Assembly (NCBI RefSeq): GCF_003160695.1 | Contig: NZ_QGDD01000002.1 | Location: 434,001-498,000, forward strand | DNA: 64,000 nucleotides | Direction of reading: 5' to 3' | Source: Nocardioides silvaticus | GTDB taxonomy: Bacteria; Actinomycetota; Actinomycetes; Propionibacteriales; Nocardioidaceae | Shown: piece after piece, positions 1-64,000 of the stretch | Layout of the letters: each line of letters opens with the position of its first letter | How positions within the stretch are numbered: the first letter of the stretch is position 1 | Position numbers and translations under genes: made by a program | Notes under the pieces: generated by a model | Database searches by the model: none | Told to the model about the DNA's origin: nothing | What the model saw: only the letters and a program-made list of their open reading frames with translations

Positions 1-218
1 ATGACGGTCGGTCGGCCGTCCGCCAGCCCGCGGACGACGCCCGCGAGCGCCTCGGCGTTGAGGGCCAGGTGGGCGATCACGTGGGCGCGGCTCCAGCCCG
101 CGCACCCGCTCGCCCCGGGCCAGTCGTCGTCCCGGAGCCCGTCGACGGTGTCGAGGAGGCGCGCCGTTGCTGCGGTGAGGCCGTCGCTGTCGGTGATGTC
201 GGTCACGGGACCCATCAT
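1..218 (-). CDS. Maleylpyruvate isomerase family mycothiol-dependent enzyme (partial, N-terminus only)
   Basis: This gene reads leftward from an ATG at 218 and runs off the left edge, so only the first 72 codons are present. The visible peptide has the MDMPI/DinB-type N-terminal pattern: a helix with [11 protein letters not shown], then DDDWPGAS, then [21 protein letters not shown], where HVIAHL carries the first metal-binding His expected in this family. Members use mycothiol and a divalent metal for isomerase or transferase reactions; the substrate here cannot be told. A CGGGGCG sequence just before the ATG may be the ribosome binding site; a GTG at 206 is an alternative start. It is divergent from uvrA. 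Confidence 0.72.
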
Positions 219-312
219 CGCCCCGTGTCCGAGCGGTCCGCGAGGGCACCGTTGTCGGCGGCGCATGAGAGTGTGAACGGCAGCGTGGCGACTTGTGCGA
301 CGCCGTACGATA

Positions 313-328
313 GCGAACACTTGTTCGA
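313..328 (+). promoter_or_regulatory. LexA-type SOS box upstream of uvrA
   Basis: The sequence GCGAACACTTGTTCGA matches the actinobacterial LexA box (TCGAAC-N4-GTTCGA) at every arm position but the first base. The arms CGAAC and GTTCG at 314-327 are perfectly complementary. It lies 53 bases before the uvrA start, so uvrA is probably repressed by LexA and induced by DNA damage. That regulation is inferred from the match. Confidence 0.72.
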
Positions 329-380
329 GTCTCGACAGGCTCGACCACCGGACCGCCGACCAGACGACGAACGGACAGCA

Positions 381-3332
381 GTGCAGGACCAGCTCATCAT
401 CCGCGGTGCGCGCGAGCACAACCTCAAGGATGTCTCCCTCGACCTGCCGCGTGACTCGCTCATCGTCTTCACCGGGCTGTCCGGGTCGGGCAAGTCCAGC
501 CTCGCGTTCGACACGATCTTCGCCGAGGGCCAGCGTCGCTACGTGGAGTCGCTGTCGGCCTACGCCCGTCAGTTCCTCGGTCAGATGGACAAGCCCGACG
601 TCGACTTCATCGAGGGCCTGTCGCCGGCCGTCTCGATCGACCAGAAGTCCACGTCGAAGAACCCGCGCTCGACCGTCGGCACGATCACCGAGGTCTACGA
701 CTACCTCCGGCTGCTCTACGCCCGCGCCGGGCGGCCGCACTGCCCGACCTGCGGTGCGCCGATCGAGCGGCAGACGCCGCAGCAGATCGTCGACCGGGTG
801 CTCGCGCTCGAGGAGGGCCGCCGGTTCCAGGTGCTCGCGCCCGTGGTCCGCGGCCGCAAGGGCGAGTTCGTCGACCTGTTCCGGCAGCTGCAGACCCAGG
901 GCTTCAGCCGGGCCCGCGTCGACGGGGCGATCCACAACCTCGACGACCTCGCCCAGAAACAACCCAGCCTGGACAAGAAGATCAAGCACTCCGTCGAGGT
1001 CGTCGTCGACCGGCTCGCGGTCAAGGCGAGCGCGAAGCGCCGGCTGACCGACTCGGTCGAGACCGCGCTCAACCTCGCCAGCGGTCTGGTCGTCCTCGAC
1101 TTCGTCGACCTCCCCGAGGGCGACGAGGGCCGCGAGATGCGGTTCAGCGAGAAGATGGCGTGCCCCAACGACCACGCCATCGACACCGACGACCTCGAGC
1201 CGCGCTCGTTCTCGTTCAACTCGCCGTTCGGCGCGTGTCCGACCTGCACCGGGCTCGGCACCCGGATGGAGGTCGACCCCGAGCTGGTCGTGCCCGACCC
1301 GACGGCCACGCTGGCCGAGGGGGCGCTCCAGCCGTGGAGCCACGCCCACGTCGCCGACTACTTCGGCAAGCTGGTCCAGGCGCTCGGCGAGGAGCTGGGC
1401 TTCGACATGGACACGCCGTGGGAGCAGCTGTCGGCGAAGGCGCGCAAGGCGATCCTCGACGGTCACCCGACCAAGGTCCACGTCGTCACCCGCAACCGCT
1501 ACGGGCGGCAGCGCTCCTACTACGCCGACTTCGAGGGCGTGCGCTCCTACGTCGAGCGCCGCCACCGCGAGGCCGAGAGCGACGTCAGCCGCGACCGGTT
1601 CGAGGGCTTCATGCGCGAGGTGCCGTGCCCGGTGTGCCAGGGTTCGCGCCTCAAGCCGGTCTCGATGGGCGTGACCCTCGGCCCCAAGGAGGCGGGCGGC
1701 AAGAACATCGCGGAGGTGTGCGCGCTCCCGATCAACGAGACCGCCGACTACCTGCGCAACGTCGACCTCTCCGCCCGCGAGCGCCAGATCGGCGAGCGCG
1801 TGCTCAAGGAGATCCAGGAGCGGCTGCAGTTCCTGCTCGACGTCGGTCTCGACTACCTCAGCCTCGACCGGCCCTCCGGCTCGCTGTCCGGCGGGGAGGC
1901 GCAGCGGATCCGGCTGGCGACCCAGATCGGCGCCGGCCTGGTCGGCGTCCTCTACGTGCTCGACGAGCCCTCGATCGGACTCCACCAGCGCGACAACCAG
2001 AAGCTCATCGAGACCCTGGTCCGGCTCAAGGACCTCGGCAACACGCTGATCGTCGTCGAGCACGACGAGGACACGATCCGCGTCGCCGACTGGGTCGTCG
2101 ACATCGGCCCGGGCGCCGGCGAGCACGGCGGCCAGGTGGTCCACTCCGGCACGGTCAAGGGGCTGCTCGAGCACCCCGACTCGATGACGGGGGAGTACCT
2201 CTCCGGTCGCCGCGAGATCCCGGTGCCGGCCGTCCGTCGCCCGCGCACGGTCGGGCGGGAGCTGCGGGTCCACGGCGCCAAGGAGCACAACCTCCGCAAC
2301 ATCGACGTCAGCTTCCCGCTGGGGCTCTTCGTCGCGGTGACCGGCGTTTCCGGCTCCGGGAAGTCCACCCTGGTCAACGACATCCTCTACACCTCGCTGG
2401 CCAAGGAGCTGCACCGCGCGCGGTCGATCCCGGGCCGTCACCAGAAGATCACCGGCATCGACAACGTCGACAAGGTGATCCACGTCGACCAGGGCCCGAT
2501 CGGCCGGACGCCGCGGTCCAACCCGGCGACGTACACCGGGGTCTTCGACCACATCCGCAAGCTCTTCGCCTCGACGCCCGAGGCCAAGATCCGCGGCTAC
2601 CAGCAGGGCCGGTTCTCGTTCAACGTCAAGGGCGGACGCTGCGAGGCGTGCGCCGGCGACGGCACGATCAAGATCGAGATGAACTTCCTGCCGGACGTCT
2701 ACGTCCCGTGCGAGGTCTGCCACGGTGCCCGCTACAACCGCGAGACGCTCGAGGTCCACTACAAGGGCAAGACCATCGCCGAGGTCCTCGACATGCCGAT
2801 CGAGGAGGCGCTCGAGTTCTTCGCCGCGGTGCCGGCGATCGCGCGCCACATGAAGACGCTGGTCGAGGTCGGTCTCGGCTACGTCCGTCTCGGGCAGCCC
2901 GCGACGACCCTGTCGGGTGGCGAGGCGCAGCGCGTGAAGCTGTCGACCGAGCTGCAGAAGCGGTCGACCGGCCGCACGGTCTACGTCCTCGACGAGCCGA
3001 CGACCGGCTTGCACTTCGAGGACATCCGCAAGCTGCTGGGCGTGCTGTCGTCGCTGGTCGACAAGGGCAACACGGTGCTCGTCATCGAGCACAACCTCGA
3101 CGTCGTCAAGACCGCCGACTGGATCATCGACATGGGCCCGGAGGGTGGCTCCCGGGGCGGCACGGTGGTCGCCGAGGGCACGCCGGAGCAGATCGCGGCG
3201 ACGCCGGGCAGCTTCACCGGCGACTTCCTGCGGCCGCTGCTCGAGGGACGCGCCGCGGCGCAGCCGAAGCGCAAGCGGGCCTCGGCGGCGGCCTCGAAGC
3301 CCGCCAAGAAGCGCGCCACCGCCCGTCGCTGA
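381..3332 (+). CDS. uvrA: Excinuclease ABC subunit A (UvrA)
   Basis: UvrA is the damage-sensing ATPase of nucleotide excision repair; it forms a dimer, loads UvrB on DNA and then leaves. The 983-residue product shows two ABC modules. The first has Walker [10 protein letters not shown] at residues 32-40 and a zinc finger opening with CPTC at 121-124; a CPVC-x-GSRLKP element and [16 protein letters not shown] follow. The second has [10 protein letters not shown], a CEAC...CEVC zinc module and LDEPTTGLH. The reading frame stays open upstream to position 69, but similarity begins at GTG 381 ([15 protein letters not shown]), which is chosen as the start. The C-terminal tail is rich in Lys, Arg and Ala. 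A LexA-type box lies upstream. Confidence 0.97.
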
Positions 3333-3394
3333 GCGTTCACCAAGAATGTCGCGCGTGACTGAACCCGACGCGGGCTCCGTACGTTGAGGACGGT

Positions 3395-3889
3395 ATGACG
3401 ATCAAGCGATCCATCAGCAGACGCCGGGCGATCTCGGGAGCGGCAACGGCCGGCATCGGGGTCCCGCTGCTCGCGGCCTGCGGTGATGACGGGGGCGACT
3501 CGACGACCAGCGCGTCCGACGCGGCGTCGTCTGCCGAGAGCTCGCCGACAGCCTCGGGTACGCCGACGCAGGGGGAGAGCACAGCGGCCGAGAGCACGGC
3601 CCCGCCTCCGGCCGACGGAATCCCGACCTCCGACGTTCCGGTCGGCGGCGGCATCGTCACCGACGACGCCGTGATCACCCAGCCGTCCGAGGGTGAGTTC
3701 AAGGCGTTCACGAACGTCTGCACCCACCAGCAGTGCCTGGTCACGGAGGTCACCGACGGGACGATCGGCTGCCCGTGCCACGGCAGCCGGTTCTCGATCG
3801 AGGACGGCTCGGTGACCGCCGGTCCGGCGTCGCAGCCGCTCGGCGAGGTCGGTGTGTCGGTCGAGGGCGACCGCGTGGTGCTCGGATGA
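3395..3889 (+). CDS. Tat-type Rieske [2Fe-2S] lipoprotein, disulfide-containing form
   Basis: This is a 164-residue exported Rieske protein. The N-terminus has a twin-arginine-like SRRRAIS and a lipobox LLAAC with the lipidated Cys at 29, followed by a Ser/Thr/Asp-rich linker to about residue 80. The Rieske fold carries box 1 CTHQQC (109-114) and box 2 CPCHGS (126-131): C109/H111 and C126/H129 should bind the cluster, and C114/C128 would form the stabilising disulfide found in bc1-type Rieske proteins. The partner is unknown; there are no cytochrome genes next to it. It overlaps the next, paralogous Rieske gene by ATGA. A GAGGACGGT ribosome binding site precedes the ATG. Confidence 0.85.
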   Translation: MTIKRSISRRRAISGAATAGIGVPLLAACGDDGGDSTTSASDAASSAESSPTASGTPTQGESTAAESTAPPPADGIPTSDVPVGGGIVTDDAVITQPSEGEFKAFTNVCTHQQCLVTEVTDGTIGCPCHGSRFSIEDGSVTAGPASQPLGEVGVSVEGDRVVLG

Positions 3890-4314
3890 GCAGTCTCGGA
3901 CAGGTCCGCGCCAGCCGTCGGATCGTCTTCCACGGCCTGGGTGCGCTCGGAGTGGCGGCGGCACTGGCGGGCTGCGCCGGCGACGACGAAGGTGACGGCG
4001 GAGGCGGAGGAACGGACGTCGAGTCCGGCACCGAGCTGACGACGACCGACCAGGTCCCTGTCGGCGGCGGCGTGGTGCTCGTCGACGAGAAGGTCGTGGT
4101 CACCCAGCCGACCGAGGGCGAGTTCATGGCGTTCACCGCGGTCTGCACGCACCAGCAGCTGCTCGTGGGGTCGGTGGAGGACGGCGTCATCCATTGCGAC
4201 AACCACGGCAGCGAGTTCGACCTGGCGTCCGGCGAGGTCACGAAGGGGCCGGCCGGGTCTGCGCTCGCCGAGGTGCGGATCGAGGTCGACGGCGACCGGA
4301 TCGTCACGACGTAG
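3886..4314 (+). CDS. Rieske [2Fe-2S] lipoprotein lacking the disulfide cysteines
   Basis: This 142-residue protein is a paralog of the preceding gene and shares PVGGGxV, TQPxEGEFxAFTxVCTHQQ and the HGSxF region. A signal peptide with lipobox ALAGC comes after RASRR. The cluster ligands are kept (C-T-H in CTHQQLL, and C and H in CDNHGS), but both cysteines of the structural disulfide are replaced, by Leu and Asn. Paired loss of this kind is typical of low-potential Rieske ferredoxins. Its start codon overlaps the stop of the first Rieske gene (ATGA), so the two are probably co-translated. The 3' end overlaps the convergent TPR gene by 11 bases. Partner and substrate are unknown. Confidence 0.84.
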   Translation: MSSLGQVRASRRIVFHGLGALGVAAALAGCAGDDEGDGGGGGTDVESGTELTTTDQVPVGGGVVLVDEKVVVTQPTEGEFMAFTAVCTHQQLLVGSVEDGVIHCDNHGSEFDLASGEVTKGPAGSALAEVRIEVDGDRIVTT

Positions 4315-5593
4315 CGGGCAGCAGCGTCGTCCGGCGCCAGCGCTCGTCGCGGGGGGACGGCCGGCGGTCGAGCCGCGCGTCGAGGACGAGCCGCGCCTCG
4401 TCGTACCGCCCGGCCCGGAGGAGGGCAGCGATGCGGGTCTCCTCGACGATCTCGCGCTGCGCGTCGGAGCCGCCGAGCCGCCAGCAGTGCGGTGCGAGGA
4501 CAGCCAGCCGGTCGGCCGCCTGGCTCGCGCGGCCGGAGCCCAGGTCCCCCAACGCGTCGGCGAGCGGCGCCACGACCTCCCGCAGTCCGACGTGCGGGTG
4601 CTGCGCGCAGCGGTGGGAGAGGCGGCGCAGGCCGTCGAGGTCGCCGAGCGCCAGCAGTGTCACCGCCGAGTGCATGCCGAGAAAGGCGGTCGCGGGCGCT
4701 TCCAAGGTCCGGCGGCCGGTGATCCGGGCAACCTCCTCGAGGCCGGGCACGGCCTCGGCATCGGGGGTCAGCGCCCAGCGGTAGAGCATCGAGCCGGTGT
4801 CGACGAGGGCCCGGCAGCCGACGGCGTGCAGCGGCTGGAGCTGGGTCTCGTAGCGCCGCCGGACCGCCTCGAGGTCGCCGAGCGACAGCTCGTGCAGAGC
4901 CGCGTGCCAGGAGAAGTGCGTGAGGCTCTCGGTCGCTGCGCCGTCGCCGGCGATCCAGGCGTCCATCCAGGCCAGCCCGGGCCCGTGGTCGCCGGTCTCG
5001 TAGTGCGCGTGCGCGCGGGCGTGGGCCGCGTGGCCCGAGGTGGGGTCGGCGGCGAGCGCGGTGGTGGCGAGCTTCATCGCTTCGTCGTACCGGCGCTGCT
5101 CCTGGCGGACGAACGCCAGCAGGCCGAGGAACCAGGGGTCGTCGCCGTAGGCCGGAGCGGCGCGCTCGACGATCGCCCACGCCTCGGCGGGCACCTCGGT
5201 CACGCCGGCGAACGCGATCGTCGGCATCGCGACCGAGAGCAGCACGGCGTCGCGGGGGTGCTCGGCGAGGTGCTGGAGCAGCGGTTGCGGGTCGCCCTGG
5301 AGGTGCCGGTCGACGGCGTGCACGTGGCTGCGCTCCCGGTCGCTGGCACGGGCGGACAGTCGGCGCGCGTCGTCGAGGCGGGACGCGATGTCGACGTCGA
5401 GGCACAGCTCGTGACCGAGCAGGGCCAGGTCGGCGTGGGCGAGGGCGAAGGTCGGGTCGTGGGCCAGCGCGGCGGCGATGCGGACGTGGGCGTCCCGGCG
5501 CAGACGGAGCAGGGCGCGGACACCGTCGACGTACGCCGCCGCCGCCGTCGGGCTGGTGGTCAGCGGATAGCCGTAGTCGTCACGACATCCCAT
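4304..5593 (-). CDS. Tetratricopeptide repeat (TTC38-like) protein
   Basis: The 429-residue product opens with MGCRDDYGYPLTTSP and has a helical-repeat architecture. Several A/L-rich helix pairs resemble TPR units, for example ALAHDPTFALAHADLALLG near the start and RRYDEAMKLATTALAADP in the middle. The order of elements (xDxxGxPLTTSxxxAxxY near the N-terminus, then DPxFAxAHA) resembles the TTC38 family found from actinobacteria to animals, a family with no firmly known reaction. There is no signal peptide, so it is probably cytoplasmic. It is convergent with the Rieske pair and divergent from uvrC. The family assignment is by motif memory and is moderately secure. Confidence 0.68.
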   Translation of the reverse strand: MGCRDDYGYPLTTSPTAAAAYVDGVRALLRLRRDAHVRIAAALAHDPTFALAHADLALLGHELCLDVDIASRLDDARRLSARASDRERSHVHAVDRHLQGDPQPLLQHLAEHPRDAVLLSVAMPTIAFAGVTEVPAEAWAIVERAAPAYGDDPWFLGLLAFVRQEQRRYDEAMKLATTALAADPTSGHAAHARAHAHYETGDHGPGLAWMDAWIAGDGAATESLTHFSWHAALHELSLGDLEAVRRRYETQLQPLHAVGCRALVDTGSMLYRWALTPDAEAVPGLEEVARITGRRTLEAPATAFLGMHSAVTLLALGDLDGLRRLSHRCAQHPHVGLREVVAPLADALGDLGSGRASQAADRLAVLAPHCWRLGGSDAQREIVEETRIAALLRAGRYDEARLVLDARLDRRPSPRDERWRRTTLLPATS

Positions 5594-5695
5594 GCCGACA
5601 TGGTGCCTCGCCACCCCCGCCGGAACGAGCAATGGGTGCCCGCATCTGCCTGCCACGGTGTGAGCGCGGTCGGTGCCCGTCCGTAAGGTGGGAGC

Positions 5696-7639
5696 GTGTC
5701 GCAGAGCTACCGCCCGAAACCGGGCGAGATCCCCACCGAGCCCGGGGTCTACCGGTTCCGCGACAAGCAGGGGCGGGTCATCTACGTCGGCAAGGCCAAG
5801 AACCTGCGGTCCCGGCTGTCGTCGTACTTCCAGGACATCGGCAACCTGCACCAGCGCACCGCGACCATGGTCGCCACCGGCGCCTCGGTGGAGTGGACGG
5901 TCGTCAAGACCGAGGTCGAGGCGCTGCAGCTGGAGTACTCCTGGATCAAGGAGTTCGACCCGCGCTTCAACGTGAAGTACCGCGACGACAAGTCGTACCC
6001 CTGGCTGGCGGTCACCGTCGGCGAGGAGTTCCCGCGGGTGATGGTCGGGCGCGGCGCCAAGCGCAAGGGCACCCGCTACTTCGGGCCCTACAGCCACGCG
6101 TGGGCGATCCGGGAGACCGTCGACATCCTGTTGCGGGTGTTCCCGATGCGGTCGTGCAGCAACGGGGTGTTCAAGCGGTCGCAGCAGATCGGGCGCCCCT
6201 GCCTGCTCGGCTACATCGACAAGTGCGCCGCGCCCTGCGTCGGCAACGTCGACGCCGAGCAGCACCGTGCGATCGTCGACGACTTCTGCGAGTTCATGGC
6301 GGGTCGCACCCGGCCGTTCATCCGGCGCATCGAGCAGGAGATGTACGCCGCCAGCGACGCCCTCGACTTCGAGCGGGCCGCCCGGCTGCGCGACGACCTC
6401 GGTGCGATGCAGAAGGCGCTGGAGAAGCAGGCCGTCGTGCTCGGCGACGGAGCCGACGCCGACGTGATCGCGCTCGCCGAGGACCCGCTCGAGGTCGCCG
6501 TCCAGGTCTTCTACGTGCGCGGCGGGCGGATCCGCGGCCAGCGGGGCTGGGTGGCCGACCGCACCGACGACGGCGACACCTCCGAGCTGGTCGAGCACTT
6601 CCTGCTCCAGCTGTACGCCGGTGAGCCGGACGCGGTGCCCAAGGAGATCCTGGTGCCGGAGCTTCCGCCGGACCCCGCCACCTTCGAGCAGCTGCTCAGC
6701 GACCTGCGCGGGTCCCGGGTCTCGATCCGGGTCCCGCAGCGCGGCGACAAGCGCTCGCTGCAGGAGAACGTCGCGCGCAACGCGAAAGAGTCGCTGGCCC
6801 TGCACAAGACCAAGCGCGCCAGCGACCTCACCACCCGCAACCGCGCACTGGCCGAGATCGCCGAGGCGCTCGGCCTCGACGAGGCTCCGCTACGCATCGA
6901 GTGCTACGACGTCTCCCACATCCAGGGCACCGAGATCGTCGCGTCGATGGTCGTCTTCGAGGACGGCCTGGCCCGCAAGAGCGAGTACCGCCGGTTCGTG
7001 ATCCGCGACCAGGAGGGCTCCGACGACGTCGCGGCCATGCACGAGGTCATCACCCGCCGGTTCCGCCGGCTGCTCGACGAGCAGTCCCGCAGCGAGGAGC
7101 GGATGGGGGAGGACGGCCCGATGCTGGTCGACCCCGACACCGGGCGGCCGCGGAAGTTCGCCTACGCCCCCGGCCTGGTCGTGGTCGACGGTGGTGCGCC
7201 CCAGGTGGCCGCCGCGCAGCGGGCGCTCGACGAGCTCGGCATCGACGACATCCCGGTGTGCGGCCTCGCGAAGCGTCTCGAGGAGGTGTGGCTGCCCGGC
7301 GAGCCCGACCCGGTCATCCTCCGGCGTACGTCGGAGGGGCTGTATCTCCTGCAGCGGGTCCGCGACGAGGCGCACCGGTTCGCGATCGCCCACCACCGCG
7401 GTCGGCGGTCGAAGTCGATGGTCGAGAGCGTCCTCGACGACGTGCCCGGCCTGGGGGAGGTCCGGCGCAAGACGCTGCTGCGGCACTTCGGCTCGCTGAA
7501 GAAGCTCCGCGAGGCCGACGTCGATGCCATCGCCGCCGTGCCCGGCATCGGACCGCGCACCGCCACCGCGATCAAGGACGCCGTCGCGGCGGGGGATGCG
7601 GCGGGCGGCCGCGGGACGCGGAAGACTACGACGCCATGA
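5696..7639 (+). CDS. uvrC: Excinuclease ABC subunit C (UvrC)
   Basis: UvrC makes the two incisions in nucleotide excision repair. The 647-residue product has the GIY-YIG nuclease domain at the N-terminus ([25 protein letters not shown], residues about 18-42), a Cys-rich stretch (CSNGVFK...[13 protein letters not shown]), a UVR UvrB-binding motif ([14 protein letters not shown]), the RNase H-like endonuclease domain ([19 protein letters not shown]), and two C-terminal helix-hairpin-helix motifs ([18 protein letters not shown] and [12 protein letters not shown]). GTG 5696 is chosen because similarity starts there. TAAGGT at 5684-5689 ends six bases before it, suggesting a leaderless or near-leaderless transcript. 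It starts the uvrC-rapZ-yvcK-whiA set. Confidence 0.97.
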
Positions 7640-8517
7640 GCGTCGAGACGAGCCGGGAGCCGGCGGGCGAGCTGGTGGTCGTCACCGGGATGACCGGCGC
7701 CGGCCGCAGCACGGCGGCGAAGGAGCTGGAGGACCTCGGCTTCTACGTCGTCGACAACCTGCCGCCGAGCCTGCTGCCCGAGGTGGTGCGGCTGGTCGAC
7801 GAGAGCCAGGGCCGCAGTCAGCGGATCGCCGTCGTGGTCGACGTCCGGTCGGGTTCGTTCTTCCAGGGTCTCCAGGCCGCCCTGGCGCAGGACGTCACCG
7901 GCCGCAACACCACCCTGGTCTTCCTCGACGCCTCCGACGACGTGCTCGTGCGACGGCAGGAGGCGGTGCGCCGCCCGCACCCGCTCCAGGAGGGCGGCCG
8001 GCTGCTCGACGGCCTGGAGCGGGAGCGCGTGGTGCTCGCCGACCTGCGCAGCGACGCCGACCTGGTCATCGACACCAGCAACCTCAACGTCCACCAGCTC
8101 ACCGACCGAATCGCCGAGTCGTTCGGCACGCCCGAGACCACCCGGCTGCGGGTGACGACGATCAGCTTCGGCTTCAAGTACGGCATCCCGGTCGACGCCG
8201 ACTACGTCGCGGACATGCGGTTCCTGCCCAACCCGCACTGGGTGCCCGAGCTGCGGGCGCACACCGGGCGCGACCAGGACGTCGCCGACTACGTGCTCGA
8301 CCGGCCGGCGGCCCAGGAGTTCCTCGACCAGTACGTGAGGCTGCTGAGCGGGGTGGCGGAGGGCTACCTGCGCGAGGGCAAGCGGTTCATGCGGGTCGCC
8401 ATCGGCTGCACCGGCGGCAAGCACCGCAGCGTGGCGATGAGCGAGGAGATCGCGCGCCGGATGCAGGAGCTCGGCTACGTCGCCCGCGCCCTCCACCGAG
8501 ACCTGGGACGAGAGTGA
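7636..8517 (+). CDS. rapZ: RNase adapter/nucleotide-binding protein RapZ (YvcJ family)
   Basis: The 293-residue protein begins with a P-loop GMTGAGRST, and the sequence [12 protein letters not shown] follows as in RapZ/YvcJ. A second conserved block lies in the C-terminal domain ([30 protein letters not shown], then [10 protein letters not shown]). In E. coli the protein directs RNase E to the small RNA GlmZ; in Gram-positives it binds nucleotides and its target is less clear. Its ATG overlaps the uvrC stop (ATGA) and yvcK follows seven bases after its own stop. The rapZ-yvcK-whiA order is conserved in actinobacteria and firmicutes. Confidence 0.94.
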
Positions 8518-8524
8518 TCCGCGG

Positions 8525-9487
8525 ATGATCCGGGCACAGTCGGTCGTCGCGCTCGGCGGCGGCCACGGGCTCCACGCATCGCTGACAGCGCTGCGGATGC
8601 TGGTCGACGACCTCACTGTCGACGAGCTGACCGCGGTGGTCACCGTGGCCGACAACGGCGGATCGTCGGGGCGGCTGCGGGGCGAGTTCGGCGTGCTCCC
8701 ACCCGGCGACCTGCGGATGGCGCTCGCGGCGCTCTGTGGCGACGACGAGTGGGGCGCCACCTGGGCGAAGGTGCTGCAGCACCGGTTCGCGGGTGACGGC
8801 GAGATGCGCGGCCACGTGGTCGGCAACCTCCTCATCGTCGGGCTGTGGGAGCTGCTCGGCGACGACGTCGACGCCCTCGACTGGGTCGGTCGCCTGCTCG
8901 GCGCCAAGGGACGGGTGCTGCCGATGGCGCTGACGCCGATGGACATCACCGCCGAGGTGCGGGGCATCGGCGCCGGCCCGGACGACCTGGTCACCGTGCG
9001 CGGCCAGGTGGAGGTCGCGACCACCGACGGCGTGATCGCCTCGATCGCGCTCGACCCGCCCGACCCCGAGGTCAGCCCGGCGGCGCTCGCCGCGATCGGC
9101 GGGGCCGACTGGGCGGTGCTCGGCCCGGGATCGTGGTTCACGTCCGTGATCCCGCACCTGCTGGTGCCCCAGCTGCGGGATGCGCTCGTCGCCACGGAGG
9201 CCCGGCTGATCGTCGTACTCAACCTGACGGAGCAGGAGGGGGAGACGCCCGGCTTCGGCCCGGCCGACCACCTGGCGGTGCTCGCCGAGCACGCCCCCGA
9301 CCTCGCCGTCCACACGGTCCTGGCCGACCGGGAGAGCGTCGGCGACGCCGCCGACGAGCTGGGCGCGATGGTCGCGGCGCTGGGCGCGCAGCTGGTGATC
9401 GACGACGTCGCGATGGGCGACGGCAGCCCGCGTCACGACCCGGCTCTGCTCGCCGCAGCGTACGCCCGGATCATGCAGCAAGGTTGA
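8525..9487 (+). CDS. yvcK: Gluconeogenesis/morphogenesis factor YvcK (CofD-like, UDP-sugar binding)
   Basis: YvcK (CuvA in mycobacteria) binds UDP-GlcNAc and supports growth on gluconeogenic carbon and cell-wall homeostasis. The 320-residue protein has the N-terminal VVALGGGHGLHASL, the conserved VTVADNGGSSGRLRGEFGVLPPGDLRMAL, and GPGSWFTSVIPHLLVP in the C-terminal half, all family signatures of the CofD-like fold. It starts seven bases after rapZ, so it is probably read from the uvrC transcript. The 48-base gap to whiA may hold a second promoter. Confidence 0.9.
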   Translation: MIRAQSVVALGGGHGLHASLTALRMLVDDLTVDELTAVVTVADNGGSSGRLRGEFGVLPPGDLRMALAALCGDDEWGATWAKVLQHRFAGDGEMRGHVVGNLLIVGLWELLGDDVDALDWVGRLLGAKGRVLPMALTPMDITAEVRGIGAGPDDLVTVRGQVEVATTDGVIASIALDPPDPEVSPAALAAIGGADWAVLGPGSWFTSVIPHLLVPQLRDALVATEARLIVVLNLTEQEGETPGFGPADHLAVLAEHAPDLAVHTVLADRESVGDAADELGAMVAALGAQLVIDDVAMGDGSPRHDPALLAAAYARIMQQG

Positions 9488-9535
9488 CCCGGGATCCCGT
9501 CGAGGGTTGTTGACCTCCGTGGCAGGATCACTTCC

Positions 9536-10522
9536 ATGGCGATGACGGCTCAGGTCAAGGCGGAACTGGCCAACACCTCGGTCACCAAGGCGTGTTGTCG
9601 CAAGGCGGAGGTCGCCTCCACGTTGCGGTTCGCCGGTGGCCTTCACATCGTCGCCGGCCGGATCGTCGTCGAGGCCGAGCTCGACACCGGCGCCGCCGCC
9701 CGCCGGCTGCGGCGCGACATCGCGGAGATGTACGGCCAGTCGTCCGACGTCGTGATGGTGCAGGGCAACGGCATCCGCAAGGGCAGCCGCTACATCGTCC
9801 GCGTCGTCAAGGACGGAGAGGCGCTCGCCCGCCAGACCGGACTGCTCGACCAGCGTGGCCGGCCGGTGCGCGGCCTGCCGCCTGCGGTGGTCTCCGGCGG
9901 TGGGTGCGACGCGGTCGCCGCTTGGCGGGGCGCGTTCCTGGCTCACGGCTCGCTCACCGAGCCGGGTCGCTCGTCCTCGCTCGAGGTCACCTGCCCCGGC
10001 TCGGAGGCGGCGCTGGCCCTGGTCGGTGTGGCCCGACGGCTCGGCATCCAGGCGAAGGCGCGGGAGGTCCGCGGGGTCGACCGCGTGGTCATCCGCGACG
10101 GCGACGCGATCGGTCAGCTGCTGACGCGGCTCGGCGCCCACGAGACGCTGATGGCCTGGGAGGAGCGCCGGATGCGGCGCGAGGTCCGGGCGACCGCCAA
10201 CCGGCTCGCCAACTTCGACGACGCCAACCTCCGCCGGTCCGCCCGGGCCGCGGTCACCGCCGGCGCGCGGGTCGAGCGGGCGATGGAGATCCTCGGTGAC
10301 GAGGTCCCCGACCACCTTCGGATGGCCGGCCGGCTGCGGCTCGAGCACAAGCAGGCCTCGCTCGAGGAGCTCGGTCAGCTGCACGACCCGGTCCTCACCA
10401 AGGACGCGATCGCCGGCCGCATCCGACGGCTGCTGGCGATGGCCGACAAGCGGGCCGAGGACCTCGGCATCCCGGACACCGAGGCGTCGCTGACGCCCGA
10501 GATGCTCGCCGGCGAGGGCTGA
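9536..10522 (+). CDS. whiA: DNA-binding protein WhiA
   Basis: WhiA is the actinobacterial sporulation and cell-division regulator (also found in firmicutes) that acts with WhiB in Streptomyces. The 328-residue protein has the N-terminal WhiA domain ([28 protein letters not shown]), the degenerate LAGLIDADG homing-endonuclease fold ([10 protein letters not shown]...SLEVTC) and the C-terminal helix-turn-helix ([28 protein letters not shown]). Two starts are possible, ATG 9536 and ATG 9542. CAGGAT ends seven bases before 9536 and could be a leaderless -10 element. It closes the rapZ-yvcK-whiA group. Confidence 0.96.
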
Positions 10523-10614
10523 CCGACCCGCCACAGGTGGCGTGATCGTTGTTACCCGCACGTACCGCGGGACTGGTCGGGATGCGTCCCGGCGCCACTT
10601 GTAGGGTTGCTGGC

Positions 10615-11684
<1,070 letters not shown>

Positions 11685-11698
11685 GCGTCGGCCGAGGA

Positions 11699-12907
11699 AT
11701 GGGCAGCTACGCCGGGCTGGGCGAGGTAGGCGGCAAGCGGATCCTCGTCCGGTCCGACCTCAACGTGCCCCTCGACGGCACCACGATCACCGACGACGGC
11801 CGGATCCGGGCCAGCGTCCCGACCATCAAGGCACTGGCGGACGCCGGTGCCCGCGTGGTCGTGACCGCGCACCTGGGTCGTCCCAAGGGCGAGCTCGACC
11901 CGGCGTACTCGCTGGCGCCCGTCGCCGCGCGACTCGGCGAGCTGCTCGGCCAGGACGTCGCGTTCGCGACCGACACCGTGGGCGAGTCCGCCCGGCAGGT
12001 GGTGGCCGGGCTGGCCGACGGCCAGGTCGCCGTGCTCGAGAACGTGCGGTTCAACGCGGGGGAGACCAGCAAGGACGACGCCGAGCGCGGCGCGTTCGCC
12101 GACCAGCTCGCCGGGCTGGCCGACGCCTTCGTGTCCGACGGTTTCGGTGTCGTGCACCGCAAGCAGGCCTCGGTGTACGACGTCGCGCAGCGCCTGCCGC
12201 ACGCCATGGGCGGGCTGGTCGCCGCAGAGGTCGACGTGCTGCGGCGACTGACCGTCGACCCGGAGCGTCCCTATGTCGTGGTGCTCGGCGGGTCCAAGGT
12301 CTCCGACAAGCTCGGCGTGATCGACAACCTGCTCGGCAAGGCCGACAAGCTCCTCGTCGGCGGCGGCATGGTGTTCACGTTCCTGGCCGCACAGGGCCAC
12401 GAGGTCGGCAAGAGCCTCCTCGAGGAGGACCAGCTCGACACCTGTCGGGACTATCTCCGTCGTGCCCACGAGGCCGGGGTGGAGCTGCTGCTGCCGACGG
12501 ACATCGTCGTCGACACCGAGTTCCCCTCCGGCGACCGCACGCCGGCCCCTGGCGTCGTACCGGCCTCGGAGATCCCGTCCGACAGCCTCGGGCTCGACAT
12601 CGGCCCGGACGCAGCAGCGGACTACGCCAAGGCGCTCGCCGACGCGAGGACCGTCTTCTGGAACGGCCCGATGGGGGTGTTCGAGGTCGACGCGTTCGCC
12701 GCCGGCACCCGGGCGGTTGCGGAGGCGCTCACCAAGGTCGACGGCCTCACCGTCGTCGGCGGCGGTGACTCCGCGGCCGCGGTGCGCACGCTCGGCTTCG
12801 ACGAGGCCGCGTTCGGCCACATCTCCACCGGTGGCGGCGCTAGCCTCGAGTACCTCGAGGGCAAGGAGCTCCCCGGCATCACCGTTCTGCTCGACGAGGA
12901 AGAGTGA
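11699..12907 (+). CDS. pgk: Phosphoglycerate kinase
   Basis: The enzyme makes ATP from 1,3-bisphosphoglycerate. The 402-residue protein shows the family landmarks: [14 protein letters not shown], then [10 protein letters not shown], then [10 protein letters not shown], the hinge [19 protein letters not shown], the phosphate loop [17 protein letters not shown] and [10 protein letters not shown] near the end. ATG 11699 follows directly after CGAGGA, which is close for a ribosome binding site; translation is probably coupled to gap, whose stop lies 14 bases upstream. The stop is next to the tpiA start. Confidence 0.96.
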
Positions 12908-12909
12908 CG

Positions 12910-13716
12910 ATGGCCAGCACCTCCCGCACGCCGATCATGGCGGGCAACTGGAAGATGAACCTCAACCACCAGGAAGCGGTGGTGCTGGTCCAGAAGCTCG
13001 CGTTCACGCTCGCCGACAAGCGGCACGACTTCGGCAAGGTCGAGGTCGTCGTGCTGCCGCCGTTCACCGACATCCGGTCCGTGCAGACGCTCGTCGACGG
13101 GGACCGGTTGGCGATCAAGTACGGCGCGCAGGACGTGTCCGTGCACGAGTCGGGCGCCTACACCGGGGAGATCTCCGCGGGCATGCTCGCGAAGCTCGGC
13201 TGCTCCTACGTCACCGTCGGCCACTCCGAGCGCCGGCAGTACCACGGCGAGAGCGACGAGCTGGTCGCCGCGAAGGCGAAGGCCGCGCTGGCGGCGGGCA
13301 TCACCCCGATCGTCTGCGTCGGCGAGGGCCTGGAGGTCCGCCAGGAGGGCACCCACGTGCCCTACAACACCGCGCAGGTCGTCGGCTCGCTCGCCGGGCT
13401 CACCGCGAAGCAGGTCGCCGGCCTGGTCATCGCCTACGAGCCGGTCTGGGCGATCGGGACGGGCGAGGTCGCCACGCCCGACGACGCCCAGGAGGTGTGC
13501 GGGGCGATCCGTGGTCAGATCAAGGAGTCGTACGGCGCCGACGTCGCCGACGCCGTACGCATCCAGTACGGCGGCTCCGTGAAGGCCGCCAACGTCGGCG
13601 GGATCATGGCCCAGCCGGACATCGACGGCTGTCTGGTCGGTGGTGCGAGCCTGCAGGCCGACGAGTTCGGCGGCATCAGCCGGTTCTACGACATGCCGCA
13701 GCTCGGCACCCACTGA
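12910..13716 (+). CDS. tpiA: Triose-phosphate isomerase
   Basis: This TIM-barrel enzyme interconverts dihydroxyacetone phosphate and glyceraldehyde 3-phosphate. The 268-residue protein has [10 protein letters not shown] with the substrate-binding Asn and Lys, the catalytic His in [10 protein letters not shown], the catalytic Glu in [11 protein letters not shown], and the phosphate-binding VGGASL near the C-terminus. Two starts are possible: GTG 12904, overlapping the pgk stop, or ATG 12910. The latter is preferred because GAGGA at 12896-12900 is then nine bases away. A 7-bp hairpin follows the gene and probably ends the gap-pgk-tpiA transcript. Confidence 0.96.
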
Positions 13717-13722
13717 GCGCAG

Positions 13723-13747
13723 GCCGCCGCAGCTCACTGTCGGCGGC
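13723..13747 (+). terminator. Candidate hairpin terminator after tpiA
   Basis: GCCGCCG at 13723-13729 and CGGCGGC at 13741-13747 form a perfect 7-bp stem around an 11-base loop, six bases after the tpiA stop. There is no U-tract, as is common for actinobacterial terminators, so the call rests on stem and position only. Confidence 0.4.
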
Positions 13748-13800
13748 AGCGCCCCTGCAGTTCTGCGCCCGCCGGTGTTCCCCTTTCAGGGGGCAGCCAG

Positions 13801-13827
13801 GGGTCTCCCGGTGCCCGGTGCGGGTAT
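13801..13827 (+). promoter_or_regulatory. Possible general-stress (SigB/SigF-type) promoter before the SDR gene
   Basis: GGGTAT at 13822-13827 matches the -10 element of actinobacterial SigB/SigF-like stress promoters. GGGTC at 13801-13805 fits the loose -35 pattern GNNTN at a 16-base spacing. The gene that follows resembles Bacillus general-stress dehydrogenases, which fits but does not prove the assignment. Confidence 0.35.
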
Positions 13828-13872
13828 AGCCCGGCCGGAAGCTCCCGGCGACACCTGCGAAGGACGATGGTC

Positions 13873-14757
13873 ATGGCCGACGAACATGCAGCCGGGGGCG
13901 CACTCGAGGACCCCGTCGAGGCGCACACCCAGCCGCACACCGAGGGCGAGCAGCTGCCGAAGCCAGGGGACCCAGGCTCGGTCACTCCGGCGATGCGCGA
14001 CGAGCCCGACCACGGGGAGACCACCTACCGGGGTCACGGGCGACTCGACGGTCGGGCCGCGGTCATCACCGGTGGCGACTCGGGAATCGGGCGCGCTGTG
14101 GCACTCGCCTTCGCCCGGGAGGGCGCCGATGTGGTCCTCGCCTACCTGGACGGGGAGGACGAGGACGGTCAGGAGACCGCACGTCTGGTGGAGGACGCCG
14201 GACGCAGAGCCGTCCTGGTCCCGACCGACCTCACCGGGGAGGACGCGTGCCGTCAGCTGGTCGACCGTGCGGTGGACGAGCTGGGGAGGATCGACATCCT
14301 GGTCAACAACGCTGCGTACCAGATGGTCCAGCCTGGGGGCATTGCCGACATCACCACCGAGCAGTTCGACCGCGTGATGAAGACGAACCTGTACGCCATG
14401 TTCTGGCTGTGCAAGCTGGCCCTGCCGCACATGCGCGCCGGCTCGTCGATCATCAACACGTCTTCGGTGCAGGCGGCGTCACCGTCACCCGAGCTGCTGG
14501 ACTACGCCACCACCAAGGCCGGCATCGTGAACTTCACCCGGGGACTCGCATCGATGGTCGCCGAGCAGGGGGTCCGGGTGAACTGCGTGGCGCCCGGCCC
14601 GATCTGGACGCCGCTCATCCCCGCGACCATGCCCGAGGAGAAGGTGGAGACCTTCGGCGAGCAGACCCCGCTCGGACGGGCTGGCCAGCCGGTCGAGGTC
14701 GCCACGGCCTTCGTCTACCTGGGTCGGCCGAGTCCAGCTACATCACCGGAGAGGTGA
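13873..14757 (+). CDS. SDR family oxidoreductase of the general-stress (YdaD/Gsp39-like) type, 3' end frameshifted
   Basis: This NAD(P)-dependent short-chain dehydrogenase has the long N-terminal extension of this subfamily (QLPKPGDPGSVTPAMRDEPDHGE...YRGHGRLDGR), the cofactor loop TGGDSGIGRAVALAF, LVNNAAYQM, the catalytic Ser region INTSSVQA and the active site Y-x-x-x-K in DYATTKAGI. After VATAFVYLG the frame runs into RPSPATSPER and stops at 14757, whereas the expected C-terminus lies one frame away (separate entry). One base is missing around 14721-14724 relative to an intact gene, either a true mutation or a sequencing error. ATG 13873 sits eight bases after GAAGGA; ATG 13867 is the alternative. 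Confidence 0.78.
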   Translation: MADEHAAGGALEDPVEAHTQPHTEGEQLPKPGDPGSVTPAMRDEPDHGETTYRGHGRLDGRAAVITGGDSGIGRAVALAFAREGADVVLAYLDGEDEDGQETARLVEDAGRRAVLVPTDLTGEDACRQLVDRAVDELGRIDILVNNAAYQMVQPGGIADITTEQFDRVMKTNLYAMFWLCKLALPHMRAGSSIINTSSVQAASPSPELLDYATTKAGIVNFTRGLASMVAEQGVRVNCVAPGPIWTPLIPATMPEEKVETFGEQTPLGRAGQPVEVATAFVYLGRPSPATSPER

Positions 14758-14792
14758 TCGCGGTCACCGGCGGGCAGCCGGTGTCGATCTGA
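14724..14792 (+). pseudogene. Out-of-frame C-terminal remnant of the SDR gene
   Basis: Read in the other frame from 14724, the sequence gives SAESSYITGEVIAVTGGQPV and then a stop at 14792. This is the standard SDR C-terminal strand and loop that the upstream frame lacks. The join falls in the run CTGGGTCGGCC, where a single lost base would explain the shift. Confidence 0.7.
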
Positions 14793-14968
14793 GGCGAGTC
14801 GGACACGGCCAGTCCGAGCCGATGACACCGCGGGCAACTTCAAGGGTCGGTCCGGCCGAGGCGTGAGGGCGTCCGCCGGTCCTACGACATGCCCGCCTCG
14901 GCGGGATCTCCTGTCCACACGGTCGTCCCGGTTCGGTACGCGGTCGAGGCTGACGTAGGATCCCTGTC

Positions 14969-15208
14969 GTGCTTGAAACGTTATTCACCGTCCTGCTCGT
15001 GCTCACGAGCCTGATCATGATCCTGCTCGTGCTGCTGCACAAAGGTCGGGGTGGCGGACTCTCGGACATGTTCGGCGGTGGCGTCTCGAGCTCGCTCGGC
15101 GGCTCGTCCGTCGCGGAGCGCAACCTCGACCGATTCACGGTCGGCATCGGCGTGATCTGGTTCGCCTGTGTCGTCGCCCTCGGGCTCCTGTTGGCCTACC
15201 AGAACTGA
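14969..15208 (+). CDS. secG: Preprotein translocase subunit SecG
   Basis: SecG is the small accessory subunit of the SecYEG protein-export channel in the inner membrane. The 79-residue product has two membrane segments (about 5-24 and 53-74) around the conserved cytoplasmic loop HKGRGGGLSDMFGGG. It starts with GTG at 14969. TAGGAT at 14956-14961 ends seven bases upstream and no ribosome binding site is visible, so the mRNA is probably leaderless. Its position after tpiA is conserved in actinobacteria, here with an SDR gene inserted. rbpA follows after 62 bases. Confidence 0.93.
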   Translation: MLETLFTVLLVLTSLIMILLVLLHKGRGGGLSDMFGGGVSSSLGGSSVAERNLDRFTVGIGVIWFACVVALGLLLAYQN

Positions 15209-15270
15209 TCGACCCCCGGGAAACCCTGAAGGCGCCCGGCGGCGCCGGATCGAGCTGAGGAGAGAGTCCG

Positions 15271-15630
15271 TTGGCAGGTGGTGGCAACGCGATCCGCGGT
15301 AGTCGTGTCGGGGCCGGCCCCATGGGCGAGGCCGAGCGTGGCGAGGCAGCGCCCCGCCAGGCGGTGACCTATTACTGCGCACACGGGCACCGCTCCGTGA
15401 TCGCCTTCTCGGTCGAGGCCGTCGTGCCCGACTCCTGGGACTGCCCGAAGTGCGGCCTCCCCGCAGGCCTCGACTCCGAGAACGCCCCTCCGGCGCCGAA
15501 GATCGAGCCCTACAAGACCCACCTCGCCTACGTGAAGGAGCGCCGCTCCGACAAGGAGGCCGAGGTCATCCTCGACGAGGCCGTCCAGCTCCTCCGCTCC
15601 CGCCGCAAGTCCGGCGAGATCATCTTCTGA
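15271..15630 (+). CDS. rbpA: RNA polymerase-binding protein RbpA
   Basis: RbpA is an actinobacterial RNA polymerase subunit that binds the beta' subunit and the principal sigma factor and helps open promoters. The 119-residue product has the N-terminal AIRGSRVGAGPMGEAERGEAAPR, the zinc-stabilised core (YYCAHGH...WDCPKCGLPAG) and the sigma-interacting C-terminal region (PYKTHLAYVKERRSDKEAEVILDEAV). The start is TTG 15271 behind a strong GAGGAGAG site. The stop codon directly abuts the first unit of a repeat array, an unusual position. Confidence 0.95.
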   Translation: MAGGGNAIRGSRVGAGPMGEAERGEAAPRQAVTYYCAHGHRSVIAFSVEAVVPDSWDCPKCGLPAGLDSENAPPAPKIEPYKTHLAYVKERRSDKEAEVILDEAVQLLRSRRKSGEIIF

Positions 15631-15716
15631 CGCCGACCCGGCTCAAACTCGCACCACTGGGGCGCCGACCCGGCGCAAACTCGCGCGAGCAAGGTGCCGA
15701 CCCGGCGCAAACTCAC
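15631..15716 (+). repeat. Left repeat array: three units with 32-bp period
   Basis: Three near-identical 22-base motifs start at 15631, 15663 and 15695, exactly 32 bases apart, with unrelated 10-base spacers between them. Each holds a GC palindrome (in unit 2, GCGCCG-ACC-CGGCGC at 15662-15676) followed by CAAACTCRC. The first unit begins directly after the rbpA stop codon, and the third overlaps the last codons of the convergent nuclease gene. The same motif occurs inverted at 16757-16874. Confidence 0.9.
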
Positions 15717-16681
15717 GCGCCGGTACGACGGATCCTGCGTCCTGCCTCGGCGATCTCGCGCCGCAGCACCCGGTCCGCGTTCTGGTGCGGGCCGAACAGG
15801 TTCTCCTTGGTGAACGGCGTGATGTGCCAGCCTTCCTGCTCCGTCACCAGTGCGCGGCGGAGGCGGTCGTGCTCCAGCTGACCAGGGCTGGAGTGCCACT
15901 CGGCACCGTCGTACTCAGCGGCATAGCGGAGCTGCTCGTTCGCCAGGTCCAGCCGGGCGAGGAACTCCCCGGCTGACCAGACCTCGAACTGCGGGATGGG
16001 CGCGGGCAGGTACGTCTCGATCCACCGCAGGCGCAGCACCGATTCCGGTGGTGACTCGGCGCGGCCGTCCGTGTGCGGAGCGACGACCCGGAGGACCGTC
16101 ACCCAGCGCATCCCGCGGAATCGCTCGATGCCGGCGATCAGCTCCTCCTTGGAGAACACGCCCAGGCGAAGCATCTGGTCCATTCCAGCGATCGAGCGAT
16201 CGGTCCAGCGAGTCCGCCCCAGGTCCCAGGTCGTCCTGATCGGTGTGGTGACGAGCAGACCGTCGACCTCGGTGATGTCGGAGGGCTCGAGTTTGCGTTC
16301 GCCGCCGACCGTCAGCTCGTTGCGCAACCGGCGGCCCGGTGGCAGGAAGACGCAGATCGGCATCACGTTCACGTGCTCGTTCGGCGCGAGGGCCATCTCG
16401 GCGCCGTGAAGCCATCCGGCGTGACGGTCGCAGACAACGGCATCCTCCGGCACCACCAGGCGCAGGCACTGGACACGCAGGCTCGTCGAATCGCCGAGCT
16501 GGGCTGCGACGTACACGCCCTTGACCGGGTGGCGCAGGAAGCCTTCGTCGACCAGCCACTTGAGGTCGCGGTACGAGAGCCCGGCCTCGTAGCGCGCCTC
16601 TGCGGTGGTGAACGGTCGGTCGAGGGGCAGGGGGAAGGCGGGCCCGAGGAACGGCTGCCCGAGCAGCGGGGTGAAGTCCAT
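15713..16681 (-). CDS. AbiEi-like winged-helix plus DUF559-type PD-(D/E)XK nuclease domain protein
   Basis: The 322-residue product has an N-terminal winged-helix-like region resembling the AbiEi antitoxin domain (PFTTAEARYEAGLSYRDLKW, residues about 23-42, then GVYVAA). Its C-terminal domain is of the Vsr-like DUF559 class: PPESVLRLRW with E213, ARLDLANEQ with D245 and AAEYDGAEWH with E256, in the order expected of PD-(D/E)XK active sites. Such genes are common in actinobacteria as stand-alone, uncharacterised proteins; no AbiEii-like toxin is adjacent. The start is ATG 16681 with a weak ribosome binding site. Inverted arrays of a 32-bp unit flank it on both sides. A role in defence, repair or mobility is possible. 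Confidence 0.72.
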   Translation of the reverse strand: MDFTPLLGQPFLGPAFPLPLDRPFTTAEARYEAGLSYRDLKWLVDEGFLRHPVKGVYVAAQLGDSTSLRVQCLRLVVPEDAVVCDRHAGWLHGAEMALAPNEHVNVMPICVFLPPGRRLRNELTVGGERKLEPSDITEVDGLLVTTPIRTTWDLGRTRWTDRSIAGMDQMLRLGVFSKEELIAGIERFRGMRWVTVLRVVAPHTDGRAESPPESVLRLRWIETYLPAPIPQFEVWSAGEFLARLDLANEQLRYAAEYDGAEWHSSPGQLEHDRLRRALVTEQEGWHITPFTKENLFGPHQNADRVLRREIAEAGRRIRRTGA

Positions 16682-16756
16682 GCCGCAAGGGTCCGGCCTC
16701 TCGGCGTCCTAGAACACCGCACTTCGTCGAGCCTGTGGAAAACTGCCGGGCGGACT

Positions 16757-16874
16757 GCGAGTTTGCGACGGGTCGGCGCCCTATGAGTGCGAGTTTGCGA
16801 CGGGTCGGCGCCCTACGGGCGCGAGTTTGCGACGGGTCGGCGGTTGATGAGTGCGAGTTTGCGACGGGTCGTCA
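16757..16874 (-). repeat. Right repeat array: four units with 32-bp period, inverted relative to the left array
   Basis: Units of 22 bases start at 16757, 16789, 16821 and 16853, each exactly 32 bases after the last, separated by 10-base spacers (CCCTATGAGT, CCCTACGGGC, GTTGATGAGT). The plus-strand motif is GCGAGTTTGCGACGGGTCGG followed by CG; the first three units are identical. The fourth diverges at its last bases, where TCA is also the stop codon of pgl on the minus strand. Read on the minus strand it is the same motif as the left array, with the palindrome changed from CCGACCCGG to CGACCCGTCG. Confidence 0.92.
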
Positions 16875-17606
16875 GAGGCGGGAGGCGGCGTCGTGGTCGA
16901 GGAACCACGTCGTCTCGGTGAGGCCGCGGACGCCGCGGGCGGGGGTCTCGGCGACCGAGCCGTCGTCGGCGAGGGCGCGGGCGACCGCTTCGGCCTTGCC
17001 CTCGCCGGAGGCGAGGAACCAGACGGTGTGGGCGCGGTCGAGGGCCTCGAAGGTGAGGGTGACGCGCTCGGGCGGGGGCTTGGGGGAGTCGTGGACGGCG
17101 GCGGCGAGGGCATCGGTGACGTCGAGGCCGGGGTGGCCGGGGAAGAGCGAGGCGACGTGGCCGTCGGGGCCGATGCCGAGCATGAGGACGTCGAAGGCGC
17201 CGCCGCCCTCGGCCCGCACCTCCTCGGAGTACGACGCAGCGGCGGCCTCGGCGTCGGCCACCTGGTCGGCGGCGGGGACCTCGTGCACGCGGGTGGCCCC
17301 GACCTCGTCGAGGAACGCCGCACGGGCCTGGCCGGCGTTGCGGTCGGGGGAGTCGGAGGGGACGAAGCGCTCGTCGCCGAACCAGAAGTGCACGGCACCC
17401 CAGTCGACGCCGGAGGCGGGCGCCATCCGAGCCACCTCCTTGTGGACGACCTCGGCGATGGTGCCGCCGGTGAGACCGATGTGCGGTACGTGGCCGGCGG
17501 CCTGGGCGTCGGCGATCCGGTTCAGCAGCTCGCCCGCGACGGCGGTCGCCAGCGCGTCGGCGTCGGGCTTCACCTCGACGAGCGGGGCGGGTCGTTCGTC
17601 GGTCAC
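16872..17606 (-). CDS. pgl: 6-phosphogluconolactonase
   Basis: Pgl (DevB) hydrolyses 6-phosphogluconolactone in the oxidative pentose phosphate pathway. The 244-residue protein has the family marks GLTGGTI near residue 45, [34 protein letters not shown] and [15 protein letters not shown] 17606 overlaps the pgi stop (GTGA), so the pair is translationally coupled. Its stop codon forms the edge of the right 32-bp repeat array. The enzyme that makes its substrate (Zwf/OpcA) is not encoded in the cluster, unlike in many relatives. Confidence 0.93.
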
Positions 17607-19234
17607 CGGCGGTGCCTCCGGTAGTAGTCGATGAGGGCGCGGGTGGACGCGTCCTGCTGCTCCAGCGCCGCGTCGTCGCCCGCGACCGCGGGAGTGACCT
17701 GCTGTGCGAGCTGTTTGCCGAGCTCGACGCCCCACTGGTCGAAGCTGTCGATCCCCCAGACGACGCCCTGGGTGAACGTGATGTGCTCGTAGAGCGCGAT
17801 CAGCTGACCGAGCACGGACGGCGAGAGCTCCGGCGCCATGATCGAGGTGGTCGGGCGGTTGCCGGTGAAGACCCGCGCCGGCACGATCGCCTCCTTCGTG
17901 CCCTCGGCGCGCACCTCGTCGGCGGTCTTGCCGAACGCGAGCGCCTTGGTCTGCGCGAAGAAGTTCGCGAGGAACAGCTCGTGCACGTCGACCTCGCCGT
18001 CCTTCAGCGGGTGCGCGGGGTTGGCGACCGCGATGAAGTCCGCCGGGATCAGCCGGGTGCCCTGGTGGATCAGCTGGTAGAACGCGTGCTGCCCGTTGGT
18101 GCCGGGCTCGCCCCAGAACACCTCACCGGTGTCGGTGGTGACGGGGGAGCCGTCCCACCGCACGCCCTTGCCGTTGCTCTCCATCGTCAGCTGCTGGAGG
18201 TACGCCGCGAACCGGTGCAGCGACTGCGCATAGGGAAGTACGGCGTGGGTCTGCGCGCCGAGGAAGTTGACGTACCAGACGTTGAGCAGACCCATCAGCG
18301 CCGGCACGTTGCTCTCCAGCGGGGTCGTGCGGAAGTGCTCGTCGACGGCGTGGAAGCCCGCGAGGAACTCGGCGAACCGCTCGGGACCGATCGCGAGCAC
18401 CAGCGACAGGCCGATCGCCGAGTCGACCGAGTAGCGGCCGCCGACCCAGTCCCAGAAGCCGAACGCGTTGGCCGGGTCGATGCCGAACGCCTCGACCTTG
18501 TCGAGCGCGGTGGACACGGCGACGAAGTGCTTCGCCACCGCGCCCTCGGCCGAGCCCAGGCCGTCGAGCAACCACGACCGGCACAGTCGGGCGTTGGTGA
18601 GGGTCTCGAGGGTGCCGAACGTCTTGCTCGACACGATGAACAGCGTCGTCGCCGGGTCGAGCCCCGCAAGCGTCTCGGCCGCGTCGGTCGGGTCGATGTT
18701 GCTGATGAAGCGGCACTCGATGTCATCGTGCCGGTAGGGCTTGAGCGCCTCGTAGGCCATCACCGGACCGAGGTCGGAACCGCCGATGCCGATGTTGACG
18801 ACCGTGCGGATCCGCTCGCCGGTGACGCCGGTCCACGCCCCCGACCGCACCTGTTCGGCGAACGCGTAGACCCGCGCGAGCACGGCGTGCACATCGGCGA
18901 CGACGTCCTGGCCGTCGACCTCGAGCCGGGCGTCCGCAGGCTTGCGCAGTGCGGTGTGCAGCACCGCGCGGTCCTCGGTGACGTTGATGTGCTCGCCGGC
19001 GAACATCGCGTCGCGCCGCTGCTCGAGGTCGACCTCACGGGCGAGGTTGAGCAGCGTCGCGACGACGTCGTCGTCGACGAGGTTCTTCGAGAGGTCGACG
19101 TGGAGGTCGGCCGCGGCGAACGTGAACCGGTCGACCCGACCGGGGTCGTCCGCGAACACCTGGCGCAGGTCGGGCGTGCCCCTGGCGGCCAGCTCGGTCA
19201 AGCGCGCCCACGCCGGCGTCGTCGTCGGGTCCAC
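17603..19234 (-). CDS. pgi: Glucose-6-phosphate isomerase
   Basis: The enzyme interconverts glucose 6-phosphate and fructose 6-phosphate. The 543-residue protein has [18 protein letters not shown], the substrate loop [27 protein letters not shown], the signature [18 protein letters not shown], the catalytic region GKGV and [19 protein letters not shown], and a Lys-bearing [14 protein letters not shown]. The frame stays open to 19279, but similarity and spacing favour GTG 19234, two bases after the tal stop. It lies between tal and pgl in a tkt-tal-pgi-pgl operon and links glycolysis with the pentose phosphate genes. Confidence 0.95.
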
Positions 19235-19236
19235 GT

Positions 19237-20331
19237 TCAGCCCATCTGGCCCTTCACGGTCTCGACGAGCTCTTCCCACGACTTCTTGAACTTGTCGACG
19301 CCCTCGGACTCCAGCGCGAGGAAGACGTCCTCGAGGTCGATGCCGACCTCGGCCAGCTGGTCGAATAGCTGCTGCGCCTCCTCGGCCTTGCCGGTCACCT
19401 GGTCGCCGTTGACCTCACCGTGGTCGGCGAAGGCCTCCAGCGTCTTCTCCGGCATGGTGTTGACGGTGTCGGGGACGACCAGGTCGGTGACGTAGAGGGT
19501 GTCGGGGTAGTCCGGGTTCTTCACGCCGGTCGACGCCCAGAGGGGGCGTTGCGCGTTGCCGCCCGCCGCGGCGAGCGCCTGCCACCGGTCCGAGGCGATG
19601 ACCTCCTCGTACGCCGCGTAGGCCAGCCGGGCGTTGGCGACGGCCGCCTTGCCCCGCAGCGCCAGCGCCTCGTCGCTGCCGATCGCCTCGAGCCGCTTGT
19701 CGATCTCGGTGTCGACCCGGGAGACGAAGAACGACGCCACGGAGTAGATCGAGCCGAGGTCGTGGCCGGCCTCCTTTGCCTGCTCGAGCCCGGTTACGTA
19801 GGCGTCCATCACCTCGCGGTAGCGCTCAGTGCTGAAGATCAACGTCACGTTCACCGAGATCCCCTCGGAGATCGCGGTCGTGATCGCCGGCAGGCCCTCC
19901 TTGGTGGCCGGGATCTTGATGTAGGCGTTGGGCCGGTCGACGGCCTTCCACAGCTTGCGCGCCGAGTCGATGGTCGCGTCGGTGTCGTTGGCCAGGTCCG
20001 GCTCGACCTCGATGGACACCTTGCCGTCGGCGGGTGCCCCGTCGGCGACCGGCCTCATCACGTCGCAGCCGTTGCGGACGTCCTCGGTCGTGAGCTCGAA
20101 GATCACCTTGGTGACGTCGGCGCCCTCGGAGACCAGCCGTCGCACCTGCTCGTCGTACCGCTCCCCGTCGGCGATCGCCGAGGCGAAGATCGTCGGGTTG
20201 GTGGTCACGCCGACGACGTGCTTGTTCTTGACGAGCTCGGCGAGGTTGCCGGTCTCGATGCGCTCGCGCGACAGGTCGTCGAGCCAGATGCTCACACCGG
20301 CGTCCGCCAGTGCCTTCAGACGATCACTCAC
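19237..20331 (-). CDS. tal: Transaldolase
   Basis: Transaldolase moves a dihydroxyacetone unit between sugar phosphates in the non-oxidative pentose phosphate pathway. The 364-residue protein belongs to the actinobacterial-type Tal: [32 protein letters not shown], the Schiff-base Lys in [46 protein letters not shown] and [18 protein letters not shown]. It starts with GTG behind AAGGAGAACCCT and is 45 bases after tkt. Confidence 0.96.
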
Positions 20332-20376
20332 AGGGTTCTCCTTCGTGCGTCGTGGGCGTGCGGCCGCCGTGGTGGG

Positions 20377-22488
20377 TTACTTTGCGGCGGCCTCGATACT
20401 GTCCTTGGCGGCCTGGGTGACCGCCTCGGCGGTGATGCCGACCTCCTGGTAGATCCGTTGGTACTCGGCGGAGGCGCCGAAGTGCTCGAGGCTGACCATC
20501 CGGCCGACGTCGCCGACGTACTCCCGCCAGCCCTGCCGGATGCCTGCCTCCACGCTGACCCGCGCCTTGACGTACGGCGGCAGCACCTCGTCGCGGTAGG
20601 CCTGGGTCTGCTGCTCGAACCACTCGATGGAGGGCATCGAGACCACGCGGGCGTTGATCCCGTCGGCCTTGAGCTGCTCGCGCGCCTTGACGGCGAGCTG
20701 GACCTCCGAGCCGGTGCCGATGAGGATCACGTCGGGCTGGCCGCCCTCGGCGTCGAGCAGCACGTAGCCACCGTTGCCGACCTTCTCGACCGTCGCGAAC
20801 CCGTCCTCGCCGCGCGGGAAGACCGGCACGTTCTGCCGGGTCAGGACCAGCCCCGCGGGGCGGTCGGTGTTCTTCAGGATCTGCAGCCAGGCCGCTGCGG
20901 TCTCGTTGGCGTCGGCGGGACGGACGATGTCGAGCCCGGGGATGCCCCGGAGCGCCCAGAGGTGCTCGACCGGCTGGTGCGTGGGGCCGTCCTCGCCCAG
21001 GCCGATCGAGTCGTGGGTCCAGACATAGACGACCGGCGCCTTCATCAGCGCCGCGACGCGGACCGCGCCGCGCATGTAGTCGGAGAAGGTGAGGAAGGTG
21101 CCGCCGAAGACGCGGGTGCCGCCGTGCACCGCGATGCCGTTCATCACGGCGCCCATCCCGTGCTCACGGATGCCGAAGTGGAGCACCCGGCCCTGCAGCG
21201 GGTCGGCCTGCCACTCCTCGACGGACCGCTCGGCCGGGAGGAACGACGGCGCGTCCTTGATCGTGGTGTTGTTGGAGCCGGCCAGGTCGGCGGAGCCGCC
21301 CCAGAGCTCGGGCATGACCGGCGCGACGGCGTTGATGACCTTGCCGGAGGCCGCGCGGGTGGCGACGCCCTTCTCGTCGGCGGGGAACGAGGGCAGCGCG
21401 GCCTCGAGGCCCTCGGGGAGCTCGCGACCCTTGATCCGGTGGAGCAGCGCGTCGCGCTCGGGGTTGGCGGCGGCCCACTCGTCGTACCTCCGGTCCCACT
21501 CCGCGCCCCACTCCTTGCCGCGCTCCAGCAGCGACCGGGTGTGGGCGAGGACGTCCTCGGGGACCTCGAAGGTGCGGTCGGGGTCGAACCCGAGCACCTT
21601 CTTGGTGGCCGCGACCTCCTCCTCGCCGAGCGCCGAGCCGTGGGCGGCCTCGGTGTTCTGGGCACTCGGCGCGGGCCACGCGATGATGGTGCGCAGCACG
21701 ATCAGCGAGGGCTGGTCGGTGACGGCGTCGGCGGCCTTGATCGCCTCGTGGAGTGCCGGGACGTCCTCGTGGTAGTCGTTGCCGTTGCCGTGGTCACCCT
21801 CGTGGGTCCAGTCGACGGTCTGGACGTGCCAGCCGTAGGCCTCATAGCGCTTCGCGACGTCCTCGTTGAACGCGATGTTCGTGTCGCCCTCGATCGAGAT
21901 CCGGTTGGCGTCGTAGATGACCGTCAGGTTGCCGAGCCCCTGGGTGCCGGCGATCGACGACGCCTCGCTGCTGACGCCCTCCTGGAGGTCGCCGTCGGAG
22001 GCGATCGCGTAGATGTTGTGGTCGAACAACGACTCGCCGGGCGCCGGGTCGGGATCGAGCAGGCCGCGCTCGCGGCGGGCGGCCATCGCCATGCCCACCG
22101 CGTTGCCGACGCCCTGGCCCAGCGGACCGGTCGTGACCTCGACGCCGGCGGTGTGGCCGAACTCGGGGTGGCCGGGGGTCTTGGAGCCCCAGGTCCGCAG
22201 CGACTTCAGGTCCTCGATCTCCAGGCCGAACCCACCGAGGTAGAGCTGGGTGTAGAGGGTGATCGAGCTGTGCCCCGCGCTCAGCACGAACCGGTCGCGC
22301 GAGACCCAGTCGGGGTTGGCGGGGTCGTGCCGCATCACCTTCTGGAAGAGGAGGTACGCCGCGGGCGCGAGGCTCATCGCCGTGCCCGGGTGACCGTTGC
22401 CCACCTTCTGCACGGCGTCCATCGCGAGCACCCGTGCGGTGTCGACCGCCTTGCGGTCGAGGTCGGTCCAGTCCAGGTCCGGGATCAT
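20377..22488 (-). CDS. tkt: Transketolase
   Basis: This thiamine diphosphate enzyme transfers two-carbon units in the pentose phosphate pathway. The 703-residue product has the N-terminal [19 protein letters not shown], the ThDP-binding motif [13 protein letters not shown]...[13 protein letters not shown], the pyrimidine-domain [13 protein letters not shown] and [20 protein letters not shown] with conserved His residues, and [16 protein letters not shown] in the C-terminal domain. The ATG at 22488 is preceded by TAGGCT (complement of 22496-22501) with a seven-base gap and no ribosome binding site, which suggests a leaderless operon promoter. ctaB is divergent. Confidence 0.97.
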
Positions 22489-22599
22489 GGTTCCGAGCCT
22501 ACCGAGCGCTCCACACCGGCCGACAAGGACCGGATGGCGGGACCGAGCGCGATCACCGATAGACTCGGGCCCGCCCCGACCCCTGCCGTGAGGTAACCC

Positions 22600-23574
22600 G
22601 TGACGACCGTCGATCCTGACCGCCCAGCAGTCCCGCTGGTCGTCGGTGTCAACGGCGTCGTCGAGCAGGGCGACCTCCGCGAGCGGGCCTCCGTCCGCGA
22701 CGTCGTCATGGCCTACGTCGGGCTCACCAAGCCGCGCGTCATCGAGCTGCTGCTCCTGACGACCGTGCCGGTCATGTTCTTCGCCGCGCAGGGCGTCCCG
22801 GACCTCGGCCTCGTCGTCGCGACCGTGCTCGGCGGTGCGTTCTCCGCGGGCTCGGCGTCGGTCTTCAACTGCGTCTACGACCGCGACATCGACGAGCAGA
22901 TGCGGCGGACCCGTCGCCGGGCGCTGCCGCGGCACATCATCAGCCCGCGGGCGGCGCTGGTCTTCGGCTTCGCGCTCGGCATCCTGTCGACGATCATCCT
23001 GTGGGCGTGGGTGAACCCGCTCTCAGCCGCGCTGTCGGTGGGCGCCAACGCCTTCTACGTCTTCGGCTACACGATGCTGCTCAAGCGGCGGACCGCCCAG
23101 AACATCGTCTGGGGCGGGATCGCCGGCTGCTTCCCGGCGCTCATCGGCTGGACCGCGGTCACCGGCGAGCTCGCCTGGGCGCCGGTCGTGCTGTTCGCGG
23201 TGGTCTTCTTCTGGACCCCGCCGCACACGTGGGCGCTGGCGCTGCGCTACCGCGAGGACTACAAGCAGGTCGACGTCCCGATGCTGCCGGTGGTGCGCCC
23301 GGCTCACGACGTCGCGGTGCAGATCGTGGTCTACAGCTGGGTGATGGTCGCGACCAGCCTGGTGCTCTGGCCGGTGGCGGGCACCGGTCCGGTCTACCCG
23401 GTCGTCGCCGGCGTGCTCGGCGCGGTGTTCCTGGTCCAGGCACACCAGCTCGAGCGCCGCGCGAAGGGGTCGGAGGATCTCTCGGTGATCCGTCCGATGC
23501 ATCTCTTCCACAGCAGCAACCTCTACCTCTCGCTGCTGTTCGTCGCGGTCGCGATCGACCCGCTGCTGCGCTGA
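22600..23574 (+). CDS. ctaB: Protoheme IX farnesyltransferase (heme O synthase)
   Basis: CtaB adds a farnesyl group to protoheme to give heme O for aa3-type cytochrome oxidase. The 324-residue UbiA-family membrane protein has VGLTKPRVIELLLLTT, the first Asp-rich motif NCVYDRDIDEQMRRTRRRALP, the second region RYREDYKQVDVPMLPVV and about nine hydrophobic segments. It starts with GTG 22600 after GAGGTAACCC. It is divergent from tkt, a common actinobacterial arrangement, and convergent with ctaA, the next enzyme in heme A synthesis. Confidence 0.96.
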   Translation: MTTVDPDRPAVPLVVGVNGVVEQGDLRERASVRDVVMAYVGLTKPRVIELLLLTTVPVMFFAAQGVPDLGLVVATVLGGAFSAGSASVFNCVYDRDIDEQMRRTRRRALPRHIISPRAALVFGFALGILSTIILWAWVNPLSAALSVGANAFYVFGYTMLLKRRTAQNIVWGGIAGCFPALIGWTAVTGELAWAPVVLFAVVFFWTPPHTWALALRYREDYKQVDVPMLPVVRPAHDVAVQIVVYSWVMVATSLVLWPVAGTGPVYPVVAGVLGAVFLVQAHQLERRAKGSEDLSVIRPMHLFHSSNLYLSLLFVAVAIDPLLR

Positions 23575-23765
23575 TCTCCGGGTGACCGGCCGCCTGGCCC
23601 GGGTCCGACCGGTCGTCGGTATCGGATGTGGTGGCGGCGTCCGGTAAAGAGGTGACCGGGGTCGGGTATTGCTGATTTCATCTACCTCGGGTGTCAGTGA
23701 CAACGACACCGGCTCGGCGGACGTGACTCCCCATTCGTCCGGCGGGTCTGCTCCTCCACGACGCA

Positions 23766-23807
23766 CCCTCGGGACGTCGGCGCGCTCCAACGCCGACGTC
23801 CCGAGGG
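23766..23807. terminator. Strong bidirectional hairpin between ctaB and ctaA
   Basis: A perfect 17-bp inverted repeat (23766-23782 and 23791-23807) surrounds the 8-base loop CGCTCCAA. It sits 191 bases after ctaB and 48 bases before the end of the convergent ctaA, so it can stop transcription from both sides. There is no U-tract. Elsewhere in this 280-base gap only a weaker stem (GGTGTC/GACACC, 23690-23710) is seen. Confidence 0.7.
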
Positions 23808-23854
23808 GGAGGCAGCACTGGAAAGAGCGTCGGCGCCGTTCCGACCCGACCCCC

Positions 23855-24760
23855 TCAGCGGGTCGGCCGGTGTGCCCTCGTGGAGACGGCCACCCAGGCG
23901 AGGCCGGCGGCCGTCAGCGCGGCGCCGAGCATGTGCAGCAGGACCAGCGCGATCGGCAGGTCCAGGAAGTACTGGGTGTAGCCGATGACGCCCTGCACGG
24001 CCTCGACCGCCAGCAGCGCGAGCGCGGCGTTGCGCAGCGGCAGGTTGCCGTGCCGCCGGGCCAGCACCAGCGTCGCGATCGTCAGGGCAACCAGGACGTA
24101 GACCGCCCAGGCGTGCACGTGGGACATCGCGCCCGGGTCGAGCCCGGTGCGGCGGGAGTCCTCGTCGCCGCTGTGCGGACCGGAACCGGTGACGACGGTG
24201 CCGAGGTAGAGGACGACCCAGCCGGCGAGGAACGTCGCCACGCCAGCCCGCCGGGACGACGCGTCGGCCCAGGCCCGCGGTCGGCCGACCAGGTGGTCGA
24301 CGAGCAGCACGCAGACGCCGATGATCGCCATCGACACCAGCAGGTGCAGGGCGACCACCCACGGGTTGAGGTCGGTGTGCACCGTGATCCCGCCGATCAC
24401 CGCCTGGGCGGGGATGCCGAGAGCGATGATCGTCGACAGCAGCAGCGGCCGTCGGTCCGCGCGGTCGGGTCCCACCCGGTCCCGGAGCACCGGGAGCAGC
24501 GCCGCCAGCCAGCAGCCGATCGCGATCACGACGAGGACGAACGTCAGCAGGCGGTTGCCGAACTCGATCGCGCCGTGCAGCCCGAGCTCGCCGTGCGCCA
24601 CGTAGGACTCGTCGGTGCAGCGGGGCCAGGTCGGGCAGCCGAGGCCCGATCCGGTGAGCCGGACCGCGCCGCCGGTGATGACGATGCCGATGTTGGCGAC
24701 CAGGTTCGCCCAGGCCAGCGGCACGAGCAGGCGCGCCGGCGCCGTGGTCACGGTCGTCAC
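23855..24760 (-). CDS. ctaA: Heme A synthase (COX15/CtaA family)
   Basis: CtaA oxidises the C8 methyl of heme O to a formyl group to make heme A. The 301-residue membrane protein has about eight hydrophobic segments and the family pattern GGAVRLTGSGLGCPTWPRC, then HGAIEFGNRL, GGITVHTDLNPWVVALHLLVS and HVHAWAVYV, which include the heme-ligand histidines. GTG 24760 overlaps the stop of the ABC-2 permease gene (GTGA), placing it at the end of the long minus-strand gene string. It is convergent with ctaB, whose product makes its substrate. Confidence 0.93.
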   Translation of the reverse strand: MTTVTTAPARLLVPLAWANLVANIGIVITGGAVRLTGSGLGCPTWPRCTDESYVAHGELGLHGAIEFGNRLLTFVLVVIAIGCWLAALLPVLRDRVGPDRADRRPLLLSTIIALGIPAQAVIGGITVHTDLNPWVVALHLLVSMAIIGVCVLLVDHLVGRPRAWADASSRRAGVATFLAGWVVLYLGTVVTGSGPHSGDEDSRRTGLDPGAMSHVHAWAVYVLVALTIATLVLARRHGNLPLRNAALALLAVEAVQGVIGYTQYFLDLPIALVLLHMLGAALTAAGLAWVAVSTRAHRPTR

Positions 24761-25524
24761 TCCCACCGGAACCACCGAGCCGCGGCCGCGGTGCCGGCGA
24801 CCGCCCAGGCGGCGAGGATCAGCAGGTCCCGGCCCGGGACGCTGCCCTCGCAGGCCGTCCGCATGGCCTCGCCGAGCGCGCCCGACGGCAGCCAGGAGAC
24901 GACGTCGCCGAGGCCGCCGTACGCCTCCGCCGGGAGTACGACGGCGCCGCCCGCCAGGAGCAGCAGGTAGACCAGGTTCGCGCCCGCCAGGGTCGCCTCC
25001 GCACGCAGCGTGCCGGCCAGCAGCATGCCGAGCCCGGCGAAGGCCCCGGTGCCGAGCAGGACCGCGAGCAGCACCCCGACCACGGACAGGTCCGGCGACC
25101 AGCCGAGCAGCAGCCCCACGACGCCGATCACGAGGAACTGCAGCACCTCGACGCACAGCAGCGCGCCGACCTTGCCGCCGAGGAGCGCGCTGCGGGACAG
25201 GGGAGCGGTGCCGAGCCGCTTGAGCACGCCGTACCGCCGCTCGAAGCCGGTCGCGATCGCCAGCGACGTGAACGCGGTCGACATCACCGCCAGCGCGAGC
25301 ACGCCGGGGGTCAGCACGTCGATCGAGGTGTGCGGGGAGTCGAGGTCCAGCCGCGGTGCGCCGCGGACGGCTCCGACGAGGACGAGCAGCGGGATCACCA
25401 CCGCGAGCAGGAGCTGCTCGCCGTTGCGCAGCAGGAGCTTGGTCTCCATGCCGGCCTGGGCGAGGACCTGCCGTGCCAGCGGTGCCGCGCCGGGGGCGGG
25501 GGTGAACGTCCCGGTGCTGCTCAC
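24757..25524 (-). CDS. ABC-2 type transporter permease
   Basis: The 255-residue integral membrane protein has six hydrophobic segments and ABC-2 features: MSTAFTSLAIATGFERRYGVLKRLGTAPLSR between segments 2 and 3 and LPAEAYGGLGDVVSWLPSGALGEAMR before the last segment. It overlaps the ATPase gene upstream (GTGA) and ctaA downstream (GTGA), so all three are probably co-translated. In many actinobacteria an ABC-2 pair of this kind sits next to ctaA/ctaB and may serve oxidase biogenesis or drug export; the substrate is unknown. Confidence 0.85.
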   Translation of the reverse strand: MSSTGTFTPAPGAAPLARQVLAQAGMETKLLLRNGEQLLLAVVIPLLVLVGAVRGAPRLDLDSPHTSIDVLTPGVLALAVMSTAFTSLAIATGFERRYGVLKRLGTAPLSRSALLGGKVGALLCVEVLQFLVIGVVGLLLGWSPDLSVVGVLLAVLLGTGAFAGLGMLLAGTLRAEATLAGANLVYLLLLAGGAVVLPAEAYGGLGDVVSWLPSGALGEAMRTACEGSVPGRDLLILAAWAVAGTAAAARWFRWE

Positions 25525-26450
25525 GAGGCGGTCTCCCGTCCGGTGAGCTCGAGGAAGACGTCCTCGAGGTTGCGCTGGCCCAGGGTCAGCGACTCCGGCA
25601 GCACGCCGTGCTGCTCGCACCAGCGGGAGACCACGGCCAGCGTGGTCCCGTCGGCCGGGCCGGAGACCTGCAGGCTGTGCGCGTCGAGGACCACCAGCTC
25701 GGTGGTCGGTCCCAGCGCTGCGGCGAGCGACTCGGGCGCACCGGGCGGGAACGGCTGGGTCACGACCAGCCGGATGGTCGCCACGGTGCCGCCCCGGGTC
25801 AGCTCGAGCGGTGAGCCGCTGGCGACGAGGCGGCCCTTGTCGAGGATGTGCACCTGGTCGGCCAGCCGCTCGGCCTCCTCCAGGTAGTGGGTCGTCAGGA
25901 CGACGGTCACGCCGTCGCCGCGCAGCTCCTCGAGCAGCTCCCAGACGGTCCGCCGGACCTGCGGGTCGAGACCCGCGGTCGGTTCGTCGACGAAGACCAG
26001 CTCCGGCCGCCCGACCAGCGCCATCGCCAGCCCGAGCCGCTGCTGCTGGCCGCCGGAGAGACGGCGGTACGGCGTCCGCCCGCACTCGTGCAGCGCGAGC
26101 CGCTCGACGAGCAGGTCGGGGTCGATCGGGTGCGCGTGCAGCCGGGCGACGTGGCGCAGCATCTCCTCGGCGCGGACGCCGCTCCAGGCGCCGCCGGACT
26201 GCAGCATCACACCGATGCGGGGCATCAGGGCGCGGTGGTCGGCGATCGGGTCGAGGCCGAGGACGCGGACCTGGCCCTCGTGCGGGCGGCGGTAGCCCTC
26301 GCAGGTCTCGAGCGTGGTGGTCTTGCCGGCGCCGTTGGGTCCGAGCACGGCGGTGATGGTGCCGCTCGCGACCTCCAGGGAGAGCCCGTCGACGGCCGCC
26401 TTCCCGCCGTAGGACATGCGGAGATCGGAGATCTCGACGGCGGGCGACAC
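25521..26450 (-). CDS. ABC transporter ATP-binding protein
   Basis: The 309-residue ATPase pairs with the ABC-2 permease. It shows Walker A GPNGAGKTTT, Q-loop MLQSGGAWSG, signature LSGGQQQRLGLA, Walker B LVFVDEPTAGLD and the switch His in VVLTTHYLEEAERLAD, then a C-terminal regulatory tail as in drug-export (DrrA-like) ATPases. The start is GTG 26450, 26 bases after the end of the small membrane protein gene. Confidence 0.92.
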   Translation of the reverse strand: MSPAVEISDLRMSYGGKAAVDGLSLEVASGTITAVLGPNGAGKTTTLETCEGYRRPHEGQVRVLGLDPIADHRALMPRIGVMLQSGGAWSGVRAEEMLRHVARLHAHPIDPDLLVERLALHECGRTPYRRLSGGQQQRLGLAMALVGRPELVFVDEPTAGLDPQVRRTVWELLEELRGDGVTVVLTTHYLEEAERLADQVHILDKGRLVASGSPLELTRGGTVATIRLVVTQPFPPGAPESLAAALGPTTELVVLDAHSLQVSGPADGTTLAVVSRWCEQHGVLPESLTLGQRNLEDVFLELTGRETAS

Positions 26451-26476
26451 GCGCGTCAGTCTACGGAGCCTCCCGG

Positions 26477-26644
26477 CTACAGCAGGTCGCGGGCCCAGTC
26501 GCTGACGTCGCCGACGAGGTCGACGGGCGGGTAGGCCCCGAACAGCACGACGACCAGGACGAGCAGCAGCACGACCTGGAGGACGGTCCACAGGACCCGG
26601 AGCGCGTGGTAGTGCGGGGGCAGGCGGTCGGGTGCGGTGCTCAC
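26477..26644 (-). CDS. Small single-pass membrane protein
   Basis: The 55-residue product begins MSTAPDRLPPHYHALRVLW and has one hydrophobic segment (about residues 18-40, VLWTVLQVVLLLVLVVVLFG) with a short acidic tail. Its GTG overlaps the stop of the GTPase gene (GTGA), which argues that it is real and co-translated with the GTPase. It may be a membrane partner of that protein. No family is recognised. Confidence 0.68.
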   Translation of the reverse strand: MSTAPDRLPPHYHALRVLWTVLQVVLLLVLVVVLFGAYPPVDLVGDVSDWARDLL

Positions 26645-28227
26645 TTCAGCACTCCTTCCAGCTCGTCCTCGGGCTCGGTGCGGCCGATCGCCTCGACCCA
26701 GAAGCCCGACTCGTGGAACGCCCAGTCGAGCGCGTTGAGCGGGTGCAGCGGGTCGTCGGGCTCCCGCTGGCCGTAGGAGTCGATGGCGAAGTAGCCGACG
26801 CTTCCGAAGTCGCTCTCGATGGTCGCGACGAAGTCGTCGAGGCCGCGGTTGGACAACCACCGGCGCACGGCACCGCCGTCGCCGGCGTCGAGCACGTCGT
26901 CGCCCATCAGCTCGTGGACGATGTCGGCCTTGGTGACGACCACCCCGAGGTGCTTGCCGGTGAGGTCGACGCCGTCGGCCTTGAGCCGCTCGACGACGCT
27001 CGCGTAGGCCCGGGTGGGGTCGCCGTCGGCGACGGACACCGACCCGGCGAGGTCGGAGGAGTTGTAGAGCGGCGTGACCTTGGGCAGCGCGAGGGGGTCG
27101 AGCATCAGCATGATCACGTCGGCGGTGTCGAAGTAGACCAGCGCCCGCGACCGGTCCTCGTCGGCGAACGCCTCGCCGGCCGCGTCCATGAGCTGGACCT
27201 CCTTGTCGACCGCGCCGACGGTGAGCCGGAACGGCAGGCCCTCGGGCCGGTCGTCCCACGGCGTCTTGGCGACCCGCCGCCCGGTCGTGACCGCCGCCTC
27301 GGCCGCCTTGAGGAACGAGCGGGAGACCGGGGAGATCGGGGTCAGCTCGCCACCGGCAGCGGTGACCCGGTCGGCGATGCTGACGAGCGCCCCGGACAGG
27401 TACTGGGTCTTGCCCGAGGCGACGGCGCCGATGACCGGCAGGAACATGATCTGCCGGGTGCCGCTGCCCTTCGGCAGCTCGCGTCGGCAGGACTGGCACA
27501 CCGCCACCAGGTGCTTCCCGCCCTGGCGCACGGTGCTGGGGATGGTCGTCTGGCACGCGCAGCGACGGCGGAAGATCCCGAGCGGGCCAGGGGTGAGGTC
27601 GCGGTGCATGACGAGGCAGCCGGTGTTGGTGCACAGGTAGCTCGGCGTGACCGTGACCGCGTAGCAGCGCGGACAGCGGGACGTCGTACGACGTTGCGAG
27701 CGCAGTGTCGCCTCGACCGACCGGCGGACCACGATCGCGAACGCCTGGCCGACGGCGAGGAGCCCGCCCGCCACGGCCAGCGCCACGTGCCAGGCCAGCA
27801 CCGACACCGCCAGGCCGGCCAGCACGCCGACGAGGACGGGAAGGAGCAGCAGCACCCACAGCGCTCCGGTGAGGACTGCCGCGGCGGCGCGGCCGGCGCC
27901 CTCGCCCGGACGCCACCACAGGGAACGGGCCAGGTCCACGGTGCGGCGCCCCACCGCGAGCGCGCCGGCTCGGACGGCTGCGGCGTCGCGCAGCCCCTGG
28001 TGGGGCAGGTAGAGCGGCCAGGCCCGGTCCCACCCGAACCGGTGCCCGGCGCCGACCGGTGCGTGGAGGACCTTGCCCTCGGCGACCGCGTCCGGCGTCG
28101 TGATCTCCGGCGGGTGGAACCGCCGGGTGAAGCTCAGCACCGGCAGGACGACACCCACCACGGCTCCGGCGATGCCGGCGACGACCGCCGACGCCGCCCA
28201 CCATCCTGCGACAGTCGCGAACAGCAA
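26641..28227 (-). CDS. Membrane-anchored zinc-ribbon TRAFAC-type GTPase (double-GTPase-2-like)
   Basis: The 528-residue protein has a membrane segment near residues 5-31, two or more segments around 117-165, a Cys-rich zinc-ribbon region (CPRC at 185-188, C199, C204, CAC at 223-225, CQSC at 244-247) and a C-terminal GTPase domain. That domain has P-loop GAVASGKT (267-274), a DxxG switch in LMDAAGE (D348, G351) and TKAD (432-435) as guanine-specificity motif. This arrangement matches the DO-GTPase2 class of the TRAFAC clade, predicted in conflict or signalling gene clusters together with GAP1 proteins. The start is TTG 28227 behind AAGGGGG, one base after the GAP1 stop. Confidence 0.78.
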   Translation of the reverse strand: MLFATVAGWWAASAVVAGIAGAVVGVVLPVLSFTRRFHPPEITTPDAVAEGKVLHAPVGAGHRFGWDRAWPLYLPHQGLRDAAAVRAGALAVGRRTVDLARSLWWRPGEGAGRAAAAVLTGALWVLLLLPVLVGVLAGLAVSVLAWHVALAVAGGLLAVGQAFAIVVRRSVEATLRSQRRTTSRCPRCYAVTVTPSYLCTNTGCLVMHRDLTPGPLGIFRRRCACQTTIPSTVRQGGKHLVAVCQSCRRELPKGSGTRQIMFLPVIGAVASGKTQYLSGALVSIADRVTAAGGELTPISPVSRSFLKAAEAAVTTGRRVAKTPWDDRPEGLPFRLTVGAVDKEVQLMDAAGEAFADEDRSRALVYFDTADVIMLMLDPLALPKVTPLYNSSDLAGSVSVADGDPTRAYASVVERLKADGVDLTGKHLGVVVTKADIVHELMGDDVLDAGDGGAVRRWLSNRGLDDFVATIESDFGSVGYFAIDSYGQREPDDPLHPLNALDWAFHESGFWVEAIGRTEPEDELEGVLK

Positions 28228-28228
28228 C

Positions 28229-30298
28229 TCAGGCCCCCTTGGCTTTTCCGAACCGACCGCTGCGCCCGCGACGCCGGTCGGGACCGGCGGATCGGAGCAG
28301 GGCGTCGAGGCGGTCGCGCTCCGGGCGCTCCCACTCTCCGCGCAGCCGGGTCAGCGTGGACGACTTCACGTCCTCGGTCAGGAACTTGCGCGCGCCGTCG
28401 GCGATCGGTGCGGGCGAGCCGCCGGCGAGCCTCAGCGCGTGCAGTGCGACGTCGGACTTGGGCTCCGACGTGAACCGGCTGCGCAACGCGTGGCGCACCC
28501 CGTCGCTCGCCCAGGGGCCGGCCTCCTCGGCGACGTACTCGACCGCGCGCGCGTCGACGGCGTCGATCAGGCAGCTGCCGAGGTGCGGCGCGACGGCGGG
28601 GCCCCAGGCGCGCAGGTCCGCGAGCAGCGGCTTCAGCGTCTTGTTGGCGCGGTCCGCCACCCGGGCGCGCGCCCCGTGGATGCGCTCGTGGACGGCGGCG
28701 TACTCGAGCACGAGGTCGGCGAGCTCCTCGTCGGGGAAGTCGGTGCCGAAGTACGGCGCGTGCAGTGCGGCGTCGAGCAGCTCGTCGTACGACGCGTCGC
28801 TGCCGCCCTGGCCGCCCCGCAGCGCCGCGACGCCGTTGCGGACGATCGCGGCGAGTCGGGCGTCGATGCCCTGGTGCCGCAGCCAGGCGGCGACCAGCAG
28901 GTTGTCGCGGGGAAGGATCGGCCGGCCGATGACGATCGGCCAGGTCCGGATCTCGAGCTGGACGCCGGCCAGCGCGTCGGCCCGTTGCTCGCGGGGCAGC
29001 TGCCCGATGACGGCGGCCTCGAGCCACGGGTGGACCGTCTCGGCCTCCGGCTCCTCGGCCAGCCAGTCCCAGGTGCCGTTGACGACGGCGAGCTCGGCCC
29101 CCCGGTCGTGCGCCTCGAGCTCGGCGCTCAACGTGGTCACCAGCCGCTCGAGCCCGGCGCCCGCGACCCGGTCGAGGGCGTCCGCGACGCCGGTGGCTCC
29201 GATGGCGCGGACCCGGTCGCGGGTCTCGCGCGCGGTCCGGATCTCCTCCGCGGTGGCCGGCAGCCAGGTGTCGATCGCGGCGAGGACCGGCTGGGCCGGG
29301 ACGACGAGCTCGTTCCGCGCGCCGGCGCTGTCCAGGGCGTCGACCAGCTCGACGGCCAGCCGCCACGGCTCGCTCGCCGGGATGGCCCCGTGCAGGGCCG
29401 ACGCCGCGCGGGCGGCGAGCTCGGCGCCGACGGTCGGCTCCCACCGGGCGGCCAGGTCGAACGCGGGTCGCCCTCCGGCGTGCGCACCGTCGAGGAACGC
29501 GGCCACGCGGGCCCGGCTGCCGGTGCTGGGCTCGATGTCGGAGGTCGTCCGACGCTCGAGGTCGATCACGTTCGCGCCGACCACGGGCTCGAGCTCGAAC
29601 TCCGGGCTCAGGCCGACGACGGCTGCGTCGGTCCGCAGCGGGTCGTCCACGAGCGCGCGGAAGGTCAGGTTGGCCGCCCGCTCCGGCTCGAGCAGGAGCG
29701 CACCTGCGGCGATCCAGCGCATCACCACGTCGAGGTCGCGGTGGACGAGCACCAGCCGCTGCGGTGCCTCGCGAGCGGCGGCGTCGAGCATCGTCAGGTA
29801 GTGGGGGAGCACCCGGACCGCCCACGGGTCGTCGCGCAGCATCGCCTCGAGGGCGTCGGCCTCGAAGTCCGCGCGCACCGACGTCGGCGCCGGCCACGGG
29901 TCGAGGTCTCCGCTCGGGGTGGCCTCCAGCGTCCACTCGGGCGCTGCGTAGAGCTGGGCGGGGTGGTACTTCCCGAACGCGTCCCCGTCGTCGGCGACCA
30001 GGACCTGGGTGACGAGGTTGCCCTGACGGCCACTGAGCGTGAGACCGGTGGACCGGCCGCGCGCGAGGTAGGTGCGCCCGTCCCGCCGGAGCAGAGCACA
30101 GGTCGGAGGGTGGTCGAGCTCGTCGTGGTCGTGCGCCCAGGTCGGGTGCACCCGGTGCAGCAGCTCCTCGCGGATGCGACGGCGGTCCTCGGGGGTGATC
30201 CCGGCGCTGAGCGCGCGGAAGTTGAACCCCTCGACCCCGTCGACCGACTCCTCAGCCGTCGTGTCGGAGTAGACGGCGACGTCGAGCACCGCGGTCAC
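28229..30298 (-). CDS. GTPase-associated protein 1 (GAP1)-like protein
   Basis: The 689-residue protein has an N-terminal domain like GAP1-N2: FNFRALSAGITPEDRRRI (residues 25-42), HPPTCALL and the hallmark STGLTLSGRQGNLVTQVLV (83-101) followed by YHPAQLY. A middle helical domain and a long helical C-terminal domain (about 330-680) fill the rest, compatible with GAP1-M and GAP1-C. In described clusters GAP1 is coded beside TRAFAC GTPases and is thought to regulate or couple to them; no reaction is established. GTG 30298 overlaps the stop of the coiled-coil gene upstream (GTGA); GTG 30289 is the alternative. Confidence 0.75.
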   Translation of the reverse strand: MTAVLDVAVYSDTTAEESVDGVEGFNFRALSAGITPEDRRRIREELLHRVHPTWAHDHDELDHPPTCALLRRDGRTYLARGRSTGLTLSGRQGNLVTQVLVADDGDAFGKYHPAQLYAAPEWTLEATPSGDLDPWPAPTSVRADFEADALEAMLRDDPWAVRVLPHYLTMLDAAAREAPQRLVLVHRDLDVVMRWIAAGALLLEPERAANLTFRALVDDPLRTDAAVVGLSPEFELEPVVGANVIDLERRTTSDIEPSTGSRARVAAFLDGAHAGGRPAFDLAARWEPTVGAELAARAASALHGAIPASEPWRLAVELVDALDSAGARNELVVPAQPVLAAIDTWLPATAEEIRTARETRDRVRAIGATGVADALDRVAGAGLERLVTTLSAELEAHDRGAELAVVNGTWDWLAEEPEAETVHPWLEAAVIGQLPREQRADALAGVQLEIRTWPIVIGRPILPRDNLLVAAWLRHQGIDARLAAIVRNGVAALRGGQGGSDASYDELLDAALHAPYFGTDFPDEELADLVLEYAAVHERIHGARARVADRANKTLKPLLADLRAWGPAVAPHLGSCLIDAVDARAVEYVAEEAGPWASDGVRHALRSRFTSEPKSDVALHALRLAGGSPAPIADGARKFLTEDVKSSTLTRLRGEWERPERDRLDALLRSAGPDRRRGRSGRFGKAKGA

Positions 30299-30942
30299 CG
30301 CCGGAAGCGCGAGGATCCAGAAGGTTCGCCCTGCCGGGCCGCCGCGAACTTGTCGGTCACCTCGCCCAGCTGCTCGAGGAGGTCTCCGAGACGGATCGAG
30401 GCGGCCGCCATCGAGTCGCGCAGCGACGAGGCGATCGAGACCAGGTCGCGCAGGGCGGAGTCGGCCTGGTGGGCGGCGTCGGCGGTGGCCGAGTCGATGA
30501 GCGCCCGGGACTCCTTCTCGGCCAGCTTCCGGTCCTGCTCGGCGGCGCGGCGTGACTCGGACAGCAGCTGCTCGGCCTCCGCCTTGGTGCGGGCGGCCTG
30601 CGCGCGGTCCTCCTCGGCGGCGTTCGCGGTCTCGCGGGCCTCGCGCTCCGCGGCAGCGGCGATCTCCTCGGCGCGGGTGCGGGCGTCGGCGAGGATCTGC
30701 TCGGCGCGGCCCTTCGCCTCGGCCGCCGCGAGGTCCTTGCGGCTCTCCGCGTCGCCCGCCACGCCGTCGGCGATCTTCTGCGCCTGCATCACGATCGCGT
30801 CGGCCTCGGAGAGCGCCTTGCGACGGATCTCGGCGGCTTCGGCGAGCTCCTGCTCGGCGCGGCTCTTGAGGTCGAAGACCTCGCGCATCTCCTGCGCTGA
30901 CGGATTGGTGCCGGCAGAGCCGGTCGGCCTTGCTTCGGTCAT
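30295..30942 (-). CDS. Coiled-coil protein 1 of the GAP1/GTPase cluster
   Basis: The 215-residue product is almost entirely charged and Ala-rich helix with heptad character from about residue 17 to 190. The stretch IRRKALSEADAIVMQAQKIA and the following GRAEQILADAR are shared, with substitutions, with coiled-coil protein 3, so the two are paralogs. The heptads resemble DivIVA-type tails, but the DivIVA N-terminal motif is missing. ATG 30942 has a strong GGGGGA site; an upstream ATG at 31029 is rejected. Its stop overlaps the GAP1 start. Scaffold or sensor functions are guesses. Confidence 0.75.
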   Translation of the reverse strand: MTEARPTGSAGTNPSAQEMREVFDLKSRAEQELAEAAEIRRKALSEADAIVMQAQKIADGVAGDAESRKDLAAAEAKGRAEQILADARTRAEEIAAAAEREARETANAAEEDRAQAARTKAEAEQLLSESRRAAEQDRKLAEKESRALIDSATADAAHQADSALRDLVSIASSLRDSMAAASIRLGDLLEQLGEVTDKFAAARQGEPSGSSRFRR

Positions 30943-31015
30943 CAGGTCCCCCCATTGGGAGCGATTGGGTGGTGCTGGAGCAGAGAACGCCGCGCGCGTC
31001 AGCGACGCAGCCTCG

Positions 31016-31045
31016 ATATTCTCGTACACCCGCCTCGCGACGAAA
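31016..31045 (-). promoter_or_regulatory. Possible internal promoter before coiled-coil gene 1
   Basis: In an unusually AT-rich 116-base gap, the minus strand has TTTCGT (complement of 31040-31045) and GAATAT (complement of 31016-31021) with an 18-base spacer. This could give separate transcription of coiled-coil 1, GAP1 and the GTPase. Match to consensus is modest. Confidence 0.3.
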
Positions 31046-31058
31046 GAAAATCGGGTTA

Positions 31059-31724
31059 TCAGTTCCGAGACCGTGTTAACCGTTCGGTCGCGGGCGACGC
31101 CGGGGCGATCTCGTCAGCGGCCGGGATCTCGGCGTGCAGCCGGCTCGATGCGGGGCCGACCTCGGCCAGCGCGGCCGAGAGGGTCTCGAGCGTCACGCCC
31201 AGCCGGCTCGCGACGTCCGAGACGGCGTCGAGCTGGCCGTTGCCGACCTGGTGGGTCTCCTCCAGCTGCTGCCGGCGGTGCATCGCGGCCTCGCGGCGGG
31301 CGGTGAGCCGGAGCGCGTCGGCCTGCACGGCGGCCGACTCCCGGCGTACCTCCGCGCGGGCGAGCGCGGCCTTGGCGTCGTCGGCGGCCGCCGCAGCGGT
31401 GACCCGGATGCTGGCGGCCTTGGCCTCCGCCTCGGCGATCACGGCGGCGGCAGCGGCGCGTGCCTCGCTGAGGAGGGCTTCGTCGGCCAGCTGGCTCTCG
31501 GCGGCGGCGGCTTCCGCGGCCTGCCGGGCACCGGCCTCGAGCGCCGCGGCGACGGCGTCGGCCTGCTCGCGGACCTCGACCACCTCGCGGGCGACCTGGT
31601 CGGCGGTCTCGGTCGCCTGCACGACCGCTGCCTCGGCCTGGGCACGCAGCTCCGCCACGAGATCGGCGGTGCCGCCTCCGGCCGGTGTGCTCACGCGGCC
31701 CAGGCTACCTGCGCCGTCAGTCAT
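31059..31724 (-). CDS. Coiled-coil protein 2 of the GAP1/GTPase cluster
   Basis: The 221-residue product is Ala/Glu-rich helix with strong coiled-coil character from about residue 20 to 160, for example DLVAELRAQAEAAVVQATET and AVIAEAEAKAASIRVTAAAA. The C-terminal part (LDAVSDVASRLGVTLETLSAALAEV) resembles the ends of the two neighbouring coiled-coil proteins in pattern but not closely in sequence. ATG 31724 overlaps the end of coiled-coil gene 3 by eight bases; GTG 31694 is another possible start. A 116-base AT-rich gap separates it from coiled-coil gene 1. Confidence 0.7.
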   Translation of the reverse strand: MTDGAGSLGRVSTPAGGGTADLVAELRAQAEAAVVQATETADQVAREVVEVREQADAVAAALEAGARQAAEAAAAESQLADEALLSEARAAAAAVIAEAEAKAASIRVTAAAAADDAKAALARAEVRRESAAVQADALRLTARREAAMHRRQQLEETHQVGNGQLDAVSDVASRLGVTLETLSAALAEVGPASSRLHAEIPAADEIAPASPATERLTRSRN

Positions 31725-32352
31725 CAGCGTCCACTTCGCGGTCCGCGTGCGGCAGCGTCTCGCGCACACCGGACAGCGTGGCCACGATGTCGGAGAGCCG
31801 CGCGGCGGCCGCGCTGATCGCGTCGTCGAGCCCGGCGGCGACCTGGTCGAGCTGGTCGAGCGCGCCGTGGCTCGAGGCCGCGACCCCGGCGAGCGCAGCC
31901 GCCCGCAGGTCGGCGGTCTCCCGGGCGGACGCCTCCCGCTCGAACTCCGCCATCCGGCGGGCGGTCTCGATCAGCTCGGTGGCCGAGGCCTCGAGCTCCT
32001 CGGCCCGCGCGGTCGTGGCCGTCGCCTCGTGCCGCAGCCGCTCGGCGTCGGTCTCGGCCTCGGCCAGGATCGACCGTGCCGCGGCCTTGGCCTCGGCCAC
32101 GATCTGCTCCGCGCGGCCCCGGGCCTCGGCCGAGGAGAGGGACGTGCGCGAGTCGGCCTCCGCCTTGACGGCGTCGGCGGCCTGCTGCGCCCGGGCGACG
32201 ATCTGGTCCGCCTCCGACAGCGCCTGCCGGCGGGTGGCGAGCGCCTCGCCGATCGCCGCTTCGGCGCGCTGCCGCATCTCGTAGAGCGAGCGGAGCTCAT
32301 CGGCGAACGAGCCGGAGCCCGCGCCCGACGCGCTGGAGTCGGCTGTCGTCAT
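31717..32352 (-). CDS. Coiled-coil protein 3 (first gene of the GAP1/GTPase cluster)
   Basis: The 211-residue protein has a short Ser/Gly/Ala leader and then a long coiled coil (about 18-150). TRRQALSEADQIVARAQQAA and RGRAEQIVAEAKAAA match coiled-coil protein 1 closely. The C-terminal region LDDAISAAAARLSDIVATLS parallels LRDSMAAASIRLGDLLEQLG of protein 1, so the homology covers the whole chain. It has a well-formed promoter with a -10 box nine bases before the ATG and no ribosome binding site, so it is probably leaderless. It leads the minus-strand gene string that reaches ctaA. Confidence 0.76.
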   Translation of the reverse strand: MTTADSSASGAGSGSFADELRSLYEMRQRAEAAIGEALATRRQALSEADQIVARAQQAADAVKAEADSRTSLSSAEARGRAEQIVAEAKAAARSILAEAETDAERLRHEATATTARAEELEASATELIETARRMAEFEREASARETADLRAAALAGVAASSHGALDQLDQVAAGLDDAISAAAARLSDIVATLSGVRETLPHADREVDADD

Positions 32353-32361
32353 GGCAGTCGG

Positions 32362-32390
32362 ATCGTATGCCGCTTTGCCAAAGGTGTCAG
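32362..32390 (-). promoter_or_regulatory. Promoter of the coiled-coil/GAP1/GTPase operon
   Basis: On the minus strand, CTGACA (complement of 32385-32390) and TACGAT (complement of 32362-32367) are separated by exactly 17 bases. The -35 element matches TTGACA at five of six positions. The -10 box ends nine bases before ATG 32352, so the transcript would have almost no leader. Confidence 0.62.
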
Positions 32391-32438
32391 CAGGTCCCGT
32401 CAGCCGGTCGCGGACATCTGGTCACTACGCTGACCGGC

Positions 32439-32792
32439 GTGAGTCCCTGGGTCCTCGGAGCTGTCCTCGTGCTCTGCGGGATCACGATGCTGTTGCTCCT
32501 CGTGCACCTCGTCCGCGACCTCGCGGCCCAGGACGGCATGTTCGTGCTGCTCGGCATCACCGAGCTCGTCCTCCTCGGTCAGCTGGTCGCCGGGTGCATC
32601 GCGCTCGGCAGCACCGACCGCGAGGTCGACGGCCTCCTGTTCGTCAGCTACCTGGTGGGCGTGACCCTGGTGCTGCCGATCGGCGCGTTCTGGTCGCTGG
32701 CCGAGCGCAACCGGGCGGGGACCGCCGTGGTCATGCTCGCGGTGCTGACCGTCGCGGCGCTCGAGGTCCGGCTGGACGGGATCTGGTCGTGA
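32439..32792 (+). CDS. Conserved membrane protein (four segments)
   Basis: The 117-residue product has four hydrophobic segments (about 4-24, 36-57, 67-87 and 93-110) and no soluble domain. No family is recognised. GTG 32439 is chosen because TACGCT at 32426-32431 ends seven bases before it, a leaderless pattern repeated across this window, and because the next gene overlaps its stop by GTGA. It is divergent from the coiled-coil operon and lies upstream of sufR with a second membrane protein. Confidence 0.7.
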   Translation: MSPWVLGAVLVLCGITMLLLLVHLVRDLAAQDGMFVLLGITELVLLGQLVAGCIALGSTDREVDGLLFVSYLVGVTLVLPIGAFWSLAERNRAGTAVVMLAVLTVAALEVRLDGIWS

Positions 32793-33202
32793 GCACCCTC
32801 GCCGTGGGCTGGGGTCGCGCCCTCGTGTTCGTGTACGGCGTCTTCGCGGTGGCCGCCACCGGCCGGTCGCTGCTGCAGCTCAGCACCGACGCCGACAAGG
32901 CGCCGCTGGCGTACTCGCTGTCGCTGTTCGCCGCGGTCGTCTACCTGGCGGCGACCACCGCGCTGCTCCTCGGCGGGCGGATCGGCTGGCTTCTCGCGGC
33001 GACCGCCGTCGGCGTGGAGCTGACCGGTGTGCTGGTCGTGGGGGCGCTCAGCTACGCGGCGAGCGACCTGTTCCCGGACAAGACCGTGTGGTCGCACTTC
33101 GGCCAGGGCTACGGGTTCCTGCCGCTCGTCCTGCCCCTGGCCGGGATCGCCTGGCTCCGCCACACCCGCGCCGAGGCCGGCCACGGCAGCCGGGACAACT
33201 AA
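32789..33202 (+). CDS. Conserved membrane protein upstream of sufR
   Basis: The 137-residue product has four hydrophobic segments and conserved-looking loops (AVAATGRSLLQLSTD after segment 1; SDLFPDKTVWSHFGQGYGF before the last). The layout resembles small actinobacterial integral membrane proteins found near the suf operon, without known function. Its GTG overlaps the stop of the preceding membrane protein (GTGA), so the two probably form a unit and perhaps a complex. It ends 48 bases before sufR. Confidence 0.72.
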   Translation: MSTLAVGWGRALVFVYGVFAVAATGRSLLQLSTDADKAPLAYSLSLFAAVVYLAATTALLLGGRIGWLLAATAVGVELTGVLVVGALSYAASDLFPDKTVWSHFGQGYGFLPLVLPLAGIAWLRHTRAEAGHGSRDN

Positions 33203-33210
33203 GGGGAGCC

Positions 33211-33253
33211 TTCCTTGAAGGGCAGGAAGCAATAACGTCACACTGGTGTTGTG
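33211..33253 (+). promoter_or_regulatory. Candidate sufR promoter and operator
   Basis: TTCCTT (33211-33216) and TAACGT (33233-33238) form a possible -35/-10 pair with a 16-base spacer. Immediately downstream, CACACTGGTGTTGTG (33239-33253) contains ACAC/GTGT and CACA/TGTG inverted arms and reaches the start codon. SufR proteins bind short inverted repeats at their own promoter, so this is a plausible autoregulatory site. Confidence 0.35.
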
Positions 33254-33937
33254 GAAAACGTGGACCCCGCTCTCCAGGAAGGTGACCAGCCGACGCGCCA
33301 GCGCGTCGCGCGGTCGATCCTGGTCAACGGACCGTCCACCGCGGCGGCCCTGGCCGAGCGCCTCGACCTGACCGCCGCCGCCGTACGCCGGCACCTCGAC
33401 CACCTGCTCGAGGAGGGCGCCGTCGAGGCCCGTGACCCCCGCCCCGCGGGGCACCGCGGGCGTGGCCGCCCGGCCAAGGTGTTCGCGCTCACCGAGCGCG
33501 GGCGCGACGGCTTCGAGGCACAGTACGACGACCTCGCGGCCGAGGCGCTCCGCTTCCTCACCGAGACGGTCGGTCCCGAGGCGGTGAAGGCCTTCGCCGA
33601 GCGGCGGGCCGCTTTCATCGAGACGAAGTTCCCGCAGGTCGCGGCCGCGCACCCGCAGAAGTCCCCGGCCGAGGTGCTGGCGGTGGTGTTCTCCGACGAG
33701 GGGTACGCCGCGTCGGTCCGCGAGCTGCCGGTCGTGGGGGAGCAGCTGTGCCAGCAGCACTGCCCGGTCTCCCACGTCGCCCACGAGTTCCCGCAGCTGT
33801 GCGAGGCCGAGACCGAGGCGATCAGCCGCGTGCTCGGCACGCACGTGCAACGGCTGGCGACCATCGCCCACGGCGATGGCGTCTGCACCACGTGCATTCC
33901 CACCACGCCCGAGAAGAAGGAGCAGGTCACCACATGA
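33251..33937 (+). CDS. sufR: SufR-type iron-sulfur transcriptional repressor of the suf operon
   Basis: SufR is a DeoR/ArsR-like regulator that senses Fe-S status through its own cluster. The 228-residue product has an N-terminal winged helix ([35 protein letters not shown], then the wing [17 protein letters not shown]) and C-terminal cysteines in [24 protein letters not shown], the C-x3-C...C pattern that binds the cluster; two further Cys lie in CTTC near the end. It starts with GTG and overlaps sufB by ATGA, so it is translated with the operon it regulates. This is the standard actinobacterial arrangement. Confidence 0.93.
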
Positions 33938-35352
33938 CCTCGATCGAAGACCTCAACCCCGAGCTGAAGGGGATCGGTCGCTACGAGTTCGGCTGGGCCG
34001 ACACCGACGTGGCGGGCGCAGCGGCCAAGCGCGGCCTCAACGAGGACGTCGTCCGCGACATCTCCGGCAAGAAGAGCGAGCCGCAGTGGATGCTCGACCT
34101 GCGCCTGAAGGGCCTCAAGCTCTTCGACCGCAAGCCGATGCCCACCTGGGGCTCGGACCTGTCGGCCATCGACTTCGACAACATCAAGTACTTCGTCCGC
34201 TCCAGCGAGAAGCAGGCGGCCTCGTGGGAGGACCTCCCCGAGGACATCAAGAACACCTACGACAAGCTCGGCATCCCGGAGGCGGAGAAGCAGCGCCTGG
34301 TCGCCGGCGTCGCCGCCCAGTACGAGTCCGAGGTCGTCTACCACTCGATCCGCGAGGACCTCGAGGCCCAGGGCGTGCTCTTCCTCGACACCGACACCGC
34401 GCTCAGGGAGCACCCGGAGATCTTCCAGGAGTACTTCGGCACGGTGATCCCGGTCGGCGACAACAAGTTCGCCGCGCTCAACACCGCCGTGTGGTCGGGT
34501 GGGTCGTTCATCTACGTGCCGAAGGGTGTCCACGTCGACATCCCGCTGCAGGCCTACTTCCGGATCAACACCGAGAACATGGGCCAGTTCGAGCGGACGC
34601 TGATCATCGTCGACGAGGACGCCTACGTGCACTACGTCGAGGGCTGCACGGCGCCGATCTACAGCTCCGACTCGCTGCACTCCGCGGTCGTCGAGATCAT
34701 CGTGAAGAAGGGCGGCCGCTGCCGCTACACGACCATCCAGAACTGGTCGAACAACGTCTACAACCTGGTGACCAAGCGCGCGGTCTGCGAGGCCGGCGCC
34801 ACCATGGAGTGGGTCGACGGCAACATCGGCTCCAAGGTGACGATGAAGTACCCCGCCGTCTACCTGATGGGCGAGCACGCCAAGGGCGAGACGCTCTCGA
34901 TCGCGTTCGCGGGCGAGGGCCAGCACCAGGACGCGGGCGCCAAGATGGTGCACGCCGCGCCGCACACGTCCAGCTCGATCCTGAGCAAGTCGGTCGCGCG
35001 CGGTGGGGGCCGTACGTCGTACCGCGGGCTGATCCAGGTCAACGAGGGCGCCCACGGCTCGAAGTCCAACGTGCTGTGCGACGCGCTGCTCGTCGACCAG
35101 ATCAGCCGGTCCGACACCTACCCCTACGTCGACATCCGCGAGGACGACGTCTCGATGGGCCACGAGGCCTCGGTCTCGAAGGTCTCCGACGACCAGCTCT
35201 TCTACCTGATGTCGCGCGGCATGGCCGAGGACGAGGCGATGGCGATGATCGTGCGCGGCTTCGTCGAGCCGATCGCCAAGGAGCTGCCGATGGAGTACGC
35301 CCTCGAGCTGAACCGACTCATCGAGCTGCAGATGGAAGGAGCCGTCGGCTGA
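33934..35352 (+). CDS. sufB: Fe-S cluster assembly protein SufB
   Basis: SufB is the scaffold subunit of the SufBCD complex. The 472-residue protein has the family core: [53 protein letters not shown] with a conserved Cys, [24 protein letters not shown] and [22 protein letters not shown], ending in the SufC-binding helices. No intein is present, unlike mycobacterial SufB. The start overlaps the end of sufR and the stop overlaps the sufD start (TGATG). Confidence 0.97.
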
Positions 35353-36515
35353 TGACGGCAGTCGCTGAGGCTCTCGAGAACGCCACCGATCGCGTCGAGA
35401 GCCACCTCAACCCGCCCGCGTCGTACGACCTGGCCGACCACCCCGTCCCGACCGGTCGCGAGGAGGTGTGGCGGTTCACGCCGCTCAAGCGCCTCCGGGG
35501 CATCCTCGACGGCGAGGCGTCCGACGCGCACCTGAAGTGGGACACCACGCTGCCCGTCGGCGTGACCCTGACCGAGATCACCGCCGAGCAGGCGCGCGAG
35601 CTCGAGCTGCCGCCCAACGAGCGGCCGGCCGCGCTCTCCGCCGAGCTCTCCGGCGGAGCGATCCTGCTCGACGTGCCGGCCGAGACCGTCGTCGCGGAAC
35701 CGGTCGTCCTCCGGCTCACCGGCTCGTCGGTCGACGACCTGGTCTGGGGCCGGGTCCTCTACCGGGTCGGCGCGCACGCCGAGGTCACGCTCGTGCTGGT
35801 GCACGAGGGCTCGGCGCGCTACTCGGCGATCCAGACGTTCCTGGTCGGCGACGGCGCCCAGGTCAACGTCCTCACCCTCCAGGACTGGGACGACGACGCC
35901 GTCCACCTGGGTCGCGACGCGATCCGGGTCGGCCGCGACGCGTCGGTGAAGCACACGTCGATCTCGTTCGGCGGCGACCTGGTCCGGATGCACGCCAACG
36001 TCGAGTACGCCGGACCCGGCGGCGAGGCCGAGCTGCTCGGCCTCTACTTCGCCGACGAGGGCCAGCACCTCGAGCACCGGCTGTTCGCCGACCACAACGC
36101 GCCCAAGACCAAGTCGCACGTCGTCTACAAGGGCGCGCTGCAGGGCGAGAAGGCGCACACGGTCTGGATCGGCAACGTCCTGATCCGCAAGGTGGCCGAG
36201 GGCATCGAGACCTACGAGGAGAACCGCAACCTGGTGCTCACCGACGGCTGCCAGGCCGACTCGGTGCCCAACCTCGAGATCGAGACCGGCGAGATCGAGG
36301 GCGCGGGCCACGCGTCCGCGACCGCCCGGTTCGACGACGAGCAGCTGTTCTACCTGCGCTCGCGCGGCGTCTCCGAGAAGGAGGCCCAGCGGCTGGTCGT
36401 GCACGGCTTCTTCAACGACCTGATCCGCAAGGTCGGCATCCCGTCGATCGAGGAGAAGCTCCTCGAGACCGTCGAGGCCGAGCTCGCCAAGAACGTGCTG
36501 AAGGAGCTCGTGTGA
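35352..36515 (+). CDS. sufD: Fe-S cluster assembly protein SufD
   Basis: SufD forms a heterodimer with SufB on two SufC ATPases. The 387-residue protein has the N-terminal EEVWRFTPLKRLRGIL, a beta-helix core with VSFGGDLVRMHANVEYAGPGGEAELLG-like spacing (seen as ISFGGDLVRMHANVEY), DHNAPKTKSHVVYKGALQ and the C-terminal RSRGVSEKEAQRLVVHGFFNDL that contacts SufC. Its ATG shares a base with the sufB stop, and the next gene starts within its stop (GTGA). Confidence 0.95.
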   Translation: MTAVAEALENATDRVESHLNPPASYDLADHPVPTGREEVWRFTPLKRLRGILDGEASDAHLKWDTTLPVGVTLTEITAEQARELELPPNERPAALSAELSGGAILLDVPAETVVAEPVVLRLTGSSVDDLVWGRVLYRVGAHAEVTLVLVHEGSARYSAIQTFLVGDGAQVNVLTLQDWDDDAVHLGRDAIRVGRDASVKHTSISFGGDLVRMHANVEYAGPGGEAELLGLYFADEGQHLEHRLFADHNAPKTKSHVVYKGALQGEKAHTVWIGNVLIRKVAEGIETYEENRNLVLTDGCQADSVPNLEIETGEIEGAGHASATARFDDEQLFYLRSRGVSEKEAQRLVVHGFFNDLIRKVGIPSIEEKLLETVEAELAKNVLKELV

Positions 36516-36847
36516 CCTTCGAACGCGCGTGCGCGCTGGCCGACGTGCCCACCGACGAGGCGCTCGGCGTCACCGTCGGCGAGTACGACGTGGCCATCGC
36601 CCGTGACGGCGACGAGGTGTTCGCGCTGCAGGACCAGTGCTCGCACGCCGCGGTGTCGCTGTCCGAGGGCGAGGTCGCCGACGGCGCGGTCGAGTGCTGG
36701 CTGCACGGCTCGTGCTTCGAGCTGCGCACCGGCAAGCCCACCCACTTCCCGGCGACCGAACCGGTCGCCACCTTCCCCGTAGAAGTCCGCGGAGACGACG
36801 TGTACGTCGACGTGGAGACCACCCTGAATGGAGTCAAGCCCGCATGA
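36512..36847 (+). CDS. Rieske-type [2Fe-2S] ferredoxin of the suf operon
   Basis: The 111-residue soluble protein has Rieske box 1 DQCSHAAVSLSEGEV and box 2 VECWLHGSCFELRTG, giving Cys and His ligands in each (C-S-H and C-W-L-H) and no disulfide cysteines. It resembles the ferredoxin components of aromatic-ring dioxygenases. It sits between sufD and sufC with GTGA and ATGA overlaps, a place where actinobacteria commonly carry such a ferredoxin. Electron supply for cluster building is a reasonable guess. Confidence 0.9.
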   Translation: MTFERACALADVPTDEALGVTVGEYDVAIARDGDEVFALQDQCSHAAVSLSEGEVADGAVECWLHGSCFELRTGKPTHFPATEPVATFPVEVRGDDVYVDVETTLNGVKPA

Positions 36848-37602
36848 GCACCCTCGAGATCAAGGACCTGCACGTCCAGGTCACCACCGAGGACGGCCCG
36901 AAGGAGATCCTCAAGGGCGTCACGCTGACCATCAACGACGGCGAGACCCACGCGATCATGGGCCCCAACGGCTCGGGCAAGTCGACGCTCGCCTACTCGA
37001 TCGCGGGCCACCCGCGCTACGAGATCACCTCGGGCTCGGTCCTGCTCGACGGGGAGGACGTCCTGGAGATGTCGGTCGACGAGCGCGCCCGCGCCGGCCT
37101 GTTCCTCGCGATGCAGTACCCCGTCGAGGTGCCCGGCGTCTCGGTCGCCAACTTCCTCCGGACCGCGAAGACCGCCATCGACGGTGAGGCGCCGAAGCTG
37201 CGCACCTGGGTCAAGGACGTCAACGGCGTCATGGAGCGGATGAACCTCGACGCGTCGTTCTCGCAGCGCTCGGTCAACGAGGGCTTCTCCGGTGGTGAGA
37301 AGAAACGCCACGAGATCGCCCAGCTCGACCTGCTCGACCCGAAGGTCGCGATCCTCGACGAGACCGACTCCGGTCTCGACATCGACGCGCTCAAGGTCGT
37401 CTCCGAGGGCGTCAACCGGTTCCGCGAGCGGGACGGCAAGGGCGTCCTGCTGATCACGCACTACACGCGGATCCTGCGCTACATCCAGCCCGACTTCGTG
37501 CACGTGTTCGTCGACGGCCGCGTCGCCGACGAGGGTGGGCCGGAGCTGGCCGACGAGCTCGAGGCCAACGGCTACGAGAAGTACACCAAGGCCGCGGTCT
37601 GA
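36844..37602 (+). CDS. sufC: Fe-S cluster assembly ATPase SufC
   Basis: SufC is the ABC-type ATPase that drives shape change in SufBCD. The 252-residue protein has Walker A GPNGSGKSTL, a Q-loop region FLAMQYPVEVPGVS, signature FSGGEKKRHEIAQ, Walker B AILDETDSGLDIDAL (Asp-Glu-Thr-Asp, as usual in SufC) and switch His in LLITHYTRIL. It overlaps the Rieske ferredoxin gene by ATGA; sufS follows after 10 bases. Confidence 0.97.
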   Translation: MSTLEIKDLHVQVTTEDGPKEILKGVTLTINDGETHAIMGPNGSGKSTLAYSIAGHPRYEITSGSVLLDGEDVLEMSVDERARAGLFLAMQYPVEVPGVSVANFLRTAKTAIDGEAPKLRTWVKDVNGVMERMNLDASFSQRSVNEGFSGGEKKRHEIAQLDLLDPKVAILDETDSGLDIDALKVVSEGVNRFRERDGKGVLLITHYTRILRYIQPDFVHVFVDGRVADEGGPELADELEANGYEKYTKAAV

Positions 37603-37612
37603 GGTCCCGACC

Positions 37613-38863
37613 ATGACGACCCCGACCCTCCCCGGCCTGCTGCCCGAGCTCGAGGTGGTCCGCAAGGACTTCCCGATCCTCGAGCGGACGCTCGCGGGCG
37701 GGCAGCCGCTGGTCTACCTCGACAGCGCCAACACCTCGCAGAAGCCGCAGGTGGTGATCGACGCCATGGTCGACCACCTCGAGCGGCACAACGCGAACAT
37801 CGCGCGCGCCATGCACCAGCTCGGGGCGGAGTCGACCGGTGCGTTCGAGGAGGCCCGCGACAAGGTCGCGGCGTTCCTGAACGCGCCGTCGCGCAACGAG
37901 GTCGTCTTCACCAAGAACGCCACCGAGGCGCTCAACCTGCTGGCCCGCACGATCGACCTCGGCCCGGGCGACAACGTCGTCATCACCGAGATGGAGCACC
38001 ACTCGAACATCGTGTCGTGGCAGCTCGCGTGCGAGCGGTCCGGAGCGGAGCTGCGCTGGTTCGGGCTGACCGACGACGGCCAGCTGGACCTGAGCAACGC
38101 CGATCAGCTGGTCGACGAGAACACCAAGGTGGTCGCGTTCACCTGGGTCTCCAACATGCTCGGCACGATCAACCCGGTCGCCGACCTGACGGCGCGGGCC
38201 AAGGCGGCCGGCGCCCTCTCGGTGATCGACGCCTCACAGGCCGCGCCCCAGCTGCCCGTCGACGTGCAGGCGGTCGACTGCGACTTCCTCGTGTTCACCG
38301 GGCACAAGGTCTGCGGACCGACCGGCATCGGCGTCCTGTGGGGCCGCGAGGAGCTGCTCAACGGGCTGCCGCCGTTCCACGGTGGTGGCGAGATGATCGA
38401 GACCGTCACGATGGCCCGTTCGACGTACGCCAAGACGCCCCACCGCTTCGAGGCCGGCACCCCGCCGATCGTCGAGGCGGTCGGCCTCGGCGCCGCGGTG
38501 GACTACCTCGGCCACCTGGGCCTCGACGCGATCCACGCCCACGAGCAGGCGATCACCGGCTATGCGCTCGAGGGCCTGGCCACCGTGCCCGGCCTCACCG
38601 TGCTCGGTCCGACTGACGCCACGCAGCGCGGGGGCGCGATCGCCTTCGAGCTCGAGGGCGTGCACCCGCACGACATCGCGCAGGTGCTCGACTCGCGCGG
38701 CGTCGCCGTCCGTGCCGGCCACCACTGCGCCAAGCCCGCGCACGCTCGTTTCGGCGTCCAGAGCTCGACGCGCATGTCGTCGTACCTCTACACGACGCCG
38801 GCCGAGATCGACGCCCTGGTCGAGGCCCTGGAATACACCCGCTCGTACTTCAAGTTGGGTTGA
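37613..38863 (+). CDS. sufS: Cysteine desulfurase SufS
   Basis: This PLP enzyme takes sulfur from cysteine for Fe-S assembly. The 416-residue protein has YLDSANTSQKPQVVIDAM, VVFTKNATEALNLLA, TEMEHHSNIVSWQL, the PLP Lys in FTGHKVCGPTGIGVLWG, and the active Cys in RAGHHCAKPAHARFGV. The frame is open from 37535, but ATG 37613 fits the family start. It is followed directly by sufU, its usual sulfur-acceptor partner in Gram-positives. Confidence 0.96.
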   Translation: MTTPTLPGLLPELEVVRKDFPILERTLAGGQPLVYLDSANTSQKPQVVIDAMVDHLERHNANIARAMHQLGAESTGAFEEARDKVAAFLNAPSRNEVVFTKNATEALNLLARTIDLGPGDNVVITEMEHHSNIVSWQLACERSGAELRWFGLTDDGQLDLSNADQLVDENTKVVAFTWVSNMLGTINPVADLTARAKAAGALSVIDASQAAPQLPVDVQAVDCDFLVFTGHKVCGPTGIGVLWGREELLNGLPPFHGGGEMIETVTMARSTYAKTPHRFEAGTPPIVEAVGLGAAVDYLGHLGLDAIHAHEQAITGYALEGLATVPGLTVLGPTDATQRGGAIAFELEGVHPHDIAQVLDSRGVAVRAGHHCAKPAHARFGVQSSTRMSSYLYTTPAEIDALVEALEYTRSYFKLG

Positions 38864-39318
38864 TGATGACTGCACAGAACTTGGATGCCCTGTACCAGGA
38901 GATCATCCTCGACCACTACAAGAACCCGCACGGCAAGGGCCTGCGGGACGCGTTCGAGGCCGAGGTCCACCACGTCAACCCGACCTGCGGCGACGAGGTG
39001 ACCCTGCGGGTGCACCTCGACGACGGGGTCGTCGCGGACGTGTCGTACGACGCGCTCGGCTGCTCCATCTCGCAGGCGTCGGCCTCGGTCCTCTACGACC
39101 TCGTCGTCGGGAAGCCCGTCGACGAGGCGCTCGCCCTGCACGAGGAGTTCCTGGCCCTGATGCAGGGCAAGGGCGAGGTCGAGCCCGACGAGGACACCCT
39201 GGAGGACGCGATCGCGTTCGCGGGTGTCGCCAAGTTCCCGGCGCGCGTGAAGTGCGCGCTGCTGTCGTGGATGGCCTGGAAAGACGCCACCGTTCAAGCC
39301 GGAGGAAACGATGCCTGA
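38863..39318 (+). CDS. sufU: SufU family zinc-dependent sulfurtransferase (IscU-like)
   Basis: SufU accepts sulfur from SufS and passes it to SufBCD. The 151-residue protein has LYQEIILDHYKNPHGKGL, the first Cys in VNPTCGDEVTL, the second in YDALGCSISQASAS and the third in ARVKCALLSWMAWKDA, plus the SufU-specific insert between Cys 2 and Cys 3. ATG 38863 shares its A with the sufS stop; ATG 38866 is also possible. It overlaps the next gene by eight bases. Confidence 0.95.
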   Translation: MMTAQNLDALYQEIILDHYKNPHGKGLRDAFEAEVHHVNPTCGDEVTLRVHLDDGVVADVSYDALGCSISQASASVLYDLVVGKPVDEALALHEEFLALMQGKGEVEPDEDTLEDAIAFAGVAKFPARVKCALLSWMAWKDATVQAGGNDA

Positions 39319-39679
39319 CCACAGCGACCTGCCCGACGTGCCCGAGGCCACCGGAGCGGTCGGCACGTCGACCACGACGGTCGACGACGTCACCGAGGCG
39401 ATGAAGGACGTCGTCGACCCCGAGCTCGGCATCAACGTCGTCGACCTCGGCCTGGTCTACGGCGTGCACCTCGACGACGACACCAACGTCGTCCTCGACA
39501 TGACCCTCACCTCGGCGGCCTGCCCGCTGACCGACGTGATCACGGACCAGACCGAGTCCGCCCTCGAGGGCCTCGTGAAGGACGTCGCGATCAACTGGGT
39601 CTGGATGCCGCCGTGGGGCCCGGACAAGATCACCCCCGACGGCCGTGAGCAACTGCGGGCGCTGGGCTTCAACGTCTGA
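39311..39679 (+). CDS. sufT: MIP18/DUF59 family metal-sulfur cluster assembly factor (SufT-like)
   Basis: The 122-residue protein has the DUF59 core DVVDPELGINVVDLGLVYGV and MTLTSAACPLTDVI with its conserved Cys, then WMPPWGPDKITPDGREQLRALGF. SufT-type proteins help in maturing Fe-S enzymes. An ideal GGAGG site lies just before ATG 39311, inside the end of sufU, so it is the last gene of the suf operon. The gap that follows has only a 5-bp hairpin (39686-39698). Confidence 0.93.
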   Translation: MPDHSDLPDVPEATGAVGTSTTTVDDVTEAMKDVVDPELGINVVDLGLVYGVHLDDDTNVVLDMTLTSAACPLTDVITDQTESALEGLVKDVAINWVWMPPWGPDKITPDGREQLRALGFNV

Positions 39680-39790
39680 CACGGACGCACAGCGTGCGCC
39701 CTGGCGGCGTTGTCGTCAGTCGACGGCCCGCTTCGCTTGACGGCCGCCTCCTTCCTCCGCCTTGCCAGGCCACACGCTGAGCGCCCGTGC

Positions 39791-40297
39791 TCAGACGTTT
39801 GCGCGGTACTCCTCGTCGGTGTAGCGGCGCAGCTTCCGCAGGAACCACCGGAACGCCAGGTTCATGACCGGCTTGCCCAGGGGAGTGACGAACCTCGACG
39901 GCCCGGTGACCTCCAGCGCGAGCGTCCAGGTGAGCCGGCAGCCGCCGTCGGTGCGGATGACGTCGTAGCGCTCGGCGAACGCGCGGATCGTCCGCTCCGA
40001 GGCGGCGTTGAAACGGAACGCCATCCGGGTTGGCGGCTCCCAGAGCAGGAACTCCTCGTCACCGACCAGGCCTCCGAGCATGTGGACGGTCCGGGTGGTG
40101 CCGACGCCGCGCGGGGGAGCGCTGGTCCAGGTGACCTTGGTGATGACCTTCGCCCAGTGCGGCCAGGCGTCGGCGTCCTCGAGGACCTCGAAGAGCTGCT
40201 CGGGCGTGATCGCCAGGTCGACGCTGTTGGCGTAGCGGAAGCGGGCGGTGTCGACGAAGTCGACGCCGACCGGCTCGCAGGGGTGCATCTCGGTCAC
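39791..40297 (-). CDS. SRPBCC family protein A
   Basis: The 168-residue protein has the polyketide cyclase/START-like pattern: FRYANSVDLAITPEQLFEVL near the start, DADAWPHWAKVITKVTW, TTRTVHMLGG and EPPTRMAFRFNAAS, ending in a helix FRWFLRKLRRYTDEEY. Such proteins bind hydrophobic ligands in a helix-grip cavity. It is a close paralog of the next gene in the same direction. GTG 40297 is used as start; ATG 40288 is possible. A KstR-type inverted repeat lies ten bases upstream, suggesting control by a steroid/lipid-responsive regulator. Confidence 0.82.
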   Translation of the reverse strand: MTEMHPCEPVGVDFVDTARFRYANSVDLAITPEQLFEVLEDADAWPHWAKVITKVTWTSAPPRGVGTTRTVHMLGGLVGDEEFLLWEPPTRMAFRFNAASERTIRAFAERYDVIRTDGGCRLTWTLALEVTGPSRFVTPLGKPVMNLAFRWFLRKLRRYTDEEYRANV

Positions 40298-40306
40298 CCG
40301 ACCATG

Positions 40307-40322
40307 CTAGAACAAGTTCTAG
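40307..40322. promoter_or_regulatory. KstR-type operator between the SRPBCC genes
   Basis: CTAGAAC-AA-GTTCTAG is a perfect inverted repeat with 7-bp arms. Its core fits the KstR consensus TNNAACNNGTTNNA at all fixed positions. It lies nine bases upstream of SRPBCC gene A and overlaps the stop codon of gene B. KstR is a TetR-family repressor of cholesterol and lipid catabolism genes in actinobacteria; binding here is inferred. Confidence 0.6.
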
Positions 40323-40819
40323 TTATCTAGGCGTGCGTCCGTGTAGCGCCGGAGGCGGCGGAGGAACGACGCGAAGAGCGCGTCGAGACCGCCGTGAACG
40401 AGCCGCATCGGCGGTCGGAGGGCGTCGGGCACGTCGATGCCGACCGACCAGGTGAGCCGACACCCGCCGGGAACCGGCTCGACGTCGTACTGCTCGGAGA
40501 ACGCGGTGACCAGCCGCGTCGACACCGCGTTGAACCGGAACGCGATCCGACGGGGCTCGTCCCAGGTGAAGAACTCCTCCTCACCGACGATCCGGCCGCG
40601 GAGGTGGACGGTCCGCGTGGTGCCCGGTCCGAACGGACGAGGGCTGGTCCAGACGACCTCGGTCAGCGCCTTCACCCAACGCGGCCACGCTTCGGCGTCG
40701 TGGAAGACGTCGAAGAGCTGTTCGGGCGTGATCGCGAGGTCGACGCTGTTGGTGAAGCGCAGCGGGGCGGTCTCGACGAAGCGGTCGTCGACCCGCTGGA
40801 GGTCGCGCATGCGGGGCAC
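40319..40819 (-). CDS. SRPBCC family protein B
   Basis: The 166-residue protein is a paralog of SRPBCC protein A: LRFTNSVDLAITPEQLFDVF, DAEAWPRWVKALTEVVW, GTTRTVHLRG, EPRRIAFRFNAVS and a C-terminal FASFLRRLRRYTDARL align along the whole length. The start is GTG 40819, with TAGGCT (complement of 40826-40831) six bases before it, the leaderless pattern of this window. It is divergent from acVLRF1. Its ligand is unknown. Confidence 0.82.
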   Translation of the reverse strand: MPRMRDLQRVDDRFVETAPLRFTNSVDLAITPEQLFDVFHDAEAWPRWVKALTEVVWTSPRPFGPGTTRTVHLRGRIVGEEEFFTWDEPRRIAFRFNAVSTRLVTAFSEQYDVEPVPGGCRLTWSVGIDVPDALRPPMRLVHGGLDALFASFLRRLRRYTDARLDN

Positions 40820-40857
40820 GCCGAGAGCCTAGGGCCCGCGTCGGTAGCGTCGTCCCC

Positions 40858-41466
40858 ATGGCTCGCGTCCTCGTCCCGCCGGCGCGGCTGGAACGGTGGG
40901 TCGCCAACTTCGCCGACCGCCACGGCGCGACCGCTCTGGCGGTCACCGCAGGAGCCCTTCGCGGCGATGCCGAGGACGGGTCGTGGTTCACCGCGGCGCT
41001 CCCGTTCGACCGGACGTACTCCGGCCCGGCCGAGGTCGCAGCCGTGGTCACGGAAGCTGCGGCCCCGCCGGACTGGGGCGTGCTGCTCGTCCGCAAGGGC
41101 GGGTTCGCGGTCGCCAGGCTGTCGGGGAAGCGGCTGCAGGAGTCGAAGGTCGGCCAACGGCACGTCCAGGGCCGCACCAAGGCCGGCGGTCAGTCGCAGC
41201 AGCGGTTCGCCCGCCGGCGCGACAACCAGGCCCGCGAGGCGTACGGCGCTGCCGCGGACCATGCCGCGCGGATCCTGACGGAGCTCACGGGCCCGCTCGT
41301 GACCGGCGGCGACCACGCGGCCGTCGGCGCCGTGCTGACCGACCCACGGCTGGCCGGCCTGACCGTCGTCGAGCCGTGGCTCGCCGTACCCGATCCGCGC
41401 CGTGCGGTCCTGGACGCCGCGATCGGCGACGCCCAGGCGCTGCAGGTCGACGTGGAGAACGCCTAG
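40858..41466 (+). CDS. acVLRF1 family peptidyl-tRNA hydrolase
   Basis: This is the actinobacterial member of the Vms1/VLRF1 release-factor-like family, which cleaves peptidyl-tRNA on stalled large ribosomal subunits. The 202-residue protein carries the diagnostic stretch KVGQRHVQGRTKAGGQSQQR followed by FARRRDNQA, with the Gln residues of the catalytic loop, and the preceding WGVLLVRKGGFAVARLSG. ATG 40858 follows TAGCGT (40845-40850) by seven bases, again leaderless in form. No other rescue factor is adjacent. Confidence 0.9.
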   Translation: MARVLVPPARLERWVANFADRHGATALAVTAGALRGDAEDGSWFTAALPFDRTYSGPAEVAAVVTEAAAPPDWGVLLVRKGGFAVARLSGKRLQESKVGQRHVQGRTKAGGQSQQRFARRRDNQAREAYGAAADHAARILTELTGPLVTGGDHAAVGAVLTDPRLAGLTVVEPWLAVPDPRRAVLDAAIGDAQALQVDVENA

Positions 41467-41473
41467 CGTCGGG

Positions 41474-42220
41474 TCAGTTGGCCAGGGCCTTCGCGAAGGC
41501 GTCGGTCGCGACGTCCACCGGGTTCGGCAGCGTGGAGGTGTCGAACTGCGGCGCGGAGGCGAACTGCGTCGCCAGGACGATCCGTCCCGCCAGCGTCGCG
41601 ACGACCACGCCGTTGAAGCCGTCGGCGGTGATCTCCCACGCGGTGCTGGACCCGATGCCGCTCGCGCCGTTGACCTGGGCCGTCACGTCCTGGGCGGCGC
41701 CGATCGTGACGGGCGCGCCGTCGCTGCTGCCCTCGGTGCACGCCAGGCCCGCCGTGGCGAGGCCGAACGCCTCGGCGGCCTCCTCCTCGGTCGCGTAGAT
41801 CGCGATCTCCTCCTGCATCGCGACGTCGCCGCTGTTGTGGTCGATCTGGGTGCCGCCCTGCACCTGCGGCGGCACCTGCTCGTCGACCGGTGTGCCCTCC
41901 GGGTCGCACAGCGGCGGGGAGGACTCGTCGGTGTAGGCGCCGAGCAGGAAGTCCGGCCCGACCTCCTCTGGCGTCAGGAGCGCGGCCTCGACCTGCTCCT
42001 GGGTGATGTCGCCGGTGTCCGTCGGATCCATCGGGGTGACGTCGGTCGGCGACGCCGTGTCCGTGGGGGAGGTCGACTCGGTGGTCTCGGTCGAGGCCTC
42101 GACCGTGACGGTCTCGGTCGTCTCTTCGTCGGCGTCGCCGTCCCCGTCGTCGCCGCAGCCGGCGAGGAGGGTGGAGAGCGTCAGGAGGGTCGCGACGGAC
42201 GCGACGCGGATGGAGCGCAT
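41474..42220 (-). CDS. Secreted lipoprotein of unknown function (sensor-domain-like)
   Basis: The 248-residue product has a signal peptide MRSIRVASVATLLTLSTLLAGC with lipobox LLAGC, then a Thr/Asp/Glu-rich linker (about 24-75), then a soluble domain with two Cys residues (CDPEG and LACTEG) likely to pair. The pattern LTPEEVGPDFLLGAY and the Ala/Gly-rich fold loosely resemble PknH-type extracellular sensor domains, not firmly. TACCTT (complement of 42228-42233) ends seven bases before the ATG. It is convergent with acVLRF1. Confidence 0.75.
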   Translation of the reverse strand: MRSIRVASVATLLTLSTLLAGCGDDGDGDADEETTETVTVEASTETTESTSPTDTASPTDVTPMDPTDTGDITQEQVEAALLTPEEVGPDFLLGAYTDESSPPLCDPEGTPVDEQVPPQVQGGTQIDHNSGDVAMQEEIAIYATEEEAAEAFGLATAGLACTEGSSDGAPVTIGAAQDVTAQVNGASGIGSSTAWEITADGFNGVVVATLAGRIVLATQFASAPQFDTSTLPNPVDVATDAFAKALAN

Positions 42221-42225
42221 GGCCG

Positions 42226-42705
42226 TCAAGGTAGTGGATCGGGGCCCTGCGCGAGGCTCGTCGTGAAGAACAGGCTGTTCGGGTCGGGGACGTAGGACCC
42301 GAACGGGCCGCACGTGGTGAAGCCGCGGGAGACGTAGAGCGCCCAGGCCGGCGCGAAGAACTCCTGCGTCCCTGTCTCCAGGCTGAGCCGCTGGTAGCCC
42401 CGCTCGCGCGCGACGGAGACCACGTGGTCGAGCAGCCGCCCGGCCACACCACGGCGACGCGCGACCGCCTCCGTCCGCATCGACTTGATCTCGGCATGCC
42501 GGGGGTCGAGCTCCTTGAGCGCTGCACAGCCGAGCAGCAGCCCGTCGTCGCGCAGCGTCCAGAAGGTGAGGCCGGGACCCACCAGCGCGTGCGGGTCGAG
42601 CGCGTGCACGCTCTCCGGCGGCGAGGTGGCCCTCATGTCGGCGAGGTGCTCCTCGAGCAGTCGTACGACGTCGTCGCGCAGCGGGTCGTCGACGGAGATC
42701 TGCAT
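42226..42705 (-). CDS. GNAT family N-acetyltransferase
   Basis: The 159-residue protein has the acetyl-CoA binding motif A as MRTEAVARRRGVAGRLLDHV, followed by RERGYQRLSLETG and a C-terminal AWALYVSRGFTTCGPFGSY, typical of the PA4866/YafP-like branch. ATG 42705 is chosen because GGGAGG lies nine bases upstream; a GTG at 42726 would add seven residues. The substrate cannot be told. It ends five bases before the ATG of the lipoprotein gene, which has its own promoter signal. Confidence 0.88.
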   Translation of the reverse strand: MQISVDDPLRDDVVRLLEEHLADMRATSPPESVHALDPHALVGPGLTFWTLRDDGLLLGCAALKELDPRHAEIKSMRTEAVARRRGVAGRLLDHVVSVARERGYQRLSLETGTQEFFAPAWALYVSRGFTTCGPFGSYVPDPNSLFFTTSLAQGPDPLP

Positions 42706-42755
42706 GGGTGCCAGCCTCCCATCCACGACGGCCGGGATCGGCTAGCGTCCACCTC

Positions 42756-43655
42756 ATGTGGCAGCCCGAGCCCGACTGGGTCGCGCTCCCGGGTGGCTCC
42801 GGTACGTCGACGGTGGGTGTCTGGCGGACGGCGCTCGGGGGTCGTCCCGTGGTGGTCAAGCGACTCGCAGCGCCCGGACCCGGCGACCCCGCGGCCCTCT
42901 CCGAACCGGGGCACATCGGCTACTGGCGGCGCGAGGCCGACGTGGTGCTCACCGGGCTCACCGACACCACGCCCGGCCTGCGGGGCGCGCCGGCCTCGGC
43001 GGAGGCGGACGAGGACGGCATCACGATCGTGCGGGACTGGGTCGAGGACGCCGCGTCGAGCGGGCTGTTCCTGGCGCTCTGCATGGGCCGGTTCGCCGCG
43101 GGTGTCCTGCCGGACGCCCGCTTCCTCGCCTGCTCGCTGATGCGCGACCGGATGGAGCGGGTCGAGCGCCACGGCGGCTGGCCGACCCTCGACCGCACCA
43201 CGGTCGCCGACGTCGCCGACCACCTGTGGCGCCACCGCGACTCGATGCTCGACCTTCTCGACGACCTGCCCCAGGTGCCGCAGCACGGCGACCCGACCGG
43301 GCGGAACCTGCCCGGCCGCGAGGGCGACGACGCGGTCGCGATCGACTGGGGAACCCTCGGCACCGGCCCGGTCGGCGGCGACCTCGGTTACTTGTCGCTC
43401 TCCTCCCGCGAGGGGTTCGAGCCGCTGCTCGACGCCTACCTGCTGGGCTTCCCCGAGGCGGACCGCGACCAGGTGGTGCTCGGGGCCCAGGTCGTGGCCG
43501 TCTACACCGCGCTCAACCGCGCGGAGTGGGCGCTGGCACGGGTGGCGACGGGGGAGGGCGCGCTGGCGTCGAAGTACCGTCACCCCTCGGTCGCGCCGCA
43601 CCTGCGGGCGCTGCAGCGACAGTTCCCGCACATGGAAGCGTTGTTGGCGCTCTGA
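42756..43655 (+). CDS. Aminoglycoside/choline kinase-like phosphotransferase
   Basis: The 299-residue protein has an APH-type kinase core: a nucleotide-binding region with VVVKRLAAPG (Lys for ATP), the catalytic loop QHGDPTGRNL with Asp and Asn, and VAIDWGTLGTGPVGGDLGYL with the metal-binding Asp. Proteins of this kind act on small molecules; resistance should not be assumed. ATG 42756 is preceded by TAGCGT (42743-42748) with a seven-base gap. Confidence 0.82.
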   Translation: MWQPEPDWVALPGGSGTSTVGVWRTALGGRPVVVKRLAAPGPGDPAALSEPGHIGYWRREADVVLTGLTDTTPGLRGAPASAEADEDGITIVRDWVEDAASSGLFLALCMGRFAAGVLPDARFLACSLMRDRMERVERHGGWPTLDRTTVADVADHLWRHRDSMLDLLDDLPQVPQHGDPTGRNLPGREGDDAVAIDWGTLGTGPVGGDLGYLSLSSREGFEPLLDAYLLGFPEADRDQVVLGAQVVAVYTALNRAEWALARVATGEGALASKYRHPSVAPHLRALQRQFPHMEALLAL

Positions 43656-43669
43656 CCTAGGTTGCGTCC

Positions 43670-44605
43670 ATGACCCGTCGTGCCCTCGCGGGCGTGCTCG
43701 TCGCCGCCCTGGTGACGACGGCGTGCTCCACCGACCCGGAGGAGAGGACCGCGCCGGCGCAGGCCCCGCGGCCCGCGCCGGCGAAGAAGCTCCCCGGCGC
43801 GGTCGTCGACACGGTCGGCGTCGCGTCGTTCAACGTCTACCGGCACCTCCCACGCCGGGACGCGATGGCGGACGCGTTGCGGCTCACCCGGGACGACCGG
43901 GTCGACGTGATCGGCTGGCAGGAGACGCGCGCGGACTACTTCCCCGACGTACGACGCCGCCTGGAGGGCAAGGGCTGGGACACCTGGCAGCTCTGGGAGC
44001 CGGACGGCCCGTTCTGGCTGGCGGTCTCGTGGCGCCGTGCCGACTACGAGCTGGTGGACGGTGCGTGGACGGAGGTGCACGGCGGTGCCGGGAAGCAACG
44101 CACCGACCTGCCCTATCCGCCGCGCGGATACGTGGTCGTGACCCTGCGGCACCGGGACAGCGGCCGGTTGCTCACCGTCGTCGACACCCACCTCAACCAG
44201 GGCATCGAGACCGGCGACGGCTTCACCGACCGGGTCAACGCGGACGACGCCAAGGAGCACCTGCGCGAGCTCGCGGACGTCTGGGACGAGGTGCCCGGAG
44301 ACCTGGTGGTCGGCACCGGCGACTTCAACTTCGACCACGCCGACGACGTCGCGGCCCGCCCCGAGGGCGGCATCCTCGACACGCAGGACGGCCACGCGAC
44401 CTCGTCGTACGACGTGCTCGGGCTGGGCGGCGTCGAGCCGACCAGGGGCGACCGGTGGATCGACTACGTCTGGATCGCCGATCGCACGCTGCGGGTCCGG
44501 GCGCGGGACGAGGGCACCGGCCAGTTCGTCGAGCACCGGTCGCTCGACGGCTACGCCTCCGACCACCGGCCGCTGGTGGCGCAGATCCGGTGGTACGACC
44601 GCTGA
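43670..44605 (+). CDS. Lipoprotein of the endonuclease/exonuclease/phosphatase (EEP) superfamily
   Basis: The 311-residue product has a signal peptide ending in lipobox VTTAC, a Pro/Ala-rich linker and an EEP fold with the expected catalytic blocks in order: VASFNVYRHL, GWQETRADYF, VDTHLN, GTGDFNFDH and YASDHRPLVAQI. These metal-dependent enzymes cleave phosphodiesters or phosphomonoesters (nuclease, sphingomyelinase or inositol phosphatase types). Surface exposure suggests nutrient scavenging or a role outside the cell. TAGGTT (43658-43663) ends six bases before ATG 43670. Confidence 0.85.
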   Translation: MTRRALAGVLVAALVTTACSTDPEERTAPAQAPRPAPAKKLPGAVVDTVGVASFNVYRHLPRRDAMADALRLTRDDRVDVIGWQETRADYFPDVRRRLEGKGWDTWQLWEPDGPFWLAVSWRRADYELVDGAWTEVHGGAGKQRTDLPYPPRGYVVVTLRHRDSGRLLTVVDTHLNQGIETGDGFTDRVNADDAKEHLRELADVWDEVPGDLVVGTGDFNFDHADDVAARPEGGILDTQDGHATSSYDVLGLGGVEPTRGDRWIDYVWIADRTLRVRARDEGTGQFVEHRSLDGYASDHRPLVAQIRWYDR

Positions 44606-44615
44606 GGAGAGCGGG

Positions 44616-45554
44616 TCAGCGGGGGACCTGGACGCTGTCCACGTCGAAGGTGGCGCAGTCCTCCATCGAGTCGGCCTCATAGCCGACCGTGAACCAGTAC
44701 TGGCGCTGCGCCGACGACCCGTGCGTCCACGCCTCCTCCTGCACCTGACCCTGGGTCTTGCGCTGGATGTAGTCGTCGCCGACGGCCGCGGCGGCGTCGA
44801 GGCCGAGCTTGAGGTCCTGCTCGGTGATTTCGCTGATGATCACCTCGCCGTTGTCGTCCTCGATGGTGGGCGCCGCCTTGGCCCACATCCCCGCGAAGCA
44901 GTCGGCCTGCAGCTCCAACCGGACCCCGGGGCTCTCGGGACCGGTCTGCTGCGACTTCACCCGGGCCATGTCGCCGATGACGTTGGAGATGTGGTGCCCG
45001 TACTCGTGGGCGAGGACGTACATCTCGACGAAGAGACCGTCGGGGCCGCCCAGCTGGTCCTCCAGCACCTGGTCGAAGAACCGGGTGTCGAGGTAGATCG
45101 ACTCGTCCGGCGGGCAGTAGAACGGGCCGACGTCGGAGGACGCGTTGCCGCAGCCGGTGCTGACGGAGCCGCTGAACGTATAGAGGCCGTCGACCGGCCG
45201 GAAGCCGTCGATGTCCTGGGACTCCCAGAAGCCGGTGAGCGTGTTCTCAGTGGCGACCCGGGCGCAGTCGCGGTTGTCGTTGGCGTCCCCACCGGACTCG
45301 CAGGCGTCGTAGGTGAGGAGCTTGGGGGCGTTGCTGGCCGAGCCGCCGCCGGAGCCGCCGCCGAGGATGTCGATGCCCGTGCACTGCGCGAGGATCACCA
45401 GGGCGATCACGAGCACCAGCCCGCCGATGCCGCCTTTCCCACCGATGCCGCCGGGGATGGGGATGCGCATCCCGGTGGCGCCACCACCGCCACTCCTGCC
45501 GACGTCGCGGACGCGAGACCTGTCGAGCCGAGCCTTCGGATTGAATCGCACCAC
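44616..45554 (-). CDS. YpfJ family neutral zinc metallopeptidase
   Basis: The 312-residue protein has a short cytoplasmic start (FNPKARLDRSRVRDVGR), a Gly-rich stretch, one membrane segment (about residues 40-58) and an exported domain with FYCPPDESIYLDTRFFDQV, the zinc motif AHEYGHHISN, and VRLELQADCFAGMWA with the third ligand. The family is a putative zinc protease of unknown target. GTG 45554 is preferred since TAGGGT (complement of 45562-45567) ends seven bases upstream; GTG 45563 and 45551 are alternatives. Cys pairs in the exported domain probably form disulfides. Confidence 0.88.
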   Translation of the reverse strand: MVRFNPKARLDRSRVRDVGRSGGGGATGMRIPIPGGIGGKGGIGGLVLVIALVILAQCTGIDILGGGSGGGSASNAPKLLTYDACESGGDANDNRDCARVATENTLTGFWESQDIDGFRPVDGLYTFSGSVSTGCGNASSDVGPFYCPPDESIYLDTRFFDQVLEDQLGGPDGLFVEMYVLAHEYGHHISNVIGDMARVKSQQTGPESPGVRLELQADCFAGMWAKAAPTIEDDNGEVIISEITEQDLKLGLDAAAAVGDDYIQRKTQGQVQEEAWTHGSSAQRQYWFTVGYEADSMEDCATFDVDSVQVPR

Positions 45555-45622
45555 GATCAGCACCCTAGGGGATCGGCTCGTTTGGGCCCGCGAGCCGTGA
45601 CCGTGGGAGAATCGACCACGTC

Positions 45623-47221
<1,599 letters not shown>

Positions 47222-47324
47222 CCGGGCTCGCGGAGCGCGACTCGAACGAAGCCGGGCGACCTACCAGCCCGCTGTCGGGGAGGTGCGCCAGCGGAAGATG
47301 TCCGAGCGAGGGCGGTCGCGCGCA

Positions 47325-47368
47325 ACGTCCTACGGTGCGGGCCATGGGGAGCCCCAAGCGTAGGACGT
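47325..47368. repeat. Nested inverted repeat after the ABC-F gene
   Basis: ACGTCCTACG (47325-47334) and CGTAGGACGT (47359-47368) are perfect 10-bp arms. The 24-base loop contains a second small stem, GGGC pairing with GCCC around CATGGGGA. It lies about 100 bases after the ABC-F stop in a 260-base gap that otherwise shows no gene. It may be a terminator or a structured RNA element. Confidence 0.5.
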
Positions 47369-47481
47369 AAGGCGGATCTGTTCCCTCACTCCCGCCCTCT
47401 ATTGCCGAACGGCGTGCGCGCGGAGCAGCACGCTACCGCCGCATGAGGCGCGCAAGGATGCCGAGAAGCGTGCGCATCTAG

Positions 47482-48186
47482 CTAGTCGTCGCTCTCGATA
47501 CGACGCCTGTTTCGCTCGGCGTTCCTGAGGGCCTTGCGGACGTACTCGTCGTCCTGCTTTGCCCGGGCCTCCGGCTCCTCCCTCTTAGCCGCGCGCCCTC
47601 GGCGCTGATCCTCATAGACGTCCTCTTGCACCTGCTCCGGGGGCCGAACGCCCGTGGCTATGGCCGGCACGTCGGTGCCGTCGAACAGTGCGGGCCACGT
47701 TCTGCGGAGCCAGTCCTGTTCGTCGCGGTCCAACGCTGCCCAGTGCTTTGCGATGATGCGGGCCACCTCCGCATGGAGCCCGTGGCGTACCGCGAACCTG
47801 ATCGCGCTGGGCAACTCGTAGGGATCCCAGGTTGTTTCGCGCCTCCTGCGTCCGAGCTTTCGGTCCAACCACTCGAAAACTGCTTCAGCCGCGTCGGCTG
47901 TCCCACTCTCCGCCAGCTCGGAGGCCGCCTTCCCCTGAACCTCGATCGAGCGCGACCGCAGCGCCTCCGAAAGCACATCCGTCGCTGCGGGTCCGCAGCG
48001 ACGAGCGAGCGCGTGGAGGGCGTTTGAGCGTGCCGCGCCCATCTCCGAGGTGTAGAGCCCTCGCAACTGGATGGGGGCTTCGCTGCCGACGGAGTCGGCC
48101 AAGGCGTTGAACAGGACTGCCCGGTCATCGCCCTTGGCGTAACGCAACGCCCTCAGCAGGTCTGCGTCACGCCATCGCCCGGCCAC
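47482..48186 (-). CDS. HEAT-repeat-like protein of unknown function
   Basis: The 234-residue product consists of short helical repeats in the first 130 residues (RDADLLRALRYAKGDDRAVL, ARSNALHALARRCGPAATDV, SIEVQGKAASELAESGTADA), as in HEAT/armadillo proteins, and ends in a highly charged Arg/Glu/Lys tail. GTG 48186 is chosen by the onset of repeat-like sequence and a CAGGAT box six bases upstream. Codon choice is less GC-extreme than in neighbours (for example GTT, TCA and CGA codons), which may reflect horizontal origin. No function is assigned. Confidence 0.62.
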   Translation of the reverse strand: MAGRWRDADLLRALRYAKGDDRAVLFNALADSVGSEAPIQLRGLYTSEMGAARSNALHALARRCGPAATDVLSEALRSRSIEVQGKAASELAESGTADAAEAVFEWLDRKLGRRRRETTWDPYELPSAIRFAVRHGLHAEVARIIAKHWAALDRDEQDWLRRTWPALFDGTDVPAIATGVRPPEQVQEDVYEDQRRGRAAKREEPEARAKQDDEYVRKALRNAERNRRRIESDD

Positions 48187-48419
48187 CCGCCTATCCTGCC
48201 GAATGCGGCCGATCGGTCCACTCCAGCCCGCGCGAAAACTTGCCCGTTGCTGCCGCAGTGGGTGCGCGCGGATGTCACGCGTCGGGGCGCTTCGCGGGCC
48301 GCCGATGACGCGGGTAAGGATGGCGAGCCGGAGCCGGCGATCGGCACGCTCCAACTCAGCCGACACGCCTGAGCCACAAGGTGCGTGCGCGCGGCGGCAC
48401 GCCACTGCCGCGACCGTCG

Positions 48420-48620
48420 TCACACGAGCGATGCCTTCGGAGCGCGCGATCGTCGAGAGCGTTGAACGATGAGACACGTCCCCGCGACCAGGGCCACTAG
48501 CCACAGGCCTAGTTCGACGAGTCCGACGCCGAATCCCAGTGCTCCCAAGACGGCGAGCATGACGAGCGCGAACGCGGCCAGCTTCAGCGCGAGACTGGGT
48601 CCGGGTCCTTGGTTCGTCAT
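48420..48620 (-). CDS. Small membrane protein (two segments)
   Basis: The 66-residue product has a short N-terminal tail (MTNQGPGPSLALK), two hydrophobic segments (about 11-30 and 34-52) and a basic end RSRRSRAPK. No family is recognised. TAGGGT (complement of 48627-48632) ends six bases before the ATG, the leaderless arrangement of many genes here, which supports it as real. The gaps on both sides (233 and 214 bases) show no other gene. Confidence 0.55.
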   Translation of the reverse strand: MTNQGPGPSLALKLAAFALVMLAVLGALGFGVGLVELGLWLVALVAGTCLIVQRSRRSRAPKASLV

Positions 48621-48834
48621 GCCGGAACCCTAGGCGATGACCCAGCACGCCAGGGCCGATCGGCGCGTGCTCAACGGGTAATGACCGGTCGACGTGGCAC
48701 CCCGATTGGCACCGACATCGTCGTCGCTGCCGAGCTAGCCGTGCTTCTGGTGGTGTTCGGCGGGTCTGCCTCACCGACTCGTGTCCGGTCCTCGCGCCCG
48801 GTCTGGCGGCGGGAGGCTCGGGTATCGAACGAGC

Positions 48835-48975
48835 ATGACCACCACGCCCTCTGAACCCAGTCCCGATCCTGACGTCGTCCCGAGTGGCGACCCGAGTCCG
48901 ATATCGACGCCGGACCCCGAGCCGGGCGAGGACCCCGGTGCACCTCCCGCCCCGGAGGTCGAGCCGCCCGCCTGA
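48835..48975 (+). CDS. Small Pro/Asp/Glu-rich disordered protein
   Basis: The 46-residue product starts MTTTPSEPSPDPDVVPSGD and continues as low-complexity Pro, Asp, Glu and Ser to the end, so it should be unfolded and acidic. GGGTATCGA (48820-48828) precedes the ATG; read as TATCGA with a six-base gap it fits the leaderless pattern, and as GGGTAT it fits a stress-sigma -10. It is convergent with the large permease gene. It could be a chance frame; promoter context favours a gene. Confidence 0.45.
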   Translation: MTTTPSEPSPDPDVVPSGDPSPISTPDPEPGEDPGAPPAPEVEPPA

Positions 48976-49000
48976 GCCGTCGCACCAGGTACGACGACGC

Positions 49001-51544
49001 TCACTCCTCGGCGATCGCTTCGAGCACGTTCATCCGGGACGCTCGGATCGACGGGACGACCGCGGCGAGCACGCCGACCACGACGGCGATGGCGAGGAAC
49101 ACCACGAGCTGGGTGAACGGCAGCGCGAGGCTGGAGAGGTCCTCCTTCAGCGTCTCCCGCAGGGACACCCCGACCACGAGCCCCAGGCCGAGTCCGAGCA
49201 CGGCGCCGAGCAGCGCGATCGCCACCGACTCCAGCGTGATCATCCGCCGCAGCCGGCTCCGGCTCATGCCGATGGCGCGCAGCAGGCCGACCTCGCGGGT
49301 GCGCTCGATGACGCTGAGACCGAGGGTGTTCACGATGCCGAAGACCGCGATGATGATCGCGAGCGCGAGCAGGCCGTAGATCATGTAGAGCAGCTGGTTG
49401 ACCTGGTCGCGGATGGAGTCGCTGAACTCCTCCTTGTCGTACACCGCGACGATCGGGACGTCGGACGCCGCGTCGTCGAGGTCGTTCTTCACGGTCTCGG
49501 CGTCGGCGCCGTCCTCGAGCAGGATGCTGATGGAGGTGTCCTGGCGGGCGAGGCCGGCCTGCTCGACCTGGTCGAGCGGGAAGCTGACCCAGGCGGTCAC
49601 CTCGGACGGCTTCACGATCCCGACGATCTCGAGCTCGAGCTTCTTGCCGCCGGGGAAGGTGAGCTCGATCGGGTCGCCGATCCCCACGCCGAGCTCGTCG
49701 GCGTACTCGTCGGCGACGAACGCCTCGGCACCCTGCACGTCGGTGGTGCCCTCCACGACGTCGAGGTCGTAGATGTCGTTGAAACGCTCGTCGTTGGCGG
49801 CGACGAACTCGGTCTCGCCGTCGATCTTGGCGCCGACGTACTGCTGCCGGCTGAGCACGGAGACGCCGTTGACGTCCGCGAGGTCGTCGCCGACGCTGGT
49901 CGAGAACGGCACGAAGTTCACGCTCTGCACGAGGTAGTCGGCAGTGAACTCCTCGTCGACCAGGTCGTCGATCGACTTGTTCATCGACGCGGCCAGCACG
50001 CCGATCGTCGAGACCAGCGCGAGGCCGATCATCAGCGCCGACGCGGTGGCGCCGGTACGACGCGCGTCCCGCAGCGCGTTCTCGCCCGCCAGCCGGCCCG
50101 GTGCGCCGAAGACCCGTGAGAACAGAGCGCGGCAGCCGACCAGGACCGGCTTGCCGATGATCGGGCTGATCACGGCGACCGTGATGATCCAGACCACGCC
50201 GCCGATGCCGACCCAGATCGCGTCCGGACCCGGCGCGCCGGCCACGCCCCACGCGACCAGCGCGGCGCCCACGAGCAGCAGCGCGCCGCCGATGGCCGCC
50301 CGTCGGCCCAGCGGGGCGGGAGCCTGCGGTGCCTCGGCGCGCATGGCCGCGACCGGGGCGACCCTGCCCGCCCGTCGGGACGGCAGGTAGGCGGCGACCA
50401 TCGTGACCGCGACGCCCACGACGTAGCTGATCACGACCGTGCCGACCGTCAGGTCGAGGGCGGCGCTGGAGATGTCGAGCCCGATGGCACGGAAGATGGA
50501 GGCCAGGCCGCGGGACAGCAGCAGCCCGAGCCCGATGCCGATGGTCGAGGCGAGGAACGACAGGACCAGCGCCTCCAGCAGCACCGATCGCGTCACCTGG
50601 TCGCGCGCGGCGCCCAGGGCCCGCATCAGTGCCAGCTCGCGGGAACGCTGCGCGACCAGGATCGAGAACGTGTTGAGGATGATGAAGCCGCCGACCAGCA
50701 CGGCGATCGCGGCGAAGACGATCAAGAAGATCTTGATGATCCCGAGGAACTCACCGATCGCGGCCTCCGACTCGTCGGCAACCTTGTCGCCGGTGACCGC
50801 CTCGAGGTCCTCGGGGATCACCTCCGCGGCCGCGTCGCGCAGCTCCTCTTGGGACACGCCCTCCGCGGCGGTCAGGCTGACCCGGTTGAACACGTCCTTC
50901 CCGTCGAGGAAGAGCCGCTGCGCGCCCTCGGTGGAGAAGATGAGCAGGGTCGCGCCGGCGGTCCCGCCACCGTTGAACTCCGCGGTTCCGACCAGGGTGG
51001 CCGTCTGCTCGATCTCGCCGTACGGCGCCAGCAGCTGCACCTCGTCGCCGAGCTCGTACTCGCCGTTCTCGGCCGCGCCGGTGTCGAGCACGATCTCCTG
51101 GTCGCTCTCGGGCCAGCGGCCGCTGTCGAGCTCGAGGATGTCCCCGCCGTCCATGTTGGGGCCGTCGTGGTAGTTGAAAGCGAGCGTCGGTGCGCCGGTG
51201 CCACCCACCAGGGTCCCGTCGGACGCGAGCAGGCTCATGCCGAAGCCGGCGACGTCGCCGTCGGCGCGGTCGACCTCGGGCAGCTCCTCGAGCTCGGCGA
51301 TCGTCTCGGGCGTCACCACGTTCTTCGGCGTGCCGGAGTAGCCGGCGTCGAACTCCGCGAAGTCCTTCGCCCGCACCACCCCGTCCGGCGTGGAGCCGTA
51401 GATGATGCCGTCGAACGTGGTCGAGAGCCCGTTGCTGAAGACGAGGACGCCGGAGAGGAACGCGACGCCGAGCACGATCGACAGCCCGCTCATGACGAGC
51501 CGGAGCTTGCGCGCCAGCAGGTTGCGCAGGGTGAGCCTGAACAT
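49001..51544 (-). CDS. FtsX-like ABC transporter permease (MacB/LolCE type, duplicated)
   Basis: The 847-residue membrane protein has the tandem architecture of large actinobacterial FtsX-family permeases: a first segment with FRLTLRNLLARKLRLVMSGL, an extracytoplasmic MacB-like domain (about 45-270), an FtsX core (about 275-400, with AQRSRELALMRALGAARDQV), a middle membrane block, a second periplasmic domain (about 510-700) and a second FtsX core (IERTREVGLLRAIGMSRSRL). It works with the ATPase coded directly upstream (one base gap). Such systems move lipids, lipoproteins or peptides out of the membrane or transmit force; the substrate is unknown. Confidence 0.92.
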   Translation of the reverse strand: MFRLTLRNLLARKLRLVMSGLSIVLGVAFLSGVLVFSNGLSTTFDGIIYGSTPDGVVRAKDFAEFDAGYSGTPKNVVTPETIAELEELPEVDRADGDVAGFGMSLLASDGTLVGGTGAPTLAFNYHDGPNMDGGDILELDSGRWPESDQEIVLDTGAAENGEYELGDEVQLLAPYGEIEQTATLVGTAEFNGGGTAGATLLIFSTEGAQRLFLDGKDVFNRVSLTAAEGVSQEELRDAAAEVIPEDLEAVTGDKVADESEAAIGEFLGIIKIFLIVFAAIAVLVGGFIILNTFSILVAQRSRELALMRALGAARDQVTRSVLLEALVLSFLASTIGIGLGLLLSRGLASIFRAIGLDISSAALDLTVGTVVISYVVGVAVTMVAAYLPSRRAGRVAPVAAMRAEAPQAPAPLGRRAAIGGALLLVGAALVAWGVAGAPGPDAIWVGIGGVVWIITVAVISPIIGKPVLVGCRALFSRVFGAPGRLAGENALRDARRTGATASALMIGLALVSTIGVLAASMNKSIDDLVDEEFTADYLVQSVNFVPFSTSVGDDLADVNGVSVLSRQQYVGAKIDGETEFVAANDERFNDIYDLDVVEGTTDVQGAEAFVADEYADELGVGIGDPIELTFPGGKKLELEIVGIVKPSEVTAWVSFPLDQVEQAGLARQDTSISILLEDGADAETVKNDLDDAASDVPIVAVYDKEEFSDSIRDQVNQLLYMIYGLLALAIIIAVFGIVNTLGLSVIERTREVGLLRAIGMSRSRLRRMITLESVAIALLGAVLGLGLGLVVGVSLRETLKEDLSSLALPFTQLVVFLAIAVVVGVLAAVVPSIRASRMNVLEAIAEE

Positions 51545-51545
51545 G

Positions 51546-52304
51546 TCAGCCGGCGGCGCGGGTCTGGAGCGCGGTCATGTGCTCGAGGATCTGCTCGCGG
51601 TCCGGGTCGGTGATCTCGTCGACCACCTGGCCATCGGCCAGGAAGATCACCCGGTCGCAGTACGACGCCGCGACCGCGTCGTGCGTGACCATCACGACCG
51701 TCTGCCCGAACTCGTCGACGCTGCGGCGCAGGAACGAGAGCACCTCCGCCCCGGACGTGCTGTCGAGGTTGCCGGTCGGCTCGTCGGCGAAGACGATCGA
51801 CGGCTTGCTCGCCAGTGCCCGGGCGCACGCCACCCGCTGCTGCTGGCCGCCCGACATCTCGCTCGGCCGGTGACCGAGCCGGTCGCGCAGCCCGACGGCG
51901 TCGACCACGGTGTCGAACCAGTCCTGGTCGACCTTGGCGCCGGCCAGGTCGAGCGGGAGCAGGATGTTCTCCTTCGCGGTGAGCGTCGGGATCAGGTTGA
52001 ACGCCTGGAACACGAAGCCGATCCGGTCCCGCCGTAGCGCGGTCAGCGCCTTGTCGTTGAGGCCGGCCAGCCCGGTGCCGTCGACCTCGATCGTCCCCGA
52101 GGTCGGGGTGTCGAGGGCGGCCAGGCAGTGCATCAGGGTCGACTTGCCGGATCCCGACGGACCCATGATCGCGGTGAACTTGCCGGCGTCGAGGTCGACG
52201 GTGACACCGGCGAGGGCGTGGACTTCCGACTGGCCGGACCCGTAGACCTTGCGCAGGTCGACGGCGCGTGCGGCAGCAGGCGGGCGGTGGGGGACGCTCG
52301 TCAT
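51546..52304 (-). CDS. ABC transporter ATP-binding protein (MacB/LolD type)
   Basis: The 252-residue ATPase has Walker [17 protein letters not shown]-loop FVFQAFNLIPTLTA, signature MSGGQQQRVACARAL, Walker B IVFADEPTGNLDS and switch His in VVMVTHDAVAA, all typical of LolD/MacB ATPases. It is followed by its permease after one base. The start ATG 52304 fits the family; the frame continues upstream only as a shadow of other genes. Confidence 0.94.
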   Translation of the reverse strand: MTSVPHRPPAAARAVDLRKVYGSGQSEVHALAGVTVDLDAGKFTAIMGPSGSGKSTLMHCLAALDTPTSGTIEVDGTGLAGLNDKALTALRRDRIGFVFQAFNLIPTLTAKENILLPLDLAGAKVDQDWFDTVVDAVGLRDRLGHRPSEMSGGQQQRVACARALASKPSIVFADEPTGNLDSTSGAEVLSFLRRSVDEFGQTVVMVTHDAVAASYCDRVIFLADGQVVDEITDPDREQILEHMTALQTRAAG

Positions 52305-52363
52305 GGCTACACCCTGCCCGATGCTGGGTGGTTGCGGCATCGGGATATGCCCTGATCCGGTAC

Positions 52364-53440
52364 TCAGGGCAACAGCAGGGCCGAGTCGCCGAACTCGTGC
52401 CAGAGGTAATGGGCGTCGACGGCTGCGGCGTAGGCCCGTTGGGTGAGCTCGCGACCGGCCACGGCCTCCACCAGGAGCAGGTGCGAGGCCTCGGGGTCGT
52501 GCCAGCCGGTGATCAGGCCGTCGACGACCCGGGGCGGGTCCTCGGGGGTCACCACCCGCGACGTCCAGCCGCGTGCGGCCACCACCCGGGCGCCGGGGCC
52601 GTCGTCCTCGACCGCGGACTCCAGCGCCCGGGTGACCGTGGTGCCGACCGCGACCACGCGGCCGCCGCCCGCCCGGACAGCGTTGACCGTGGCCGCCGTC
52701 GCGGCGCTCACCTCGAACCGCTCCGGCTGCGGCGCCTCGCCGGCCTCCTGGGACGACACGCCGGTGTGCAGGGTGACCGGGGCGACGACCACACCGTTCG
52801 CCACCAGGCGGGTGACCAGGTCGGCCGTGAACGGCCGGCCGGCCGACGGCATCTCCGCGCTGCCCGGCCGGTGCCCGAACACCGTCTGGTATTCGGTCAG
52901 CGGGAACCGGTCGGCCAGGTAGCCGTAGGAGATCGGTCGCCCGTAGCGCCGGGCGGTCGCCGACAGGTCGCCCTCCGGCTCGGCGTGCCAGAGCCGGTTG
53001 CCGGCGCCGGTGGGGGATGACCCGGGCTCGGGGTACGGCGCGACCAGCCGCACCCGCGCGCGACCGGCGGCGATCTCGAGGACGTCGCCGGGGCTGGCGT
53101 CGAGCACCGCCCGGTCGGCGTCCGGCGCCCGTCGTACCTCCACCACCCAGGAGCCGTCGGGGAGCGGCGTCGCCAGGTGCACGACGACCGGTCCGCGGCC
53201 GGCGAGGTGGGCGTCCAGCTGGGCCGCGACGGTCGCGGAGTCGTTGACCACCACCGCGTCGCCCGGTCGCAGGTGCTCGACCAGGTGGGCGAACCGGGCG
53301 TGGGTCAGGCCGTGCGCCCCGTCGGCGACCAGCAGGCGCACCCGGTCGCGGGCCACACCCCGGCGCTCGGCAGGGGCCGGCGCGAACGCGCTCCGCGGTG
53401 CGGTGAACGTGGTCGTGGGTCGCTCGTCGAGGAGTGTCAC
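52364..53440 (-). CDS. queA: QueA-like S-adenosylmethionine:tRNA ribosyltransferase-isomerase
   Basis: QueA transfers and isomerises the ribosyl group of SAM onto 7-aminomethyl-7-deazaguanine in tRNA. The 358-residue product has family signatures: LVADGAHGLTHARFAHLVEHL with GDAVVVNDSATVAAQL, then PISYGYL, the hallmark TEYQTVFGHRPGSAEMPSAG (usual form YQTVYA...GSVAAPTA), LHTGVSS and HEFGDSALLL. Several signature positions differ from classical QueA, and no other queuosine gene is nearby, so a changed substrate is possible. GTG 53440 follows directly after the stop of the SDR gene. Confidence 0.82.
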   Translation of the reverse strand: MTLLDERPTTTFTAPRSAFAPAPAERRGVARDRVRLLVADGAHGLTHARFAHLVEHLRPGDAVVVNDSATVAAQLDAHLAGRGPVVVHLATPLPDGSWVVEVRRAPDADRAVLDASPGDVLEIAAGRARVRLVAPYPEPGSSPTGAGNRLWHAEPEGDLSATARRYGRPISYGYLADRFPLTEYQTVFGHRPGSAEMPSAGRPFTADLVTRLVANGVVVAPVTLHTGVSSQEAGEAPQPERFEVSAATAATVNAVRAGGGRVVAVGTTVTRALESAVEDDGPGARVVAARGWTSRVVTPEDPPRVVDGLITGWHDPEASHLLLVEAVAGRELTQRAYAAAVDAHYLWHEFGDSALLLP

Positions 53441-54190
53441 TCAGACCACCGCCCCGAGGTCGCCGGCCTCGGCGTCCGTCGTCGTGCTCCGCAACGCCGG
53501 GAAGTCGGCGGCGCGGTAGCGGCCCGACGGCGGCCGGCTGGCCAGCAGCGCGAGCAGGTGCGGCACGACCGTCTCGGGCAGCGGCCGGTCGGAGATGTCC
53601 TCGCCGGGGAACCAGTCCTGGTGCATCTGGGTGCGCATGTCGCCGGGGTCGACGGCGTACGCCGTGATCGCGTCGTTCTCCGCTGCGAACGTCAACGTGA
53701 CGTGGTCGAGCCCCGCCTTCGAGGCGCTGTAGAGGCCCCAACCCGGGTAGTGCTGCACGGCGGCGTCGGAGGAGATCGAGAGCAGCACGCCGTGGGAGGC
53801 GGCGAGCGTCGGGAGGAGGAGCGAGGTCAGCACGAGTGGGGCGCCGACGTTGTGGCGCCAGACGTGCTGGAGGTCCTCGGGCGTGGTGTCAGCGAGCAGC
53901 CGGTGCCGGGTGTCGCCGGTCGCCGGCCCGAGCACGCTGGCGTTGTGGACCAGCAGGTCCAGCCGGCCGCGCCCGTCGACCGCGGCGCGGAGCGCGTCGC
54001 GGTGGTCGGCGTCGGTGACGTCGCCGGGGATCGCGGTGACGTGGTCGGCGCCGGGGAGGTCCCGGAGCCGGGCCAGCCGGTCCCGGTCGCGGCCGTCGGT
54101 GATGACGTGCCAGTCCCGGGAGCTGAGTGCGGCCACCAGTGCGCGGCCGAGGCCGGCGCTGCCGCCGGTGATGAGTGCAGTCTTCTTCAT
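53441..54190 (-). CDS. SDR family NAD(P)-dependent oxidoreductase
   Basis: The 249-residue protein has the cofactor loop TGGSAGLGRALVAAL, the NAG-like LVHNASVLGP, the catalytic Ser region LLSISSDAAV, and the active site Y-x-x-x-K in GLYSASKAGLDHV. ATG 54190 is chosen; ATG 54199 (MVDMKK...) is equally in frame. Upstream lie two tandem AACTTGAAGT palindromes like those of MerR-type or SoxR-like regulators. The queA-like gene follows with no gap. The substrate is unknown. Confidence 0.88.
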   Translation of the reverse strand: MKKTALITGGSAGLGRALVAALSSRDWHVITDGRDRDRLARLRDLPGADHVTAIPGDVTDADHRDALRAAVDGRGRLDLLVHNASVLGPATGDTRHRLLADTTPEDLQHVWRHNVGAPLVLTSLLLPTLAASHGVLLSISSDAAVQHYPGWGLYSASKAGLDHVTLTFAAENDAITAYAVDPGDMRTQMHQDWFPGEDISDRPLPETVVPHLLALLASRPPSGRYRAADFPALRSTTTDAEAGDLGAVV

Positions 54191-54204
54191 GTCCACCATG
54201 GTTG

Positions 54205-54226
54205 AACTTGAAGTTAACTTGAAGTC
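54205..54226. promoter_or_regulatory. Tandem palindrome resembling a MerR-family operator
   Basis: AACTT-G-AAGTT (54205-54215) is followed at once by AACTT-G-AAGTC (54216-54226), an 11-bp period. The centre AAGTTAACTT is a perfect 10-bp palindrome as in SoxR and AdhR sites, and TTGACT on the minus strand gives a good -35 element. It lies between the divergent SDR and GH9 genes and most probably controls the SDR. Confidence 0.5.
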
Positions 54227-54281
54227 AAGGCTTTCCTCGGAACCGGGTGCGGATCGCCGCCCGGGCGGGCAGCATGGGCTC

Positions 54282-56012
54282 ATGATCCGGCGCCGGCGCG
54301 CGACACGCGTCCTGTTGGTGGTCGTCGCGCTGTCGACCCTCGTCGCCTGCATGGAGGAGCCGTCGCGCGGCCACACGCCCGTGTCCGAGACGGTGGGGTC
54401 GGTCGACCAGGCCGCCGGCCCCCTCGTGGTCCGGGTGGCGTCGACCGCCGAGCCCGGCCGGGTGCCGCCCGCGGTCGTGGCGTCCGACGAGGCGCTGGGT
54501 GGCACCGGGTACGAGGTCCGCCGGGGACAGACCGTCGTCGCCGACGGTGAGCTCGAGCCCGTCGAGGCGCCGGCGGCACCGTGGGCCCACGCCGCGCTCG
54601 CCGACCTGGCGGCGATCGACGAGCCGGGCAGCTACACCGTGGTCGTCGACGGCACGACGTCGTCGACGATCGAGGTGGCCGACGACGCCTACCGGGACGT
54701 GCTCCTCTCGACGCTCACCATCTTCGACTCCAACGCCGACGGCAACGAGCCGTCGAGCTTCCACCGCCCCAGCCACCTCAACGACGTCCGGTCGAGGATC
54801 GCCAACGGTCCGCGCAAGGGGGAGCGGATCGACGTCGAGGGCGGCTGGATGGACGCTGGGGACCAGCTGAAGTTCACCGTTACCACCGCCTACTCGACAC
54901 TGATGCTCGAGCTCGCCGGCGCCAACCAGGGCGATCGGGACGGCATCCTCGACGCGTCGCGGATCGGGGTGCGCTGGCTGATGAAGGCGCGCCGGCGCGG
55001 CGTCTTCGTCGCCCAGGTCGGGCACACGAACGCCGACCACAACGCGGGCTTCCGCGACCCGACCGTGGACGACACCAGCGACGACCCGCGGCGGCGGGTT
55101 CGACCGTCCTACGTTCTGACGAAGGAATCCGGGGGTTCCGACGTCGCCGCGGCGGTCGCGGGTGCGCTGGCGAACGCCAGCCTTCGCCTCGGAGTCGTGC
55201 GCAGGCAGCGGGTCGTCCGGGAGGCGGAGTCGTGGTTGGCAGAGGCGCAGCGACTCCGCAAGGTCTGGCGGAACTGCTGCTACCAGCAAGACAGCTGGCG
55301 CGACGACGTCGCTGTCGCCCAGGCGAGCTTGTGGCGGGCGACCGGCAAGCGCTCGTACGCCCACGCGGCGCTGGCCTCGCTCGAGCGAGCGACCAGCGAC
55401 GGGGAGGAGAACTGGCTCGTGGCTGCGGACAGCTACCAGATGTCGGCGATCGCGGCTGCCGAGCTGTGCGGGGTGTTGCGGCCCGGGGACGCACCGGCAC
55501 CGGCGGCGGTGTCCGGGCCGGCTTGCCGGATCCTGCGTGCCGGTGGTGCGGCCTGGATCTACCAGGTCGACGACGACCCCGAGAACTCGACCGCCTTCGG
55601 CCGCGCCGGCTATGCCCAATGGGCCTCGGTGCGCCAGTCCGAGTCGGGCGCGATCGTGCTCGAGCTGGCCGGGCGGGCCGGCCTCGAGGACGCCGCTCCG
55701 GCGCTGCTGCGGGCGACCGGCTGGTTCCTCGGCGCCAACCCCTGGCAGCTGCGGTGGCAGGCCGAGGTCGGCGACGTGGAGCACCCCTACCACTGGGTGC
55801 AGGCGGTGGGCCGCGAGCTGAGCGGTGCCGTCGTCGGCGGGCCGGCGCCCCTGGGCGACATCAACGACAACCGCGAGGACGACGTCGCCCTGGGACCGTT
55901 CGACACCGAGGACCAGACCTACCAGGACCTGGCGGACGACTACGTGATGAACGAGGTCGGGATCGGCTACTCCGCGCCCGCCGCGCTGCATTTCGCCCTG
56001 ATCTCCGACTGA
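54282..56012 (+). CDS. Glycoside hydrolase family 9 lipoprotein (endoglucanase-like)
   Basis: The 576-residue product has a signal peptide with lipobox LVAC, an Ig-like CelD-N domain (about 48-140, VRVASTAEPGRVPPAVV... to GSYTVVVDG) and a GH9 catalytic domain. Family marks are GGWMDAGDQLKFTVTTAYS with the two catalytic-base Asp residues, FLGANPWQLRW, the HPYHWVQAVG-type block (EHPYHWVQAVG) and the proton-donor Glu in YVMNEVGIGYSAPAALHF. GH9 enzymes cut beta-1,4-glucans; here the enzyme would be anchored on the cell surface. No other polysaccharide genes are near. ATG 54282 fits the signal peptide. Confidence 0.86.
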   Translation: MIRRRRATRVLLVVVALSTLVACMEEPSRGHTPVSETVGSVDQAAGPLVVRVASTAEPGRVPPAVVASDEALGGTGYEVRRGQTVVADGELEPVEAPAAPWAHAALADLAAIDEPGSYTVVVDGTTSSTIEVADDAYRDVLLSTLTIFDSNADGNEPSSFHRPSHLNDVRSRIANGPRKGERIDVEGGWMDAGDQLKFTVTTAYSTLMLELAGANQGDRDGILDASRIGVRWLMKARRRGVFVAQVGHTNADHNAGFRDPTVDDTSDDPRRRVRPSYVLTKESGGSDVAAAVAGALANASLRLGVVRRQRVVREAESWLAEAQRLRKVWRNCCYQQDSWRDDVAVAQASLWRATGKRSYAHAALASLERATSDGEENWLVAADSYQMSAIAAAELCGVLRPGDAPAPAAVSGPACRILRAGGAAWIYQVDDDPENSTAFGRAGYAQWASVRQSESGAIVLELAGRAGLEDAAPALLRATGWFLGANPWQLRWQAEVGDVEHPYHWVQAVGRELSGAVVGGPAPLGDINDNREDDVALGPFDTEDQTYQDLADDYVMNEVGIGYSAPAALHFALISD

Positions 56013-56039
56013 CGCCGGCCGACGTGCCAGAGTTGGCCC

Positions 56040-57563
56040 GTGGCGGAATTCGTGGGGGCCATCGACCAGGGCACGACGAGCACCAGGTTCATGGTCTTCG
56101 ACCATGCAGGAGCCGAGGTCGCGCGTCACCAGCTCGAGCACGAGCAGGTGCTGCCACGGGCCGGCTGGGTCGAGCACAACCCGGTCGAGATCTGGGAGCG
56201 CACCTCCAGCGTCGTGCAGACCGCCCTCGGCAAGCGCGGGCTCCAGCACTCCGACCTGGCCGCGATCGGCATCACCAACCAGCGCGAGACCACCTTCGTG
56301 TGGGACCGCCGCACCGGCCGGCCGCTGCACAACGCGATCGTCTGGCAGGACACCCGCACCGACGCGCTCGCGGCGGCGCTGGACCGTGACGGTCGCGGCG
56401 ACGTGATCCGGCACCGCGCGGGACTGCCCCCGGCGACGTACTTCTCCGGCGGCAAGCTGCAGTGGATCCTCGAGCACGTCGACGGCGTGCGAGAGGCGGC
56501 GGAGCGTGGCGACGCGTTGTTCGGTACGGCGGACTCGTGGCTGCTCTGGCACCTGACCGGTGGCGCGGACGGCGGCGTCCACGTCACTGACGTCACCAAC
56601 GCCAGCCGCACGATGCTGATGGACCTCGAGACCCTGGACTGGGACGAGGAGCTGCTCGGCTTCTTCGGGGTGCCGCGCGCGATGCTGCCCGAGATCCGCG
56701 AGTCGTCGGCCTCCGCGGCCGCCGGACCGTTCGGCACCACCCGGACCCCCGGACCGTTCGGGGGAGAGGTGCCGGTCACCGGGATCCTCGGCGACCAGCA
56801 GGCGGCCACGGTCGGCCAGGTCTGCTTCGCCCCGGGAGAGGCCAAGAACACCTACGGCACCGGCAACTTCATGCTCCTCAACACCGGCACCGAGATCGTC
56901 CGCTCGAAGGCCGGGCTGCTCACGACGCCGGCCTACCGGCTCGGCGACGAGCCCTGCGTCTACGCGCTCGAGGGCTCGATCGCGGTCACCGGCTCCGCCG
57001 TCCAGTGGCTGCGCGACCAGCTCGGCATCATCAGCGGCGCCTCGGAGTCCGAGGCGCTCGCCCGCCAGGTCGAGGACAACGGCGGCGTCTACTTCGTCCC
57101 TGCGTTCTCGGGCCTGTTCGCGCCGCACTGGCGCTCCGACGCGCGCGGCGCCATCGTCGGCCTGTCCCGCTTCAACACCAACGCCCACCTGGCCCGGGCC
57201 ACCCTCGAGGCGATCTGCTACCAGTCCCGCGACGTCGTCGAGGCCATGTGCAAGGACTCCGGCGTCGAGCTCGAGGTGCTCAAGGTCGACGGGGGAGTGA
57301 CGCTCAACAGCCTCTGCATGCAGATCCAGGCCGACGTGCTCGGCGTGCCGGTGAGCCGGCCGGTCGTCCCCGAGACCACGGCGCTCGGAGCCGCGTACGC
57401 CGCCGGCCTCGCGGTCGGGTTCTGGAGCAGCACCGACGAGCTGCGCGAGAACTGGCGCGAGGACACCCGCTGGGAGCCGCACTGGGACGACGACCGGCGC
57501 GCCGAGGGCTACGCCCGCTGGCAGAAGGCCGTCCAGCGCACGCTCGACTGGGTCGACGTCTGA
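56040..57563 (+). CDS. glpK: Glycerol kinase
   Basis: The enzyme phosphorylates glycerol to sn-glycerol 3-phosphate. The 507-residue FGGY-family protein has [69 protein letters not shown] with the catalytic Asp, [12 protein letters not shown] and [17 protein letters not shown]. It starts with GTG 56040, 27 bases after the GH9 gene, with no clear ribosome binding site. glpD follows after 13 bases and uses its product. Confidence 0.96.
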
Positions 57564-57576
57564 TGGGAGGCGCACC

Positions 57577-59310
57577 GTGAGCCCCGCCGCGCTGTCCCCG
57601 CGCGCCCGCACCGCCGCGCTGAAGAAGCTCGCCGGCCAGCAGCTCGACGTGCTCGTCATCGGCGGTGGCGTGGTCGGCGCCGGCTGCGCGCTCGACGCCG
57701 CCACCCGCGGCCTGAAGGTCGGGCTGGTCGAGGCCCGCGACTTCGCCTCCGGCACCTCGAGCCGCAGCTCCAAGCTGGTCCACGGCGGCCTGCGCTACCT
57801 GGAGATGCTCGACTTCCGGCTGGTCGCCGAGGCGCTCAAGGAGCGCGGCCTGCTGATGCGGCGACTGGCGCCGCACCTCGTGCGGCCGGTGCCCTTCCTC
57901 TACCCGCTCACCGGCCGCGGCTGGGAGCGCTGGTACGCCGGCTCGGGCGTCGCCCTCTACGACGCCCTCGCCAAGACCAGCGGCTACGGCACCGACATGC
58001 CGGTGCACCGGCACCTGACCCGGCACGGCGCCCGCAAGGCGTTCCCGTCCCTGCGCAAGGACGCGCTGGTCGGCGCGATCAAGTACTACGACGCGCAGGT
58101 CGACGACGCCCGGCACACGATGTTCCTCGCCCGCACCGCGGCGACGTACGGCGCCGCCGTCGCCACGCGCACGCGCGTCATCGGCCTGCTGAAGGAGAGC
58201 GAGCGGGTGGTGGGCGCCGAGGTCATCGACCTCGAGACCGGCAACCGGTTCGAGATCCGCGCCTCCCAGGTCATCAACGCCACCGGGGTGTGGACCGACG
58301 AGACCCAGGCGATGGCGCGGGAACGCGGCCAGTTCAAGGTGCGCGCCAGCAAGGGGGTCCACGTCGTGGTCCCGCGCGACCGGATCCGCGGCGAGACCGG
58401 GCTGATCCTGCGCACCGAGAAGTCGGTGCTGTTCGTGATCCCTTGGAAACGGCACTGGATCATCGGCACCACCGACACCGACTGGGAGCTCTCGAAGGAC
58501 CATCCGGCCGCCAGCTCCAGCGACATCGACTACATCCTCGAGCACGTCAACCGGGTGCTCGAGGTGCCGCTGACCCGCGACGACGTCGAGGGTGTCTACG
58601 CCGGGCTGCGGCCGCTCCTCGCGGGCGAGGACGAGGCCACCTCGAAGCTCTCCCGCGAGCACGCCGTCGCGCACTCGGTGCCCGGCCTGGTGGTCGTCGC
58701 CGGCGGGAAGTACACGACCTACCGGGTGATGGCCGCCGACGCCGTCGACGAGGCCGTCCGCGGCCTGGAGATCGCGACCGGACGGTCCGTCGGGCCGTGC
58801 GTGACCGAGCAGATCCCGCTCGTGGGCGCCGACGGCTTCCAGGCCCTGTGGAACCAGCGCCGCACCCTCGCCTCCCAGTCGGGGCTGGCGATCAACCGCG
58901 TCGAGCACCTGCTGGAGCGCTACGGGTCGCTGGTGCTGGAGGTGCTCGACCTGATCGCCGCGGAGCCGGACCTCGCCGAGCCGCTGCCGGGCGCGGAGGA
59001 CTACCTGCAGGCCGAGGCGGTCTACGCCGTGACCCACGAGGGCGCCCGGCACCTCGACGACGTCCTCACCCGACGGCTGCGCGTGTCCATCGAGACCTTC
59101 GACCGTGGCGTGGGCGCGGCACCGAGCGTCGCGGACCTGGCCCGTGGCTACCTCGGCTGGGACAGCGCGCAGCGGGAGCGGGAGCTCGAGCACTACCTCA
59201 AGCGGGTCGAGGCCGAGCGCGAGAGCCAGCGGCAGCCGGACGACCTGACCGCCGATGCCGCCCGCAAGGGCGCGCCGGACGTGGTGCCGGTCTCGCACGC
59301 GGTCGAGTGA
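57577..59310 (+). CDS. glpD: Glycerol-3-phosphate dehydrogenase (FAD-dependent)
   Basis: GlpD oxidises glycerol 3-phosphate to dihydroxyacetone phosphate and passes electrons to quinone at the membrane. The 577-residue protein has the FAD-binding VLVIGGGVVGAGCALDAATRG, the glpD signature SSRSSKLVHGGLRYLEM, VINATGVWTDE, KGVHVVVPRD, VIPWKRHWIIGTTDTDW and GLRPLLAGEDEATSKLSREH. GTG 57577 follows GGGAGG. With glpK it forms a glycerol-use unit feeding the triose phosphates handled by the tpiA/gap genes elsewhere in the window. No glpF or regulator is adjacent. Confidence 0.96.
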   Translation: MSPAALSPRARTAALKKLAGQQLDVLVIGGGVVGAGCALDAATRGLKVGLVEARDFASGTSSRSSKLVHGGLRYLEMLDFRLVAEALKERGLLMRRLAPHLVRPVPFLYPLTGRGWERWYAGSGVALYDALAKTSGYGTDMPVHRHLTRHGARKAFPSLRKDALVGAIKYYDAQVDDARHTMFLARTAATYGAAVATRTRVIGLLKESERVVGAEVIDLETGNRFEIRASQVINATGVWTDETQAMARERGQFKVRASKGVHVVVPRDRIRGETGLILRTEKSVLFVIPWKRHWIIGTTDTDWELSKDHPAASSSDIDYILEHVNRVLEVPLTRDDVEGVYAGLRPLLAGEDEATSKLSREHAVAHSVPGLVVVAGGKYTTYRVMAADAVDEAVRGLEIATGRSVGPCVTEQIPLVGADGFQALWNQRRTLASQSGLAINRVEHLLERYGSLVLEVLDLIAAEPDLAEPLPGAEDYLQAEAVYAVTHEGARHLDDVLTRRLRVSIETFDRGVGAAPSVADLARGYLGWDSAQRERELEHYLKRVEAERESQRQPDDLTADAARKGAPDVVPVSHAVE

Positions 59311-59342
59311 CCCGGGACCGAGCGAGGTCGTAGCCTCGCGGC

Positions 59343-60119
59343 ATGGACCTCGATCTTCGTGACCGCGTCTACCTCGTCACCGGCGGCACCCGCGGCCTGG
59401 GCCGGGCCACTGCCGAGGTGCTCCTCGCCGAGGGCGCCCGCGTCGTCGTGTCCGGCAGGTCCCGGGACAACGTGGACGCGGCCGTCGAGGCGCTCGGCGC
59501 CGCGGGCGGGTCGGGAGCCGACCAGGTGGCCGGGGTGGTCGCGGACAACGCCGACCCGGCGACGCCAGCGCGCCTCATCGGCACCGCGCAGGACCGCTGG
59601 GGGCGCCTCGACGGCGCGCTGGTCAGCGTCGGCGGGCCGCCGGCCGGCCGGATCGACGCGATCACCGACGAGCAGTGGACCGCCGCGTTCGAGTCGGTGT
59701 TCCTCGGCGCGGTGCGGCTGGCGCGGGAGGTCGGCGCGGTCCTGGGCGAGGGCGGTGCGCTCGCGTTCGTGCTCTCCAGCAGTGCCCGCGAGCCGGTGCC
59801 CGGGCTCACCGTGTCCAACGGGCTGCGCCCCGGCCTGGCGATGGTCGCCAAGGACCTCGCCGACGAGCTCGGACCGCGGGGCGTCCGCGTCACGGGCCTG
59901 CTCCCGGGCCGGGTCGGCACCGAGCGGGTCGCCGAGCTGGACGCTGCGACCGGTGACGCCGCGGCCACCGAGGAGCGCTGGAAGGAACGGATCCCGCTGC
60001 GGAGGTACGGCGATCCCGCCGAGTTCGGGCGGGTCGCGGCGTTCCTGCTGTCGCCGGGAGCGTCGTACGTCACCGGGGTGATGGTCGCCGTCGACGGTGG
60101 CCTGGTCCGGTCATTCTGA
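59343..60119 (+). CDS. SDR family oxidoreductase lacking the catalytic tyrosine
   Basis: The 258-residue protein has the cofactor loop TGGTRGLGRATAEVL, a Ser-rich active-site strand (FVLSSSARE) and the C-terminal SPGASYVTGVMVAVDGG. Where other SDRs have Y-x-x-x-K, it reads TVSNGLRPGLAMVAKDLADE; the Tyr is missing and an Asn/Arg pair appears, as in a subgroup of FabG-like proteins of unknown activity. It may be a non-classical reductase or a binding protein. TAGCCT (59331-59336) ends six bases before the ATG. It overlaps the convergent SURF1 gene by nine bases. Confidence 0.87.
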   Translation: MDLDLRDRVYLVTGGTRGLGRATAEVLLAEGARVVVSGRSRDNVDAAVEALGAAGGSGADQVAGVVADNADPATPARLIGTAQDRWGRLDGALVSVGGPPAGRIDAITDEQWTAAFESVFLGAVRLAREVGAVLGEGGALAFVLSSSAREPVPGLTVSNGLRPGLAMVAKDLADELGPRGVRVTGLLPGRVGTERVAELDAATGDAAATEERWKERIPLRRYGDPAEFGRVAAFLLSPGASYVTGVMVAVDGGLVRSF

Positions 60120-60887
60120 GGTCCGCGACCTGCTCCGCTCGCCGCGCGGACCGTTCTTGCGCTCGTCCCATGCGAGATAGCTGAAACCGCCGAGCGCGAG
60201 CAGGCCGAAGAACCACCACTGCAACCCGTAGAAGAAGTGCGGACCCTCGCCGGTGTCCGGCTCCTCGGGCGGCTCGAGCGCCTCCTCGGGCGCGGGATCC
60301 TCCGAGAGCAGCTCCACGAAGCCGCCGTACGTCTCGATGTCGAGGGCGTCGGCGACCGCCGTGCTGGAGATGGCCCGCATGCCGCCGTCGGTCACCCGCG
60401 TGCTGTCGCCGCTGCCGTCGATGCGCACCCAGCCGGTGATCGTCACCTCGCCCGTTGGCGGTGCCGGCACCGCGTCCCGCGCCCCGGAGGTCGGCCCGTC
60501 GTAGGACAGCCAGCCGCGGTCGACGACCAGCGTCGTCCCGTCCCCGGTCACGAGCGGCACGACGACGTCGACGCCCGGCGCCCCGTCCCGGGTGCGGTAG
60601 CGGACGATCAGCGTGTCGTCGACGGCGTAGGTGCCGGTCGCCTCGACGACCGTGTACTCCTCGTCGTCGGCGACCGGCTCGCCCGGCGCCAGCACGTCCT
60701 CGACCGGCACCGGGTCGTCGTGCGCGTTGTCCTCGATCACCGCGTTGGAGTCACGCTTGTCGTCCAGCCGGCCGAACTGCCACTCGCCGAGCCACCAGGT
60801 GCCGTAGCCGAGGACGAGGACGGCCAGGAAGAACAGGATCCAGCGCCGGCTGAGCAGGAATCGCCACGACGCCAGCCACTCACCCAC
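60111..60887 (-). CDS. SURF1 family cytochrome oxidase biogenesis protein
   Basis: SURF1 proteins help insert heme A into cytochrome oxidase. The 258-residue protein has two membrane segments (about 14-35 and 220-240) around an exported domain with GTWWLGEWQFGRLDDKRDSN, TLIVRYRTRDGAPGVDVVVPL, VDRGWLSYD and, before the last segment, GPHFFYGLQWWFFGLLALGG. These match family landmarks (WQ..R...K, NRGW, Y..QW..FA). It complements ctaA and ctaB found 36 kb away. ACCGTA on the plus strand (60894-60899), TACGGT on the minus strand, ends six bases before GTG 60887. It is divergent from moaA. Confidence 0.9.
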   Translation of the reverse strand: MGEWLASWRFLLSRRWILFFLAVLVLGYGTWWLGEWQFGRLDDKRDSNAVIEDNAHDDPVPVEDVLAPGEPVADDEEYTVVEATGTYAVDDTLIVRYRTRDGAPGVDVVVPLVTGDGTTLVVDRGWLSYDGPTSGARDAVPAPPTGEVTITGWVRIDGSGDSTRVTDGGMRAISSTAVADALDIETYGGFVELLSEDPAPEEALEPPEEPDTGEGPHFFYGLQWWFFGLLALGGFSYLAWDERKNGPRGERSRSRTSE

Positions 60888-60921
60888 GGCACCACCGTAG
60901 TGACCTGCCTATCCTGGGTGG

Positions 60922-61914
60922 ATGCAGCCCCTCGTCGACCGGTACGGACGGGTCGCGACCGACCTCCGGGTGTCGCTGACCGATCGTTGCAACCTGCGCT
61001 GCTCCTACTGCATGCCGGCGGAGGGCCTCGACTGGATGCCGACCGCCGAGCAGCTCACCGACGACGAGGTCGTCCGACTGATCGGCGTCGCGATCCAGCG
61101 CCTCGGTGTCCGTGAGGTGCGGTTCACCGGCGGGGAGCCGCTCGTCCGTCGAGGGCTGGTCGACATCGTGCGCCGCACCCGCGAGCTCGACCCCGAGGTG
61201 GAGCTGTCGATCACGAGCAACGGCATCGGGCTGGCCCGCACGGCCGGTGCGCTGGCTGAGGCCGGGTTGAACAGGGTGAACGTCAGCCTCGACACGGTGC
61301 GGCCCGACACGTTCGGCGAGATCACCCGCCGGGACCGGCTCGATGACGTCGTCGCCGGTCTCGCGGCGGCGGAGGCCGCGGGACTGGGCCCGATCAAGGT
61401 CAACGCCGTCCTGCTGCGCGGCATCAACGACGACCAGGCGCCCGAGCTGCTGCGGTGGTGCCTGGAGCGCGACTACCAGCTCCGGTTCATCGAGCAGATG
61501 CCGCTGGACGCCCAGCACGGCTGGTCGCGGGAGGGCATGGTGACCGCCGACGAGATCTTCGCGCACCTCGAGCAGGAGTTCGCGCTCACGCCGGCCTCCG
61601 AGCCGCGGGGGAGCGCACCGGCGGAGCTTTTCCTCGTCGACGGCGGCCCGGCCACGGTCGGCGTGATCGCCTCGGTCACCCGCCCGTTCTGCGGCGACTG
61701 CGACCGGGTGCGGCTGACCGCCGACGGCCAGGTGCGCAACTGCCTGTTCGCACGCGAGGAGTCCGACCTCCGCTCGGCACTGCGCGCGGGCGCCTCTGAC
61801 GCCGACCTCGCGGGGCGGTGGCTGACCGCGATGGCCGGGAAGGCCGCCGGTCACGGCATCGACGACCCGACGTTCCTGCAGCCCGACCGGCCGATGTCGG
61901 CGATCGGCGGCTGA
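60922..61914 (+). CDS. moaA: GTP 3',8-cyclase MoaA
   Basis: MoaA is the radical SAM enzyme that starts molybdenum cofactor synthesis. The 330-residue protein has RVSLTDRCNLRCSYCMP with the C-x3-C-x2-C cluster site, VRFTGGEPLVRRGL, SITSNGIGLA, VNVSLDT and the C-terminal cluster motif RPFCGDCDRVRLTADGQVRNC. It ends in the double Gly (SAIGG) needed for activity. TATCCT (60910-60915) ends six bases before ATG 60922. No other moa gene is adjacent. Confidence 0.95.
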   Translation: MQPLVDRYGRVATDLRVSLTDRCNLRCSYCMPAEGLDWMPTAEQLTDDEVVRLIGVAIQRLGVREVRFTGGEPLVRRGLVDIVRRTRELDPEVELSITSNGIGLARTAGALAEAGLNRVNVSLDTVRPDTFGEITRRDRLDDVVAGLAAAEAAGLGPIKVNAVLLRGINDDQAPELLRWCLERDYQLRFIEQMPLDAQHGWSREGMVTADEIFAHLEQEFALTPASEPRGSAPAELFLVDGGPATVGVIASVTRPFCGDCDRVRLTADGQVRNCLFAREESDLRSALRAGASDADLAGRWLTAMAGKAAGHGIDDPTFLQPDRPMSAIGG

Positions 61915-61917
61915 CGT

Positions 61918-62136
61918 CTACTCGACCACCGAGCTGTGCGCCACCGTGTCCTTGAGGAAGCCGCGCGCACCGAGGAACGCCTCGAGCGAGGACCGGTGGT
62001 CGTCGCACGCGAGCCAGACCTTGCGGCGGTCCGGCGTGTGGATGCGAGGGTTGTTCCACAGCAGCTGCCAGGTGGCGTCGGCGCGACAGCCCTTGGCGGA
62101 GCAGAGGTCGGGCTCGGTGGCGGGGGCCTCCGTCAC
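61918..62136 (-). CDS. Small actinobacterial zinc-binding protein
   Basis: The 72-residue protein has DLCSAKGCRADATWQLLWNN near the start and WLACDDHRSSL later, a C-x4-C...C-x2-H set suited to bind one zinc, followed by FLGARGFLKDTV. Similar short proteins are widespread in actinobacteria (sometimes mislabelled acetone carboxylase) and have no known role. GTG 62136 overlaps the stop of the DUF3099 gene (GTGA), so the two are coupled. It is convergent with moaA, with three bases between. Confidence 0.78.
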   Translation of the reverse strand: MTEAPATEPDLCSAKGCRADATWQLLWNNPRIHTPDRRKVWLACDDHRSSLEAFLGARGFLKDTVAHSSVVE

Positions 62137-62420
62137 TTCGAGCCTAGCTGTCGGTCGCTCCTGCCCCCGTCGGTGAGCGGGATCGCGTCGCGCCGGGTGG
62201 TGGCCGCGTTGGCGTTGACGACCGCCACGTAGGGCAGCACCAGGGCGGCGAGGATCAGGATCGGCCAGAGCCAGTTGAGACCGGCCATGCCCGCCACCGC
62301 AGCGCCGATGAAGCAGAGCGTCCGGATCGACATCGAGATCATGTAGCGCTTCTGGCGCCGGGCCAGGTCGGCCTCCGGGCTCGACCCGACCGTGGTGATC
62401 CGGATCGGGTTGTCGGACAT
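62133..62420 (-). CDS. DUF3099 domain membrane protein
   Basis: The 95-residue protein matches the actinobacterial DUF3099 pattern: [21 protein letters not shown] before the first membrane segment (about 30-47) and [20 protein letters not shown] with the second. Function is unknown. TAGGCT (complement of 62427-62432) ends six bases before the ATG. It is the first gene of a two-gene unit with the zinc-binding protein. Confidence 0.85.
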
Positions 62421-62482
62421 ACCTGCAGCCTACGCCTGCCCGCCACACGCCGGGCCGCCAGCGCCGCGACTACGCTGCTCCC

Positions 62483-62695
62483 ATGAGCAACCGCACCTAT
62501 CGCGTCACCGAGATCGTCGGCACCTCGCCCGAGGGCATCGACCAGGCCGTCCGCAACGGCATCGAGCGCGCAGGTAGGACGCTGCGTCACCTCGACTGGT
62601 TCGAGGTCATCGGCACCCGCGGCCAGGTCAAGGACGGCAGGGTCGAGCACTTCCAGGTGACGATGAAGGTCGGCTTCCGCCTGGAAGACGACTGA
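62483..62695 (+). CDS. Dodecin family protein
   Basis: Dodecins are small flavin-binding proteins that form hollow 12-mers and store or quench FMN, riboflavin or related ligands. The 70-residue protein has [39 protein letters not shown] with the ligand-binding Trp, and [16 protein letters not shown], matching the bacterial type. TACGCT (62471-62476) ends six bases before the ATG. A strong hairpin terminator follows immediately, so it is transcribed alone. Confidence 0.93.
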
Positions 62696-62696
62696 G

Positions 62697-62735
62697 CCTG
62701 CGGGCTTTGTGGAGACCCCACAAAAGAGCCGCAGG
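62697..62735 (+). terminator. Hairpin terminator after dodecin
   Basis: CCTGCGG (62697-62703) pairs with CCGCAGG (62729-62735), and within it TTTGTGG (62706-62712) pairs with CCACAAA (62718-62724) around a 5-base loop, starting one base after the dodecin stop. The two-part stem with a small internal loop is a convincing factor-independent type terminator, though without a U-run. Confidence 0.68.
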
Positions 62736-62791
62736 AAGTTGCGGCCTGCTCGCAGCGAGCCACGGGGTCGCCGACCACTAGCGTCGTGGGT

Positions 62792-63517
62792 GTGAACTCC
62801 GCGACCGCTCCCGAGCCACGCTCGGTACTGATCACCGGTGGCAACCGCGGCATCGGCCGCGCGATCGCCGAAGCCTTCCTCGCGCAGGGCGACCTGGTCG
62901 CCGTGACCACCCGCAGCGGTGGTGCGCCCGAGGGCGCGCTCGAGCTCAAGGCCGATGTCACCGATGCCGGCCAGGTGGAGGCCGCGTTCGCCGCGGCCGA
63001 GGAGGCGCACGGGCCGGTCGAGGTGCTCGTCGCCAACGCCGGGATCACCGCCGACACGTTGCTGCTGCGGATGTCCGAGGAGGACTGGTCCTCGGTCATC
63101 GACACCAACCTGACCGGCTCGTTCCGGCTGGCGAAGCGGGCGTCGAAGGGCATGCTGCGGCTCAAGCGCGGCCGGATCATCTTCATCTCCAGCGTCGTGG
63201 GGCTGCTGGGCTCCCCGGGCCAGGTCAACTACGCCGCGTCCAAGGCCGGTCTGGTCGGCATGGCCCGGTCGCTCGCCCGCGAGCTCGGCTCGCGGTCGAT
63301 CACGGCCAACGTCGTCGCCCCCGGCTACGTCGAGACCGACATGACCGCCGTCCTCACCGACGACCAGAAGAGCGCGATCCGCGACCAGGTCCCCCTCGGC
63401 CGTTACGCACGGCCCGAGGAGGTCGCCGCGGCGGTGACGTGGCTGGCCCACCCGGCGTCGGCGTACGTCACCGGCGCGGTGATCCCGGTGGACGGCGGAC
63501 TCGGGATGGGGCACTGA
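62792..63517 (+). CDS. fabG: 3-oxoacyl-ACP reductase FabG (MabA-type)
   Basis: FabG reduces 3-oxoacyl-ACP in fatty acid elongation with NADPH. The 241-residue SDR has ITGGNRGIGRAIAEAF, VANAGITADTLLLRMSEEDW, ISSVVGLLGSPGQVNYAASKAGL with the Ser-Tyr-Lys triad, and ANVVAPGYVETDMTAVL. GTG 62792 is preferred because TAGCGT (62779-62784) ends seven bases before it; GTG 62786 is possible. fabI starts one base after its stop, the same fabG-inhA order as in mycobacteria. Confidence 0.94.
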   Translation: MNSATAPEPRSVLITGGNRGIGRAIAEAFLAQGDLVAVTTRSGGAPEGALELKADVTDAGQVEAAFAAAEEAHGPVEVLVANAGITADTLLLRMSEEDWSSVIDTNLTGSFRLAKRASKGMLRLKRGRIIFISSVVGLLGSPGQVNYAASKAGLVGMARSLARELGSRSITANVVAPGYVETDMTAVLTDDQKSAIRDQVPLGRYARPEEVAAAVTWLAHPASAYVTGAVIPVDGGLGMGH

Positions 63518-63518
63518 C

Positions 63519-64000
63519 ATGGGTCTGCTCGACGGCAAGACGGTCCTCGTCACGGGGGTCACCCACCACACCTCGATCGGGTTCGCGGTCGCCCGCTTCG
63601 CCCAGGAGCAGGGCGCGACCGTGCTCATCTCCAACTTCGGCCGGGCACTGGGCATCACCCAGCGGATCGCGAAGCGGCTCCCGGAGACCCCGCCGGTGCT
63701 CGAGCTCGACGTGACCGACGACGAGCACCTGACGAACCTCCCGGCGATGGTCCGTGAGCACCTCGGGGCGGATGCCACCCTCGACGGGGTCGTCCACTCG
63801 ATCGCCTACGGCAACCCGGAGACGCTGCTCGGCGGCAACTTCCTCGATGGTCCGTGGGAGGACGTCGCGCAGGCGGTGCAGGTCTCGGCGTACTCGTTGA
63901 AGTCACTGGCCGTCGCCGCCCGACCGTTGATGCCGACGGGCGGCTCGATCGTCGGGCTGACGTTCGACGCGACGGTGGCGTGGCCGGCGTACGACTGGAT
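63519..64000 (+). CDS. fabI: Enoyl-ACP reductase, InhA/FabI type (partial, 3' end outside window)
   Basis: The gene starts at ATG 63519 and runs off the right edge after 160 codons. The visible part has GKTVLVTGVTHHTSIGFAVA with the FabI-type nucleotide loop, LELDVTDDEHLTNL, DGVVHSIAYGNPE and GGSIVGLTFDATVAWPAYDW, where the spacing before Tyr and the WPAYDW sequence follow InhA. The enzyme carries out the last reduction of fatty acid elongation with NADH and is the isoniazid/triclosan target class. It is coupled to fabG by a one-base gap. Confidence 0.93.
   Translation, partial: MGLLDGKTVLVTGVTHHTSIGFAVARFAQEQGATVLISNFGRALGITQRIAKRLPETPPVLELDVTDDEHLTNLPAMVREHLGADATLDGVVHSIAYGNPETLLGGNFLDGPWEDVAQAVQVSAYSLKSLAVAARPLMPTGGSIVGLTFDATVAWPAYDW

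Follow-up and report, generated by a model that had tools for sequence, protein, structure and literature searches.

A family of two-part nucleases flanked by phased inverted arrays suggests a REP-like repeat system in Nocardioides

Between the convergent genes rbpA and pgl of Nocardioides silvaticus, a gene for a two-part nuclease is framed by two inward-facing arrays of a short repeat. The locus lies in a 64,000-nucleotide stretch of contig NZ_QGDD01000002.1, referred to here as the window, from a genome of 4.5 Mb in 26 contigs. Arrays of this kind accompany most relatives of the nuclease; the repeat unit differs between family members, its period follows the protein phylogeny, and gene-less inward arrays are dispersed in the same genome, most often between convergent genes near stop codons, at sites that vary by species. 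We consider it likely, with some reserve, that these features reflect a REP-like, nuclease-associated repeat system, the protein of which binds its repeat and probably also cuts and spreads it. Among the readings offered by a first-pass annotation, made from the letters of the window, a REP-like element is the one that fits best.

A nuclease gene between inverted arrays

A 22-nt unit occurs seven times in the gap between rbpA and pgl; its three forward and four reverse copies face inward and are spaced by exactly 32 bp within each arm (Table 1). Motif, copy number, orientation and period had all been recorded in the first-pass annotation, as had the fit of the arrays between the two stop codons and the presence of one gene with AbiEi-like and Vsr-like nuclease parts; each was reproduced, the last by gene calls and by the predicted structure. 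This gene is the single credible one between rbpA and pgl, where no second gene (AbiEii toxin, partner or TnsB-type transposase) was found. The right arm lies upstream of it, and a consensus scan of the window locus returned neither a sigma-70-type promoter nor a terminator-like site. Within the nuclease gene, 15 nt at 16283-16297 agree in 14 of 15 bases with 16817-16831 of the right arm (spacer end and unit start), a likeness that may be due to chance.

Table 1. Coordinates of the nuclease gene, its repeat units and the neighbouring genes in the window.
Feature	Coordinates	Strand	Remark
rbpA, convergent neighbour (site, outside the element)	15271..15630	+	TGA stop at 15628-15630
Repeat unit, left arm copy 1	15631..15652	+	begins on the base after the rbpA stop
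Repeat unit, left arm copy 2	15663..15684	+	
Repeat unit, left arm copy 3	15695..15716	+	overlaps the nuclease stop codon (15713-15715)
Nuclease gene, 322 aa	15713..16681	-	AbiEi-type part (~residues 1-204) and Vsr/EDxHD-type nuclease domain (~205-319)
Repeat unit, right arm, copy closest to the nuclease start	16757..16778	-	
Repeat unit, right arm copy	16789..16810	-	
Repeat unit, right arm copy	16821..16842	-	
Repeat unit, right arm copy	16853..16874	-	outer end is the pgl stop codon
pgl, convergent neighbour (site, outside the element)	16872..17735	-	stop (TCA on +) at 16872-16874, inside the last unit

Over 113 copies (core with at most two mismatches) from 26 clusters of the same genome, this repeat, unit A, has the consensus GCCGACCCG(T/G)CGCAAACTCRC, in which a GTAG-type tag is absent. 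Folded as single-stranded DNA, the 22-nt unit reached -5.2 kcal/mol in its G variant, with 11 of 200 shuffles as good, and -0.7 kcal/mol in its T variant, with 181 of 200 shuffles as good. The right arm of the window locus consists of T-variant units throughout; folding of whole arms gave a z of -1.48 for the left (16 of 200 shuffles as good) and +0.22 for the right (111 of 200). The 'GC hairpin' of the first-pass annotation therefore describes the G variant but not the T variant that fills the right arm, and a hairpin as the sole basis of the repeat was rejected because T-variant units and the right arm fold like shuffles. A search of eight loci against Rfam gave no match up to E 1.

The spacers had been called unrelated, which did not hold within an arm: across the own-genome clusters, tail and spacer together (15 nt) were 0.758 identical there, compared with 0.464 when the arms of one locus were set against each other and 0.517 when different loci were. 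Since this similarity is highest within an arm, arms seem to lengthen by tandem duplication inside the arm. A CRISPR-like array, that is, unrelated spacers between direct repeats, was discarded on the same comparison of in-arm and between-locus identity.

An AbiEi-type part joined to a Vsr-like nuclease

Against Pfam, the window protein matched MTES_1575 (E 3e-4; 21.3 bits, below the cut-off of 38.2) and AbiEi_4 (E 0.03, likewise below cut-off); across 36 family members at E 0.01, MTES_1575 was matched by 25, AbiEi_4 by 21 and DUF559 by 10. The PADLOC AbiEi model matched the window protein with E 3.3e-12. In the predicted structure (mean pLDDT 91.8), residues 1-204 resemble the AbiEi structure 6y8q (Foldseek E 8.6e-4; Z 10.2, rmsd 9.7), and the nuclease part finds its best fold in the homing endonuclease I-Bth0305I (3r3p; Z 12.2 over 96 residues, rmsd 2.3), to which its sequence match is weak (E 0.43); Vsr (1cw0) scored Z 11.0. 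TnsA is among the structure matches with Z 7.2, below the level that the tool counts as meaningful alone, and no HUH tyrosine transposase family was listed for the protein by Pfam, PADLOC or structure comparison. The homing-type reading of the first-pass annotation survives in so far as the fold is nearest to a homing endonuclease and Vsr, but not as classical homing, there being no intron or intein.

Of the residues that had been singled out earlier, E213 and E256 are shared by all 36 relatives compared and D245 by nearly all; G259, H263 and D272 are likewise invariant. Eight close pairs gave dN/dS values of 0.05-0.16, indicating that the nuclease is under purifying selection. By analogy with AbiEi proteins, which bind inverted repeats, the nuclease protein is likely to bind DNA repeats; fold and conservation make DNA cutting by the nuclease domain plausible. 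That such cutting drives the spread of the arrays is the least certain step, and one that we infer.

Relatives of the nuclease are present in 52 of 58 genomes of the genus and order. Distant relatives were found in 1 of 50,697 phage records and 4 of 72,556 plasmid records, and a phage or plasmid gene was rejected on account of this near absence.

Arrays flank the nuclease family

In a first survey of 65 relatives, 49 had an array on at least one flank, compared with 2 of 130 control flanks, and an inverted match between the two flanks was present at 57 of 65 loci as opposed to 4 of 65 controls; the control flanks were taken from the distal ends of these loci, and L026, whose contig stops next to the gene, was excluded. 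A second set from named genomes, overlapping the first, gave 33 of 38 for the array flank and 33 of 38 for the inverted match. With duplicates removed, 84 of 104 distinct nucleases carry an array on at least one flank, so the occurrence of arrays near other genes of the family, raised by the first-pass annotation, proved to hold for most of those surveyed. The 20 nucleases without an array by this score comprise 11 from other genera of the order and 9 from Nocardioides, including L003, a third relative in the N. silvaticus genome.

The period is narrowly distributed. It is 21, 22, 31 or 32 bp in 133 of 143 array flanks, 42 or 44 bp in 4 and another value in 6, and at 59 two-sided loci both arms share exactly the same period in 53, differ by a factor of two in 3 and differ otherwise in 3. 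Periods of 21/22 and 31/32 bp correspond to two and three helical turns, as a protein bound repeatedly on one face of the DNA would require. Mapped onto the protein tree, the two-turn or three-turn state changes 6 times, the lowest count in 100 shuffles being 21, whereas 18 changes are needed for the exact period. Equal periods become more frequent as proteins grow more alike, from a fraction of 0 among pairs at 20-30% identity to 1.0 among those above 80%. Unit similarity also grows with protein identity (Mantel rho 0.224, reached by 0 of 1000 permutations), a modest correlation, and linked genes and arrays would co-diverge anyway.

Dispersed gene-less arrays near gene ends

Allowing one mismatch, the 17-nt core of unit A occurs at 101 places in its own genome (48 forward, 53 reverse), a dispersal that is not due to chance, as the reversed control gave 0. 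The places listed, at most 100 of the 101, were grouped by hand into at least 26 clusters, mostly gene-less inward arrays. Among the matches listed, forward copies come first in 20 of 20 clusters with both orientations, and the 26 clusters divide into 17 between convergent genes, 8 between tandem genes and 1 between divergent genes, gene orientation being estimated from codon usage, which performs poorly at L038 and L058. In 9 of the 17 convergent clusters, again among the matches listed, no more than 10 bp separate the core from the stop codons of both flanking genes.

Repeat populations are largely private to a genome. Exact copies of unit A number 54 in the own genome and 1 in G014, with 0 in the other 57 of 59 genus genomes. 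The second nuclease of the N. silvaticus genome (locus L002), 39% identical to the window protein, is flanked by a different 22-bp unit, unit B, which at up to two mismatches occurs at 41 places in this genome, at one each in G009, G018 and G027, and at 0 in 55 others; the reversed unit B gave one chance match each in G001 and G003. The first-pass annotation had also envisaged a motif scattered through the genome with no link to the gene family: unit A is indeed scattered, but units A and B are almost restricted to the genome that carries their nucleases, which speaks against a missing link.

A third unit, unit C, was seen at the rbpA-pgl junctions of G007, G012, G030 and G066 and is present in 7 of 59 genomes (48 places in G012, 28 in G007, 25 in G067, 21 in G030, 13 in G066, 9 in G017 and 2 in G022). 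In five of these seven genomes the junction nuclease belongs to the unit-C clade, whereas those of G017 and G022 come from another clade; G067 has its 25 places although its own junction array bears a variant unit. G019 and G004, with 0 places, have junction nucleases in or next to the unit-C clade and arrays of their own with other units.

Two further observations were made by eye. The third own relative (L003, 27% identical) is flanked by inverted sequence with GGGTTGTCAGCC, and at about 2140-2330 of L035 a sequence close to this flank is nested in a gene-less array, as if one family had entered another.

Occupied and empty sites across the genus

Both rbpA and pgl were found in 59 of 59 genus genomes; they share a contig in 56 and are convergent in all 56. 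Of these 56 junctions, 24 contain a nuclease gene, in either orientation and each time with an array on at least one side. Nuclease-free junctions shorter than 150 bp number 15; several appear clearly empty, among them those of G058 (14 bp) and G006 (76 bp, including an ordinary hairpin). Empty sites, the search for which the first-pass annotation had suggested, thus exist here, as they do beside era (below). At one junction, L165 (G013), the nuclease was matched in two pieces about 1.5 kb apart, as if interrupted.

On the protein tree, 41 junction proteins are accounted for by 8 label changes, at least 6 of them forced by starred branches, compared with a mean of 32.6 in shuffles, which shows that the junction was entered or left several times. 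Among the loci from named genomes, a protein was labelled as junction where rbpA and pgl both lay within its locus, except for L243 (pgl alone, labelled junction) and L264 (rbpA alone, labelled non-junction). The non-junction proteins L218, L236, L237 and L257 nest among junction proteins; L218 comes from G072, where the junction is occupied instead by a gene-less array built from another unit.

Eight junctions that have repeats but lack a nuclease were selected by eye. In three (G072, G059 and G008) the repeats scored highest against the arrays around a nuclease at another place in that genome, with best versus next scores of 35.0 versus 10.5, 36.0 versus 17.0 and 23.5 versus 14.5 among 14 loci compared, and no matching nuclease was found among the loci compared for G036, G010, G062, G021 and G070. 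For G072, G059, G008 and G036 these were the best 14 of 25 loci, the eleven weakest being omitted; for G010, G062, G021 and G070 they were 23 loci together with nine of those 25. By eye, the G036 junction repeat resembles that of G018, where the junction has a nuclease. The junctions L162 (G010) and L192 (G062) contain tandem repeats with CTACTCGACC beside a long palindrome, and L173 (G021) contains a longer tandem repeat (with GAGCGGTGAGCCACCCACGTT) that does not resemble the arrays around the nuclease of G021.

The second site is beside era, where the N. silvaticus genome carries a gene-less nine-unit array of 264 bp between era and its convergent neighbour. The gene era is present in 59 of 59 genomes, and its locus was read in 30. 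The convergent neighbour is present in 22 of the 29 other genomes (31-73% identical), with a gap below 50 bp in 11 of the 22 (3 bp in G072) and a different repeat in the gap of G033; exact unit A occurs in those 29 genomes as one copy only, in G014, on another contig than its era. From the sequences compared, the array beside era is most simply read as a gain.

Related arrangement in mycobacteria

Beyond the genus, nine mycobacterial relatives (29-33% identical) are accompanied by an inverted pair of a 31-nt dyad at similar distances, on both sides of the gene in eight and on one side in L273. With up to 3 mismatches the dyad occurs at 9-32 places per genome in the nine mycobacterial genomes, the reversed controls giving 0; the search tolerated 8 substitutions in flanks and 3 in genomes. 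The mycobacterial form is the same arrangement with one dyad replacing the tandem array. The dispersed dyad (L272-L281 except L277) may be the motif reported as the mycobacterial terminator family TRIT; a literature search on a terminator family of mycobacteria yielded nothing of use.

Proposed mechanism and alternative explanations

In the REP-like system that we favor, the AbiEi-type part would bind phased units cooperatively on one face of double-stranded DNA, would repress its own promoter from the right arm upstream of the gene, and would position the nuclease domain to nick or cut at or near units. Repair of the break from another array would copy arrays to new places and keep the units of one genome alike, and tandem duplication inside an arm would lengthen them. 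Insertions would survive mainly between convergent genes, where the arrays may double as terminators. We recognized neither a target-site duplication nor a fixed insertion sequence in the loci read.

Several of these observations would also suit a regulatory network, in which an AbiEi-like regulator uses the arrays as operator clusters for its own gene and for 3' ends and the nuclease moves no DNA. AbiEi proteins bind inverted repeats in promoters and autoregulate, according to the accessible text of PMC7319586, and the matches to the PADLOC AbiEi model and to 6y8q, the helical phasing of the arrays, the right arm upstream of the gene and the estimated 17 of 26 own clusters between convergent genes (among the matches listed) all agree with such a role. 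We nevertheless regard it as unlikely, since the invariant nuclease residues and the low dN/dS point to an active enzyme, although other reasons might also preserve the domain, and since array sites differ between species, which regulation alone does not yield.

Termination bears on a further alternative, that of passive spread, whereby the arrays are bidirectional terminators copied by slippage and recombination and the nuclease gene is a mere passenger. Some short arrays have an apex where forward and reverse units meet; three of them, selected for a T tract visible by eye, were scanned, and each holds one terminator-like apex hairpin. The apparent growth of arms by tandem duplication and the close approach of cores to both stop codons in 9 of 17 convergent clusters among the matches listed point in the same direction. 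However, were the gene a passenger, one would expect neither the association of arrays with the gene family in 84 of 104 nucleases nor units A and B to be almost restricted to the genome that encodes their nucleases, and the window locus has no terminator-like site in the consensus scan, so we consider passive spread quite improbable.

A dedicated defence role, raised by the first-pass annotation and backed by the match of the AbiEi-type part to defence-library models, with the nuclease attacking foreign DNA and the chromosomal arrays acting as self marks or as a sink, is very improbable given the lack of a toxin or partner gene at the locus, the position of the gene between two housekeeping genes in 24 of 56 genomes, and dispersed arrays without obvious role.

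The REP-like reading looks like a genome-spreading repeat system with its own enzyme that is undescribed: no report of a nuclease-array system was found in the literature searched, outside which subscription papers mostly fell, and nothing was found there on DUF559 or MTES_1575 with repeats. Some bacterial families of dispersed palindromes are without a known enzyme, for example the CGTC REPs, as far as the available text of PMC3733652 goes. In the present case the repeats go with an unrelated nuclease family: they lie beside its genes, are almost restricted to the same genomes and show a common helical period. Should the protein act on its repeat, a candidate enzyme would be at hand for orphan repeat families, perhaps mycobacterial ones among them, 84 protein-repeat pairs would be available for reading a recognition code, and the spread of short repeats to gene ends would become testable with one purified protein and one repeat.

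Comparison with known systems

The ends of Tn7 each carry several binding sites of about 22 bp, and the transposon inserts after a stop codon. The present arrays are similar in having several sites of about 22 bp per end after a stop codon, and TnsA is in the structure list (Z 7.2); they differ in that the element has no second gene or TnsB, gene-less arrays dominate and arm length is variable.

The AbiE toxin-antitoxin system shares the AbiEi-like part (residues 1-204), and AbiEi binds inverted repeats (PMC7319586, in the text available); here, by contrast, no AbiEii nucleotidyltransferase toxin is adjacent, a nuclease domain is present, and the repeats are two-sided and dispersed. I-Bth0305I, an EDxHD homing endonuclease of Vsr fold, offers the closest nuclease fold and the same joining of a DNA-binding part to a nuclease part, an architecture described for EDxHD homing endonucleases in the accessible portion of PMC3943268; unlike in homing endonucleases of this kind, however, the gene is free-standing outside any intron or intein and is flanked by arrays the unit of which recurs without the gene.

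CGTC-tagged REPs are likewise dispersed extragenic palindromes, for which the available text of PMC3733652 reports no dedicated transposase; they bear another tag, are predominantly alpha-proteobacterial and rarely form clusters according to the same text, in the accessible part of which the string 'actinobacteri' is absent.

In REP/RAYT systems, the gene lies between inverted repeats, cognate repeats are dispersed outside genes, repeat and protein co-vary, and repeat abundance is tied to the gene (PMC2817692, accessible part). The nuclease family parallels this with a gene flanked by inverted repeats, dispersed cognate repeats tied to gene presence, and co-variation of repeat and protein; exceptions to the tie are G017, G022, G019 and G004 for unit C and the five junctions with repeats that matched no nuclease compared. 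The differences concern both partners: the enzyme combines AbiEi-type and Vsr/EDxHD-type parts in place of the HUH tyrosine transposase of RAYT, and the repeats are tandem, with a two- or three-turn period, on both sides of the gene, lack a GTAG tag and include a T variant that is a weak hairpin. Because the T-variant unit folds so poorly, the single-strand mechanism of RAYT is not simply transferable. We hold that the system functions like REP/RAYT yet is not a member of it. Tentatively, and with slightly more doubt than confidence, we suggest that it may be a second independent invention of the REP strategy, categorically unlike REP/RAYT, in which a double-strand-DNA nuclease with an AbiEi reader would copy phased arrays to gene ends by break and repair, in Nocardioides and in mycobacteria with one dyad, giving several private repeat populations per genome, each with its own enzyme.
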